A stretch of 64,000 bases of DNA from an uncultured Pelagibacteraceae bacterium (lineage in GTDB: Bacteria; Pseudomonadota; Alphaproteobacteria; Pelagibacterales; Pelagibacteraceae): positions 1-64,000 of the forward strand of contig CACAZW010000003.1 in the NCBI GenBank assembly GCA_902537055.1. Reading direction: 5' to 3'. Below are positions 1-64,000 of this stretch, piece after piece. The translations under genes and the position numbers were made by a program. Every line of letters begins with the position of its first letter. The stretch's first letter is position 1. Under the pieces are notes generated by a model that was not told the origin of the DNA, made no database searches, and worked only from the letters and a program-made list of their open reading frames with translations.

Positions 1-980
1 ATAGAAAATTTCAGAGAAAAAAGTTCATTAAATGAGATTGCAATTTTAGTTAGAGCAATTTTTCAAACAAGAGAATTTGAAGAAAGATTTTTAAAAGTTG
101 GCATCCCATATAGAATTATTGGCGGTATAAAATTTTATGAAAGATCAGAAATAAAAGATTGTGTGGCATATTTAAAATGCATTCATCAACCAATGGATGA
201 TTTATCATTTGAAAGAATAATAAATGTTCCAAAAAGATCAATAGGTGATACGACAATAAAATCAATTAATGAATTTGCAAAAAAAAATAAATGTTCATTA
301 GAAAAAGCCTCAAAAAAACTAATTGAATTAAACAAAATTAAACCAAAAACTAAAGTTGGATTAAATTCTCTATTAAATTTACTAGAAAAATGGAGATATG
401 AGACTAAAAAAAAAATAAATCATAACAAACTTTTGCAAATTGTTTTGGATGAGTCTGGATATAGTGAAATGCTAAAGAATAAGAAAGATTTAGAGAACGA
501 AAACAGATTAGAAAATATTAAAGAACTTTTAAATGCAATGAAAGAGTTTGATACATTAGAAAGTTTTTTAGAACATGTTGCACTTGCAACTTCATTAGAT
601 CAAAATTGGGAGAGCGAAAAGGTTAATTTGATGACATTGCATGCTTCAAAAGGTTTAGAATTTAATATTGTATATTTGCCTGGTTGGGAAGAAGGTTTAT
701 TTCCACATCAAAAAAGCATTGAGGAAAAAGGAGAAAAAGGTCTTGAAGAGGAAAGACGACTTGCATACGTTGGTATAACTAGAGCAAAAAAAATTGCTAA
801 AATTTCTTTTTCGATGAATAGATTTTACCAGGGTGATTGGGTAGATAGTATTGCTTCAAGATTTGTTGATGAACTTCCAGATGAATTTATAAAAAAAAAT
901 AATTCTTATGTCGAAGATAATCCAAACGATTTTGAGTTTAATCAGGATATTGAATTTGAAAATGAGATTAGAAGTCCAGG

Positions 981-4697
<3,717 letters not shown>

Positions 4698-5540
4698 TTA
4701 GTTAAAAAGTTTTCTGAACTTTTTTAACAGAGTCTCTTTTTTATCTTGGGACGAATTAATTGCATAATTTTTTTTATAATTTTTATTAAGGATTTTATAA
4801 GTTGACTCATACCATTCGCTAGATTGGTAATTGTAACCTAATAAATTAGCATATTTTTCTGCCTCATCTATAATTCCAATCTTATAATGTAATTCTACTA
4901 GTCTGTGTAAGGCTTCTTCTACATAAATTGTGGTATCATAATTATTTATAACTTTTTTATATCTATTTATTGCTGGTATCCATTTTTCTCTTTGTACATA
5001 ATAACTTGCAAGATACATCTCTTTGGATGCCATTATTTCTAATATTAATTCTAGTTTAAATTTTGAATCAGATGCATAATCAGTATTTGGGTAATCATTT
5101 ATCAGTAGTTCAAAATATTTTTTTGACAGTAAAATTTCTTTCATGTCTTTTTTTTCATCAATAATTTGATCATAGTGACATAACGCTAATAGATAATACG
5201 CGTAATCAGATTGTGGATGATTTTTATATTTTACGAGAAAACGCTCTAAATCTCTAATTGCATTACTATAGTAACCTTGCTTAAAGTAACCATAAGCAGA
5301 CATTAGTACTGCTCTAGGGGCCCATATCGATTGTGGATACAGAAGTTCTGCTTCACCAAATTTTTTTCCAGCATATATAACATCCCCTCTTTCGAATTCT
5401 TCCATAGCCTCATTATAAACTTCGATCATTTGAGTTTCTAAACTTTTTTCTTCTAAAATCGTTACACTTTCCTCTTTTTTAGAACAAGACAAAGTAAATA
5501 AGATTATTAGTAATAATTTTAAGTTGAAAATTATTTTCAT
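4698..5540 (-). CDS. bamD: Outer membrane assembly lipoprotein BamD
   Basis: Lipoprotein signal (LFTLSCSKKE) and TPR repeats (YNEAMEEFERGDVIYAGKKFGEAELLYPQS); located next to lpxC. Confidence 0.88.
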   Translation of the reverse strand: MKIIFNLKLLLIILFTLSCSKKEESVTILEEKSLETQMIEVYNEAMEEFERGDVIYAGKKFGEAELLYPQSIWAPRAVLMSAYGYFKQGYYSNAIRDLERFLVKYKNHPQSDYAYYLLALCHYDQIIDEKKDMKEILLSKKYFELLINDYPNTDYASDSKFKLELILEIMASKEMYLASYYVQREKWIPAINRYKKVINNYDTTIYVEEALHRLVELHYKIGIIDEAEKYANLLGYNYQSSEWYESTYKILNKNYKKNYAINSSQDKKETLLKKFRKLFN

Positions 5541-5578
5541 TTTATAATTTTAACAGATAAATAGAAAAATTCTAACCT

Positions 5579-6499
5579 TTAAGCTATTGATTTAAGCTTT
5601 AGGTAGTTGGCAAAGTTATGAGGTAATTGTTTACCTTTAATCTCTATAAGTGAATAATTACTTTTATTTTCAAATATATTCTTTAGTAGTTGATTTGTAA
5701 GACGATGTCCTCCTTGTGAACACTTTAAAGATCCAATAATTTTATATCCAGATAAATAAAGATCTCCCATACAATCAAGTATTTTGTGATTTACAAATTC
5801 CAATTTATTTCTTAGTCCTGCTTCATTTAAAATTTTTTCATCTTTAATTACAATTGCATTATCTAAACTTCCACCTTTACCGAGATTTAATTTTTTTAAT
5901 TTTGCTATATCTTCGAACAAACAAAATGTTCTTGAATTAAAAACATCTTCTAAATTATCCTCAAAAACATTAATTTTTTTTCTTTGATTCCCAATAACAT
6001 TATTAGAATATTGTATTCCGAAATCTATGTCGCTTGAAACATTTGACTTATCTATAATTATAAATTTTTCTTTTTCTTTAACAATAATCTCCCTATTGAT
6101 TTTGATTATTTTAATTGGATGATCGCTGTTTTTAAGACCAATGCTTGAAAAACTTTCTATAAAGTGTTTAGCTGATCCATCTAAAATAGGTACTTCTTGA
6201 GAGTCAATTTCTACTATAGCGTTGTCTACACCAAAACCATAAAATGCTCCCATAAGATGCTCAATAGTTGAGACTTTAACTCCGTATTCGTTTGAAATTG
6301 TTGTACACAGAGTTGTATCAGTTACATTGTTATATAATGGGTATATTAAATTATTTTTTTTTATATCTACTCTTTTAAAAATTATTCCTTCATTTGGTAA
6401 TCCAGGTATTATGCGCATATTAACTTTTTCTCCAGAATGAATTCCAATTCCTGAAAAAGATAATTCACCTGCTAATGTTTTTTGTGTTAACAAAGACAT
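5579..6499 (-). CDS. lpxC: UDP-3-O-acyl-N-acetylglucosamine deacetylase LpxC
   Basis: SLLTQKTLAGELSFSGIGIHSGEKV, STIEHLMGAFYGFGVDNA, LDGSA, NHKILDCMGDLYLSGY. ORF opens at 6520; internal ATG at 6499 is the likelier start. Confidence 0.96.
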   Translation of the reverse strand: MSLLTQKTLAGELSFSGIGIHSGEKVNMRIIPGLPNEGIIFKRVDIKKNNLIYPLYNNVTDTTLCTTISNEYGVKVSTIEHLMGAFYGFGVDNAIVEIDSQEVPILDGSAKHFIESFSSIGLKNSDHPIKIIKINREIIVKEKEKFIIIDKSNVSSDIDFGIQYSNNVIGNQRKKINVFEDNLEDVFNSRTFCLFEDIAKLKKLNLGKGGSLDNAIVIKDEKILNEAGLRNKLEFVNHKILDCMGDLYLSGYKIIGSLKCSQGGHRLTNQLLKNIFENKSNYSLIEIKGKQLPHNFANYLKLKSIA

Positions 6500-6561
6500 A
6501 TTGAATTTATATAAAAACAATGGTTTTTTAAGTACTCAAGAAATATTTCAAGAAAATACCA

Positions 6562-7728
6562 TTATTTATCAAAAAAATTGAAAAATTTTTCAAAAAGTCC
6601 TTGTTTTTTATTGTTTATTTCTGGTAATTCAAAATTACTTACATAATTTTCAAGACTAGAATTGCAAATTTGAACATCTGTTTCAGAATAATAATTAATT
6701 GATTTGAAGCCGAATCTATCATTCAGATAAAATGAATTACTGTTAAATAATCTAGATCCCTCGCCAATTAAAAATAATTCAGTGTCTTCCAAAATATGTT
6801 CTCGATTGTTAATTTTTGATTTTTTAAAGATCAGATCTATGATTTCTTGAACTCTATGTAAAATAACTTTTTTTAATAAATCTATTGAAATATTCTTTTT
6901 TATAATATCTTGAAATAAAGTAGAATTTTCTGATTTTTTATTATCATATGAAAACTCAGTTTCCGTTTTATTAAAAAATTTTTTCAATTTTTCTGCATCT
7001 TCTTCAGGAATTTTAAAAATTTTTGAAATATCCTTTGTTATATGAGAGCTTCCAATTGGAATAGATTCTATAAATTTTAATTTTGTATTTTCAAAAAAAA
7101 TTAAAGAAGATCTTCTAAATCCAATATCTAAAAAAGAAGCTTTATCTTTATTTAATTTTTTTACGTATGATTGAGATTTCACATAAGATGAGCAAAAAAT
7201 ATTAACAATACCCAAGTTAATTTTTATAAAATTTTCTCTTATTTCGTTTATTAGTTCATTTGGAAAGCATATTAATTTAAAGTCAACTTTTAAATTATTG
7301 GCTGTTGTTTCATCACTCAGAATTTCCTTAAATTTTTTTTTATGATCTACTAAACATTTGTCCATAATAATCTGAGATATATAATATTTACTATAATGAG
7401 AACTAATTATTTGTTTTAAATCCAGTAAGAGAGTTTCATATAATTTATTTATTTTTTCTTTTTTCTCTAAATTTTTTGTTAATGATACATTTATGATAAA
7501 TACTTTAGCTGTGTCTAATGTTAGTATAATATCTTCAATATGATGAGAAAACTTCTTTTCAGCATTTTTTATAATTTTATTAACTTCTTCAAAATGGTTT
7601 TCAAAGTTACCATCAATATTTACATTTTTAGAGTCTGAAAACTTTTCGTTAAAATTTAAATCAAAAACGGAAAACCGGATTTTGGAGTTTCCAAAATCTA
7701 TTATATTAAAAAAATTTATTTTATTCAT
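6562..7728 (-). CDS. ftsA: Cell division protein FtsA
   Basis: Actin-like FtsA pattern (DFGNSKIRFSVFD, ASFLDIGFRRSSLIFFEN, LIGEGSRL) and position after ftsQ in the dcw cluster. Confidence 0.85.
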   Translation of the reverse strand: MNKINFFNIIDFGNSKIRFSVFDLNFNEKFSDSKNVNIDGNFENHFEEVNKIIKNAEKKFSHHIEDIILTLDTAKVFIINVSLTKNLEKKEKINKLYETLLLDLKQIISSHYSKYYISQIIMDKCLVDHKKKFKEILSDETTANNLKVDFKLICFPNELINEIRENFIKINLGIVNIFCSSYVKSQSYVKKLNKDKASFLDIGFRRSSLIFFENTKLKFIESIPIGSSHITKDISKIFKIPEEDAEKLKKFFNKTETEFSYDNKKSENSTLFQDIIKKNISIDLLKKVILHRVQEIIDLIFKKSKINNREHILEDTELFLIGEGSRLFNSNSFYLNDRFGFKSINYYSETDVQICNSSLENYVSNFELPEINNKKQGLFEKFFNFFDK

Positions 7729-8410
7729 TTCTTAAAATTAGTCTATTTTGAATTCTTAAATCAATGGTTGTTTTTGGAACTATTTTGTTGTCTGATTTAA
7801 ATTTTTTAAACAGATCTAATGCTTCAGATATGTTTTTGCTAGGCAACTGAATTACAACTTTATTTTCAAAGTACAAATCCCATCTTTTATTTTTATGAAA
7901 ATAATATTTATTTATTTTTTTAAAATCAATATTATGCTTAATAATTTCTTTTTTTAGAAAAATGAAATCAGCTGGATCAAATTTTCCAAAAATAGTTGGT
8001 AATTTTTTTTCAACTGCTATATTTTTTGTTGATATAAAATTTCCATTTAATCCCACAAAATATTTTTTTTGATCTAAGTAAGTTGTTGCAATTAAATTAG
8101 TCGTTTTGGTTTTTATATTAATTGTAGAAGGATATTTTTTTTTAATATAAACGCTCTCAATAAATTTAAGGTTATTTAATTTTTCTAAGATTAATTTTTT
8201 ATCTACAAAGAAAATATTTTTACCTAATAAAAAATTTGTGTTTGATAATATAATATCTTTAATTTCTTTACTGGTATTATCAATTTTTATTTCAGTAATC
8301 TTAAAAACACTTTCAAAATTATTAGTGAAATTATTGTTTAAAATTGTAGATAAAAATACAAATGAAATAAAATAAAAATATATTTTTTTTTTATTTATTA
8401 ATTGAAGCAT
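7721..8410 (-). CDS. ftsQ: Cell division protein FtsQ
   Basis: N-terminal TM helix and POTRA-like region (FFVDKKLILEKLNNLKFIESVYIKKKYPSTINI); located between ddl and ftsA. Confidence 0.85.
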   Translation of the reverse strand: MLQLINKKKIYFYFISFVFLSTILNNNFTNNFESVFKITEIKIDNTSKEIKDIILSNTNFLLGKNIFFVDKKLILEKLNNLKFIESVYIKKKYPSTINIKTKTTNLIATTYLDQKKYFVGLNGNFISTKNIAVEKKLPTIFGKFDPADFIFLKKEIIKHNIDFKKINKYYFHKNKRWDLYFENKVVIQLPSKNISEALDLFKKFKSDNKIVPKTTIDLRIQNRLILRNE

Positions 8411-9311
8411 CTTCCAAAATTTTTTTTATCAAATTTTTGAAAGTAATGTTATTAAATTTTGCTATCTCTGGCACTAATGAGAGCGAAGTCATTCCTGGTT
8501 GTGTATTAGTTTCAAGTAAATAAAAAGAATTTTTATAATACCTGAAATCTGAACGCGTTACTCCTCTACAATTTAGAATTTTATGTGCTTTTAAAGCAAT
8601 TTTTGTTACTTGTTGATATTTATTTTTTGACATTTCTACTGGAATTATATGTTCAGTTCTAGCTTTGGGGTTATATTTGGCTTCATAATCATAAAATTTT
8701 CTAGTTGGCCTAAGCTCAATTGCTCCTAATACTTTGCCACCTAAAATTGCAACTTGTATTTCTCTACCAGGTATATATCTTTCCAGTAGAACTTCCCCAT
8801 ATTCAATTAATTTTTTAAGTATTTTCAAAACATTATTTTTATTACATATGTAAACATTTACGCTAGAACCCTCATTTAGAGGTTTTACTACCAAAGGAAA
8901 ACCAATTTTTTTTTTTAAACTATTTATCAATTTAAATTTGTTTTTGTTATTTCTGTATGAGAATTTGACATACTTTGGTGTTAAAATTTTATTTTTTATA
9001 AAGATTTTTTTTGATAACTCCTTATCTATTGCTAAAGAAGATGATAAAACTCCTGAATGGGTATATTTTACTTTTTCAGATTCTAAAATTGCTTGAATAT
9101 AGCCATCTTCTCCATATCTACCATGCAATAAATTTAATACTATATTTGGATTAAAGTTTCTTAAAACTTGAACAAATTTACCATCAGGATTTACTACCTT
9201 AATTTTATATTTTCTATCTTTATTTAATTCTGAGTAAACACTTTTTGCAGTTTGTAAACTAACTTCTTTTTCTTTTGAATATCCACCCGCCAAAATTAGA
9301 ATTTTTTTCAT
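8391..9311 (-). CDS. ddl: D-alanine--D-alanine ligase
   Basis: ATP-grasp ligase: ILAGGYSKEKEVSLQTAKSV, VLNLLHGRYGEDG, FYLLETNTQPGMTSLSLVPEIA. Confidence 0.95.
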   Translation of the reverse strand: MKKILILAGGYSKEKEVSLQTAKSVYSELNKDRKYKIKVVNPDGKFVQVLRNFNPNIVLNLLHGRYGEDGYIQAILESEKVKYTHSGVLSSSLAIDKELSKKIFIKNKILTPKYVKFSYRNNKNKFKLINSLKKKIGFPLVVKPLNEGSSVNVYICNKNNVLKILKKLIEYGEVLLERYIPGREIQVAILGGKVLGAIELRPTRKFYDYEAKYNPKARTEHIIPVEMSKNKYQQVTKIALKAHKILNCRGVTRSDFRYYKNSFYLLETNTQPGMTSLSLVPEIAKFNNITFKNLIKKILEDASINK

Positions 9312-10219
9312 TATTCTATAATTTTAATTTCTAAATTAATATTAATCCCAGTTTTATCTTTAACATTTTTTTTTACAAAATTTATTAAAGAGTTCATTTC
9401 TTCAAATGATGCGTTTTTTTTATTAATAAAAAAATTTGAGTGTTTTTTTGATATACTAGCATCTCCAAAATTTATATTTTCTGGAACTGATTCTTTTATT
9501 AGTTCCCAAGCTTTTTTTGTTGTTTGATCGATTGGGTTTTTAAAAGTACTACCCCCAGTCTTAATTTTTGAGGGTTGAGAATTATTTTTTTTTATCGCCA
9601 ATTCTTCCATCAAATTTTTTATTTTATTTTTACTTAATAAATCACCTTTAAAAGTAGCACTTAAAAAAATTAAATTTTCGTTTAATTCCATTTTTCTATA
9701 TTGAAATTTAATTTTGTTAGATGGGATAACTTTTATATTTCCCTTTGTATCAATACATTGCAAAGAGATTAATTTATCTTTAAATTCTGTCCCAAAACAT
9801 CCAGAATTCATTTGAAGACCTCCTCCAACCGAACCAGGAATACAGTACATAAATTCAAATCCACTTATTCCATTCTCTAGTGCAAATTCTGAAAGTTTTT
9901 TTTGTGGGCAAGCTGAGCCTGCTATTATTGTGTCTGGTTTTAATTTTGATAGTGTACTAAAATTGTTGCTAAGTTTGATTATTACTCCTTCATAAGTATT
10001 ATCTTTAAATAACACATTTGAACCCATTCCTAATATAAACATTTTTCCTCTACTATTATACAGTTTTAGGAATTCTTTTAATTCTATTAGATTTTTTGGT
10101 TTAAAAAAGATTTTTGATTTACCTCCTATATTAAACCAATTGAATTTTTTGATATCAGTATTAAAAAACAAATCTGCATTATATTTATTTTTAAAATCTA
10201 CAATATCTTTTAATTCCAT
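9311..10219 (-). CDS. murB: UDP-N-acetylenolpyruvoylglucosamine reductase
   Basis: NWFNIGGKSKIFFKP, LGMGSNVLFKD, GFEFMYCIPGSVGGGLQMNSGCFG, SQPSKIKTGGSTFKNP. Confidence 0.96.
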   Translation of the reverse strand: MELKDIVDFKNKYNADLFFNTDIKKFNWFNIGGKSKIFFKPKNLIELKEFLKLYNSRGKMFILGMGSNVLFKDNTYEGVIIKLSNNFSTLSKLKPDTIIAGSACPQKKLSEFALENGISGFEFMYCIPGSVGGGLQMNSGCFGTEFKDKLISLQCIDTKGNIKVIPSNKIKFQYRKMELNENLIFLSATFKGDLLSKNKIKNLMEELAIKKNNSQPSKIKTGGSTFKNPIDQTTKKAWELIKESVPENINFGDASISKKHSNFFINKKNASFEEMNSLINFVKKNVKDKTGININLEIKIIE

Positions 10220-10220
10220 A

Positions 10221-11603
10221 TCAATTAAGATTTCTTACCCAGTTTGTTATAGATCCTGCACCCATAGCAATAAAAATTTTATTTCCAAAGGCAATGTTTT
10301 TAGTAATTTTTTTTAAATCTATTTCATTTTTAAGCATTATCAAATTAACTTTAGAATTTTTTGCAATTAATTTTGCAAATGAAGTATATGAGAATCCTAA
10401 CTTTATAGTTTCGCTAGCTTTATAAATTGGACAAAGTAAAACTGTGTTTGCATTTTTAAAACATTTAGAAAATTCAATTTTTAAATTTTTTACTCTTGAA
10501 ATTCTATGCGGTTGAAAAATACAAACTATTTCTTCTTTATCATATACTTTACTGACACCATCTAACACCGATGAAATTTCAGTTGGATGATGAGCGTAGT
10601 CGTCGAAAAATGGCACTTTATTAATTTCAAATAAGAAATTAAATCTTCTCTGGACTCCATTAAAGTTTTTGAGACCTAATTTAATTATTTTATCTGATAC
10701 ACCAATCGAAAAAGCTACTGCCAATGCAGATGTTGCATTTTTTATATTATGCAAACCTAATAAAGGTATTGAAATATTTTTTATAATTTTTGTTTTGCCT
10801 GGTATTTTTATTTTAATATTAAATTTTGAATAATCTTTATTCTGAATTATATTGAAAATATGAAAATTTGATTTCTTATTTAAACCAAATGTATAGTAAT
10901 TGTTATTTTTAATTTTTGGTAAAATATTTTTTACATTTTTATCATCTAAACACAGGAAAGCCTTTCCGAAAGAAGGTGTTTTGTCAATAAATTCTATGAA
11001 TTTATTTTTTAAATTTTTCATAGTTGTGTAATAATCCAAGTGTTCATTATCAATGTTGGTTATTATTGAATAATTAAAAGGTATTTGAAGAAAACTTCCA
11101 TCCGACTCATCTGACTCAACTAAACTCCAGTCGCTTTTTCCTAATTTTGCCGAACTTCCTATTGAATTCAAAACACCTCCGTTAATTATTGTGGGATCTA
11201 ATTTTGCATAATTCATAATGTTTGACAAAATTGATGTTGTTGTTGTTTTGCCATGTGATCCTGTCACAACAATATTTTTCATTAAAGAAACTATATGACC
11301 TAATAGTTCTCCTCTTTTATATATCGGTAAGTTTAATTTTTTAGCATGTCTATATTCTGGATTTGATTTTTTTATAGCTGACGAAATTACTAATACTGTG
11401 CAATTTTTTATATTTTGCTTATTATGATTTAAATAAATTGGAATTTTTCTTTTTCTTAGTAAATTAAGATTTTTATTATCCGATTTGTCACTTCCTTGTA
11501 TTTTAAAGCCTAAACTATCCATTATTAATGCTAAACCACTCATACCAATACCACCAATTCCAACAAAATGAATTAGTTCAGTTTTTCCGATATTAATTTT
11601 CAT
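10221..11603 (-). CDS. murC: UDP-N-acetylmuramate--L-alanine ligase
   Basis: IHFVGIGGIGMSGLA, VTGSHGKTTTTS, DDYAHHPTEI. Confidence 0.97.
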   Translation of the reverse strand: MKINIGKTELIHFVGIGGIGMSGLALIMDSLGFKIQGSDKSDNKNLNLLRKRKIPIYLNHNKQNIKNCTVLVISSAIKKSNPEYRHAKKLNLPIYKRGELLGHIVSLMKNIVVTGSHGKTTTTSILSNIMNYAKLDPTIINGGVLNSIGSSAKLGKSDWSLVESDESDGSFLQIPFNYSIITNIDNEHLDYYTTMKNLKNKFIEFIDKTPSFGKAFLCLDDKNVKNILPKIKNNNYYTFGLNKKSNFHIFNIIQNKDYSKFNIKIKIPGKTKIIKNISIPLLGLHNIKNATSALAVAFSIGVSDKIIKLGLKNFNGVQRRFNFLFEINKVPFFDDYAHHPTEISSVLDGVSKVYDKEEIVCIFQPHRISRVKNLKIEFSKCFKNANTVLLCPIYKASETIKLGFSYTSFAKLIAKNSKVNLIMLKNEIDLKKITKNIAFGNKIFIAMGAGSITNWVRNLN

Positions 11604-12669
11604 CTATAATTTCAATAATCTTATAATTTATATTATTCCAAGTATTTTTTTTAGTAATTTCCGCAAGATTTTTAAATTTTTCGTTGTAATTTTGATAATC
11701 ATTAAATATTTCAAATATCATTTTTGAAAATTTTTTAAATTCAAATTCCTTTTGATTTATTAACCAACAACAATTTTTTTTATAGTAAAATTCTGAATTA
11801 TAGAATTGGTGATTGTCTCTTGCAGACGGGAGAGGTATTGATATAAACGGTATATTTAAGAATGAAAGTTCGCTTAATGTACTTGCACCACCTCTAGTTA
11901 TTGCTAGATCTATACCATTGTATAGTTCATGACTATCATTTGTAAATTCAATAAATTTGTAGTTTATATTTAATTTGTCATATTTATTTTTTATTGAAGA
12001 TAAATTATTGTTATTTGATATTTGTTGTACAACTTCGAAATTTCGTTTTTTTGAAATTTCGATAATGAATTCAGTAATATTTTCGTCAAAAAACGATGCA
12101 CCCTGACTGCCACCTATGATAAGAATTTTTTTTATTTCCTTTTTTATATTAATTATATTTTTTTCTAAGTTATATATTTCTTTTTTTAAAATAGGTTTGA
12201 CTATAACTTTTTTAGAATTGTATTTTATTGGGAAGTTTCTTAAATTTTCATCGTAACAAATTATTTTTGTTGAAAATTTCAAAGCAAAGCGGTTAGATCT
12301 ACCTAAAACACTATTAGGCTCAAACAAAAAAACTTTTTTTTGTAATATAAATGCAGCTAAGCAAAATGGAAATGTCATGTACCCACCAGTACTAATCACA
12401 ATATTTGTCTTATTATTTTTTAAAAATCTAATAGATTGAAAAATGTTTAGAAAATATTTAAAAATATTTATTGGAAGTAAATAAGGTTTTAAAAATAAAT
12501 TAGGTACATCTATTAGTTCATATTTAAATTTTTCAGTATTTATATATTTACTTCCTCTCAAATCAGTCACCATTTTTACAGAAAATTTGTTTTTCAAATG
12601 TTCAAACAAAGAGGTAGATGGTACTACGTGGCCACCAGAACCACCTGTTACTATAAGTATATTTTTCAT
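11593..12669 (-). CDS. murG: MurG glycosyltransferase
   Basis: ILIVTGGSGGHVVPS, LIIGGSQGASFFDE, ITRGGASTLSELSFLNIPFISIPLPSARDNHQ. Confidence 0.96.
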   Translation of the reverse strand: MKNILIVTGGSGGHVVPSTSLFEHLKNKFSVKMVTDLRGSKYINTEKFKYELIDVPNLFLKPYLLPINIFKYFLNIFQSIRFLKNNKTNIVISTGGYMTFPFCLAAFILQKKVFLFEPNSVLGRSNRFALKFSTKIICYDENLRNFPIKYNSKKVIVKPILKKEIYNLEKNIINIKKEIKKILIIGGSQGASFFDENITEFIIEISKKRNFEVVQQISNNNNLSSIKNKYDKLNINYKFIEFTNDSHELYNGIDLAITRGGASTLSELSFLNIPFISIPLPSARDNHQFYNSEFYYKKNCCWLINQKEFEFKKFSKMIFEIFNDYQNYNEKFKNLAEITKKNTWNNINYKIIEIIDEN

Positions 12670-12670
12670 A

Positions 12671-13780
12671 CTAATTTAATTTTCTCTTCGTCAAATTTAA
12701 TATTATTCCAGTTAAAATTGATGTTCCAACTATTGAGGAACCACCATAACTAATAAATGGCATAGTCATGCCTGTAGTAGGAAGCATTCTTATATTTACA
12801 CCAATATGAATAAAAGATTGTAATAGTATTATTGAAATACTTCCAACTAATATAAGTTTAAAATTATTATTTTTTGTAAAATTTATTTTTTTTAAAACTC
12901 TATAAGATAAGACTAAATAAAGTAATATTATACCTAATAATATAATCACTCCAAATTCTTCTGCAATTACAGAAATTATATAATCTGTATGTGCCTCTGG
13001 TATTCTTGAGTTTAAGGTTCCTTCACCTATTCCTTTTCCAAAAAAACTTCCGCTGGATATTGCATCGCTTGCTTTATCAGCCTGGTAATTATTGCCGCTA
13101 GAATTGTCTAAAAATGACATTAATCTTATTCTTATGTATTCAAATTTTGGTACCAAAAAGACTAAAAATAGAGTTAATGAACTCACAGCTAATAATGAGA
13201 TTGCAAAAAGTAATAAATTTATTCCTGAGACAAAAATAATAGCAAGCCAAACAGAAATTATTAATAATGTTTGTCCTAAGTCTGGTTGAGATAGAAGTAA
13301 AATTATAATTGGCACTAAAATGACTGAACTCAAGAGATATTTTATATAAAGGTTTTTTTTTTCTAATGAAATTATTAGTGAAATAACAATAACAAAAAAT
13401 GGCTTTAAAGTTTCAATAGGTTGAAACCTAGGTAATGAGCCAATATCTAACCATCTCTTTGACCCTTTGACCTCCACTCCTATTAAGGGAACTAAGAATA
13501 AACTTATAAATGTGATAACAAATAATACGACTGATAACCTAATTAAAATTTTTTGATCTAGTAGAGATAAAAATAAAATTAAAAATATTCCTATTAAAAC
13601 AAAAATTAAATGTTTTAAAAAAAAATAGTAAGAATTTGTGTTTAATTTATCTGATGCAATTATTGAAGTTGAAACTAAAGAAAAGAACAATCCTAGTGAA
13701 AATAATAGACTTATTATCAAAAAAATTGTTTTATCTATATTTTTCCACCAATCGTAAAATGTATCAAAATATTTATTCAT
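12671..13780 (-). CDS. ftsW: FtsW (SEDS family)
   Basis: Multi-TM SEDS protein: GSKRWLDIGSLPRFQPIE, QPDLGQTLLI, IPEAHTDYIISVIAEEFG, MTMPFISYGGSS. Confidence 0.96.
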   Translation of the reverse strand: MNKYFDTFYDWWKNIDKTIFLIISLLFSLGLFFSLVSTSIIASDKLNTNSYYFFLKHLIFVLIGIFLILFLSLLDQKILIRLSVVLFVITFISLFLVPLIGVEVKGSKRWLDIGSLPRFQPIETLKPFFVIVISLIISLEKKNLYIKYLLSSVILVPIIILLLSQPDLGQTLLIISVWLAIIFVSGINLLLFAISLLAVSSLTLFLVFLVPKFEYIRIRLMSFLDNSSGNNYQADKASDAISSGSFFGKGIGEGTLNSRIPEAHTDYIISVIAEEFGVIILLGIILLYLVLSYRVLKKINFTKNNNFKLILVGSISIILLQSFIHIGVNIRMLPTTGMTMPFISYGGSSIVGTSILTGIILNLTKRKLN

Positions 13781-15066
13781 TCAATTGGTAAATATCTTTT
13801 AATTAACATATTGAATTGTCTACCTCTTTCTTCAAAATTTTTGTATTGATCAAATGATGCAGCCGATGGGCTAAATAAAACTGTAACTTTAGTTCTTATA
13901 TACTTAAGGTTTGGAATTAATTTGAGAGTATTTCTCAGATCTTTTGATAGGTTAACTTTAATTTTATTTTTAAATAGTTTGAGAAAAACTTGTCTATCTT
14001 TTCCATAAATATATGCTTCTAAATTTTTAAAATACTTTTTATTTAAATTAAATTTATCACCCTTTTTAAATAATCCTCCCAAGATCCATAAAATTTTTCC
14101 ATTAGATTCTAAAAATGGAACAGTAGAAGATAATGTTGTTGACTTAGAGTCGTTTATTATTTTTAAATACTTCGATTGATGGATCACTTCCTGCCTAAAT
14201 TTCAAAGGTTTAAATTTATTAATAGTTTTTATTACAGTTTTTAAATTAAGTTTCATATGTTTTGATAGCTCAAATAAAAAATTTAAATTTTGAAAATTTG
14301 TTGAATTTTTAAAATTATCATTACTTAATTTATTTTTTAAATATGCATACTTATTTTTACTTACATATATTATTTTAGATTTTATATTTTTAGTTCTTAA
14401 TAAGTCTTTCAATAAATTAGTATTTGATATTATTGCTACATCATTTTCGTTTTGTCTTATTACACATTTTAATTTTGATAATATGTAATTTTTCATTGTA
14501 TTATGCCTCTCTAAATGATCTGGAGAAATATTTATGATTATAGAAAATTTTGATTTGAAATATTTACTATAAGCCAGCTGATAAGAAGAAGCCTCAATAA
14601 CAAAGATAGTATTTCTGGTAACTCTTTTTTCCTCTAAAATAGGATTTCCAATATTTCCAGTCAACCTGGTGTCATAATGGTGGTTCTTTAAAATATCATA
14701 AAGCAACTTACTTGTAGTTGACTTTCCGTTCGTGCCAGTAATCGTGATTGTTAAAACTTCAGGGTTAAATCTATAAAAAATATCAAAATCAGTAATAACT
14801 TTTTTTTGGTTTTTTTTTAAATAATTTGATAACTGGCATTTATTTATATTAATACCGGGACTTATAACTATATAATCAAAATTATTATTTAATAATTTTG
14901 ATTTAGAAATAAAAAATTTTTTATATTTATTTTTAATTTTTTTCTTATCATCATCGAAAATAAAACACTTATTTTTCTTTTTTAAATATTTTAATGATGA
15001 AATACCAGATTTTCCAAAACCATATATTAAAAAATTTTTACTTAAAGTTTCATTATTTAATTTCAT
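13777..15066 (-). CDS. murD: UDP-N-acetylmuramoylalanine--D-glutamate ligase
   Basis: ITGTNGKSTTSKLL, NISPDHLERH, SPSAASFDQYKNFEERGRQF. Confidence 0.95.
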   Translation of the reverse strand: MKLNNETLSKNFLIYGFGKSGISSLKYLKKKNKCFIFDDDKKKIKNKYKKFFISKSKLLNNNFDYIVISPGININKCQLSNYLKKNQKKVITDFDIFYRFNPEVLTITITGTNGKSTTSKLLYDILKNHHYDTRLTGNIGNPILEEKRVTRNTIFVIEASSYQLAYSKYFKSKFSIIINISPDHLERHNTMKNYILSKLKCVIRQNENDVAIISNTNLLKDLLRTKNIKSKIIYVSKNKYAYLKNKLSNDNFKNSTNFQNLNFLFELSKHMKLNLKTVIKTINKFKPLKFRQEVIHQSKYLKIINDSKSTTLSSTVPFLESNGKILWILGGLFKKGDKFNLNKKYFKNLEAYIYGKDRQVFLKLFKNKIKVNLSKDLRNTLKLIPNLKYIRTKVTVLFSPSAASFDQYKNFEERGRQFNMLIKRYLPIE

Positions 15067-16151
15067 TATCTAAGTTTCAAAGTTGCTAATCCAATCATCG
15101 CTAGAATAATAGAAATTATCCAAAATCTTATTACAACCGTTGACTCTGGCCATCCCTTTTTTTCAAAATGATGGTGTATTGGAGCCATTTTAAATATTCT
15201 TTTACCTGTTAATTTATAGGAAATAACTTGAACTATTACAGAAACAGCTTCTAAAACAAACAATCCGCCTGTTATTGCTAACACAATTTCGTGCTTAGTT
15301 ATTATACCAACTGCTCCAAGTGAACCACCTAATGATAAAGATCCAGTGTCTCCCATAAAAATTTTTGCCGGTGGTGCATTAAACCATAAAAAACCTAGAC
15401 AAGCCCCAATTATTGATCCACAAAAAATCGAAGCTTCTCCTACACCCTCTATATATGCGATCTGAAGATAATCAGAAAAAATTATGTTACCAGAGACATA
15501 ACTAATAAATGCAAAACATGCAGCAACTAACATAACAGGAACTGTTGCTAATCCGTCTAAACCATCTGTTAAATTAACCGCATTTGAAGCGCCAACTAAT
15601 ATGAACATATAAAAAGGTATAAAAAACCAGCCAAGATTGATTACTAAGTTTTTGAAAAAAGGAAAATATAGATTGTTTATTTGATCAGAATTACTTGTGA
15701 TATAAAGTATAAATATACCTATCAAAGCTAAAATAATTTGTAGAGAGAACTTTAATTTAGAAGAAATTCCATGCGAACTTTTTAACTTTATTTTTTTATA
15801 ATCATCATAAGCTCCCAATAATCCAAAAGAAGCTGCAATAAATATTAAAAACCAATTATATGGATTTGATAAGTCACCCCATAGCAATACCCCTGAAAAA
15901 ACACCTAATAATATTATTAGTCCTCCCATTGTTGGTGTTCCAATTTTTCTAATTATATGATCGCTAGGTCCATCTTCTCTGATTGGATTATGAATTTGTT
16001 TTGAAGAAAAAAAATTAATTAATGGGTTTCCAACTAAGAAAACGACAATCATAGCTGTAAACATAGAAAGACCAGTTCTTACTGTTAAATATTTAAAAAC
16101 ATTCAAAAAACTAAATTGATCTACTAGAATTGAAAAAAGTTCAAACAACAT
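15066..16151 (-). CDS. mraY: Phospho-N-acetylmuramoyl-pentapeptide-transferase
   Basis: GTPTMGGLIIL, NAVNLTDGLDGLA, FMGDTGSLSLGG, APIHHHFEKKGW. Confidence 0.98.
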   Translation of the reverse strand: MLFELFSILVDQFSFLNVFKYLTVRTGLSMFTAMIVVFLVGNPLINFFSSKQIHNPIREDGPSDHIIRKIGTPTMGGLIILLGVFSGVLLWGDLSNPYNWFLIFIAASFGLLGAYDDYKKIKLKSSHGISSKLKFSLQIILALIGIFILYITSNSDQINNLYFPFFKNLVINLGWFFIPFYMFILVGASNAVNLTDGLDGLATVPVMLVAACFAFISYVSGNIIFSDYLQIAYIEGVGEASIFCGSIIGACLGFLWFNAPPAKIFMGDTGSLSLGGSLGAVGIITKHEIVLAITGGLFVLEAVSVIVQVISYKLTGKRIFKMAPIHHHFEKKGWPESTVVIRFWIISIILAMIGLATLKLR

Positions 16152-18979
16152 TAAGATTTTGATCCAATTTGTTTGGTTATTTGATTAAGTCCTGTAGAAT
16201 TTGAGCCCTTTATCATTAAAAAATCACCATTATTTAAATCATTTTTTATTATATTAAGAATTTCACTAGTTGATTTAAGTATTTTTCCTCTTTTTTGTGT
16301 TCTAATTTTGTTGAATGTTTCTGTGATATAATTCCCATAAACAAACAACTTTTTGAAATTTGCCTTATTGATATCTTTTGCAGCTTCAATATGGAGTTTT
16401 TTTGAAAATTTTCCTAATTCTAACATGTCACCCAGTAGCATAAATTTTTTATTTGGATTTACTTTTAAATTATCAAATTTCTTAATTGAGAAATTCAGAG
16501 ATAATGGATTTGAGTTATAACTTTCATCTATTATGTTAACTTTTTTAGAGCCGACAGTAAATTTTTTTATATTTCCTCTACCACTTGGTATTTTATAACC
16601 AGAAAAAAAGTTGCTTTTTATTTTATCAATGATGTTTAAACTTTTACAAACTGCTATGGAAGCCAATATATTATCCAAATAAGGTAATAAATTATTATTA
16701 ATTTTAAAATTAAAAGTTTTAGAAGCTACGTCAATATAAATGATATAAGATTTCTTAGATTTTTTTAATTTAGATAATCTAATATTAGAATTTTTATGTT
16801 TACCAAAAGAAATGATATTTAAATTATTTTTATTTGCTAAATTTGAAAAAAAATCAAAAAATTTATCATCTTTATTCAATACAATTGTACCATTTTTTCT
16901 TATGTTGAAAATAATCTCTGATTTAGCTTTAGCTATATCCAATAAAGATTTAAAATTTTTGGCGTGCGCATAACTAATATTTGTAATAACTCCAACGTCT
17001 GGTTTAATTATTTTTGATAAATAGTCTATTTCTCCCTTTTTATCCATTCCAATTTCAAATATTCCATAAGTCGTATCCTTATTTAAATTTATTAAAGAAA
17101 TAGGTAAACCGAATTTATTATTGAATGAATTTTTTGAAAATGTTGTAGAATAATTTTTTTTAAGACATTGTCCTAACAATTCTTTCAACGAGGTTTTGCC
17201 TGAGGATCCAGTAATTGCAACTTGAGATGAATTGGAAGAAATTCTTATCTTTTGTGAAAATTTAATTAATAATTCTAGAGTATTTTTAACATTAATCTTT
17301 TTTTTACTATAATTTTTGTTATTTTGAATTATTGCTAATTTTGCTCCATTTTTTAAAGCTTCGTCTGCAAAATCATTTCCATTAAAAGATCTCCCCTTAA
17401 TTCCAAGGAAAATTTTACCTTTATTATGTTTTTTTGAATTAGTACTAATTTTTAAATTTTTTATTCTATCTAATTTTTTGTTATTTATAATTTCTTTAAG
17501 TATATTTAATTTCCAATCATTTGATAAAAATCTATTTTTTAAAATTATTGATTTTCTTATATTATCTTTGTCAGAAAATTTATTTTTCTTAATATATTCT
17601 TGAGTGTTTTCATGTCCCTTTCCTGCAATAACTAAAACCTCATCTGACTTACTATTTAAAATTGCTTTTTTTATAGCTAATTTTCTTGATGGTATTTCAA
17701 TCATTTTAGATGGTAAAATTGATTTCTTAATGCTTGCTCTGATATTTTCTGGATTTTCACTTCTAGGATTATCGTCTGTAAGATAAATATAATTACATAA
17801 TTTGTTAGCAATTTTACCCATTATTGGTCTTTTTTCTTTATCTCTTTCACCACCACATCCAAATACAATATTAGTTTTTCTTAAACTATATTGTTCCTTA
17901 ATATTTTCTATACTGGTTTTGAGAGCCTCTGGAGAATGAGCATAGTCTAAAATAAAAATAGAATTATCTTTGGTTTTTCCAATTATCTCGAGCCTTCCTT
18001 TTGCAGGTTTAATATACTTAAGTTTTTTGACAATATCATCAATATTTAAATTACTTTTAATTGCTGCTGCAACAGCCATCATCAAATTCTTAATTTGTAT
18101 TTTTCCAATTAGTCTAGTTTTAAATTGGTATTCCTTATTTTGAAAAGTAAACTTTATATGTTGGTAGTTATTTAAAATTTTAATTGAATTGATTTTTAAA
18201 TGACTTTCTGAGGTACCAATGTTTAATAAATTTAATTTTTTTCTTTTGGCAATTTTTTTAAAGATTTGTGAGTATTTTAGATCATTATCAAATATCAAAT
18301 TTCCATTTTTTTTTGTCAACTCATTAAATAAAATTAATTTTGAATTAAAATAATTTTTATAATTTTTGTGATAATCTAAATGATCTCTGCTTAAATTAGT
18401 GAATATAGACGTACTAAATTTAATGCCGTGTAGTCTTTTTTGATGCAAACCATGACTCGACGCTTCTAAAATTACATTTTCAATTTTTTTATTCTTTAAA
18501 TTTGCAAGTATTTTATTTATTGTAATAGCATCAACAGTTGTATTATTAAGTTTTAAGTTAACACCATTCGATTTGACACCTAAAGTTCCAATTGAAGCTA
18601 CTTTTTTTTTATTAAGTTTTAATATTTGGTAATAAAAATTGACTATAGACGATTTACCGTTTGTACCGGTTACAGCAATTATATTATTTGGTTTTTTATT
18701 ATAATATTTATTTGCAAAATTTGATAAGGCTAATCTAGGATTGCTTACTTTTATATATAATACACCTTTATTAATTCCAGTTTTAAACTTATTTGATACA
18801 ATTATTCGAGCTCCTCTTATTACGGCATCATTTATGAAATTATTTCCATTGAATTTACTACCTTGTATTGCAAAAAAAATATAATTTTTTTTTATTTTTT
18901 TTGAATTAAATTCAAATCCATTAAAACTTTTGTTGTTAAAATTTCTATTAAGATTTTTAAAAAAGCTTTTTAATATCAT
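16151..18979 (-). CDS. murEF: Fused MurE-MurF bifunctional ligase
   Basis: One 942-aa ORF. First half has VTGTNGKSSIVNFYY, NLSRDHLDYH, DNPRSENPENIR, AGKGHE (MurE). Second half has ITGSSGKTSLKELL, IFEIGMDKKGEIDYLS, IDESYNSNPLS, LLGDMLELGK (MurF). Confidence 0.95.
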   Translation of the reverse strand: MILKSFFKNLNRNFNNKSFNGFEFNSKKIKKNYIFFAIQGSKFNGNNFINDAVIRGARIIVSNKFKTGINKGVLYIKVSNPRLALSNFANKYYNKKPNNIIAVTGTNGKSSIVNFYYQILKLNKKKVASIGTLGVKSNGVNLKLNNTTVDAITINKILANLKNKKIENVILEASSHGLHQKRLHGIKFSTSIFTNLSRDHLDYHKNYKNYFNSKLILFNELTKKNGNLIFDNDLKYSQIFKKIAKRKKLNLLNIGTSESHLKINSIKILNNYQHIKFTFQNKEYQFKTRLIGKIQIKNLMMAVAAAIKSNLNIDDIVKKLKYIKPAKGRLEIIGKTKDNSIFILDYAHSPEALKTSIENIKEQYSLRKTNIVFGCGGERDKEKRPIMGKIANKLCNYIYLTDDNPRSENPENIRASIKKSILPSKMIEIPSRKLAIKKAILNSKSDEVLVIAGKGHENTQEYIKKNKFSDKDNIRKSIILKNRFLSNDWKLNILKEIINNKKLDRIKNLKISTNSKKHNKGKIFLGIKGRSFNGNDFADEALKNGAKLAIIQNNKNYSKKKINVKNTLELLIKFSQKIRISSNSSQVAITGSSGKTSLKELLGQCLKKNYSTTFSKNSFNNKFGLPISLINLNKDTTYGIFEIGMDKKGEIDYLSKIIKPDVGVITNISYAHAKNFKSLLDIAKAKSEIIFNIRKNGTIVLNKDDKFFDFFSNLANKNNLNIISFGKHKNSNIRLSKLKKSKKSYIIYIDVASKTFNFKINNNLLPYLDNILASIAVCKSLNIIDKIKSNFFSGYKIPSGRGNIKKFTVGSKKVNIIDESYNSNPLSLNFSIKKFDNLKVNPNKKFMLLGDMLELGKFSKKLHIEAAKDINKANFKKLFVYGNYITETFNKIRTQKRGKILKSTSEILNIIKNDLNNGDFLMIKGSNSTGLNQITKQIGSKS

Positions 18980-18990
18980 TATGAAATTTC

Positions 18991-20622
18991 TTAATATTTT
19001 ATGGCTAAAATAGGCCCGATTTTTTCGATTATATTTTTGGCAACCTCAACAGAAGTCCAGCCAGCAGTATTAAAAGGTGTGCCTACTATCTTCCTTTTTT
19101 TACCATCATTATACTCATAAATATAAGTTTCACTCAATTTTGGTTCATCTAACAAAACAATTAAAACATATTTTGGAGAAGATATTGGAAAAATTGAAGC
19201 AAAAGTATTTATTTTTTTTTTAGAATATTTACCCTTTATAGATTTTTGAGCTGTTCCTGTTTTTCCAGCAATTTCATAATTAGCGATATTTGCTAAATTA
19301 GCAGTGCCCTGTTCGGATGTTACAATTTTTCTCAATATTTCGTTAATTTTATTCGAATTTTCTTGTGTTATTATTTGTTCACCTCTTTTTAATTTTTTTT
19401 CTTTTTTAATTAAAGTTGGATTTATTTTATATCCACCATTTGCAATTATTGCATAGGCTTTTGCAAGTTGAAGTGGTGTGGTTGTTATACCATGACCATA
19501 TGCTGATGTAGCTAATTTACATTTTCCCCATTTAAAGGGAATTGGATTTCCAACTTCCTCTATATCAAATTGTATTTTATTTAATAAATCTAAATTTTCT
19601 AGAAAATCTTTAAAATTTTCTAACCCAACTTTCTGAGCAATTTTGATTGAACCAATATTTCCAGATCTAATTAATATTTCTTCAGCGGTAAGACTAGATG
19701 GAATATCCATATCATATTCAGAGATTGACCTTCCAGCACATTTTATTTTTTTTGGTAAATTTTTAAAAAGGGTATCTTCTTGGATAACATTTTCTTGAAG
19801 CCCGGCAGCGAATGTAAATGTTTTAAAAACTGATCCAAGTTCATAGACACCTTTTGTGGATCTGTTTATAAATTTTTTATCAGAAATGTCTTCTCTTTTA
19901 TTTAAATCAAAATCTGGTAGAGAAACCATAGAAAGAATCTCTCCACTGTTAACATTCATTAAAATAGCCGTGCTTCCATAACTATTGAAAATTTCTTGAA
20001 ATTTTATCAATTCCTCTCTTATCAAATATTGTATTTCAGTATCTAAAGAAAGCCTTAATGACTTTTTTGAAGTTGTTAATTCATAGTCAAAAGATTTTTC
20101 TATACCAGACACACCATTGTTATCTGTATCAATCTGTCCCAATATATGACTGAAAAGATTACCGTTAGGATAAACACGAGCAATGTTTTCTTCTTCTTTG
20201 AACGATTTTTCTCCTAGTAATTTTATTTTTTCAAGTTTTAAAGGAGATATTTTTTTTTTTACATAAAAAAACTTTTTTCCATTAATTTCTCTTTCAAAAT
20301 TTTTGTCAGGAAATATTAATTTTAAAGAAATTAATAATTTTTCTTTGTTAATTAGCTGATTTGGATTTAAGCCCAAATTAGTCACACGCACAGTTTTGGC
20401 AATAATATTTCCATTTCTATCCATGATAGATGCTCTATATTTCTGCTTTTCTTTTACAGTTTGAGTTTGGTTTGTTTTCTTAAATCCTAAATAGATAGTT
20501 TTAGACGTAAAAATTATTGTAATTATAAAAAATATGAAGAAAATAAATGATATACGCTCAAAAGATATTTTTAAATTTGATTTATTTGCTTCAAATTTAA
20601 AATTTTCGTCAATATTATTCAT
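18991..20622 (-). CDS. ftsI: Peptidoglycan D,D-transpeptidase FtsI (PBP3)
   Basis: RASIMDRNGNIIA, GVYELGSVFKTFTFA (SxxK), SGNIGS (SxN), AGKTGTAQ (KTG). Confidence 0.95.
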   Translation of the reverse strand: MNNIDENFKFEANKSNLKISFERISFIFFIFFIITIIFTSKTIYLGFKKTNQTQTVKEKQKYRASIMDRNGNIIAKTVRVTNLGLNPNQLINKEKLLISLKLIFPDKNFEREINGKKFFYVKKKISPLKLEKIKLLGEKSFKEEENIARVYPNGNLFSHILGQIDTDNNGVSGIEKSFDYELTTSKKSLRLSLDTEIQYLIREELIKFQEIFNSYGSTAILMNVNSGEILSMVSLPDFDLNKREDISDKKFINRSTKGVYELGSVFKTFTFAAGLQENVIQEDTLFKNLPKKIKCAGRSISEYDMDIPSSLTAEEILIRSGNIGSIKIAQKVGLENFKDFLENLDLLNKIQFDIEEVGNPIPFKWGKCKLATSAYGHGITTTPLQLAKAYAIIANGGYKINPTLIKKEKKLKRGEQIITQENSNKINEILRKIVTSEQGTANLANIANYEIAGKTGTAQKSIKGKYSKKKINTFASIFPISSPKYVLIVLLDEPKLSETYIYEYNDGKKRKIVGTPFNTAGWTSVEVAKNIIEKIGPILAIKY

Positions 20623-20887
20623 TATTAAATTTAAAAATTTTTAAATCTTTAATTTTTTTTTTTTTTAATTCTTTTTCAAAATATATTTTAGAATATTCCA
20701 TTAACTTATTTGGTGATGTAAGATAGTTGTAATCAAACAAAACTAACTCATAAATATCATTGAGAGCTCTGATATCTTCTTGAATTTCAAAAATTTGTTT
20801 ATCAAGTTTTTTTGTAGAATTTTTTGTAAAAGCAGTTGAAATTATAAGAATAATAATTGGTATAAATAAAATAATTTTTTTATGCAT
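20615..20887 (-). CDS. ftsL: FtsL-like short bitopic protein
   Basis: 90 aa with one N-terminal TM then coiled-coil; lies between rsmH and ftsI. Assigned mainly by position. Confidence 0.6.
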   Translation of the reverse strand: MHKKIILFIPIIILIISTAFTKNSTKKLDKQIFEIQEDIRALNDIYELVLFDYNYLTSPNKLMEYSKIYFEKELKKKKIKDLKIFKFNNE

Positions 20888-21872
20888 CTAATTTCAAATT
20901 TTCTATATCTTTTAAGTAATTAAAATTACTAATAAATTTTTTGAAGTTACATCCATTCTCTAATTTATATGCAAATCTAAGTTTTGCTGATCTTGAGGGA
21001 GGATTAATATTAATCTCTCTGGATGAAGGGACTATTGGTTTTTTTTTGGTTAAATTAAAATACTTTTTAGTTGGAGCACTTTTTGGTAAATACCTAGAAG
21101 AATTTTTTACTTCTGAGTATTCTTTAAAAAAAAACTTTACTATTTTATCCTCAATAGAATGAAAAGTAACAACTGCTATTACGCCACCAACTGGCAAAAT
21201 ATTATAGGCTTTTACTAAACCATATATCAGCTCGGTTATCTCTTTATTTACAAAAATTCTAAGAGCTTGAAAAACTTTAGTAGATTTATTTTTTCCACTT
21301 TTCTTTTTTTTTACACCTTCAACGATTTCTGCTAAATTTTCAGTTTTAATTTTTTTATTTTTTCTTAACTGTACTATTTTTTTTGATATTGGTTTTGCAT
21401 ATTTTTCATCACCAAAATACTTGAAAATTTTAAAAAGACTTTGTTGGCTCATTTTTGAGATTACATCATCACAAGAAAAATCATTTAATCCCATTCTCAT
21501 ATCTAGTTTGCCTTTGCTATTAAAAGATAAACCTCTATTTAGGTCAGAAATCTGATTTAACGAATATCCCAGATCAAAAACAATTGCTCTAATATTATCT
21601 TCCTTTATTTGATCAATATCCGAAAATTTTTTGTTATAAAATTTAAATCTTTTTTTATACTTTGTGTGGAATTGATTAGCTATACTATTGACAGAGTTAT
21701 CTCTATCTAGTGCTATTATATTATTTAAATTATTCTCTAATATCTTTTTTGAATAACCACCTGCACCAAATGTACAATCGATAAATGTGCCACCATAAAG
21801 AGGGGAAATAATACTAACTAATTCGTTTAGTAATACTGGAAAATGTTTTTCCAGATTTATGGTGGCATTCAT
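20880..21872 (-). CDS. rsmH: 16S rRNA m4C1402 methyltransferase RsmH (MraW)
   Basis: HFPVLLNELVSIISPLYGGTFIDCTFGAGGYSKKIL, DLGYSLNQISDLNRGLSF, VTFHSIEDKIVK. Confidence 0.96.
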   Translation of the reverse strand: MNATINLEKHFPVLLNELVSIISPLYGGTFIDCTFGAGGYSKKILENNLNNIIALDRDNSVNSIANQFHTKYKKRFKFYNKKFSDIDQIKEDNIRAIVFDLGYSLNQISDLNRGLSFNSKGKLDMRMGLNDFSCDDVISKMSQQSLFKIFKYFGDEKYAKPISKKIVQLRKNKKIKTENLAEIVEGVKKKKSGKNKSTKVFQALRIFVNKEITELIYGLVKAYNILPVGGVIAVVTFHSIEDKIVKFFFKEYSEVKNSSRYLPKSAPTKKYFNLTKKKPIVPSSREININPPSRSAKLRFAYKLENGCNFKKFISNFNYLKDIENLKLDA

Positions 21873-21890
21873 TTATTTTTTTGAAGACCA

Positions 21891-23336
21891 TTAATTCTTT
21901 TGTCTTCTCAAAAATGCTGGAATTTCTAAATCTTCTTCTTCCTCAGAGTTTATCTCTTGTGGTGAAGTTGATAACTCCTCGTTAGCATCTGAATTAAATA
22001 GCTCAGGGGCATCATCATCACTCAACTCAAAATTTTCCAAACCATTATTTTCAGATACTTGATCATCTATATTGCTTTCAAATTCAGAGTTTACTGAGCT
22101 ATTTACAGGTGCTTCGGTTTGCTGTAAATCCTCACCATTTATGGTGCTTGATAACTCATTTGCATAATTAGTATCTATGCTTTTAGAACTCAATTCTTCA
22201 TTTTTCTCTTCTTCCTCTATTTTAAGAGCGTTAGCTCCATTAGTAATTATTGAGTTGTTATTTGTAAATTGGAAAGATTGAGTTGATTCAGAATTTGAAA
22301 ACTCAGAATAACCTGGATTTCTATTTTGAATTCTATGTACCATGTTAATTACTGATTTAGGCTCTGGTTGCTGTCCATCTAATGCAGTAGCAACAATTGA
22401 AACTCTCATTAATCCATCCAAACCATCATCGGTTATAGCTCCGATAATTAATTCTGCCTCTGGATCGACTTCGGCTCTTACTTTATTTACAGCTTCGTCT
22501 ACTTCGAATAATTTTAAATCTTTACCTCCAGTGATATTTACCAAAAGTCCTTTTGCCCCTTTTAAGGAATAATCGTCAATTAAAGGGTTGTTAATTGCTG
22601 ATTCAGCAGCTTTAACAGCTCTTCCTTCCCCTTCGGCCTGACCCGTTCCCATCATAGCTTTACCCATTGAACTCATAACAGTTTCAACATCAGCAAAATC
22701 TAAGTTAATAAGCCCCGGTCTAACCATTAAATCAGTTATACTTTGAACACCATGAAGCAAAACATCATTTGATAAAGCAAAAGATTCTTCAAAAGTTGTT
22801 TGTTCACTTGCAATCTTAAATAAATTTTGATTTGGAACAACTATAATAGTATCAACATGTTTTCGAAGTTCTTCTAAGCCTTGTTGCGCTTTTCTCATTC
22901 TTGAAGGGCCCTCATATAAGAAAGGTAGAGTTATAACCCCGACTGTTAAGATATTGAGTTCTTTTGCAGCTCGAGCAATCACATGAGCAGATCCAGTTCC
23001 AGTCCCACCACCCATTCCGGCTGTAATGAAAACCATATTAGCACCCTGCAATATATTTACAATTTCATTTAAAGACTCGTCTGCAGCAGCTTGACCTATA
23101 TCTAGTTTTGCACCTGCTCCTAGCCCTTTAGTTAAATTTAATCCCATTTGTATTTTTGTTTGTGCCTTACTTAATCTTAAATCTTGAGCATCTGTATTAA
23201 CTGCAATAAACTCAACGCCTTGAAGGCCGGCCTCAATCATTCCATTTATTGCATTTCCACCCGCTCCTCCTACTCCTAATACTAGAATTCTAGGTTTTAG
23301 TTCTTTTATATCTGGTGTTTTAAAGTTTATTGTCAT
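21891..23336 (-). CDS. ftsZ: Cell division GTPase FtsZ
   Basis: [27 protein letters not shown], and C-terminal conserved peptide [13 protein letters not shown]. Confidence 0.99.
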
Positions 23337-23347
23337 ATTTTCCCCTT

Positions 23348-23803
23348 TTAGTTATTAAATTGCTTTTCCCATTTAAGACTTGCTCGATTAATATTAGATT
23401 TTTTCCTAGCGTTTGCCCTAAATTTTTCAAAATGTGTTGGTTCCCAAATTTGAAATGTTTTACCTTGACCAACAAATAACATACTGTTTTTAATTCTTGC
23501 ATGTTTTAGTAATTTTGTTGTTATTTGAACTCTGCCCTCACTATCAAATTGTAAATTTATACTTTCCGATAATATAGACGTTGCAAAATAATCTTTCTTT
23601 TCTTCAAATGGATTTAATGAGTCTATTGCATTAGATATTTTTTCAATTCGATCTTGTGGCCATGCTTCAATACATAGATTATTAAATGATGGATAACAAA
23701 TTATTCCATTGTAGCCTATGTTTGACAAATATGATCTATATGATGCAGGCACTGAAACCCTTCCCTTTTTGTCTAATTTGTTTTCGTAGGTAGATAAAAA
23801 CAT
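23348..23803 (-). CDS. mraZ: Transcriptional regulator MraZ
   Basis: Two SpoVT/AbrB-like repeats: [16 protein letters not shown] and [19 protein letters not shown]. Confidence 0.95.
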
Positions 23804-23824
23804 AAACCATATTATCCTTAATTT

Positions 23825-23867
23825 TGGGTTTTTATGGGATATTATGGGTTTTATTTGTTAGCGTCAA
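23825..23867 (-). promoter_or_regulatory. Predicted mraZ promoter with triple TGGG box (candidate MraZ operator)
   Basis: Minus strand: TTGACG (-35, 23867..23862), 17-nt spacer, TAATAT (-10, 23844..23839). TGGG on the plus strand at 23825, 23835 and 23845, exactly 10 bp apart. Confidence 0.6.
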
Positions 23868-23931
23868 TAGCTAATATTATGGAAATATGATGTAAATATT
23901 TAATAATTATTTGGATTTATTTTAATGAAAT

Positions 23932-24288
23932 GCCAGATAAACTATAAGCCGGGTTCTGTCTTTTAAACTTATCATTTATCTAGGCTTCAAATCACTTTAA
24001 AGCTCAAGCAACTAACCCTGATGACTAGCCAAAGACTGCTTTTAGTTATTACTAACAATGTCATCTCTACTCAGTCTTGCTCCCAGTGGGGTTTTCCATG
24101 CGCTAGCTGTTACCAACTTAGCCGGTGTGCTCTTACCACACCTTTTCACCCTTGCCTTGATAAGGCGGTTTATTTTCTGTGGCACTATCCCTAGGGTCTC
24201 CCCCGCCAGCTGTTAACTGGCACTGTGTCTTTGTAGAGCCCGGACTTTCCTCTTTAATAAATTAAAGCGATAAGTCATTTATCTGGCT
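23932..24288 (-). ncRNA. rnpB: RNase P RNA (bacterial type A)
   Basis: Minus strand carries GAGGAAAGTCCGGGCTC, AGGGTGAAAAGGTGTGGTAAGAGCACACCGG and ACAGAACCCGGCTTATAG. Terminal P1 helix GCCAGATAAA/TTTATCTGGC. Confidence 0.97.
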
Positions 24289-24337
24289 CGAAAAGAATTA
24301 TTCTATTTTTATTTTATTTCAACTATTTTTAATTCAA

Positions 24338-25057
24338 TTAAATCAAGGATTTTAAGATTGCATAAGACTCTTGATCAACGATGCTGCTAATTAATTGTGG
24401 TCTAAATCTCCTCTGGAAATTTTTATAAATTATAATTTTCTCATTGTCATCATTTGAAAATTTATAACCAAACTTAAATAGTAAATGAAAAAAATTATTG
24501 CTATCATTTAGTTTTATACCTCTTAATTTTTTGCAATTTTTTTTACTTACATTATGCCATAAGCATAATTTTTTCTTATTTAATAATTCCCATGGAAATT
24601 TTTCGCCTGGATCCTTTTTTCTTAAAGGTGCAATATCAGAATGACCTAAAATATTTTCTTTTTTGATTTTATATTTCTTTTTTAAATTTTTTGACAAGTA
24701 AATAATCGAAGTAATCTGTTTTTTACTGTAATTCTTATACTTATAAGCATGCCCTGGGTTTGAGATCTCGATTCCTATCGAATTTGAATTAAGTGATTTA
24801 TCTTTTTTCCATGAGGATATTCCTGCGTGCCAAGCAATATATAAATCTGGTACAATTTTTATGATTTCTCCATTACTTTTTATGAAATAATGACAACTTA
24901 CTTTTGAGTTTTTGTTTGTCAGCCTTTTTATAGCAGTATTTTCAGATCTCATGCCTGTATAATGAAAAATTAAGTACTTCACCTTTGAAACACTTCTTTT
25001 CCTTATATCGAAATTTGGGGAGTAATTTATTGACATTTTTTCAACATTTTTCTGCAT
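24338..25057 (-). CDS. N-acetylmuramoyl-L-alanine amidase, AmpD/amidase_2 family
   Basis: YLIFHYTGMRSENTAIKRL, VSCHYFIKSNGEI, AWHAGISSWK, GHSDIAPLRKKDPGEKFPW. Confidence 0.92.
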   Translation of the reverse strand: MQKNVEKMSINYSPNFDIRKRSVSKVKYLIFHYTGMRSENTAIKRLTNKNSKVSCHYFIKSNGEIIKIVPDLYIAWHAGISSWKKDKSLNSNSIGIEISNPGHAYKYKNYSKKQITSIIYLSKNLKKKYKIKKENILGHSDIAPLRKKDPGEKFPWELLNKKKLCLWHNVSKKNCKKLRGIKLNDSNNFFHLLFKFGYKFSNDDNEKIIIYKNFQRRFRPQLISSIVDQESYAILKSLI

Positions 25058-25115
25058 ATTTTAAAACAATTTATCTTTATATTAATGTTAATTATACTAT
25101 AAATAGAACTATTGT

Positions 25116-25919
25116 ATGAACAAACTCTTTTCAATTTTAATTATTATTTTATTTTCATTCTTTGGAAACATTGCAATTGCCGGGGACGATGGAAAACTAA
25201 AAGTAGATGGAAATAAAAATAATAATGGATATGAGGAAGTTGGAGATTGTTTTGAAAAAATTAATAGAGGAGTTTTTGCATTTAACCAGGCTTTAGACAA
25301 AGTAATTTTTAAGCCACTTGCTAAGGGTTATAGAATGTTTCCTCAACCTATAAGGTCAGGAACTAGCAATGCACTAAGCAACCTAGGCAATGTTGTTACA
25401 ATTCCCAACAATGTTCTTCAAGGTCAATTCAAAAATGCTGGAGTAAATTCTGCAAGATTCGTTATTAATTCAACTTTAGGAATTGTAGGAATTTTCGATG
25501 TCGCATCTTATTATGGATTAAAAAAACGTGATAAAGAGGACTATGGGCAAACATTAGGAGTTTGGGGTGCTGGTCCAGGTTGTTATTTTGTTTTACCTAT
25601 TCTAGGACCAACTACTGTAAGAGATTCACTTGGATCAATTGTCAATATTATTGGAGGAGATGCATGGTACAACGTGACTGTCGTTAATGATACACAATAT
25701 TTTTCTGAGGCCGATTATTATGCATCTAAATTATTAGATGGTATCGACTTTAGAGCAAAAAATTTAGAGTCGTTTGATAGTTTAGAAAGTAGTTCTGTAG
25801 ATCTCTATGCATCTGTTAGAAGTCTTTACATACAAGATAGATACAGAAAAGTTAGAAATATTGACAAAACAACAGAAACACTCAGTGACGACGATTGGGA
25901 AGAATTAGATAGTCAATAA
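25116..25919 (+). CDS. mlaA: MlaA/VacJ outer-membrane lipid asymmetry lipoprotein-like protein
   Basis: DCFEKINRGVFAFNQALDKVIFKPLAKGYR, NFV-type helices, DYGQTLGVWGAGPGCYFVLPILGPTTVRDSLG. Confidence 0.93.
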   Translation: MNKLFSILIIILFSFFGNIAIAGDDGKLKVDGNKNNNGYEEVGDCFEKINRGVFAFNQALDKVIFKPLAKGYRMFPQPIRSGTSNALSNLGNVVTIPNNVLQGQFKNAGVNSARFVINSTLGIVGIFDVASYYGLKKRDKEDYGQTLGVWGAGPGCYFVLPILGPTTVRDSLGSIVNIIGGDAWYNVTVVNDTQYFSEADYYASKLLDGIDFRAKNLESFDSLESSSVDLYASVRSLYIQDRYRKVRNIDKTTETLSDDDWEELDSQ

Positions 25920-25930
25920 CTAGTCATTTA

Positions 25931-26527
25931 ATGAAATCTTTTAAAAGTTTAATTATATTTTTATTTTTGTTTTTATTTAATTTTAATAACATTACATTTG
26001 CAAAAGACCCTAGTGCATTAATTAATCAAATAGTAGATGAAGCTGCATCAATATTGTCTAGCGATGATCCTGTGGAGTCGAAAATTATAAAATTAAATGC
26101 AATTGCAGAAAGTAGTGTAGATATAAATGGAATAGGCATGTATACCCTCGGAAAATACAGAAAGTCAATTACTGATGAACAAAAATCTAAGTATCAAAAA
26201 TTATTTAGGAGTTATTTTTTAAAGAGCTTCTCTAGTAGATTGGTAGATTATACAAATCCAAGAATTAACGTAGTCTCACAAAAAAAAATTAACGATAAAT
26301 ACACTATAGTTAATAGTATATTGGAAGCTACTTCGAAAAGACCTCAGGTTAAAATTGACTGGAGAATTTATACAAAAAATCCAGAAAGACCTTTAATAAG
26401 AGATCTCATTGTAGAAGGATTAAGTTTGGCAAGAACGCAAAAAGAAGAATTTAATTCAATTATACAAAATAATGGTGGGGATATAAATGCATTATTTAAA
26501 ACACTAGAGGAATTTTTAATTAAATAA
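25931..26527 (+). CDS. mlaC: MlaC-family phospholipid-binding protein
   Basis: Signal peptide; GMYTLGKYRKSITDEQKSKYQKLFRSYFLKSFSSRL; follows mlaA. Confidence 0.85.
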   Translation: MKSFKSLIIFLFLFLFNFNNITFAKDPSALINQIVDEAASILSSDDPVESKIIKLNAIAESSVDINGIGMYTLGKYRKSITDEQKSKYQKLFRSYFLKSFSSRLVDYTNPRINVVSQKKINDKYTIVNSILEATSKRPQVKIDWRIYTKNPERPLIRDLIVEGLSLARTQKEEFNSIIQNNGGDINALFKTLEEFLIK

Positions 26528-26528
26528 T

Positions 26529-27113
26529 TTAATAAAATCCAATTTCACTTAAGCAAATATCTGATTTGAAATCATCAAAACCTGCGACTAAACCAACTGA
26601 TTTTATATTTTGTCCTAATATACTTTTTGGTTGATAAAAGTTTGATTTTTTAAATTGTTTAAATGGCACTCTAATTTTATTCCAATTTTTCGTAGTAACA
26701 AAAGTGTAGCTATAATACTGCCACGGCGCAAGAGTTAACCCAGTTCTTAAATGGAGATTATAATTTTTTTCATTACCATAAACTTTTATGTATACTCCAT
26801 CATAATCTTTACTATTAATTTCTGGATCTAATTTTGTTCTGATTTGTATGAATCCACCGTTATTTTTTGTAGATACATCTCCAGTCATCCTATAACACAT
26901 CACTCCATCAACTTTCTCCACTATAAATTTTCCTGTAGATACACCTCCCATTACTTGATCAGTAATAAAATCCCACTTTTGAGATTGATTTGTTATTTTA
27001 GGATTTTTTAGTTGATCTAAAATCATATCTTTTGATAAAACATCGCTTTGACATATAAAAAATAAAATTAAAAATATTACTTTTTTCAAAACAGAACTAC
27101 TTTTTTTTTGCAA
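26529..27113 (-). CDS. CIA30-domain protein
   Basis: WDFITDQVMGGVSTGKFIVE...GGFIQIRTKL...YDGVYIKVYGNEKNYNLHLRT resembles the Complex I intermediate-associated protein 30 fold. Confidence 0.75.
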   Translation of the reverse strand: MQKKSSSVLKKVIFLILFFICQSDVLSKDMILDQLKNPKITNQSQKWDFITDQVMGGVSTGKFIVEKVDGVMCYRMTGDVSTKNNGGFIQIRTKLDPEINSKDYDGVYIKVYGNEKNYNLHLRTGLTLAPWQYYSYTFVTTKNWNKIRVPFKQFKKSNFYQPKSILGQNIKSVGLVAGFDDFKSDICLSEIGFY

Positions 27114-27552
27114 GTTGCTGGAGAAGGTAAATTTCTTTTTCTGTAAGAGTATTTTTTTCTTCTTTTATTTGATACTCTAAACTAAATAAATTAATTAATG
27201 AAAAAAAAGATACTAATCCTGTTATTAAAATAAAATAAATTGTGCTCAAATTAACAATAATCAATATTACAAATACACTCGTCCAACCTACAAATATTCC
27301 TCTTAAAATCATGCGATGACTCTTTAAGTCAGGTATTTTAATAAACTGAATAAATAAAAGTATTAAAAGAAGCATTATTCCTGAAATAGATGCTCTTAAT
27401 AAAACTAATGTATCTAATCCTCCCCCGTATAATTCTCGATGAATTAAATATGCAACAACTCCCTTATATGCAAAATAAAAAAGTATTACAGAACAGACTA
27501 ATATTGAAACATAATACGAAACCTTAGGCTTAATTTTAATTTTAAATTTCAT
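27097..27552 (-). CDS. Hypothetical membrane protein (about 4 TM)
   Basis: Hydrophobic segments; overlaps the start of the CIA30 ORF in the same direction. Confidence 0.6.
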   Translation of the reverse strand: MKFKIKIKPKVSYYVSILVCSVILFYFAYKGVVAYLIHRELYGGGLDTLVLLRASISGIMLLLILLFIQFIKIPDLKSHRMILRGIFVGWTSVFVILIIVNLSTIYFILITGLVSFFSLINLFSLEYQIKEEKNTLTEKEIYLLQQLAKKK

Positions 27553-27628
27553 TTTATTTAAAAGAATACTACAATTTTTATTGAAATTTTGAAAAACTAA
27601 AATTTTTAAACGTTGATTTTAGGGGATT

Positions 27629-27705
27629 TGGTGGGCCCGCCAGGACTCGAACCTGGGACCAATACATTATGAGTGTACTGCTCTAACCAACTGAGCTACA
27701 GGCCC
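27629..27705 (-). tRNA. tRNA with CAU anticodon (likely Ile2/lysidine type; Met not excluded)
   Basis: Minus: GGGCCTG TA GCTC AGTTGGTTA GAGC A GTACA CTCATAA TGTAT TGGTC CCAGG TTCGAGT CCTGG CGGGCCC A CCA. Complete cloverleaf with encoded CCA. Confidence 0.95.
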
Positions 27706-27706
27706 T
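27666..27706 (+). repeat. 41-bp direct repeat, left copy (within intact tRNA)
   Basis: attatgagtgtactgctctaaccaactgagctacaggccct; identical copy at 29695..29735. Confidence 0.97.
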
Positions 27707-27808
27707 TAAAATTGAGTCAATGTTTACTTTAGTTTTTAGAGTCTTGCAAGTCAGTAAACACAAACTGCAGATTGAATATGTTGGATCTGTGGGCATATGT
27801 TTATGGAT

Positions 27809-27832
27809 CGGTTGGTAAAACGGTTGGTAAAA
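27809..27832 (+). repeat. Tandem CGGTTGGTAAAA x2 (candidate integrase arm-type sites, left)
   Basis: Two perfect adjacent 12-mers; the 18-mer ATGGATCGGTTGGTAAAA (27803..27820) recurs at 29573..29590. Confidence 0.8.
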
Positions 27833-27913
27833 AGATTCACAACCTAGATGTGAAAAATCACAAATCATAATTTTTAATTCATAAAGCTTTCATTAACGAA
27901 AGGACGAAAAACT

Positions 27914-28162
27914 ATGAATGATATAACAAAGAAAATTCGGAACTATAGCCGAAGACAACCAATAACAGATAAGCGTTTTAAATTCTCAAATGATCTCCTG
28001 GCAAGAGCTGCATATGTTGGGAATGGAAAGAGTGCAGATAAGAGATTTGATACTTCAACGGAGGGCCTTTCAATGTGGATTTCTCCCTTTGGAATCAAGA
28101 CTTTCAATGCTTTTAGAGTCTTCAATTTTGATTTTTATATGATAGTTGTTTATAAAAATTAA
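27914..28162 (+). pseudogene. ORF resembling the N-terminal arm-binding domain of a tyrosine recombinase, truncated
   Basis: KRFDTSTEGLSMWISPFGIKTFNAFRV fits the usual FDT..GLs..i.P.G.KtF..r pattern of integrase N-termini; preceded by an AAAGGACG-like RBS. No core/catalytic domain follows. Confidence 0.55.
28102..28130 (+). repeat. 29-bp direct repeat, left copy
   Basis: tttcaatgcttttagagtcttcaattttg, identical to 29480..29508; a 13-bp core tttttagagtctt also occurs at 27733..27745. Confidence 0.95.
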
Positions 28163-28167
28163 TATTA

Positions 28168-29304
28168 ATGTCAAAACATATATGCCGCTTTTGTAATTCA
28201 GGAAAAATATCATCAAGACTTTTATTTGATAATTTTCCATTAGCACCTCAATCAACAAAGAATCCTCGTTTCGAAAATTTTGATTTTCTTATAGGTATTT
28301 GTGATGAATGCTTTTTAATCCAACAATTAAGTGAAGTGCCCTCTGAAATATTATATAGAGAATTTAAAAATGACGTTGTGGGTGAAAAATTAAATAATCA
28401 AAAATTATCATTTTTCAAATATATTACACATTACCTTAAAAAAAATATGACTGTTTTAGAAATGGGTGCTGGGAACGGTTTTGTAGTTAATAAGCTTGCT
28501 GAGTTAAATAAATCGATTAGATTTATAGCTAACGATTACAATTTAAATATCAAAAATGAATCCTCAAATATCGTCATGCTGGAAGGAGACATTCATGACT
28601 ATGAGTTTGATGATATAGATATTTTTTTTTCTTCTCACGTATTCGAACATATTGCTGATCCCACGTACCATTTAAAAAAAATCAAGAGAATGTTGAAAAT
28701 AGATGGGTTGTATATAATGGCAATTCCATTGTTCCAAAGTTGGATAAAAAAACTTAATCTTAATTCATTCACAACTGAACATTTAATCTATCCGTTTGAA
28801 GATGATTTGATTGCATTTTTCAATAACATGGGATTTGAGAAGGTTTCTTCAGAAGTCTACTTAGATCACTCACTTTTTATTTGTTTCAAGAAATTAGACA
28901 GCTCTCCAAAACCTATCTTAGCAAAATCTAAGCAGAGCTATTTGGATAATTTTTCAAAAAATTTAGACGATTTATCCAATCTTCTGCTGAACATTAGTAG
29001 CAAGCACAAAAAAATTGTGTTGTGGGGCGCCAATACTTCAAGCCAGCTACTACTAAACATTATGAATAAAATTGATAATTTAGAATGTTCTTTTGCAGTG
29101 GTAGATAATTCAAAATTAAAAATTAATGGCTATTTGTTTGGCACTGATATTAAAATTGATCAACCAGATATTATCACCACACTCAGTCAAAAAGATGCTG
29201 TAGTAATTATGGTCGGTACATTTGATGATGAGATTAAAAGGCAATGTGCTTTAATTAATCCTAATGTGAAAATTTATGACAAGTCTTTTATCTGTAGCGA
29301 TTAA
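28168..29304 (+). CDS. Class I SAM-dependent methyltransferase, sugar C-methyltransferase-like
   Basis: N-terminal zinc-binding CRFC...CDEC, SAM motif VLEMGAGNGFVVNKLAE, SSHVFEHIADPTYHLKKIKRMLK, and C-terminal nucleotide-binding-like region VLWGANTSSQLLLN. Confidence 0.88.
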   Translation: MSKHICRFCNSGKISSRLLFDNFPLAPQSTKNPRFENFDFLIGICDECFLIQQLSEVPSEILYREFKNDVVGEKLNNQKLSFFKYITHYLKKNMTVLEMGAGNGFVVNKLAELNKSIRFIANDYNLNIKNESSNIVMLEGDIHDYEFDDIDIFFSSHVFEHIADPTYHLKKIKRMLKIDGLYIMAIPLFQSWIKKLNLNSFTTEHLIYPFEDDLIAFFNNMGFEKVSSEVYLDHSLFICFKKLDSSPKPILAKSKQSYLDNFSKNLDDLSNLLLNISSKHKKIVLWGANTSSQLLLNIMNKIDNLECSFAVVDNSKLKINGYLFGTDIKIDQPDIITTLSQKDAVVIMVGTFDDEIKRQCALINPNVKIYDKSFICSD

Positions 29305-29479
29305 TAAGACTCATTGGAAATAAAGTTCTTTAGCCAACTTGACTCTATAAATAAGTAGTGTCAGATGATACAGGTTTTAGATTTTATGTAAGATGATTAA
29401 ATTAGGCCCGCGTAAGTCCGTTTAAACGATATGTTTGAGTCAGTTTGGGAGTCAAAAGTTGTTTCAAAAACCCGAGTCT

Positions 29480-29508
29480 TTTCAATGCTTTTAGAGTCTT
29501 CAATTTTG
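29480..29508 (+). repeat. 29-bp direct repeat, right copy
   Basis: Identical to 28102..28130. Confidence 0.95.
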
Positions 29509-29578
29509 TATTTATGATCCCGCTCCATTGTTGAATTTTCTTGATCTTATTTGACTTATTAAACAATTCAGAATGGAT

Positions 29579-29612
29579 CGGTTGGTAAAAGGTTGGCAAT
29601 AAGTTGGTAAAG
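29579..29612 (+). repeat. GGTTGGTAAAA-type repeats x3 (candidate integrase arm-type sites, right)
   Basis: CGGTTGGTAAAA / GGTTGGCAATA / AGTTGGTAAAG; GTTGG starts at 29581, 29592 and 29603 (11-bp period). Confidence 0.7.
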
Positions 29613-29651
29613 AAAGAAGTAAAATATTTATTGAAATAAGCTTTGGTAATG

Positions 29652-29670
29652 CTAACTTATTTAAAGTTAG
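29652..29670. repeat. Perfect inverted repeat CTAACTT-ATTTA-AAGTTAG
   Basis: 7-bp stem, 5-nt loop, between the right arm-type repeats and the tRNA fragment. Confidence 0.7.
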
Positions 29671-29694
29671 AAAGCAGAATTAGAAGTGTGATTA

Positions 29695-29735
29695 ATTATG
29701 AGTGTACTGCTCTAACCAACTGAGCTACAGGCCCT
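29695..29735 (-). pseudogene. tRNA(CAU) 5'-half fragment (att-like duplicate)
   Basis: Identical over 41 bp to the 5' half through the anticodon loop of the tRNA at 27629..27705; the 3' half is absent. Confidence 0.95.
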
Positions 29736-29749
29736 AAATAAAAGAATTA

Positions 29750-29776
29750 ATTATAACATTTTTTTTAAGTTAGCAA
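29750..29776 (-). promoter_or_regulatory. Possible orphaned tRNA promoter
   Basis: Minus: TTGCTA, 15-nt spacer, perfect TATAAT (29755..29750), about 15 nt upstream of the tRNA 5'-half fragment. Confidence 0.4.
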
Positions 29777-29794
29777 TTGAAGATAATTTAGTAT

Positions 29795-29869
29795 TGGTGG
29801 GCCGTGTTGGTTACGCTCCAACTACCCCTGCAATGTCAATGCAGTACTCTACTATTGAGCTAACGGCCC
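29795..29869 (-). tRNA. tRNA-Val (GAC), atypical D- and T-loops
   Basis: Minus: GGGCCGT TA GCTC AATAGTA GAGT A CTGCA TTGACAT TGCAG GGGTA GTTGG AGCGTAA CCAAC ACGGCCC A CCA. All stems pair (one G-U) and CCA is encoded. Confidence 0.85.
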
Positions 29870-31695
29870 TAACTCTCTAGGAAGCTTTTTAATTGCTTTG
29901 ATCTACTTGGGTGCTTTAATTTTCTTAATGCTTTAGCCTCAATTTGACGAATTCTTTCTCTAGTAACTGAAAATTGTAAACCAACTTCTTCTAACGTATG
30001 ATCTGTATTCATACCCACTCCAAATCTCATTCTTAAAACTCTTTCTTCTCGTGGAGTTAAGGTAGACAAAATTTTTGTAGTTGCCTCACTTAAATTTGAT
30101 TTTATTGCTTGCTCTAAAGGTGCAAGTGCTTTTGTATCTTCTATAAAATCTCCTAAACTGCTGTCTTCTTCATCCCCAACTGGTTTTTCTAAAGAAACAG
30201 GTTCTTTTGAGATTTTTAAAACTTTTCTAACTTTATCTAATGGCATTCTCAATTTTTTTGCCAATTCCTCAGGTGTAGCTTCTCTTCCAAATTCGCTGAG
30301 TATCAATCTCTGAGTTCTTACAATTTTATTTATAGTTTCTATCATGTGAACTGGTATTCTTATAGTTCTAGCCTGATCTGCAATCGATCTGGTTATTGCT
30401 TGTCTGATCCACCAAGTTGCATATGTAGAAAATTTATATCCTCTTCTGTACTCAAATTTATCAACTGCTTTCATTAATCCGATATTACCTTCTTGAATTA
30501 AATCTAAAAATTGGAGTCCTCTATTGGTGTACTTTTTTGCAATTGAAATTACCAATCTTAGATTAGCTTCAACCATTTCTTTTTTCGCGATTCTTGATTC
30601 TTTTTCACCTTTTTGGATCCTGTTGACTAATTTTTTATATTCAGTTACAGAAATTCCTAACTTTTTACTGATTTCAACGAGTCTATCTCGAATATTTTTA
30701 AAATCGTTTTTGTTTTTTAAGAAAAATTTTTTCCAGACATCATTTGTATTTAGAAATTCTTTTAGGTTAGGGTTTATCTCATTTCCAATATAAAATTTGA
30801 TAAATTCATCGCGTGAAATCTTAGAATCAATCGCTAGTCTTAATAAATTTCCTTCTAATGAAATTATCTTTTTATTTTCAGCATAATGCTTCTGTACCAA
30901 TTCTTCGAGTACCGATGGCGATAATTGAAGAGATTTTATATTTATTATAATATCATCAACAATCTTTTTGTAATTTTTTTCCTTCGAATGCGAAAATTTT
31001 ATTGATTTTAAAACACAATCTAATTTTTCATTTTGGTATTTAATTAATTTATTATATTCTTTAGTAAGTGTATGGACAGTTTGTAATACTTTTGGCTTTA
31101 TTTCTGTCTCCATAGCGGCTAATGTTGGATTAAATTCATCTTCCTCATTATTTGTAGATGCTACTGCATTTGTATCTTCATCTTGTTTTTTTTGTTTTGA
31201 TGTATTGCTATTTTCATCATCATCCATGTAGTTGGTATCAATATCGATAATCTCTCTTACTAGGATTTCATCGTTCTGAAGCTTTGTATTCCAATCAAAA
31301 AATTGTTGTGCAGTTATTGGACTTTGAGACAAAGCGTTAAGCATTACATCTTTTCCTGCTTCAATTCTTTTTGCTATCGCTATCTCTCCCTCACGCGATA
31401 ATAACTCTACTCCACCCATCTCTCTTAAATACATTCTTATGGGATCGTCACTTTTTTCTAATGTTTTACCTTCCTCTTTTGAAGATGCATCTTTTTTTCT
31501 TAAAACTTTATAATCAGATTTTTTTTCAACTAGTACAATATTTTCATCTAAAATATGAATAAACGCTTGTGCAAGATTTTCACCAGACAAATTTCTTTTT
31601 CCTAAGGATTTGTTTAATTCTTCGTGTGTAATAAATCCTCTATGGATGCCCCGACCCATTAATCTTGCAAATGATTTTGTAATTATTCGTTCCAC
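29869..31695 (-). CDS. rpoD: RNA polymerase sigma-70 factor RpoD
   Basis: [87 protein letters not shown]. Confidence 0.98.
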
Positions 31696-31760
31696 AATAA
31701 AAAGTTTGAGGGACTTATATAATGTCTAATACAAAAAAATCTATGTGATTTTTTTTTATT

Positions 31761-33536
31761 TTAGTTGATTTTTTGTTGTTTTTTCAACTCTTTTATCTTG
31801 TTAAATGTCGTCTCACTCATATCTTGAGAAAACTTTGATTCTAACTCAGATATTCTTTGCTCTAACTCATAACTTTTTAAATCTTGAATAATCTCAGTGA
31901 AAATTTCTAATATTTTATGGTCATCATTCAAATTTTTTGAAATTATATGTTTAACTGAAGCATAATTCATAACTCTGTTAACAAGATTTTTATCCACATT
32001 TAATTTTTGAACATCTAGATTTAATAAATTTTGTGACTGATTTAAAATTTCTGCAAATAATTGTTTATTTTCATCACTATATAACTTTACATTTTCAATT
32101 AAGTGAAAGTTTTCATAAATTAATCTCGATTTTGCAAGCAGTATATATAAAAATGAGAATTCTTTTATTTCAAAAGATTTCAATGATTTTGTTTCATTAT
32201 AATAATTTTTGGTTTTAGCAAGAGATTTTGGAGAATTCATATAAATTTTGCTAAATTTTGAATTAATATTTGGTGTCAACTCGGAAACTTTTTCAAGAAA
32301 ATATTCCAGCGTATACTTTTTTACAAAGCTATCTTTAATATTTGATGCAATTTCTCTAAGTTTTTTTTCGAAGATCGCTTTCGAGCTTGGACTTTCAGTT
32401 GTTAGACTTATATAATGCTCGAATATAAATTTATGTATAGGTTTAGATTTTTGCTCAGAAATTTCTAAAAACTTATCTTTGCCAAATTTATTTACATAAT
32501 TATCTGGATCTAAGTTATTTTCCAAAAGAAGAAATGAAATTTTTTTATCAGGCTTTAATTCATCGATAATATTTTCTGCTGCTCTTATTGCAGCTTTATA
32601 ACCACTTTGATCACCGTCAAAACATATAATAATATGATTAAAGAATTGATTTAAAATTTGTATCTGTTTGCTTGTTAGAGCAGTCCCTAAGTTTGCGACA
32701 GTATTTTCTATTCCATTTTTTGATAAGCCAATAACATCCATATATCCTTCAACTAAATATACATCTTCTAATTTGTTTGATAACTTTCTTGCTTTATCAA
32801 GATTATATAAGTTTAAACCCTTTTTAAAAAAAAGGGTTTCAGGGGAATTAATATATTTGGCTGAATTTTTACTTTCATTTATTATTCTACCTCCAAAACC
32901 TATTATATTTCCAGAGATATTATTTATTGGGAAAATTATTCTGTTTCTAAATCTTGATATATGTTTTTTTCTCTTTTCATCAAAGTAAAATAAGCCCGTC
33001 TCTTTAATAGTGCTTTCATCAAAATCTTTTTTTAGTATTTCATAATAGTCTATGTCTTGTGTTACAAAACCAAGATTAAAATTTTTAACATCTATTCCTG
33101 ACAGTCCTCTTTCTTTAAGATAATTTTTTGCCTTGATTGAATTCTCATTTTTAAATAATTCATTTTTGTAAAAATCAGAAAAATTTCTACATATAGATTT
33201 ATATAATTTCCATTTACTCTCTCTTTCCTCATCTTGCTTAGAAAATGTATAAGGTTGCATCCCAGCAAGACTTGAAAGCATTTTAACTGCTTCGCCAAAT
33301 TTAAGACTTTGAGTTTTCATTACAAAGTCAAAAATGTTTCCATGTTCACTTGTGCTAAAGCAATGGTAAAATTCTTTTTCATCATTGACTGTAAATGACG
33401 GAGTTTTCTCTGTTTTAAATGGAGATAAACCAACAAACTCTTTACCTCTTTTTTTAAGTTTAACAGTCTTAGAAACAACTGTTGAAACTTTTAATCTAGT
33501 TTTAATTTCGTCTAAATATTCCTTCGGATATTTCAT
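31761..33536 (-). CDS. dnaG: DNA primase DnaG
   Basis: LKKRGKEFVGLSPFKTEKTPSFTVNDEKEFYHCFSTSEHGNIFDFVM, YLVEGYMDVIGL, FDGDQSG. Confidence 0.97.
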   Translation of the reverse strand: MKYPKEYLDEIKTRLKVSTVVSKTVKLKKRGKEFVGLSPFKTEKTPSFTVNDEKEFYHCFSTSEHGNIFDFVMKTQSLKFGEAVKMLSSLAGMQPYTFSKQDEERESKWKLYKSICRNFSDFYKNELFKNENSIKAKNYLKERGLSGIDVKNFNLGFVTQDIDYYEILKKDFDESTIKETGLFYFDEKRKKHISRFRNRIIFPINNISGNIIGFGGRIINESKNSAKYINSPETLFFKKGLNLYNLDKARKLSNKLEDVYLVEGYMDVIGLSKNGIENTVANLGTALTSKQIQILNQFFNHIIICFDGDQSGYKAAIRAAENIIDELKPDKKISFLLLENNLDPDNYVNKFGKDKFLEISEQKSKPIHKFIFEHYISLTTESPSSKAIFEKKLREIASNIKDSFVKKYTLEYFLEKVSELTPNINSKFSKIYMNSPKSLAKTKNYYNETKSLKSFEIKEFSFLYILLAKSRLIYENFHLIENVKLYSDENKQLFAEILNQSQNLLNLDVQKLNVDKNLVNRVMNYASVKHIISKNLNDDHKILEIFTEIIQDLKSYELEQRISELESKFSQDMSETTFNKIKELKKQQKIN

Positions 33537-33997
33537 CGGCTATTAAGTAAATTTTTAATAATCTGACCTGCTTTAGAGAAGTCAATTGTATCAGCATGGT
33601 TTTTTTTCAATTCACCCATGACTTTACCCATATCCTTTAATGAAGAGGCCCCAGAGTTTTTGATAATTTCTTGACATATTTGTTCTGTATCGGCTTCAGA
33701 TAGTTGTTTAGGCAGATACTCCGATAAAACATCAAGTTCTCCTTGCTCAATTTCTAGTAAATCTGATCTGTTATTTTTTTTATATATTTCAATTGATTCG
33801 GATCTTTGTTTAATCATTTTTTTTAAGAGTTTTTTTATATCCTCATCATCTGTCTCTTTTTTATTAGGGCCAGACCTATTGTTAATATCTAAGTCCTTAA
33901 CTCCAGATAAAATTAACCTATAAGTTGATATCTTACTTTTATCTTTTGATTTTAAAGCATTTTTATAATCGCTATCAATTTTATCTCTCAAGGACAT
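33533..33997 (-). CDS. GatB/YqeY domain protein
   Basis: SLRDKIDSDYKNALKSKDKSKISTYRLILSGVKD...LDVLSEYLPKQLSEAD...MGKVMGELKK. The ORF extends to 34150, but homology-like sequence begins at ATG 33997. Confidence 0.9.
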   Translation of the reverse strand: MSLRDKIDSDYKNALKSKDKSKISTYRLILSGVKDLDINNRSGPNKKETDDEDIKKLLKKMIKQRSESIEIYKKNNRSDLLEIEQGELDVLSEYLPKQLSEADTEQICQEIIKNSGASSLKDMGKVMGELKKNHADTIDFSKAGQIIKNLLNSR

Positions 33998-34119
33998 ACT
34001 AGAATGTACTTCATAGACAAAATTGTTCAAAAGAAAAAATTGTATTTTTAAAAAATTATTATAGATCTGTTGCGGATAAATACGTTTTATTGTATTAACC
34101 TTTAACTCATGAGTTGTAA

Positions 34120-35313
34120 TTGACTTTAAAACGCAAAAATAAAACTTCACACCTCTTAAATTTTAACACAGCTGTTTTAGTTCTCGAGAATAAATCAGTC
34201 TTTAAGGGTATTGGACTAGGATACATGGGAGAAGCAACTGGAGAGGTATGCTTTAATACGTCATTAACTGGTTATCAAGAAATTATATCTGATCCATCGT
34301 ATGCAGGACAGATAATAAATTTTACATTTCCACACATTGGTAACGTTGGGGCTAATAAAGAAGACATAGAGTCTGATAAAATATGGACGAGAGGAGTTAT
34401 TTTTAATTCAGAGATAACAAGTCCTTCTAATTATAGATCTCTGCAAAATTTAGATAAATGGCTTAAAAAAAATAAAATAGTAGGTATAACTGGTCTGGAT
34501 ACTAGAAGTTTAACTAATTTTATAAGAGATAAAGGAGCTCCAAAAGCAACAATATCAAATAATAAAAATGCTAAATTTAATATTAATAAACTAATAAATA
34601 AATCAATAAAATGGCCTGGTTTAAACGGAATGGATCTTGCTCAAGAGGTCACAACTAATAAAACATATATTTGGAAAGGATATAAAACTTGGAAAAAAAA
34701 TAAGGGTTATGAAAAAAATAAAAAGAAAAGATTTAGGGTTGTGGCGATAGATTATGGGATTAAAAAAAATATACTTAGGTATTTTTCTGATTTCGATTGC
34801 GAAGTCAAAGTTGTTTCATGTAAAGAAAATGCAAATAATATACTTAATCTAAAACCTCAAGGAATTTTTTTGTCAAATGGTCCTGGAGATCCTGCCGCAA
34901 CAGGAAAGTATGCAATTAAAGTTGTAAAAAATTTAATAAAAAAAAATATTCCGTTATTTGGGATATGTTTGGGTCATCAAATATTAGCTTTAGCTTTAGA
35001 TGCAAAAACAAAAAAGATGAAGTTGGGACATAGAGGTGCAAATCATCCAGTCAAAAACTTAATTACCAAGAAAGTTGAAATTACCAGTCAAAATCATGGA
35101 TTTGAGGTTATTAAAAAAAGCTTAAAAAAAAATACAGAAATAACACATCTGTCATTATTTGACAATTCTATAGAAGGAATAAGATTAAAAAATAAACCAG
35201 TTTTCTCAGTCCAATATCATCCTGAAGCTAATCCTGGACCACAAGATAGTAAATATTTATTTAGTAATTTTATTAAAGAAATAAAAAAATATGCCAAAAA
35301 GAAAAGACATTAA
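34120..35313 (+). CDS. carA: Carbamoyl-phosphate synthase small subunit
   Basis: [72 protein letters not shown]. Confidence 0.97.
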
Positions 35314-38300
35314 AAAAATTTTAGTTATTGGAGCTGGTCCAATTATTATTGGTCAAGCTTGTGAATTTGATTATTCAGGAACACAGGCATGTAAAGCCTT
35401 AAAAGATGAGGGTTATAAAGTAATATTAATTAACTCAAATCCGGCAACCATAATGACTGACCCTGGTGTTGCCGATAAAACTTATATCGAACCAATATCT
35501 TTGGAAGTGCTAGATGAAGTTGTCAAAAAAGAAAGGCCAGATGCTATTTTACCTACAATGGGTGGTCAAACAGCATTAAATCTTGCAATTAATGCAGAAA
35601 AAATTGGTTTACTTAAAAAGTATAAAATTGAACTGATTGGAGCTAACTCGAAAGCAATAGCAAATGCTGAAGATAGAAAAAAATTTAGAAAGAATATGTC
35701 TGATATTGGTATTGATTTACCAAAGTCAGAAGTTCTTAATAAATTTTCAAACGCAAAAAAATGTTTAAACAAAATTGGTCTTCCTGCAATTATTAGACCT
35801 TCATTCACTTTAGGTGGATTAGGTGGGGGAATTGCGAGAACAAAAAAAGATTTTTTTAAAATTGTAAAAGAAGGGATGAATGAGTCTCCTCAAAATCAGG
35901 TTTTAGTTGAAGAATGTTTAGATGGTTGGAAAGAATTTGAGATGGAGGTCGTTAGAGATAAAAATGATAATTGTATAATTATCTGTTCAATAGAAAATGT
36001 TGATCCAATGGGAACTCATACTGGCGACTCAGTTACAATAGCTCCAGCATTAACGTTGACAGATAAAGAGTATCAAGTAATGAGAAATGCATCTATTGCT
36101 TGCTTAAGAAAAATAGGTGTTGAAACTGGAGGTTCAAATGTTCAATTCGCCATAAATCCAAAAAATGGAAGAATGGTAATTATTGAAATGAACCCTAGAG
36201 TTTCAAGATCATCTGCATTAGCTTCTAAAGCAACTGGCTTTCCAATAGCAAAAGTGGCTGCAAAATTAGCAGTTGGTTATACTCTAGATGAACTACAAAA
36301 TGAAATAACAAAAGTAACACCAGCTTCTTTTGAACCAACAATTGATTACGTTGTAACAAAAATTCCAAGGTTTACGTTTGAAAAATTTTCTGACACAGAA
36401 GCAATTTTAGGTACATCCATGAGATCGGTTGGAGAGGCAATGGCAATTGGTAGAAATTTCAAAGAGTCTTTTCAAAAAGCTCTAGTTTCACTTGAAACTG
36501 GTTTTTCTGGATTGGACAACATTTTTAATTACACAAAAAAAGAGATTTTGAAAAATTTAAAAATCAATATTCCAAATAAATTACTATTAATTGCTGAAGC
36601 TTTTAGAAAAAAAATTTCTTTAGATGTTATATATAAATTATCAAAAGTAGATCCATGGTTTTTAAATCAAATTAAGGAAATAGTTGATGAAGAAAAAATA
36701 TTAAGTTTAAAAGGGCTGCCCAAAACTTTTGAGGAATTTAATAGAATAAAATCAATAGGCTTTTCCGACAAAAAGATCTCACAATTAACTAATCAAAAAG
36801 AAACAATCGTTAAATCAAGAAGAAAAGCTTTAAAAGTTATGCCTGTTTTTAAGAAAGTTGATACCTGTGCTGCTGAATTCAAATCTTTCACACCTTATAT
36901 GTATTCAACTTATCAAAGAAATTTTTCTATTAAAACTGAATGCGAAGCTGAGCCAAGCAATAAAAAGAAAATAATCATTTTAGGTGGAGGACCAAATAGA
37001 ATTGGTCAAGGTATAGAGTTTGATTATTGCTGTTGTCAAGCTAGCTTTTCTTTAAAAGAAGCAGGTTTTGAAACAATAATGATAAATTGTAACCCGGAAA
37101 CTGTTTCTACGGATTATGATACAAGTGATAGATTGTACTTTGAACCTTTAATTGAAGAGTATGTTGAGAATATAATTTTAAAAGAAAAATCAAAAGGAAA
37201 TCTAATTGGGATTATTGCACAATTTGGGGGGCAAACTCCTATCAAATTAGCTAAATTTTTAGATGAAAATAAATTACCTATTTTAGGGACACAATATAAA
37301 TCGATTGATCTTGCTGAAGATAGAGACAGATTTAGAGAGTTGCTTATAAAGCTTGAATTAAAACAAGCTGAAAGCGGAATTGCCTACAAATTCGATCAAG
37401 CTATTAATGTTGCCGAAAAAATTGGATTGCCTGTAGTTGTTAGACCTTCTTATGTTTTGGGAGGAAGAGCTATGGAAATTGTTCATGACAAGAGCCAATT
37501 GAATCAATTTATTAATGAAGCCTTCAAAGCATCGGGGCAAAATCCAATCTTAATTGACAAATTTATTGATAATGCAATGGAAGTAGATGTAGATGCAATT
37601 TCTGACGGAAAAGATGTTTATGTTGCTGGGATAATGCAACATATTGAAGAAGCCGGGATTCATTCTGGAGACTCAGCATGTTGCTTACCGCCAGTATCAA
37701 TAAAGGCAAACATTTTAAAAGAACTAAAAATACAAACAAGAAAATTGGCTTTGGCTTTAAAAGTTAAAGGATTTTTAAATATTCAATTTGCAATTAAAAA
37801 TGATGAAATTTTTGTAATTGAAGTCAATCCTAGAGCAAGCAGAACTGTTCCCTTTGTTTCAAAGGCAAATGGTATTCCACTTGCAAAAATTGCATCGAGA
37901 ATAATGTCTGGAGAAAAGTTAAGTAAATATAAATTAAAATATAAAACCAATAAAAAATTTGCTGTTAAAGAAGCTGTATTTCCGTTCAATAAATTTCCAG
38001 ATAGTGATTTATTGCTTGGTCCTGAAATGAAGTCTACTGGAGAAGTAATGGGTTTTGATGATGATTTTGGAATGGCAGTTGCAAAAAGTCAAATTGCTGC
38101 TTCAAATTCACTGCCAACTAAAGGAATGGCATTCTTATCAGTAAAAGACTCTCACAAGCAAGAAATAGTTGGTATAGCTCAAAGATTAATAAAACTTGGT
38201 TTCAAACTTTCTGCAACCAAAGGAACCTCTGAAATTCTAAAACAAAATGGAATGAAATGTAAAAAAATTAATAAAGTAAGCAGTGGCAAACCACATATAG

Positions 38301-38515
38301 TAGATGTTTTAAATTCAAAAAAAATATCTTTGGTAATAAATACAGGAGGTGGAAATTCTGAACACAGGATTAGTGATGCTAGAGCATTAAGAAGAGGAAC
38401 TCTTGCAAACAAAATTCCTTATTGTACGAATATGTCTACAGCCTATTCATTTTTAGAGGCAATAAAATCTTTGAAAACAACAAAGTTAAGAGTTAAATCT
38501 TTGCAAGATAATTAA
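35291..38515 (+). CDS. carB: Carbamoyl-phosphate synthase large subunit
   Basis: [35 protein letters not shown], duplicated ATP-grasp halves ([17 protein letters not shown]), MGS-like C-terminus. Confidence 0.98.
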
Positions 38516-38517
38516 TT

Positions 38518-39180
38518 TTAATTAACTTTCCAATCTGTCTCAAATGTAACATAATTCACTTGAAGACATCTTCTTTCTTTTACTATTTCTTTTTTTTCCA
38601 TACCATGCCAAGTGTTAGGACCACTTGAAAAGAAATAACCATAATTATCTTTGTAAGGAACAGTTTTTGCTAATTTTAAATTTTCATCATAAAAATCTGT
38701 GCCTAAATCTTCTTTTTCATTATGTTTGTTTACGAATAATAAACATGACATCAGTTTTTCTTTAATATCGCAATGTGGTTTTAACCAGAATCCTTTTCTA
38801 TCACAGATAACTTCAACTCTTACATATGAATTAGAAAGATCTTTATTTATCATTTCAGAAATTTTTTTGTAAGTCGATGGATTTTGAAGTTCTTTAATAA
38901 ATTCAACAAGATTAGGAAATTGATTTGAATTTTCTTTTGTAACAAAACATCTAAATTTTAATGCTTTGCCTCCGTCTGATATGCCTTCTCTAAACTTGCC
39001 TTCACCTCCATCAATTGCTCTTGTGCCATCATAGTTTAAATTATGTTCTATCGGATTAGCTATATCAGCGTTTACAATTTCATGAACTTGGCCGTCTGTT
39101 AGTGGTTGATTTAATTCCCAATGTTCAAAAGGAGTTTTGTGATTTGACGAATTTTTTAATATTGAATTTAAAAATGCCAT
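38518..39180 (-). CDS. Putative 2OG-Fe(II) oxygenase-like protein
   Basis: Spaced metal-ligand-like residues: KPHCDIKEK, SSGPNTWHGM, RRCLQVNYV. Confidence 0.55.
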   Translation of the reverse strand: MAFLNSILKNSSNHKTPFEHWELNQPLTDGQVHEIVNADIANPIEHNLNYDGTRAIDGGEGKFREGISDGGKALKFRCFVTKENSNQFPNLVEFIKELQNPSTYKKISEMINKDLSNSYVRVEVICDRKGFWLKPHCDIKEKLMSCLLFVNKHNEKEDLGTDFYDENLKLAKTVPYKDNYGYFFSSGPNTWHGMEKKEIVKERRCLQVNYVTFETDWKVN

Positions 39181-40127
39181 TATAAATGAATTTTATCTTT
39201 AATGATATTTGCTACTCTATTCGTTTCATCTAATTTTTCATAGTTCCAATTTTCTAATTTTTCTCCTAATTCTCTTACAATTTTCATTTCTTGAAATAAT
39301 TTTCTAAAATTTTTAAATCTTTTATCACTTTTTTTAGGTGGAATAGTGGCAATATAAATTGGCTTACCTGTTAAAGCTGCCTCTGAAATCATAGAGCTTG
39401 AATCACAAGTGATAACCAAATGTTTTGATTGTGAAAGAGCACTTAAATAGGCTTTTTTATCAACACCGTCTAATACTAAATGATCATTTCCAAAATATAT
39501 TTTTGCATGTTCTATAGTTCCCTTTGGCGTTCTCATAGAAGGGATGACTACTAAACTAAGATTATTTTCTTTAACTAAATAATTTACTTTTGAAAAAATT
39601 TCTTGGATATTTCTGTCTGAATAATCATAATACTGGGTAGGACCACCAATTATTAATGAAATTATATTTTTATCCCTCAATTTGCTTGAAATATTGAACA
39701 AATATTCTTTGTCTTTTTCAATTTCTTCACTTGTTAAATAATGAATGGCTCCTTTTGTTTTTAATACATTGTGTCCATCAAGATTATCGTGCTCAGGCAC
39801 TACAACTAGATCAAAATTATCAAGTTTTATCTTTGGGTTTTGAATATGAATGTTAAATACTTTTTTCTTTGAATTTTTTTTTAAGAATAATGATGGAATA
39901 ATACTTTTTCTTCCACATGAAATTATTAAATCAACATCTTCGCATTCAATTTTTTTAAAAACTGAGTCGGATATTGGAGTGAATTTTGGCGGTATAACTT
40001 TCCAGAAACCCTTTGTTTCAACTGTGTGGTGAGAATAATTTATATCTAAAGCTTTAGCCAAACCTTCTACTTGGCTAATCATCCCATGCATACCTTCTGT
40101 TAATAATATACCTTTCAATTTAGTCAT
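39180..40127 (-). CDS. ELM1/GtrOC1-like protein
   Basis: LLTEGMHGMISQVEGLAKAL, DLIISCGRKSIIPSLFLKK, VVPEHDNLDGHNVLKTKGAIHYL, VITCDSSSMISEAALTGKPIYI. Confidence 0.75.
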   Translation of the reverse strand: MTKLKGILLTEGMHGMISQVEGLAKALDINYSHHTVETKGFWKVIPPKFTPISDSVFKKIECEDVDLIISCGRKSIIPSLFLKKNSKKKVFNIHIQNPKIKLDNFDLVVVPEHDNLDGHNVLKTKGAIHYLTSEEIEKDKEYLFNISSKLRDKNIISLIIGGPTQYYDYSDRNIQEIFSKVNYLVKENNLSLVVIPSMRTPKGTIEHAKIYFGNDHLVLDGVDKKAYLSALSQSKHLVITCDSSSMISEAALTGKPIYIATIPPKKSDKRFKNFRKLFQEMKIVRELGEKLENWNYEKLDETNRVANIIKDKIHL

Positions 40128-40148
40128 TAATCATTATATAGCTTTCAT

Positions 40149-41093
40149 ATGAGTGAAAATCCAACTAAACACACAAAAGTGTTAATAATTGGGTCAGGTC
40201 CCGCTGGATATACAGCAGCAATTTATGCAGCAAGAGCAATGTTAAAACCAATATTAGTTCATGGTATGGAACCTGGTGGCCAATTAACAACAACAACTGA
40301 TGTTGAAAATTTTCCTGGATTTAAAGATGTAATACAAGGGCCATGGCTAATGGATCAAATGAAAGGTCAGGCAGAAGTAGTTGGGACTGAAATGATTCAA
40401 GATCATATTGCATCTGTAGACTTAAAATCTAAGCCGTTTAAAGCTGTTGGAGATAGTGGTCAAATTTATGAGGCAGACTCAATTATTATATCAACAGGAG
40501 CTCAAGCAAGATGGTTAAATATTGATTCAGAACAAAGCTTTAGAGGTTTTGGTGTATCTGCATGTGCAACATGTGATGGATTTTTCTTTAAAGACAAAAC
40601 TGTAGCAGTTGTTGGAGGTGGAAATGCTGCAGTTGAGGAAGCTATGTTTTTAACAAAATTTGCTTCAAAAGTTCAACTTATACACAGAAGAGATAGTTTG
40701 AGAGCAGAAAAATTACTTCAAAAGAAATTAATGGAAAATAAAAAAATTGAAATAATTTGGGACTCTGTTGTTGACGAAGTTATTGGGGATAATGATCCTA
40801 AAAATGTAACTGGATTAAAAATTAAAAATGTTAAAACAAATAAAATAGACGAACTAAAAATTGATGGCTTGTTCATTGCTATAGGGCATGATCCAGCAAC
40901 CTCATTATTTAAAGACCAACTAGAAATGGATAATGAGGGTTATTTAATAACAAAACCAGAGTCTACAGAAACAAATATACCAGGAGTTTTTGCTGCTGGT
41001 GATGTGAAAGATAAAGTATTTAGACAGGCAGTTACAGCAGCTGGTATGGGATGTATGGCAGCATTAGAGGCTGAAAAACATTTATCCGAATAA
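40149..41093 (+). CDS. trxB: Thioredoxin-disulfide reductase
   Basis: IIGSGPAGYTAAIYAARA, CATCDG active site, VVGGGNAAVEEAMFL, GVFAAGDVKDKVFRQAVTAAGMGCMAALEAE. Confidence 0.97.
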   Translation: MSENPTKHTKVLIIGSGPAGYTAAIYAARAMLKPILVHGMEPGGQLTTTTDVENFPGFKDVIQGPWLMDQMKGQAEVVGTEMIQDHIASVDLKSKPFKAVGDSGQIYEADSIIISTGAQARWLNIDSEQSFRGFGVSACATCDGFFFKDKTVAVVGGGNAAVEEAMFLTKFASKVQLIHRRDSLRAEKLLQKKLMENKKIEIIWDSVVDEVIGDNDPKNVTGLKIKNVKTNKIDELKIDGLFIAIGHDPATSLFKDQLEMDNEGYLITKPESTETNIPGVFAAGDVKDKVFRQAVTAAGMGCMAALEAEKHLSE

Positions 41094-42113
41094 ATGAATG
41101 AAACAGTATTGTTAACGGGTATAAGTGGATGGATCGCTAAACACACTGCAATTGAATTATTAAAATCGGGATATAAAGTTTTAGGCACTGTTAGAGATTC
41201 TGGTTTAATAGAGCAAACAAAAAAAACCATAAATGAATATACATCAATTGATAATTTATCATTTGTAAAATTAGATCTTTTAAAAGACGAAGGTTGGGAT
41301 GAGGCATTAAAAGGCTGTAAGTATGTAATGCATGTGGCCTCTCCTTTCCCTTTAAAGACCTCTAGAGATCGTGAAAGTCTTGTTCCAACAGCTAAAGATG
41401 GAACTATAAGAGTTTTAAAAGCTGCTGTTAATGCGGGAGTTGAACGTATTATTAAAACTTCTTCAATTGCAACAATGTTTAGAAAACCTAATAGGACAAA
41501 TCCATATACATTTGGTGAAAATGATTGGAGTGATGCTAATTGGAAGGGTTGTAATGATTACTTTGTTTCAAAAATCAAGGCTGAAAAAGCAGCTTGGGAA
41601 TTTATGGAAAATAAAGGTTTAAAGAATAAGTTGGTATGTATATGTCCTGGAGGTGTCTTTGGAGACGCTTTAGATACTAAAGAAAAAACTTCGATAAGTT
41701 ATGTTAAATTATTTCTAGAAGGTAAATATCCAGGTGCTCCGGATTTTAGTATTTTAGTCTCAGATATGAAAGATGTAGTGAAAGCTCACATTAATTCTTT
41801 AACAAGACCAGATGTTGGTGGGAGACGACTAATAATTGGCTCTGAGGTCAAAAGAATGATAGATTTTTCTAATATTATGGCTGAAGCATTACCTAAATAT
41901 TCAAAAAAACTTCCAAAAAGAGTGTTGCCAAACTTTCTAGTGAGAATAATTAGTCATCTGGATACGAGTGCAAAAATGATGGTTCCAGATTTAGGGATAC
42001 AGATGCAAACTGATGCTTCGTATGCTGAAGATTTATTGGGATTTAAATTTCAGCCGGCTAGAGGATGTATTGAGGATGCAGCAAAATCAGTAGTTAGACT
42101 TGGATTAGTATAA
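41094..42113 (+). CDS. NAD(P)-dependent epimerase/reductase (dihydroflavonol-reductase-like extended SDR)
   Basis: VLLTGISGWIAKHTAIELLKSGYKVLGTVR, VMHVASPFP, YFVSKIKAEKAAWEF. Confidence 0.88.
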   Translation: MNETVLLTGISGWIAKHTAIELLKSGYKVLGTVRDSGLIEQTKKTINEYTSIDNLSFVKLDLLKDEGWDEALKGCKYVMHVASPFPLKTSRDRESLVPTAKDGTIRVLKAAVNAGVERIIKTSSIATMFRKPNRTNPYTFGENDWSDANWKGCNDYFVSKIKAEKAAWEFMENKGLKNKLVCICPGGVFGDALDTKEKTSISYVKLFLEGKYPGAPDFSILVSDMKDVVKAHINSLTRPDVGGRRLIIGSEVKRMIDFSNIMAEALPKYSKKLPKRVLPNFLVRIISHLDTSAKMMVPDLGIQMQTDASYAEDLLGFKFQPARGCIEDAAKSVVRLGLV

Positions 42114-42114
42114 T

Positions 42115-42534
42115 ATGACAAAAGGAATAAAGTGGATTATGTTTGCAACTGGCTGGATGTCATTCAGGGCTATTGGGTCAAGTTTAATTTTATTTTGGAC
42201 AATCACAGAAAATGAGAGAGCAGCACCATACGAGTGGATTGTATCTTTGACTGGTGATTTTATAATTGGAACAACTGCTTTATTTTTAGTTTACTTTATT
42301 TATAAAAAACCATCTGCAGTACTTTGGGGTATTTTATTAGCTTGGAACTTTGTTGGTTTATTTGATTTATATGAGGCCATAACAACTAGTATTTTAGTTC
42401 CATATGAACCGATTCCAGAATTAGGTTTAAATGATTTTGGAGTGAAATCTGTGCTTACTCTTAACTCAATTATTCATATATCGGCGATTTATTTGTTATT
42501 TCAGTCTAGAATAAAAAGTTATTTTAACTTATAA
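42115..42534 (+). CDS. Hypothetical membrane protein
   Basis: Four hydrophobic segments; directly follows the reductase. Confidence 0.65.
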   Translation: MTKGIKWIMFATGWMSFRAIGSSLILFWTITENERAAPYEWIVSLTGDFIIGTTALFLVYFIYKKPSAVLWGILLAWNFVGLFDLYEAITTSILVPYEPIPELGLNDFGVKSVLTLNSIIHISAIYLLFQSRIKSYFNL

Positions 42535-42544
42535 GAGATTATTA

Positions 42545-42919
42545 ATGGAAAACATTGTAAAGCAAATACAGCTTGTAGCATTAGTAATCATTTTAGTTAG
42601 TACAGTCATTGCTTTTGGGCAAGAGATGTATCAGATGATACTCGTGCAAAGAGTTACTTTAGCTGATCTGCTTTTACTTTTTTTATACCTTGAAGTGCTT
42701 GCAATGGTTAGAGTATTTTGGGAAAGCCAATCAATTCAAATTACACTGCCGTTATTTATTGCTATAACTGCACTTGCTAGATTTATTATTTTACAAGGAA
42801 AATCTCTAAATCCAGAGATATTACTATATGAAGCAGGTGCGATTGTTTTAATTGCTTTAGCAATTGTAATTTTAAGATTTAGAAATTCTTCACTAATTGG
42901 ACTAAATAAAAAAAAATAG
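42545..42919 (+). CDS. PsiE-like membrane protein
   Basis: LLLFLYLEVLAMVRVFWESQSIQITLPLFIAITALARFIILQGK resembles the PsiE family. Confidence 0.75.
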   Translation: MENIVKQIQLVALVIILVSTVIAFGQEMYQMILVQRVTLADLLLLFLYLEVLAMVRVFWESQSIQITLPLFIAITALARFIILQGKSLNPEILLYEAGAIVLIALAIVILRFRNSSLIGLNKKK

Positions 42920-42921
42920 GT

Positions 42922-44109
42922 TTATCCTAAATCCTCACAAAACTTTTTAATTCTAGACATTGCTATTTTAAGTTTTGCCATTGAAGTCGCATATGAAATT
43001 CTAAAATATCCATCTAAACCAAATGCTGAGCCCTGAACAGCTGCAACATTTTGTTTTTCTAGTAGCTTTTGGACAAAATCAGTATCTTTTTTAAGTTTAG
43101 TTCTTTTATTTAGAAGTTTTTTACAATTCGGAAATACATAAAATGCACCATTAGGTTTTAAACAGCTAATGCCATCAATATTATTTAAACTTTTGACAAC
43201 AAAATCTCTTCTTTCTTTAAATGATTTTGCTCTTTTCTTAATAAAGTCTTGTTTTCCATTTAAAGCTTCTACAGCTGCTGCTTGACTAATTGATGATGGA
43301 TTCGAAGTAGACTGAGACTGAATTTTTCTAATTGCAGAAATTATTTCTTTTGGTCCAGCTGCATAACCAATTCTCCAACCAGTCATTGCATAAGATTTGC
43401 TCACTCCATTCATTGTTAATGTTCGAGATTTTAATTTTGAAATTTGAGCAATAGTAAAAAATTTAAAATTATCATACTTAACATGCTCATAAATATCATC
43501 GCTCAAAATGTGAACTTTTTTGTTTTTTATTAAAACCTTTGCTAATTTTTGAATTTCTGATTTGCTGTATCCAGATCCAGTAGGATTAGATGGTGAGTTA
43601 AGGATTATCCATTTCGTTCTTTTTGTAATTGCAGCTTTTAATTTTGCAGGTGTAATTTTAAATCCGTCTTTTTCATCACATTTTACTATTTTTGGTTTTC
43701 CTCCTGCTAGGAGAACCATATCTGGATATGAAACCCAGAATGGCGCAGGAATAATAACTTCATCTCCTTTATTTAAAGTTGCCATAAAAGTGTTATAGAG
43801 AACTTGTTTCCCTCCAGTTCCAACTGTGATTTCGTCTAATTTATAATTTAGTTTATTTTCTCTTTTAAATTTTTTTAAAATTGCTTTTTTTAATGCTGGA
43901 GTTCCATCAACTGCAGTATACTTTGTATCTCCATCTCTTATTGCTTTAATGGCTGCATTTTTAACATTGATAGGAGTATCAAAATCTGGTTCCCCTGCCC
44001 CAAGTCCAACTACGTCTTTTCCTGCAGCTCTTAATTCTCTTGCCTTTTGAGTAACTGCAATAGTTGGAGATGGTTTAATTCTTTTTAAATTATTAGATAT
44101 TATGCTCAT
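42922..44109 (-). CDS. Class I/II aminotransferase (aspartate aminotransferase type)
   Basis: VVGLGAGEPDFDTP, LNSPSNPTGSGYSK, SKSYAMTGWRIGYAAGP (PLP lysine). Confidence 0.95.
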   Translation of the reverse strand: MSIISNNLKRIKPSPTIAVTQKARELRAAGKDVVGLGAGEPDFDTPINVKNAAIKAIRDGDTKYTAVDGTPALKKAILKKFKRENKLNYKLDEITVGTGGKQVLYNTFMATLNKGDEVIIPAPFWVSYPDMVLLAGGKPKIVKCDEKDGFKITPAKLKAAITKRTKWIILNSPSNPTGSGYSKSEIQKLAKVLIKNKKVHILSDDIYEHVKYDNFKFFTIAQISKLKSRTLTMNGVSKSYAMTGWRIGYAAGPKEIISAIRKIQSQSTSNPSSISQAAAVEALNGKQDFIKKRAKSFKERRDFVVKSLNNIDGISCLKPNGAFYVFPNCKKLLNKRTKLKKDTDFVQKLLEKQNVAAVQGSAFGLDGYFRISYATSMAKLKIAMSRIKKFCEDLG

Positions 44110-44145
44110 TGAATTATGAAATTATTTAATTACGTTGTTTAATAT

Positions 44146-46320
44146 ATGGAGAATACATATCAAGACCTAATTACAGACATTCAGAGTAAAAACCCAAAAA
44201 TCGGTGGAAAACTCGAAGGTGGAAAAAAATTCAAAATAAAGTCAGATTTTACCCCGGCTGGTGACCAGCCAGATGCAATTAAAAGGCTTGTCCAAGGAGC
44301 TAAAAAAAATGAGTTTAATCAAGTATTATTAGGAGTAACTGGATCTGGAAAAACTTTTACAATGGCAAAAGTTATAGAAGCTACGAACAGACCAGCGTTA
44401 ATATTGGCACCAAATAAAACTTTGGCAGCTCAACTTTACGGTGAGATGAAAACTTTTTTTCCAGATAATGCTGTTGAGTATTTTGTATCTTACTATGATT
44501 ATTACACTCCAGAAGCTTATGTGCCAAGATCAGACACGTACATAGAGAAAGAAGCATCTATTAACGAACAGATTGATAGAATGAGACACTCAGCAACAAG
44601 ATCTCTTCTTGAAAGAGACGATGTTTTAATTGTTGCAAGTGTTTCCTGTATTTATGGTTTGGGATCAGTTGAAGCTTACAGCAAAATGACTTTAACTCTT
44701 CAGAAAAACTATGAATATAATAGAGAACAAATAATAAAATCTCTTGTTGCTCTTCAGTATAAGAGAAATGATCAAAATTTTTTTAGAGGAACATTTAGAG
44801 CAAGAGGAGAATATTTAGAAATATTTCCATCTCATCTAGAGGATAGAGCATGGAGACTAAGTTTATTTGGTGATAAACTAGAGAAGATTGAAGAATTTGA
44901 TCCTTTGACAGGAGACCAGGTTAGAGATCTTAGTCTAGTAAAAGTTTATGCAAACTCTCATTACATCACTCCTAAACCGACTGTAGAGCAAGCAATTATA
45001 AAAATAAGAAGAGAATTAGAAGAGACTTTAAAAAAACATAAAGCAGAAAATAAATTATTAGAAGCGCAACGATTAGAGGAGAGAACTAAATTTGATTTAG
45101 AAATGATTGAGGCAACTGGATCTTGTGCGGGAATTGAAAATTATTCAAGATTTTTATCTGGTAGAAAACCAGGAGAGCCACCACCTACTCTTTTTGAATA
45201 TTTTCCTGATAACACATTAGTTTTTGTAGATGAATCGCATGTTACAGTTCCCCAACTTAATGGGATGTTTAAGGGAGATAGATCTCGAAAAAGCACATTG
45301 GCTGAGTACGGTTTTAGGTTGCCATCTTGCATGGATAACAGACCTTTAAAATTTGAAGAGTGGGATTTGATGAGAACACAAACTGTATTTGTTTCAGCAA
45401 CTCCTGGCCCGTGGGAATTGGAACAGACTAAAGGTAAGTTTATTGATCAAGTCATAAGACCTACAGGCTTAATTGATCCACAAGTTGAGATTAGACCAGC
45501 TAAAAATCAAGTAGATGACCTTATGCATGAATGTAAAAAAGTAGTTGAAAATAATTATAGAGTTTTGGTTACAACACTTACAAAAAAAATGGCAGAGGAT
45601 TTAACCGAGTATCTTCATGAAAATGGGATAAAAGTAAGATACCTTCATTCTGATATAGATACACTTGAGAGAATAGAGATTATGAGAGATCTTAGAATGG
45701 GTGTATTTGATGTTCTAGTTGGAATAAATTTATTAAGAGAAGGTTTAGATATTCCAGAATGTGCATTAGTTGGAATACTAGACGCTGATAAGGAAGGATT
45801 TTTGCGATCAGAAACTTCACTAATTCAAACAATAGGAAGAGCTGCAAGAAACGTGGATGGAAAAGTTATTCTTTATGCCGATAAGGAAACAAAAAGTATA
45901 AAGAAAGCAATTAAAGAAACTGAGAGAAGAAGAAAGATTCAATTAGAGTACAATAAGAAAAATAAAATCGACGCGAAATCTGTAAAAAAAGAAATAAGTG
46001 ATATTTTAGAAAGTGTTTACGAGAAAGATTACGTCAAAATAAGTGAGGGTTCCAATATTGGTGGTAACCTTAAAAAACATTTAAAAGGATTAGACAAAAA
46101 GATGAAAGAAGCCGCATCTAATTTGGAATTTGAAGAAGCCGCTAAAATTAGAGATGAGATGAGAAAACTTCAAAGTACTGAATTAGAAATTACTTTAAAC
46201 CCCAAAATTAGACAGTACGATGTTAAAAATAAAATTTATCCTAAAGGTAGATCAACACTAGGTATGCCTGGCACAAGGGTCACAAAAAAAAGAGATAAAA
46301 AATGGAAGCACGGAAGATAA
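44146..46320 (+). CDS. uvrB: Excinuclease ABC subunit B
   Basis: [53 protein letters not shown] motif near the C-terminus. Confidence 0.98.
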
Positions 46321-47057
46321 TAATTACTGGAGCAGCAACTCGAATGGGGGCTGCGATAGCTAAAAAATTATCTGGGCCTAATATTGAAATTGTTATCCAT
46401 TATAACAAATCAAAGTCCAAAGCAGAAAGTCTTAAAAAAGATTTAAATAAAAGTGGTACAAAAATTTATTTGGTAAAAGCAGATTTAACTAAAGAAGAAG
46501 AAATAGAAAGAATGCTTAAATTTTCAAAATCAAAATTGAAGTATTTTGATTGTTTAATTAATAATGCTTCATTATTTGAGAACGATAAACTTAAAAATTT
46601 CACAACAAAAAGTTGGGAAAGCCATTTAAAAGCTAATTTAAAAGCGCCAGCTTTATTATCAAAGGGTTTTGCTAAAAATGCTAGAGGCAAAAACAATAAT
46701 ATTATTAATATAATTGATCAAAGAGTATTCAAGTTAACTCCATATTTTTTTTCATATACATTAAGTAAAACTGGTCTTTATACTTTAACCAAAACTAGCG
46801 CCATGAGTCTTGCCCCAAATATTAGAGTGAATGGAATTGCTCCAGGTCCAACTATTAAAAATAAAAGACAGTCTGACAAGCATTTTAAAAAACAATACAT
46901 GGCAACACCTCTTAAAAGACAGACAAATGTAGAAGAAATCTGCAATGCTGTTGACTTTTTTATTAAAAATAGATCTATTACCGGTCAAGTTTTAGCAATT
47001 GATAGTGGCCAAAACTTAAACTGGCAAACTCCAGACATAATGGGTGGTAAGGAATGA
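46302..47057 (+). CDS. SDR family oxidoreductase
   Basis: [41 protein letters not shown]. Confidence 0.9.
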
Positions 47058-48064
47058 AAAAATTAATACTTACAATTTCAATATTTTTTACATTAATTTC
47101 TTTAGCAGAAGCTAGAGAATGTAAATCTGGAGATATCAAGGGAGACGCATTTATTTATAGTGATGGAAAAAAAGTAACTGTAATAAAAGGAACTGATATT
47201 CCAAATCCAGAAAATAAAATCATAATGATCTATAATACAGGAGGATGGACAGTCAAAAAGAAATGGGGAGAATGTAAAGATTTTCTTCCAAAACAATTAG
47301 GTCAAATATCTGGAACTAAAATTAAAGGTAAAGAACTGGTTTTAATGCTTAATAGAAGGTTACATAAAGCAGGTGGAGATGATGGATATGGTTGTGCATG
47401 GAAATTCAAAGGTGCATTTCACAAACCTTGGTATGATTGTATTTTAGAAAATTGGGGAATAAGTAAAAGAGTCGATGTAAATAAAGAAATAATTGATGAA
47501 TTAGTTTCAAAAGGAACTCCAAGAAATCAAATATTTATGTCTGGATTGTCTTGCGGAGGTATTGATACACTTAGACACAAAGGTCTTTATCCAGAAGACT
47601 TTAATGCAACTATTTCCTTCATGCCTAATTGTTGGGATAGAAATCCAAACACTCCAATTAGAAAAATGCAAATTGACGAACTGAAAAGTTTTAAAAGAAT
47701 AGATGCTCTAGTTTTTCATAGCCCCGTAGATGGTGAGGGAGATTGGCGTAGCAATAGTGTCTGGATGAAAAAAGATTTAGGAAATATCCCGGGTATAAAA
47801 TGGATTGATACACCTGGTCACACAAATAGAAAAATTTTTGTCAATGGAAAAGATTGTAAAGTTAGAGAGAAAATGAAAGGTGGATGGGAAGAAGCTTGGC
47901 CAGAAGGTAAAGAAAAACTAACAAGTGAAAAAAAATTTGTAGTTCTTGATAAGAAATTACAGAAAGAAATGAAAAAGAGTGCTGCAGGCCATCAACTTGT
48001 TAAATATAGCTGTTTTAGTTATTACCATCCAGAAATTATTAAATTTATAGAATCTAGAATGTAA
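47054..48064 (+). CDS. Secreted alpha/beta-hydrolase-like protein, function unknown
   Basis: Signal peptide; FMSGLSCGGIDTLRHKGLYPEDFNATISFMP fits a GxSxG nucleophile elbow. Confidence 0.6.
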   Translation: MKKLILTISIFFTLISLAEARECKSGDIKGDAFIYSDGKKVTVIKGTDIPNPENKIIMIYNTGGWTVKKKWGECKDFLPKQLGQISGTKIKGKELVLMLNRRLHKAGGDDGYGCAWKFKGAFHKPWYDCILENWGISKRVDVNKEIIDELVSKGTPRNQIFMSGLSCGGIDTLRHKGLYPEDFNATISFMPNCWDRNPNTPIRKMQIDELKSFKRIDALVFHSPVDGEGDWRSNSVWMKKDLGNIPGIKWIDTPGHTNRKIFVNGKDCKVREKMKGGWEEAWPEGKEKLTSEKKFVVLDKKLQKEMKKSAAGHQLVKYSCFSYYHPEIIKFIESRM

Positions 48065-48066
48065 AT

Positions 48067-48492
48067 ATGAAAAAAAATAATCTCAAAGTTGTAAAAATAG
48101 ATAAAAATAAAAGTTTATTTAACTATGAAAAGAAGGTCTTAATAAAAGAATTAGTGTTAGATTTAAAACTTGGTTATTTTGATTTTGAAAAAGAAAATCC
48201 TCAAAAAGTAAAATTTAATTTAGAAGTAAATTATCAAGATAAACAGCCATCGAATGATAAAGATATTAAATCGATAGTTAACTATGCTAAAATAGTAAAA
48301 TTAATAAAAAAACTAGTAAAAAACAAACATTACAATTTTCTTGAAACATTAGCAGAAGATGTTTTTGATGAACTATTCAAAGATAAAAGAATAGATAAAA
48401 TTTCTCTTCAAATCGAAAAATTAGAAATAATGAAGGATTGCAGCTCAGTTGGGATCCAAATTTCTAAAAAAAGAAGTCATGATCAGCTCTGA
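48067..48492 (+). CDS. folB: Dihydroneopterin aldolase family protein
   Basis: [37 protein letters not shown]...[16 protein letters not shown]...[12 protein letters not shown]. Confidence 0.88.
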
Positions 48493-50314
48493 TATAGGTA
48501 AAGAAGTAATTAAAAAAGAATTGCCCTTGGTTCCTAAGTTACCAGGTGTTTATAGGATGCTAAATTCAAAAGGAGAAATTCTTTATGTAGGTAAAGCAAA
48601 AAACCTTCCAAACAGACTTAAAAGTTATGTATCAGAGAAAAGTCATATCATTAGGACTGAGAGAATGCTCTCTCAAACAAAAAGACTTGAAATTACAACT
48701 ACTTCAAATGAAAGTGAGGCTTTACTTTTAGAGGCAAATTTAATTAAAAAGTTTAAACCAAAATTTAATATTTTACTAAGAGATGACAAATCCTTTCCTT
48801 TTATTTTTATAGGCGACAAAGATAAATGGCCACAAATCAAAAGGCACAGAGGGAAAAAAGGCAAAGAAGGATTTTATTTTGGACCATTTGCATCAGCTGG
48901 ATCTGCAAATTGGACTATAAAAATGATCCAAAAAATATTTCATCTCAGAATTTGTGATGATACCGTTTTCAAAAATAGAGAAAGACCCTGCATACTTTAT
49001 CAAATTAAAAGGTGCTCAGGACCTTGTGTTGGTTACGTAACTGAGAGTGATTATAAACAAACTGTTGATGATGCAATTGAGTTTGTGTCAGGCAAATCTA
49101 GAAAAATTCAGAAAAGCTTATCTAATCAAATGGAAAAGGCTAGTGAGGATTTAGACTTTGAAAAAGCAGCAATATTAAGGGATCGAATTAAATCATTAAA
49201 CATCATCCAATCTTCTCAAAGAATTAATGAAGCAAATTTAGTCGAAGCAGATGTTATCGCGGGGTATAAAGAGTCTGGAAAAACTTGTATTCAAGTTTTT
49301 TTTTATAGGTCAAAACAAAATTGGGGTAATCAAGCTTTTTTTCCAAAGCATGATCCAGAAGAAAATCTAAGTGATATCATTAATTCTTTTGTCTCTCAAT
49401 TTTATGAAAATAAAAGTGTGCCATCTTCAATAATTTTATCAAATGAAATTAAAGAGAAAGAATTAATTGAAAAAACACTTACACAAAAAGAAAGTAAACA
49501 AATCACAATTACTGTTGCAAAAAAAGGGACGAAACTTAAAGTTATAAATCAAGCAATAAATAATGCAAAAGATAGTTTAAATAGAAAACTTTACGAAAGT
49601 CAGAATAATAGAGATCTTTTCGATGCAGTATCAAAAAAATTTAATCTTGAAACTAATATTAATTTAGTTGAGGTTTATGATAATAGCCATATTCAAGGCA
49701 CGAATAGTGTGGGCGCTTTAATTACTTATGGAGATGAAGGGTTCGTTAAAAAAAGGTATAGAAAATTTAATATAAAAATTCAAAAAAATACTCAAGATGA
49801 TTATGGAATGATGAAAGAAGTTCTTAACAGAAGATTTAAAAGAGCAGTTCAAGAGAAAGATAACTATCTAACTTTTCCTGATTTAGTCTTAATTGACGGA
49901 GGGAAAGGTCAATATTCAGTGGCAAGAGAAGCGATGAATGAGCTTGGTTTACATGAAATTCCGATTGTAGCAATAGCCAAGGGTAAAATGAGAAACAGTG
50001 GAAATGAAACATTTTTTCATAATGGAAAAGAGTTCAAATTCGAGAAAAATGATCCAACATTATTCTTTTTACAAAGATTAAGAGATGAGTCTCATCGATT
50101 TGCTATAAGTGCTCATAGAGCAAAAAGAAAAAAGGGCATAAGCAAATCATTATTAGATCAAATTGATGGTATTGGATCTATCAGAAAAAGGGCATTATTA
50201 AATCATTTTGGTTCAGCTAGAGCAGTGGAATCAGCTAGTTTAGATGAAATAAAATCAGTTGATGGAGTTGAGGAAAAAGTTGCAAAAAAAATATATAACT
50301 TCTTTCACGAATGA
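48479..50314 (+). CDS. uvrC: Excinuclease ABC subunit C
   Basis: [58 protein letters not shown]-terminal HhH. ATG 48479 preferred over the upstream 48449 start. Confidence 0.97.
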
Positions 50315-50895
50315 AATTTAAAATACCTAATTATTTAACAATTGGACGTATAATAATTGTTCCGATATTTGTTTTTACATTCTATCTTCCAGGATTTTAT
50401 GGAGATGTAATACCGTTTGCTCTTTTTTTAATTGCCTCATTTACAGATTTTTTAGATGGCCTTTTGGCAAGGATGTTTAAAGAAGAGTCTAAACTTGGAG
50501 AACTTTTAGATCCAATAGCTGATAAAATTATTGTTGCAACTGCATTGATTTTATTAGTTATGGATCAAACAATAAAAAATTACGAAGTTATTGCAGCCAT
50601 TATAATTCTTACAAGGGAAATACTAATTTCAGGTTTAAGAGAATTTCTAGCGAAAGGAAAAATAAAGCTTCCGGTTTCTAATTTAGCAAAACTTAAAACA
50701 TTCTTGCAGATGTTTTCGATAGCAATACTTTTAACCGGAGAAACAGGAAATAAATTAATAAATTTTCAAGATTATAATGCTCAAACAATTGGCATTATTA
50801 TTTTATGGCTATCTGCGTTTTTAACACTTTATACTGGATATGATTATCTTAGAAAAGGAATAGACCATGCAATATCTGAAGATAATAAGGATTAA
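50311..50895 (+). CDS. pgsA: CDP-diacylglycerol--glycerol-3-phosphate 3-phosphatidyltransferase
   Basis: [20 protein letters not shown]-alcohol phosphotransferase motif [27 protein letters not shown]. Confidence 0.96.
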
Positions 50896-51773
50896 GCAGC
50901 TTTTTTTTGTCTAACTAACTGATCAAAGCTTTTTGATAATCCTAATATAACATCACAAATTTTGTATTTATGATCTGATATGCTTGCAACAGGTGTTATT
51001 TCAGCTGCAGTGCCAGTTAAGAAACATCCATCAAAATTACCTAGTTCATCTGGAGAAATTTTTCTTTCATGAACTTTAATATTTTTTGATTTCGCTAATT
51101 CAATTACCGCTTGTCTTGTAATACCATTTAAAAAAGAATCTGGTGTTGGTGTATGTAATTCATTATTTTTATCTTTAAAAAAAATGTTTGCACTTGTTCC
51201 TTCTGCAACATTACCTTCAAAATCTAACATTAATGATTCAGAATACCCTTGTTGTTCAGCTTCGTGTTTTGAAAGAGTACAAATCATATATAATCCAGCT
51301 GCTTTTGCATCCCAAGGAATAGTATTTGGAGCCGGTCTTCTCCATTTAGAAATATTTAATCTTATTCCTTCAGCTTTTAATTTTGGATCAAAATATGCAG
51401 GCCATTCCCATGTTGCTATTGCAACATTAATTGAAGTTTTCTGTGCAGACACACCCATCATTTCGCTTCCTCTCCATGCAAATGGTCTTACATATCCATT
51501 TTGAATATTTTGAACCGCCACTATTTTTTTAGAGGCTTCATTTATTTCATCTTTTGTATAAGGAATATTAATGTCTAATCTTTTTGCAGAATAAAATAAT
51601 CTATCTGTGTGCTCTTCTAGCTTAAATATTTCTCCGTCGTATACTCTTTCACCTTCAAAAACTAAACTTGCATAATGTAGTCCATGACTGATTACATGGC
51701 ATTTTGCATCTTGCCATTCAACAAGCTCATTATTGTACCAAATTTTTCCTGATCGTTTATCGAAAGGTATCAT
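50892..51773 (-). CDS. ilvE: Branched-chain amino acid aminotransferase
   Basis: GKIWYNNELVEWQDAKCHVISHGLHYASLVFEGERVYDG, GTSANIFF, FLTGTAAEITPV. Confidence 0.94.
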   Translation of the reverse strand: MIPFDKRSGKIWYNNELVEWQDAKCHVISHGLHYASLVFEGERVYDGEIFKLEEHTDRLFYSAKRLDINIPYTKDEINEASKKIVAVQNIQNGYVRPFAWRGSEMMGVSAQKTSINVAIATWEWPAYFDPKLKAEGIRLNISKWRRPAPNTIPWDAKAAGLYMICTLSKHEAEQQGYSESLMLDFEGNVAEGTSANIFFKDKNNELHTPTPDSFLNGITRQAVIELAKSKNIKVHERKISPDELGNFDGCFLTGTAAEITPVASISDHKYKICDVILGLSKSFDQLVRQKKAA

Positions 51774-51832
51774 TATTTAATTTTATAAAAAAATATATTT
51801 GTATATATAATATGTCAATATAACTTACCAAT

Positions 51833-52276
51833 ATGAAAAAACTTTTATATTTAAAAGATGATGATCTCAAACAATATATTGAAAAAATATTTCTTGGCTA
51901 CAGAGAGACTGTCTCAGATGCTAGAAATGTGTTGAATAAATACTCCATAGGTGTCGCACATAACAAGGTTATTCATCTAATTTCATTATATGAGGGTATC
52001 ACAATATCAGAACTTTTAAGAAAATTGAAAGTTACAAAGCAAAGTTTGAATAGAGTTTTGAAAGATTTAATAAATTTAAAAGCTATAAAATATGAAAGAG
52101 ATCAAGTTGATACGAGAATAAAACATGTGTTCTTAACAGAGGAAGGAGAAAAATTATTTAACGAAATTTTCTCAGCTCAAAAGAAAAGAATTTACCAAGC
52201 ATTCTCCGCATCAAAAGCAAATGAGGTTGTCAGTTTTGATAATGTTTTAAAAAAAATAATTAATGGAAAAATTTAA
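51833..52276 (+). CDS. MarR-family transcriptional regulator
   Basis: ITISELLRKLKVTKQSLNRVLKDLINLKAIKYERDQVDTRIKHVFLTEEG. Confidence 0.92.
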   Translation: MKKLLYLKDDDLKQYIEKIFLGYRETVSDARNVLNKYSIGVAHNKVIHLISLYEGITISELLRKLKVTKQSLNRVLKDLINLKAIKYERDQVDTRIKHVFLTEEGEKLFNEIFSAQKKRIYQAFSASKANEVVSFDNVLKKIINGKI

Positions 52277-52940
52277 AGCACATATTTTAGTTGTAGATGA
52301 TGATGATGGTATAAGAGAATTAGTTAAGGAATATCTTTCTCAAAATAATTATCTCGTAACTAGCTCAAATAGCGCCGAAGATGCTCTTGAAAAAGTTAAA
52401 GTTATAAAATTTGATTTAATAGTGCTTGATATAATGATGCCAGGCAAAAGTGGTTTAGAATTTACAGAGGAAAATAAAGACAAAATTTCAACCCCAATAA
52501 TTCTTTTAACAGCGAAAGGTGAAGCCTCAGAAAGAATAGAGGGTTTAGATATTGGTGCAGACGATTACCTTCCAAAACCTTTTGAGCCAAAAGAATTAAT
52601 ACTTAGAATTAATAATATCTTAAATAAAACAAAATATAGAAATACAAAGAGAAAATTTAAATTTGGTAAGATTGAGATTGATCTTAATAAACAATTTATT
52701 TTAAAAAATGATAAATCGATAAAAATTAATAATACAGAAAAAATAATTTTGGATAAAATGGTTAACTCTCCTGGAAAGATTTTTAAAAGAGAAGAAATTG
52801 GAAGTTTTATAAAAATTGATAAAGAAAGATCAGTCGATGTAGTAATTACAAGACTTAGGAAGAAAATTGAAGAAAACCCAAAAAGCCCAAATTATTTGCA
52901 AACAATAAGAGGTGAAGGTTATGTTTTATGGATTGAGTAA
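52263..52940 (+). CDS. OmpR-family response regulator
   Basis: HILVVDDDDGIRELVKEYL, DLIVLDIMMPGKSGLE, winged-helix RSVDVVITRLRKKIE...YLQTIRGEGYVL. Confidence 0.96.
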   Translation: MEKFKAHILVVDDDDGIRELVKEYLSQNNYLVTSSNSAEDALEKVKVIKFDLIVLDIMMPGKSGLEFTEENKDKISTPIILLTAKGEASERIEGLDIGADDYLPKPFEPKELILRINNILNKTKYRNTKRKFKFGKIEIDLNKQFILKNDKSIKINNTEKIILDKMVNSPGKIFKREEIGSFIKIDKERSVDVVITRLRKKIEENPKSPNYLQTIRGEGYVLWIE

Positions 52941-54234
52941 ATATATAAAAAACATCTTGCCTAAAAGACTTTTTTATAGAGGTCTACTCATAGTTGCTGT
53001 TCCAATAGTAGTCATGCAAATAACTATCTCTTTAGTTTTTTTTGATAGTCTATGGATCAAAACTAATTCTGGAATGACAAGAGCATTGGTTTCTGAAGTC
53101 AAAACTTTTGTAGACGCTTATGATAACGATGAAACAAATAAAGATTTTATAATAATTTTATTCAAAGAGCATTTGGGTTTTAATATCAAATATGAAAAAG
53201 ATAAAATGTTGCCAAATAAAATACCAGAAAGATGGTTCAGCCCAGTAGATCGATCACTAAGGAGAGAATTGAAGAAAAAAAATTTAACTTATTGGTTTGA
53301 TACAACTAACTTTAAAGAGGTTGTTGATTTAAAAATAGGGTACTCAAAAGGCTATTTTCAATTTTATATTCCAAAAGACAGGCTTACTACAAGTTCAGCT
53401 AGATTATTTGGACTTTGGATAACATTACCAGCATTATTAATGATAGCAGTAGCAATAATTTTTCTAAAGAATCAAACTAGACCTATAACTAAACTTGCAG
53501 AAGCATCTGAAAGATTTGGAAGAGGAGAAGATATAGACGAATTTAGACCCTCTGGAGCGCTTGAAATTCGAAAAGCTGGTTTAGAGTTTGATAAAATGAG
53601 AAAGAGAATACTTAGACATCTAAATCAAAGATCTGAAATGTTGTCAGGTATCAGTCATGATTTAAGAACACCTTTGACAAGGATAAAACTTCAAATAGCA
53701 ATGATTAAAGATAAGAGTGTTGTAGAGAAACTTTCAAGAGATGTTGATGAAATGGAAAAAATGTTAAATGAATATCTTCAATTCGCAAGATCTGGGGCAA
53801 AAGATAGGACTGAAACGTTTGATATTTCTGTTCTTCTTGAAGATATTTGTAAAAAGTATGAGAAACCAAATATAAAATATTTTTTAAAAGAAAGGGTTTA
53901 TTTTGATGGAAGAAAGAATTTAATTAGTAGGTGTATTAATAACCTTATAGATAATTCTCTAAAATTTGCTGACAATGTTGAATTGTATCTAAAAAAAGGA
54001 AGATCAACTATTAATATCTCAATAGAGGATGATGGTCCAGGAATACCACAGAAAGAACATCAAAATGTTTTGAAGCCATTTTATAAAATTGACAAAAGTA
54101 GATCAGAAACAAAATCAAGTGTTGGTCTTGGCTTAGCTATATCATCTGATGTCGTAAAATCACATGGGGGAGATCTTAAATTTGATAAGTCTAGTTTAGG
54201 TGGATTAAAAGTTATTATTTCTTTGCCCGTTTAG
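52912..54234 (+). CDS. EnvZ-like sensor histidine kinase
   Basis: HAMP region, SGISHDLRTPLTRIKLQI, NLIDNSLKFA, GPGIPQKEHQNVLKPFYK, GLGLAISSDVVKSHGG. Confidence 0.96.
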   Translation: MKVMFYGLSKYIKNILPKRLFYRGLLIVAVPIVVMQITISLVFFDSLWIKTNSGMTRALVSEVKTFVDAYDNDETNKDFIIILFKEHLGFNIKYEKDKMLPNKIPERWFSPVDRSLRRELKKKNLTYWFDTTNFKEVVDLKIGYSKGYFQFYIPKDRLTTSSARLFGLWITLPALLMIAVAIIFLKNQTRPITKLAEASERFGRGEDIDEFRPSGALEIRKAGLEFDKMRKRILRHLNQRSEMLSGISHDLRTPLTRIKLQIAMIKDKSVVEKLSRDVDEMEKMLNEYLQFARSGAKDRTETFDISVLLEDICKKYEKPNIKYFLKERVYFDGRKNLISRCINNLIDNSLKFADNVELYLKKGRSTINISIEDDGPGIPQKEHQNVLKPFYKIDKSRSETKSSVGLGLAISSDVVKSHGGDLKFDKSSLGGLKVIISLPV

Positions 54235-54457
54235 TTTTTTTTTTTATTTTTTTTTCAGCAATTTTTTTTTCTAATTTTTCTATTCTTTTATTTAATATAT
54301 CGATTTCATCTTTACTTACTAAATTCATTTTAAGGATAATTTCTTCTTTTTTTGAGCGTAAAATATTTACGACTTCATCACTAAAATCTTTGTAGTTGAC
54401 CAGTCCTTCTTCCAAAAATTTTGCAAATTTATCAAATACGAATCTTGATTTTGACAT
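54215..54457 (-). CDS. Small coiled-coil protein resembling BMFP/UbiK accessory factor
   Basis: VSKDEIDILNKRIEKLEKKI C-terminal coiled-coil with Lys-rich tail; 80 aa. Confidence 0.65.
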   Translation of the reverse strand: MSKSRFVFDKFAKFLEEGLVNYKDFSDEVVNILRSKKEEIILKMNLVSKDEIDILNKRIEKLEKKIAEKKIKKKTKRAKK

Positions 54458-54505
54458 AATAATTTCTTATCAAAGTTTAAGTAATATTTATAATATTACA
54501 ATTAA

Positions 54506-55282
54506 ATGTTTATTAATAATTTTGACCCAGTCGCTTTTGAGATCTTTTCATTAGAAATTAGATGGTATTCCTTGTCTTATATATTTGGCTTACTATTTGG
54601 CTGGTATTTTGCAAAAAACAAATTAATCAAAGATAATGCTCAGAGAGAATATTTTGATGATTATATAACCTATTTGATCATAAGTATCATCCTTGGTGGA
54701 AGACTTGGATATGTAATTATTTATGATTCTATTTATTTTATCAGCAATCCAATTGAGATTATAAAAATTTGGCAAGGTGGCATGTCTTTTCACGGTGCAC
54801 TAATTGGAATTATTATAGGAACTTATTTTTTCTGCAAAAATAAAAATCAAAATATTTTTAGTTATTTAGATGTGGTTGCTGTTTGTTCTCCTATAGGAAT
54901 TTTTTTAGGAAGAATATCAAATTTCATAAACTCAGAACTTTATGGCATAGAAACAAATGTGCCATGGTCAGTAAAGTTTATAAAAATTGATGATTTAAAT
55001 AGACATCCTTCACAAATTTATGAGGCAATATTTGAGGGAGTTGTTCTATTTATTATTTTAAGTTTGTTGTTTAATAGATTAAGGAACATACCTGGGATTA
55101 TTTCGGGGTATTTTTTAATTTTATACTCTTTTTTTAGATTTGTTATCGAGTTCTTTAGAGAACCAGATCAGCAACTAGGTTATTTATTCTTCAACTTGAG
55201 TATGGGGCAAATAATAAGTTGTATAGCACTAACTTGCGGATTAATTATCATCTATTATAAAAATGCTAATAGGACAGAATAA
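54506..55282 (+). CDS. lgt: Prolipoprotein diacylglyceryl transferase
   Basis: IRWYSLSYIFGLLFGWY, GGRLGYVIIYD, GGMSFHGALIG, GRISNFINSELYG, HPSQIYEA. Confidence 0.97.
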   Translation: MFINNFDPVAFEIFSLEIRWYSLSYIFGLLFGWYFAKNKLIKDNAQREYFDDYITYLIISIILGGRLGYVIIYDSIYFISNPIEIIKIWQGGMSFHGALIGIIIGTYFFCKNKNQNIFSYLDVVAVCSPIGIFLGRISNFINSELYGIETNVPWSVKFIKIDDLNRHPSQIYEAIFEGVVLFIILSLLFNRLRNIPGIISGYFLILYSFFRFVIEFFREPDQQLGYLFFNLSMGQIISCIALTCGLIIIYYKNANRTE

Positions 55283-56303
55283 AAAAATTTCATTAGATAA
55301 ATTTATTTACAAATCTTTGTATGACAAGGATAATGGTTATTATATTAAAAAAAATCCTTTCGGAAAAAAAGGTGATTACATAACATCTCCGAATATTTCT
55401 GTTCTTTTTTCAGAAATGATATCTATTTGGTTAATTTCATTTTGGGAGAATTTAAAAAAGCCAAAAAAAATAAATATTGTAGAGCTGGGTGCAGGTAATG
55501 GTGAGATGATGTCGCAAATTATACAAACTTTAAATAATTTTAAGGAAATTAGTTTATCTGCCAATTTCTTAATTTTAGAAAAAAGTCCATTGCTGATAAA
55601 AATTCAGAAAAGTAAAATAGATAAGAAAAAAGCAAGTTGGATTAGAAATTTAAGAGAAATTCCAAAAGCTCCAACTATATTCTTGGCTAATGAATTTTTT
55701 GATGCATTTCCTATCAAGCAGTTTTTAAAGAAAAGCAATAATTGGTATGAAAAATATGTAGCATACAAAAAAAATAAGTTTGAAGTTTGTGATCAAAAAG
55801 TGTCGTCAAAAATAATTGAGAGATATTTAGGTAAGGATATAAAAAAAGAAAAATTTGTTGAATATTCACCTTCAGCAATGAAATTTGTTAACGAAATAGG
55901 GAATTTTATTTTCAAAAATAATGGTGGTTTATTAATGATAGACTATGGCTTTACCAGTGGAAAAATGAAAAATACTTTGCAAAGTGTTGAGAAGCATAGA
56001 AAAATTAGTTTTTTAGAAAATCCCTATAATTCAGATATTACTCATTTAATAAATTTTAAAATGTACGAGAAAGAGTTTGCAAATTCTAATTTGAAATCTT
56101 TAATAACAACCCAAGGTAATTTCTTAATGAAATTAGGAATATTAAAAAGAGCTGAGATTATAAGTAAAAATTTACAATTTAGTAAGAAAGCTGACATATT
56201 TTATAGAATAAAAAGATTAATTGATGCAAAATATATGGGCTCTTTGTTTAAAGTATTATTTGTAAGCAAATCCAAAAATAATTTTAATTTGGGTTTTAAG
56301 TGA
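55263..56303 (+). CDS. MidA/NDUFAF7-family SAM-dependent methyltransferase
   Basis: GDYITSPNISVLFSEMI, IVELGAGNGEMM, FLANEFFDAFPIKQF, GGLLMIDYGF. Confidence 0.93.
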   Translation: MLIGQNKKISLDKFIYKSLYDKDNGYYIKKNPFGKKGDYITSPNISVLFSEMISIWLISFWENLKKPKKINIVELGAGNGEMMSQIIQTLNNFKEISLSANFLILEKSPLLIKIQKSKIDKKKASWIRNLREIPKAPTIFLANEFFDAFPIKQFLKKSNNWYEKYVAYKKNKFEVCDQKVSSKIIERYLGKDIKKEKFVEYSPSAMKFVNEIGNFIFKNNGGLLMIDYGFTSGKMKNTLQSVEKHRKISFLENPYNSDITHLINFKMYEKEFANSNLKSLITTQGNFLMKLGILKRAEIISKNLQFSKKADIFYRIKRLIDAKYMGSLFKVLFVSKSKNNFNLGFK

Positions 56304-57052
56304 TTAAGTCAAAAATTTTTAGAGATCAAAAATCCATTTCACATTATTTTTTTAATAGATTGGGTGGCACCTCAAAAGGAATTTACAAAAGTTTAAATTG
56401 TGGAAAAGGTTCAAAAGATAAAATTGCTAATATAAGTAAAAATTTAAAAATAGTTTCGAAAAAAATAGGCTGCACAAGTGGAAATCTAGTTTCTCTTAAT
56501 CAAATTCACAGTAATAAAGTTTACAAAATAAGTGGTATTCCAAAAAAAAGATTGACTGGAGACGCGATGATTACAAATAAGCGAAATATTGCGATTAGTA
56601 TACTCACTGCAGATTGTGCACCAATTCTAATTATAGAAAAAAAGCAAAAATTTGTTGGTGCAATACATGCTGGGTGGAAAGGTGCTTTTAAAGGAATAAT
56701 AAAAAAAACAATCCAACTTTTAAAAAAAAATGGATGCTCAGAGAAAGATATGATTGCTTGCATTGGGCCATGTATAAAAAAAAATAACTACGAAGTAAAA
56801 AATGATTTTTTTAAATTATTTAAGGATAAGAATAAAAAAAATGTGAATTTCTTTACATTTAAAAAGAAAAAAATTTATTTTGATTTAAGCGAGTATATAA
56901 AATCTCAATTTTATGAAAATGGAGTTAAAAAAATAGATATAATAAGGAAAGATACCTACGCTATAGAAAATAACTTTTTTAGTTCTAGAAGATCAAAAAA
57001 AAATAAGCATAACGATTATGGTAGAAATATTTCTGCAATTATGATTAAATAA
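56300..57052 (+). CDS. pgeF: PgeF/YfiH (laccase-domain) family protein
   Basis: NQIHSNKVYKI, GDAMITNKRNIAISILTADCAPILI, VGAIHAGWKGAFKGI, CIGPCI. Confidence 0.95.
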   Translation: MIKSKIFRDQKSISHYFFNRLGGTSKGIYKSLNCGKGSKDKIANISKNLKIVSKKIGCTSGNLVSLNQIHSNKVYKISGIPKKRLTGDAMITNKRNIAISILTADCAPILIIEKKQKFVGAIHAGWKGAFKGIIKKTIQLLKKNGCSEKDMIACIGPCIKKNNYEVKNDFFKLFKDKNKKNVNFFTFKKKKIYFDLSEYIKSQFYENGVKKIDIIRKDTYAIENNFFSSRRSKKNKHNDYGRNISAIMIK

Positions 57053-57062
57053 GCAATCTCGG

Positions 57063-57995
57063 ATGAAAATTCTCACAGGAAACAGTAATAAACATCTTAG
57101 TCAAAAAATATCTAAATTTTTAAAAAATAGACTAGTAAATTCAAATATAAGAAAATTTGCAGACGGAGAAATCTATGTCGAAATTAATGAGAATATTAGA
57201 GGCAATAGTATTTTTTTAATTCAATCCGTTTCATCTCCTGCAAATGACAATTTAATGGAATTACTACTATCGATTGACGCTTTAAAAAGATCATCGGCCA
57301 AAAACATAACTGCAGTGATCCCATATTTTGGATATGCAAGACAAGATAGAAAGGTGGTTCCTAGAACATCTATATCTGCAAAACTTGTATCTAATCTTAT
57401 TGCAAAGGCAGGTGCAGACAGAGTCGTTACAGTTGATTTACATTCGGGACAAATTCAAGGATTTTTTGATATTCCTGTAGATAACTTATTTGCAACTCCA
57501 ATATTTGCTAGACACATAAAAAAGAAATTAAAAAAAAATAATATAATCTGTGTTGCTCCAGATGTCGGTGGCACCGCAAGAGCAAGGGCTTTAGGAAAAT
57601 TGTTAAATGTAGATTTAGCAATAGTAGACAAAAGAAGACCCGCTCCTGGAAAGTCAGAAGTAATGAATGTAATTGGAAATGTGAAAAATAAAACTTGTAT
57701 ATTAGTTGATGATATAATCGACTCTGGTGGAACAATTGTAAATGCAGCTTCTGAATTAAAAAAAAGAGGAGCTAAAGATGTTCACGTGTATGTAACACAT
57801 GGAGTATTAAGTGGTAATGCTGTTGAAAAAATTAAGAAATCTTCGATAAAAAATTTAGTTGTAACTGATACAATAGATAATTCAATGAAAGTTAAAAAAG
57901 CTAAGAATATTGAGGTATTAACAATCTCTAATTTGGTTGGAGAAGCTATAAAAAGAATATCAAATTCTACTTCAGTATCAGATCTATTTAAATAA
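57063..57995 (+). CDS. prs: Ribose-phosphate pyrophosphokinase
   Basis: FADGEIYVEINENIRG, VIPYFGYARQDRK, TVDLHSGQIQGFFDIPVDNL, CILVDDIIDSGGTIVNAA. Confidence 0.98.
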   Translation: MKILTGNSNKHLSQKISKFLKNRLVNSNIRKFADGEIYVEINENIRGNSIFLIQSVSSPANDNLMELLLSIDALKRSSAKNITAVIPYFGYARQDRKVVPRTSISAKLVSNLIAKAGADRVVTVDLHSGQIQGFFDIPVDNLFATPIFARHIKKKLKKNNIICVAPDVGGTARARALGKLLNVDLAIVDKRRPAPGKSEVMNVIGNVKNKTCILVDDIIDSGGTIVNAASELKKRGAKDVHVYVTHGVLSGNAVEKIKKSSIKNLVVTDTIDNSMKVKKAKNIEVLTISNLVGEAIKRISNSTSVSDLFK

Positions 57996-58040
57996 TTTAC
58001 TTGTAAAATTTAGTTTCATAAGTTAAAAACCCGACACTTT

Positions 58041-58757
58041 ATGAGTTTATTAGCAGCCACAATAAGAGAGACAAAAACTAAGGGTGAAGTAAAATCACTT
58101 AGAAGTAAAGGTATGGTTCCAGGAATTATTTATGGAGGAGAAGAGCCAAATCAAAAAATCTCTGTCTCTGTTAAAGAAGTAAAAAATTTATTAAATAAAG
58201 AAAATATTTTATCAAATATAATTTCAATTAATATTGAAGGAAAAGAACAAAAAGTTTTACCAAGAGTTATTGATTTTGATACGGTTACAGATGAGCCCAT
58301 ACATTTAGATTTTTTAAGAATTGTTAAAGGTGCGAAAGTAATTTTAGAAATTCCAGTTAAATTTATAAACCACGAATTGTCACCAGGATTAAAAAGAGGT
58401 GGGGTTTTGAATATCGTAAGACGTAAAGTTGAATTAAGATGTCCTACAGAAAATATACCAACAGAGTTAGTTGTAGATTTAAATAACTTAGATATTGGAG
58501 CAAGTATTAAAATATCTTTTATAAATTTACCTGAAAATGTAACGCCTACAATTCAAGGAAGAGACTTTGTAATCGCAACCGTCGCAGCACCAACGGTTGT
58601 TAAAGAGCCTGAAAAACCAGCAGAAGCTGAGGGAGAAGGTGGGGAAGCTGTGGAGGCAGCTGCGGATGGAGATGCTAAATCTGAAGAAGGTGCAGAAAAA
58701 GCTGCAGATGGTGATAAAGGAAAAGAAGAAGGAAAAGCTCCAGCAGAGAAAAAATAA
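58041..58757 (+). CDS. rplY: 50S ribosomal protein L25/CTC
   Basis: LRSKGMVPGIIYGG, HLDFLRI, GGVLNIVRRKVELRCP; acidic Ala/Glu-rich C-terminal tail. Confidence 0.95.
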   Translation: MSLLAATIRETKTKGEVKSLRSKGMVPGIIYGGEEPNQKISVSVKEVKNLLNKENILSNIISINIEGKEQKVLPRVIDFDTVTDEPIHLDFLRIVKGAKVILEIPVKFINHELSPGLKRGGVLNIVRRKVELRCPTENIPTELVVDLNNLDIGASIKISFINLPENVTPTIQGRDFVIATVAAPTVVKEPEKPAEAEGEGGEAVEAAADGDAKSEEGAEKAADGDKGKEEGKAPAEKK

Positions 58758-58785
58758 TAATCTGTGAAAATAATAATAAAATAAA

Positions 58786-59346
58786 ATGTTGTTACTCGTA
58801 GGTTTGGGTAATCCAACCCCAAACAGTCATAATAATAGACATAATATAGGTTTTAAAGTTGTAGATGCTATAAATCAAAAATTTGGTCTTTCAAAGCAAA
58901 AGCCAAAATTTAAGGGTTTACTTACAACAGGTAATATTGGGGAAAAGAAAATTTATGCTATCAAACCTCTGACTTTCATGAACAACTCAGGAATATGTAT
59001 CAGAGAATTACTAGAATATTTCAAAATAGATGCAGAGGATGTGATTGTTTTTCATGATGATCTAGATGTAGAATTTGGAAAAATAAAGGCAAAATTTGGT
59101 GGATCAAGTGCAGGTCACAATGGAGTTGCTTCAATTGATAAATTTATTGGAAAAGACTATTCAAGAGTGAGGATTGGGATTGGAAAGCCAGAGAATAAAA
59201 TGTCTGTATCAGACTTTGTTTTAAATGATTTTTCTGATGATGAACAAGAACACTTAGAAAAAATTACTCACAATATAATAGACTCTATTGCTATTTTGAT
59301 AGATAAAAAATTAGATTTATTCTCAAGCAAAGTTAACAATAATTAA
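58786..59346 (+). CDS. pth: Peptidyl-tRNA hydrolase
   Basis: LLVGLGNPTPNSHNNRHNIGFKVVD, KPLTFMNNSG, VFHDDLDVEFGKIKAKFGGSSAGHNGVASI. Confidence 0.98.
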   Translation: MLLLVGLGNPTPNSHNNRHNIGFKVVDAINQKFGLSKQKPKFKGLLTTGNIGEKKIYAIKPLTFMNNSGICIRELLEYFKIDAEDVIVFHDDLDVEFGKIKAKFGGSSAGHNGVASIDKFIGKDYSRVRIGIGKPENKMSVSDFVLNDFSDDEQEHLEKITHNIIDSIAILIDKKLDLFSSKVNNN

Positions 59347-60420
59347 ATGGGTTTTAAGTGTGGTATAGTTGGTTTACCAAATGTTGGTAAATCTACTTTA
59401 TTTAATGCACTTACAAATTCAAGTAAAGCTCAAGCAGCAAATTTTCCTTTCTGTACGATAGATCCAAATATAGGTGTAGTTCCTGTACCAGATTATAGGT
59501 TAGATGAATTGGTTAAAATTTCAAATTCAAAAAAAAAAATTAATACCACAATATCTTTTGTTGATATAGCAGGATTAGTCGAAGGAGCCTCTAAAGGTGA
59601 AGGATTAGGTAACAAATTCTTATCCCATATAAGAGAAGTAGATGCTGTTATTCATTTAATTAGATGTTTTGATTCAGATGATATTCAAAATGTAAATCCA
59701 ACAGTTGATCCAATTAGAGATTTAGAAATAATTGAAACAGAGATGTCTTTAGCAGATTTGGAATCTATTCAAAAAAGACTAGATAAGAAAAATAAAAAAA
59801 ATAATGATGAAAATCAAAACCAAATTCTAGAAAGAGCTCAGAATTTAATTAATAATAACGATGATATAAATAAATTATACGAAGAATTTGATAAAAAGGA
59901 TGTTAAATTATCAGGATTATTGTCAATAAAGCCTAAACTTTATGTTTGTAATGTTGACGAAAATAGCATTGATAAAGGCAATGATTATACAAAAAGTTTT
60001 ATTGAAAAATATGGTTCTAAAAACACTCTAACTATTTCAGCTGAAATAGAAAATCAATTAAATGAACTAGAAAATGAAGAAAGAAAAAACTATATGAAAA
60101 TGATCAACGTAGATGATACAGGATTAAATTTATTAATCAAAAAAGGATATGACCTTTTATCTTTAGAGACGTTTTTTACTTCAGGAGTTGAGGAGACAAG
60201 GGCTTGGACAATTAACAAAAATTGCATGGCACCTCAAGCAGCAGGTATAATTCATACAGATTTTGAAAAAGGTTTTATAAGAGCAGAAACTGTGTCTTAT
60301 CAAGATTTCGTTGGTAGTGGTGGTTGGTTAAAATCTAGAGAAAATGGTAAAATGAGATTAGAAGGTAAAGATTATATCGTTAAAGATGGCGATGTTCTAA
60401 ACTTTAGATTCAACACGTGA
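59347..60420 (+). CDS. ychF: Redox-regulated ATPase YchF
   Basis: GIVGLPNVGKSTLFNALT, NFPFCTIDPNIG, IAGLVEGASKGEGLGNKFLSHIREVDAV, C-terminal TGS. Confidence 0.98.
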   Translation: MGFKCGIVGLPNVGKSTLFNALTNSSKAQAANFPFCTIDPNIGVVPVPDYRLDELVKISNSKKKINTTISFVDIAGLVEGASKGEGLGNKFLSHIREVDAVIHLIRCFDSDDIQNVNPTVDPIRDLEIIETEMSLADLESIQKRLDKKNKKNNDENQNQILERAQNLINNNDDINKLYEEFDKKDVKLSGLLSIKPKLYVCNVDENSIDKGNDYTKSFIEKYGSKNTLTISAEIENQLNELENEERKNYMKMINVDDTGLNLLIKKGYDLLSLETFFTSGVEETRAWTINKNCMAPQAAGIIHTDFEKGFIRAETVSYQDFVGSGGWLKSRENGKMRLEGKDYIVKDGDVLNFRFNT

Positions 60421-61179
60421 CCATATCTTCTTCATTGTAAAGTAAACCAATACAGTCAATATTATCAAATAAGCTATAACTCTAAATCCTGTTTTATGTC
60501 TTTGCTCTAAATGTGGTTCCGCTGACCACATCAGAAAATTTGTAACATCTTTAGACATTTGCTCAGCTGTAGCTTTTGTTCCATCTGTATACTCAATTAA
60601 ATCATCAGATAAAGGAGCTGGCATTTTAATTTTATTACCATACATATACTTGTTGTAATAAACACCATCATCAAGTTCTACACCCTCTGGTGGTTCAGAA
60701 TATCCTAACAATAACGAATAAATATAATCTGCTCCGCCCTTTCTTGCCTTAACTAGAACAGACATATCTGGTGGATAAGCACCACCATTAGCAGCTTTAG
60801 CTTCTTGCTCATTAGCATATGGCATCACAAATTTATCAGACAATTTGGCTGGTCTTACAAACATTTCTCCAGTGCTGTCCGGACCATCTGTTACCTCAAA
60901 ACCTGCAGCTATTGCTTTGGCCTCTGCTTCAGAAAATTCTGGTCCACCCTTTTCTGCTAAATTTCTATAGGTTAAATATTTCATAGAATGGCAAGATGCA
61001 CATACTTCTGTATATACTTGATACCCCCTTTGTAATGAAGCTCTATCGAATTTTCCAAAGAGACCTTTGAAAGTCCATTTAGTTTCTAAAAAAGGAGGTG
61101 ATTTTTCAGCAGAGTTAGATGAATTTATTGCAATAATTGAGAATATAAATACAAGAAAAATATTTTTTAACTTACTCAC
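60397..61179 (-). CDS. petC: Cytochrome c1 (bc1 complex)
   Basis: [17 protein letters not shown] heme-binding Cxx[19 protein letters not shown]-terminal TM anchor. Confidence 0.97.
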
Positions 61180-62447
61180 TTTATTGTTTTTTCTATTTTT
61201 TCATCACTCCTTGCTGCAGCTAAATTTGGTGAGCCTCCTAAAACTGGTTCGGTAATACTCAAAGGCAGCGGGGTAGTTTTTTCTTTCCATCCTAAAACTG
61301 GAAGAATAATTAAAAAATGCGCAAAGTAATACGCTGTAGCAACTCTTGCAATTAACAAGTACAATCCTTCAGCTGGCATCGCCCCTACATATCCTAGAAT
61401 TAAAACATCAGCTACCAAGATCCAGTAGAACTGTCTAAATAACGGTCTGAAAACTGCTGATCTAACTTTTGACGTATCCAACCATGGTAAAGCAGCTAAA
61501 ATTAAAATAGCTGATAACATAGCAACAACACCCATAAGTTTATCAGGAACAGATCTCAAGATCGCATAAAAAGGTAATAGGTACCACTCAGGAACTATAT
61601 GAGCAGGAGTTACAAGTGGATCCGCCTCTATATAATTATCAGCATGACCTAAAATATTTGGCTGATAAAATACAAACAACGCAAAAACAATACAAAACAT
61701 TAATAACGCAAAAGCATCTTTAATTACGATGTATGGATGAAACGGAACTGTATCTTTAGAAGGTTTTTTAATATCAATACCAACTGGATTGTTATTTCCA
61801 GGAACATGTAACGCCCATATGTGGAGTACTACAAGCCCAAGTATTAAAAACGGTATTAAGTAATGAAGAGTAAAAAATCTTGTTAAAGTTGGATTGTCAA
61901 CTGAGTAACCACCCCATAACCAAGTTGTTATACTCTCCCCCACAAGTGGGATTGCACTAAATAAATTGGTTATTACTGTTGCTCCCCAAAAACTCATTTG
62001 TCCCCAAGGAAGAACATATCCCATAAAAGCAGCTGCCATCATTAACAGATAAATTATAATTCCAAGTATCCAAATTATTTCTCTAGGAGATTTATATGAT
62101 CCATAAAATAAAGATCTAAAAATATGAATATAAACTGCAAGGAAAAACATAGAAGCTCCATTTGCGTGAACATATCTTAACAACCATCCATAATTCACAT
62201 CTCTCATTATATGTTCTACACTGCTGAATGCCATATCTGCATGAGCAATGTAGTGCATAGCCAAAACTAATCCTGTAACTATTTGGGTAATTAAGCAAAA
62301 AGTTAATATCCCACCAAAAGTCCACCAGTAATTTAAATTTTTTGGTGTAGGGTAATCTGTTAAGTGATTTGCCAATGTAAGCAAAGGCAATCTATCATTA
62401 AACCATTTACCAAACTTTGAACTAGGTGTGTATTCGTGATCACTCAT
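61176..62447 (-). CDS. petB: Cytochrome b (bc1 complex)
   Basis: [78 protein letters not shown]. Confidence 0.98.
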
Positions 62448-62449
62448 AT

Positions 62450-62971
62450 TTATCCAATCTTAATCGTGTTAGTATTTACAAATTCATATTTAGGTATCTC
62501 CATATTAGTTGGAGCTGGTCCTTTTCTAATTCTACCAGATGTATCATAATGAGAACCATGGCAAGGACAAAACCAACCATCATAATCACCTTTATCTGTT
62601 AATGGAACACATCCTAGATGAGTACAAATCCCAAGCATCACTAACCATTCAGGATTCTTTGCTCTATCTTCATCTTTTTCAGGATGCTTAAGATCATTGA
62701 CGTCAACTGCTCTCGCTTTTTTAATTTCATCATCCGTTCTTCTCTTTATAAAAACAGGTTTACCTCTCCAAAGAACCGTTAAAGATTGTCCGGGTTGCAT
62801 TGAACTTACATCTACCTCTGTGCTTGCTAATGCTTTTACAGAGGCATCTGGGTTCATTTGATCGACTAATGGCCAAACAGCAGCACCTACTCCAACTGCA
62901 CCTGCTGCGGCAGTAGCAGTAAACAAGAAATCTCTTCTGTTGGTCTTTTTTTCGTCTTTTTGATCTGACAT
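62450..62971 (-). CDS. petA: Rieske iron-sulfur subunit (bc1 complex)
   Basis: TAT-like [24 protein letters not shown] and CPCHGSHYD cluster motifs. Confidence 0.98.
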
Positions 62972-63031
62972 CTTTAATATTTTATAAATTTGGTAATATA
63001 TGATTTCATATAATAAAAAAGAGATATTTCT

Positions 63032-63508
63032 ATGGTAACAATGACACAGAAACCTTTAAAACACGGTCTAAAAGTAGCTCTATATCAGCCGGATATTCCT
63101 CAAAATACAGCTTCAATTATTCGAACTTGTTCTTGCCTAGGGGCTAGTTTAGAAATCATTGAACCTTGTGGGTTTTTATTTAGCGATAAAAGGTTCAAGA
63201 GAGTTGTTATGGATTATTTAGATTACAGTGAAATTAAATTTTACAAGAGCCCTAAAGAATTCTTTGATGAAAATAGTAAAAATAGAGTAGTTTTAATGAC
63301 AACAAAAGCTAGCAAAGTTTATACAAAGTTTAAATTTAAGCATAATGATATATTGCTCTTTGGCAGAGAAAGTGCTGGTGTTCCAGAAGATGTACATTCT
63401 AAGGTTAATGAAAGAATTAAGATTCCAATGCTAAAAAATAAAAGATCTTTAAACATTTCAATATCAGTGGCCATAGGAGCTTCAGAATTTATAAGACAGT
63501 TAGGTTAA
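63032..63508 (+). CDS. trmL: tRNA (cytidine/uridine-34-2'-O)-methyltransferase TrmL
   Basis: [59 protein letters not shown]. Confidence 0.94.
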
Positions 63509-64000
63509 ATGGATCAATACATAAAAAAGAAATTAGCAAAAAATTGGTTTAAAACTTTACAAGAAGTGCTTTGTAGAGAAATAGAGGAAAAAGAGGGCAA
63601 AAAAACCAAATTTAAAATTACTAATTGGAATAGAAGTAAAAGTAATGATGAAGGTGGAGGACAATATAGAATTTTAGAAAATGGTAAAATTTTTGATAAA
63701 GTTGGAGTAAATTTTTCAGAAGTTTATGGAAAATTTTCACATGAATTTAAAAATAAAGTTCCAGGCACTAAAACAAGCTCTAAATTTTGGGCATCTGGAA
63801 TATCTGTTGTTATGCATATGAAAAATCCTCATGTACCGGCAATGCATTTTAACACGAGGTATATAGTTACTTCATTTGGTTGGTTTGGAGGTGGAATGGA
63901 TGTTACACCTTGTATGAAAGATAAGAAATTAGAAAATTGGTTTCATTCAGAACTAAAAAAATCATGTAATAGACATAACAAAAATTATTACAAAAAATAT
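63509..64000 (+). CDS. hemF: Coproporphyrinogen III oxidase, aerobic (3' end outside window)
   Basis: Frame open to the window end: GVNFSEVYGKF, SSKFWASGISVVMHMKNPHVPAMHFNTRYI, GWFGGGMDVTPC. Confidence 0.93.
   Translation, partial: MDQYIKKKLAKNWFKTLQEVLCREIEEKEGKKTKFKITNWNRSKSNDEGGGQYRILENGKIFDKVGVNFSEVYGKFSHEFKNKVPGTKTSSKFWASGISVVMHMKNPHVPAMHFNTRYIVTSFGWFGGGMDVTPCMKDKKLENWFHSELKKSCNRHNKNYYKKY

What the first reader, a model, noticed from the sequence alone, without database searches (positions are those of the whole stretch)
27629..29735. Compact tRNA-bounded island with paired arm-like repeats but no integrase catalytic domain
Seen: 41-bp perfect direct repeats (27666-27706, 29695-29735), with GGTTGGTAAAA-type repeats just inside both ends (2x left, 3x right). 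Between them lie an ORF resembling only an integrase arm-binding N-terminus and one methyltransferase gene. Established: tyrosine recombinases often integrate at tRNA genes and bind short arm-type direct repeats near att sites. Inference: this is either a decayed integrative element or a minimal non-autonomous one (att plus arm sites plus cargo) mobilised in trans. The short arm-binding protein could act as a regulator or competitor of a full integrase.
Basis: partly seen in the sequence, partly recalled or inferred. Interest (0 to 1): 0.8.

Follow-up and report, generated by a model that had tools for sequence, protein, structure and literature searches.

The report
Integrase-less mobile island in SAR11
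A 2-kb piece of DNA inserted at one transfer-RNA gene of an ocean bacterium (SAR11) belongs to a previously unnoticed family of small mobile islands that carry the docking sites for an integration enzyme but not the enzyme, and that in other members ferry anti-virus defence genes between species.

Summary
Observation confirmed. The 41-bp repeats (27666-27706, 29695-29735) are the anticodon loop plus 5' half of a tRNA(CAU). The island lies on the 5' side of that gene. Arm repeats sit inside both ends, an 82-codon ORF matches only the N-terminus of a SAR11 integrase family (HMM E=1.7e-5; tblastn E=2.5e-8), and one C-methyltransferase is the cargo. Empty sites exist: in 18 of 36 relatives examined tRNA(CAU) is 51-67 nt from tRNA-Val. 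The surprise is that it is not a lone relic. At least 31 SAR11 genomes carry islands at this site; 20 show both ends (22 islands, 1.2-13.8 kb), most with the same geometry: att, 133/143 bp, arm pair at 12-bp spacing, cargo, arm pair at 11-bp spacing, 94 bp, att. None encodes an integrase, and one carrier's single-contig genome has no arm-binding integrase at all. Cargo is often restriction-modification or Mza-type defence genes. Island DNA is more alike between hosts than the flanks (79 of 89 pairs). Best reading: non-autonomous elements moved in trans by a related integrase; the window copy is a deletion derivative retaining the int start. The helper was not found; movement is inferred, not shown. 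New variant of a known kind (CIME-like hitchers).

The parts
27629..27705 (-). intact tRNA(CAU): 3' half from the chromosome, 5' half supplied by the island
   Evidence: ARAGORN, Rfam
27666..27706 (.). att copy inside the tRNA: anticodon loop plus 5' half
   Evidence: exact 41-bp repeat; same 40 bp bounds the family
27707..27808 (.). left end between tRNA and arms; position of the replacement tRNA promoter (inferred)
   Evidence: left ends of 27 relatives align and share a promoter-like block; the strict promoter scan did not call one here
27809..27832 (+). left arm pair, CGGTTGGTAAAA x2, 12-bp spacing
   Evidence: same spacing in relatives
27914..28162 (+). 82-aa ORF, 5' remnant of an integrase gene (arm-binding-like N-terminus only)
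28102..28135 (+). left copy of 34-bp direct repeat flanking the cargo gene
28168..29304 (+). cargo: 378-aa SAM-dependent C-methyltransferase
   Evidence: PF13847/PF08241 and PF08484 over the cut-off, PF08421 below it; one distant homologue in 250 genus genomes
29480..29513 (+). right copy of the 34-bp direct repeat
29580..29611 (+). right arms: GTTGGTAAA, imperfect GTTGGCAA, GTTGGTAAA at 11-bp spacing
29695..29735 (.). distal att copy: displaced 5' half of tRNA(CAU)
29736..29794 (-). original upstream region of tRNA(CAU), left behind beyond the distal att
   Evidence: aligns with the tRNA(CAU)/tRNA-Val gap of 18 empty sites
29795..29869 (-). tRNA-Val(GAC), flank of the empty site

Best explanation
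The island is one member of a family of non-autonomous integrative elements of SAR11. Shown: each is bounded by the anticodon loop plus 5' half of tRNA(CAU) at both ends, has a direct-repeat arm pair inside each end at near-fixed distance, and encodes no integrase. Inferred: a tyrosine integrase of the 490-510-aa SAR11 family (here seen at tRNA-Thr and at the lpd gene) is supplied in trans by an incoming or resident helper. It binds the arms, cuts in the tRNA anticodon-loop core, and excises or inserts the island. On insertion the island gives the tRNA a new 5' half and probably a new promoter; the old 5' half and old upstream region stay at the far end. Cargo, often restriction-modification or other defence genes, rides along. 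The window copy descends from an integrase-bearing element of this kind that lost int beyond about codon 70 and carries a C-methyltransferase in its place.
For: Two-ended islands in 20 genomes, most with left arms 133/143 bp from att and right arm pair about 94 bp from the distal att, in islands of 1.2-13.8 kb. All SAR11 arm-pair hits in genome contigs trace to this site, while 7 hits in unrelated taxa have no att. Empty sites in 18 of 36 relatives. Tandem arrays sharing att copies (G401, G411). No integrase-family match in any island, and no PF00589 match in any island of the carrier genomes. Shared island DNA is more similar than the flanks in 79 of 89 host pairs, median +10 points; G385/G407 are 96% over 3.1 kb against 69% in flanks. 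Autonomous relatives in G615, G560 and G187 put int next to the tRNA on its 5' side; G615 duplicates the matching anticodon-loop-to-5'-end segment of tRNA-Thr, with an arm-like repeat about 95 bp before the far att. G036 carries TTGGTA-core arm pairs at both ends. ORF82 matches that integrase family's N-terminus and holds the int position.
Against: No helper integrase with GTTGGTAAA arms or this att was found in about 400 genus and 347 family genomes, in 50,697 phages or in IMG/VR. No excised circle has been seen. Integrases of the candidate family are rare (about 7 loci). Left-end DNA similarity between window and G036 is only modest (score 40; shuffles 25.8, sd 4.5, max 51.5). Host pairs in the transfer test are not independent and flanks may include other islands. 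The window copy itself may be immobile.
Confidence: 0.66

Rival explanations
1. Fossils only: autonomous integrase elements inserted long ago, lost int, and the remaining islands no longer move; differences arise by deletion and ordinary recombination.
For: The window copy has a truncated int. 14 of 36 relatives have islands at the site without intact arms and att. No helper found.
Against: Arms, spacing and both att copies stay near-perfect in 20 genomes while the cargo turns over completely. Independent decay would not preserve geometry with no int in any of more than 30 islands. Near-identical cargo occurs in divergent hosts.
Confidence: 0.2
2. Islands move by homologous recombination of incoming DNA, using the conserved tRNA and left/right end sequences, with no site-specific recombinase.
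For: Ends are conserved enough to recombine. SAR11 recombines readily (own knowledge).
Against: Does not explain conserved arm pairs with set spacing, two exact att copies, tandem arrays joined at att, or the matching layout of integrase-bearing elements at tRNA-Thr.
Confidence: 0.1
3. A resident chromosomal tyrosine recombinase (about 317-325 aa, widespread in the genus) moves the islands.
For: It is the only PF00589 protein in the 99%-complete single-contig carrier G385 and is present in most carriers.
Against: By inspection of its sequence it starts directly with a core-binding region and has no arm-binding N-terminus, so arms would be unused. It is also present in G036 and G122, which have no arm-pair match.
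Confidence: 0.08
4. The 82-aa protein is a functional arm-site binding protein that regulates or competes with a helper integrase.
For: Intact reading frame beside the arms; matches the integrase N-terminus.
Against: Unique to this copy among more than 30 islands. A single-sequence fold was uninformative (pLDDT 57.6).
Confidence: 0.07

Closest known systems
CIME (cis-mobilizable element), PMC5704250
   Same: att-flanked island that lacks its own integrase; tandem accretion at one site
   Different: CIMEs are described as decayed ICEs or IMEs; no conjugation gene was recognised here, the family is broad with fast cargo turnover, and arm sites are kept at both ends
tRNA genomic islands (Islander type, PMC4383910)
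   Same: tRNA split and regenerated, displaced fragment marks the far end, empty sites known
   Different: no integrase inside; the element lies on the 5' side of the tRNA and carries the 5' half
CALIN cassette arrays (PMC11389934)
   Same: recombination-site-bounded cargo that depends on an integrase encoded elsewhere
   Different: tRNA att plus arm-type direct repeats rather than attC sites
Tycheposons (as cited in PMC10872708 and PMC11389934)
   Same: tRNA-associated cargo elements in streamlined marine bacteria; tRNA-Met among their sites
   Different: those carry a tyrosine recombinase; these do not
Phage satellites (PICI, PICMI, PMC10803314)
   Same: compact islands; related integrase-bearing SAR11 elements carry a DNA polymerase and terminase small subunit
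   Different: no packaging or integrase genes recognised in the CAU islands

Membership tests
tRNA-integrated genomic island | regenerated tRNA plus displaced fragment bounding the element | tested here: met
tRNA-integrated genomic island | empty site in relatives | tested here: met
   18 of 36 relatives
tRNA-integrated genomic island | integrase gene inside the element | tested here: not met
CIME | retains attL and attR, lacks integration genes | tested here: met
CIME | tandem accretion with elements of the same specificity | tested here: met
   relatives G401 and G411 only; the window copy is single
CIME | derived from a conjugative or mobilizable element | tested here: inconclusive
   cluster representatives scanned show no conjugation families, but not every ORF was scanned; the int remnant points to satellite-like elements
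Tycheposon | tyrosine recombinase in the element | tested here: not met
Phage satellite | packaging in helper-phage particles | not testable with these tools
   arms and att absent from IMG/VR and att absent from phage records, which does not exclude packaging
Tyrosine integrase (ORF82) | homologous N-terminal domain | tested here: met
   E=1.7e-5 HMM, E=2.5e-8 tblastn
Tyrosine integrase (ORF82) | catalytic domain with active-site tyrosine | tested here: not met
   82 aa, ends before the catalytic domain

The most novel reading that the evidence does not exclude
SAR11 shares a community-wide pool of integrase-free, att-and-arm-bounded cassettes at one tRNA gene, shuttled by a helper integrase from satellite-like elements or phages, serving as its main vehicle for exchanging restriction-modification and other defence genes.
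Probability: 0.4. Interest if true: 0.8.

Novelty: new variant of a known kind. Interest (0 to 1): 0.64.

Why it matters
SAR11 is among the most abundant bacteria in the sea and its genomes are streamlined, so how it gains anti-phage genes is an open question. A defined site, defined ends and defined arm sites turn that into a testable system: any SAR11 genome can be scored for empty, occupied and tandem sites, and a candidate integrase family is named. It is also a clear case of mobile islands that seem to persist as a whole family without encoding their own recombinase.

Tried and rejected
Phage origin: ORF82, two full integrases and three island module proteins against 50,697 phages gave no SAR11 phage hit; the only integrase hit was a weak Mannheimia phage match. 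IMG/VR scans for both arm pairs and a 36-nt att core gave 0; integrase scans gave no confirmed relative. Phage tRNA matches are ordinary phage tRNA genes. Integrase at tRNA-Leu in carrier G407 (425 aa) as helper: its arm repeat is TGTAAGAGT, not GTTGGTAAA, so rejected. Weak ORF82 hits in G068, G139, G171, G150 and G297 lie in frames encoding ordinary proteins and are chance. Strict promoter scan gave no excess. Literature searches found no description of these islands in the open-access library; papers outside it were not searched. One call was sent with a faulty reference and returned nothing.

Full report
Check. The repeat is the anticodon loop and 5' half of tRNA(CAU), so the island sits upstream of the tRNA and supplies its 5' half. 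ARAGORN names the tRNA Met; whether it is elongator Met or the lysidine-type Ile(CAU) was not resolved.

Empty site. In 101 genus genomes nearly all have this tRNA. Of 36 loci examined, 18 have tRNA(CAU) 51-67 nt from tRNA-Val, 14 have 0.2-5.4 kb between them and 4 run off a contig. The 59 nt right of the window's distal att align with that empty gap, including its promoter-like TTG...TATAAT block. Insertion therefore left the old upstream region behind.

Family. A pattern built from the left arm pair (two mismatches allowed) hits 16 of 399 genus genomes, the window's own among them. At two mismatches the reversed control pattern also gives about a dozen single hits, so the weight rests on the att context, not on the pattern alone. 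An exact scan of 85,462 species genomes adds 14 SAR11 genomes and 7 hits in unrelated taxa without att. G046, with a right end only, makes 31. With fetched flanks the anatomy is near constant: att, 133 or 143 bp, arm pair at 12 bp, cargo, arm pair at 11 bp, 94 bp, att. Some members (G241, G406, G412, the second island of G401, the first island of G411) have an imperfect or differently spaced pair. Twenty genomes show both ends (22 islands); G401 and G411 hold two in tandem sharing an att copy. Left and right ends align across the family. The window copy differs by about one helical turn in arm distance and has a third, imperfect right arm.

Content. No gene is common to all. Frequent are C5 DNA methyltransferases (26 proteins in 16 islands), with HNH nuclease, Z1 ATPase (PADLOC MzaC), GHKL ATPase, DUF4420, MTaX1 and PD-(D/E)XK proteins. 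Small conserved proteins of unknown role recur (112 aa in 15 islands; 62-130 aa in 14). Shared island DNA exceeds flank identity in 79 of 89 host pairs; pairs are not independent, so the p-value there should not be taken at face value.

Integrase. None of the islands matches a five-member integrase profile; the only match outside the integrase loci is the window ORF. Among carriers, PF00589 hits are mostly one 307-325-aa chromosomal recombinase each, none inside an island; several incomplete carriers have no hit, and G407 has an extra 426-aa integrase elsewhere. G385, a single contig at 99% completeness, has only the chromosomal protein.

Candidate helper family. Integrases of 487-514 aa occur at the lpd gene (G036, G122) and at tRNA-Thr (G187, G615, G560), plus a partial one in G529. 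At tRNA-Thr the integrase gene is next to the tRNA on its 5' side; in G615 the duplicated att is again anticodon loop to 5' end, with an arm-like repeat about 95 bp before the far copy. G036 has TTGGTA-core arm pairs at both ends and encodes a DNA polymerase and terminase small subunit. The window ORF occupies the same place as int. Taken together this supports trans mobilisation by a related enzyme, but no integrase with these arms at this tRNA was found.

Verdict. Ordinary in principle (integrase-less att-bounded islands are known as CIMEs) but a new, widespread family with unusual uniformity and defence cargo. Mobility and the helper remain inferred.

Noticed in passing
window 28102-28135 and 29480-29513: 34-bp direct repeat (94% identical) flanking the methyltransferase; the left copy lies in the int remnant. 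A possible footprint of how the cargo entered.
   Followed up: partly
L094 (G036), L095 (G122): About 8.8-kb element at the 3' end of lpd with an integrase; in G036 also a family-A DNA polymerase and terminase small subunit. Looks like a phage satellite of SAR11.
   Followed up: partly
L193 (G615), L187 (G187), L194 (G560): About 8.2-kb integrase and helicase-primase elements at the 5' half of tRNA-Thr(TGT); both ends seen in G615 and G560.
   Followed up: partly
L196 (G407), L197 (G122): Element at tRNA-Leu(CAA) with a 425-aa integrase and a resolvase-like ORF; in G407 a TTTGTGTAAGAGTAGTGTAAGAGT repeat recurs 4.9 kb apart.
   Followed up: partly
L170, L081, L168 and other islands: Recurring small proteins (112 aa; 62-130 aa; 146 aa; PD-(D/E)XK 259-301 aa) of unknown role, in a similar strand layout in many islands.
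   Followed up: partly
window 23929-24286: Class A RNase P RNA gene, minus strand.
   Followed up: no
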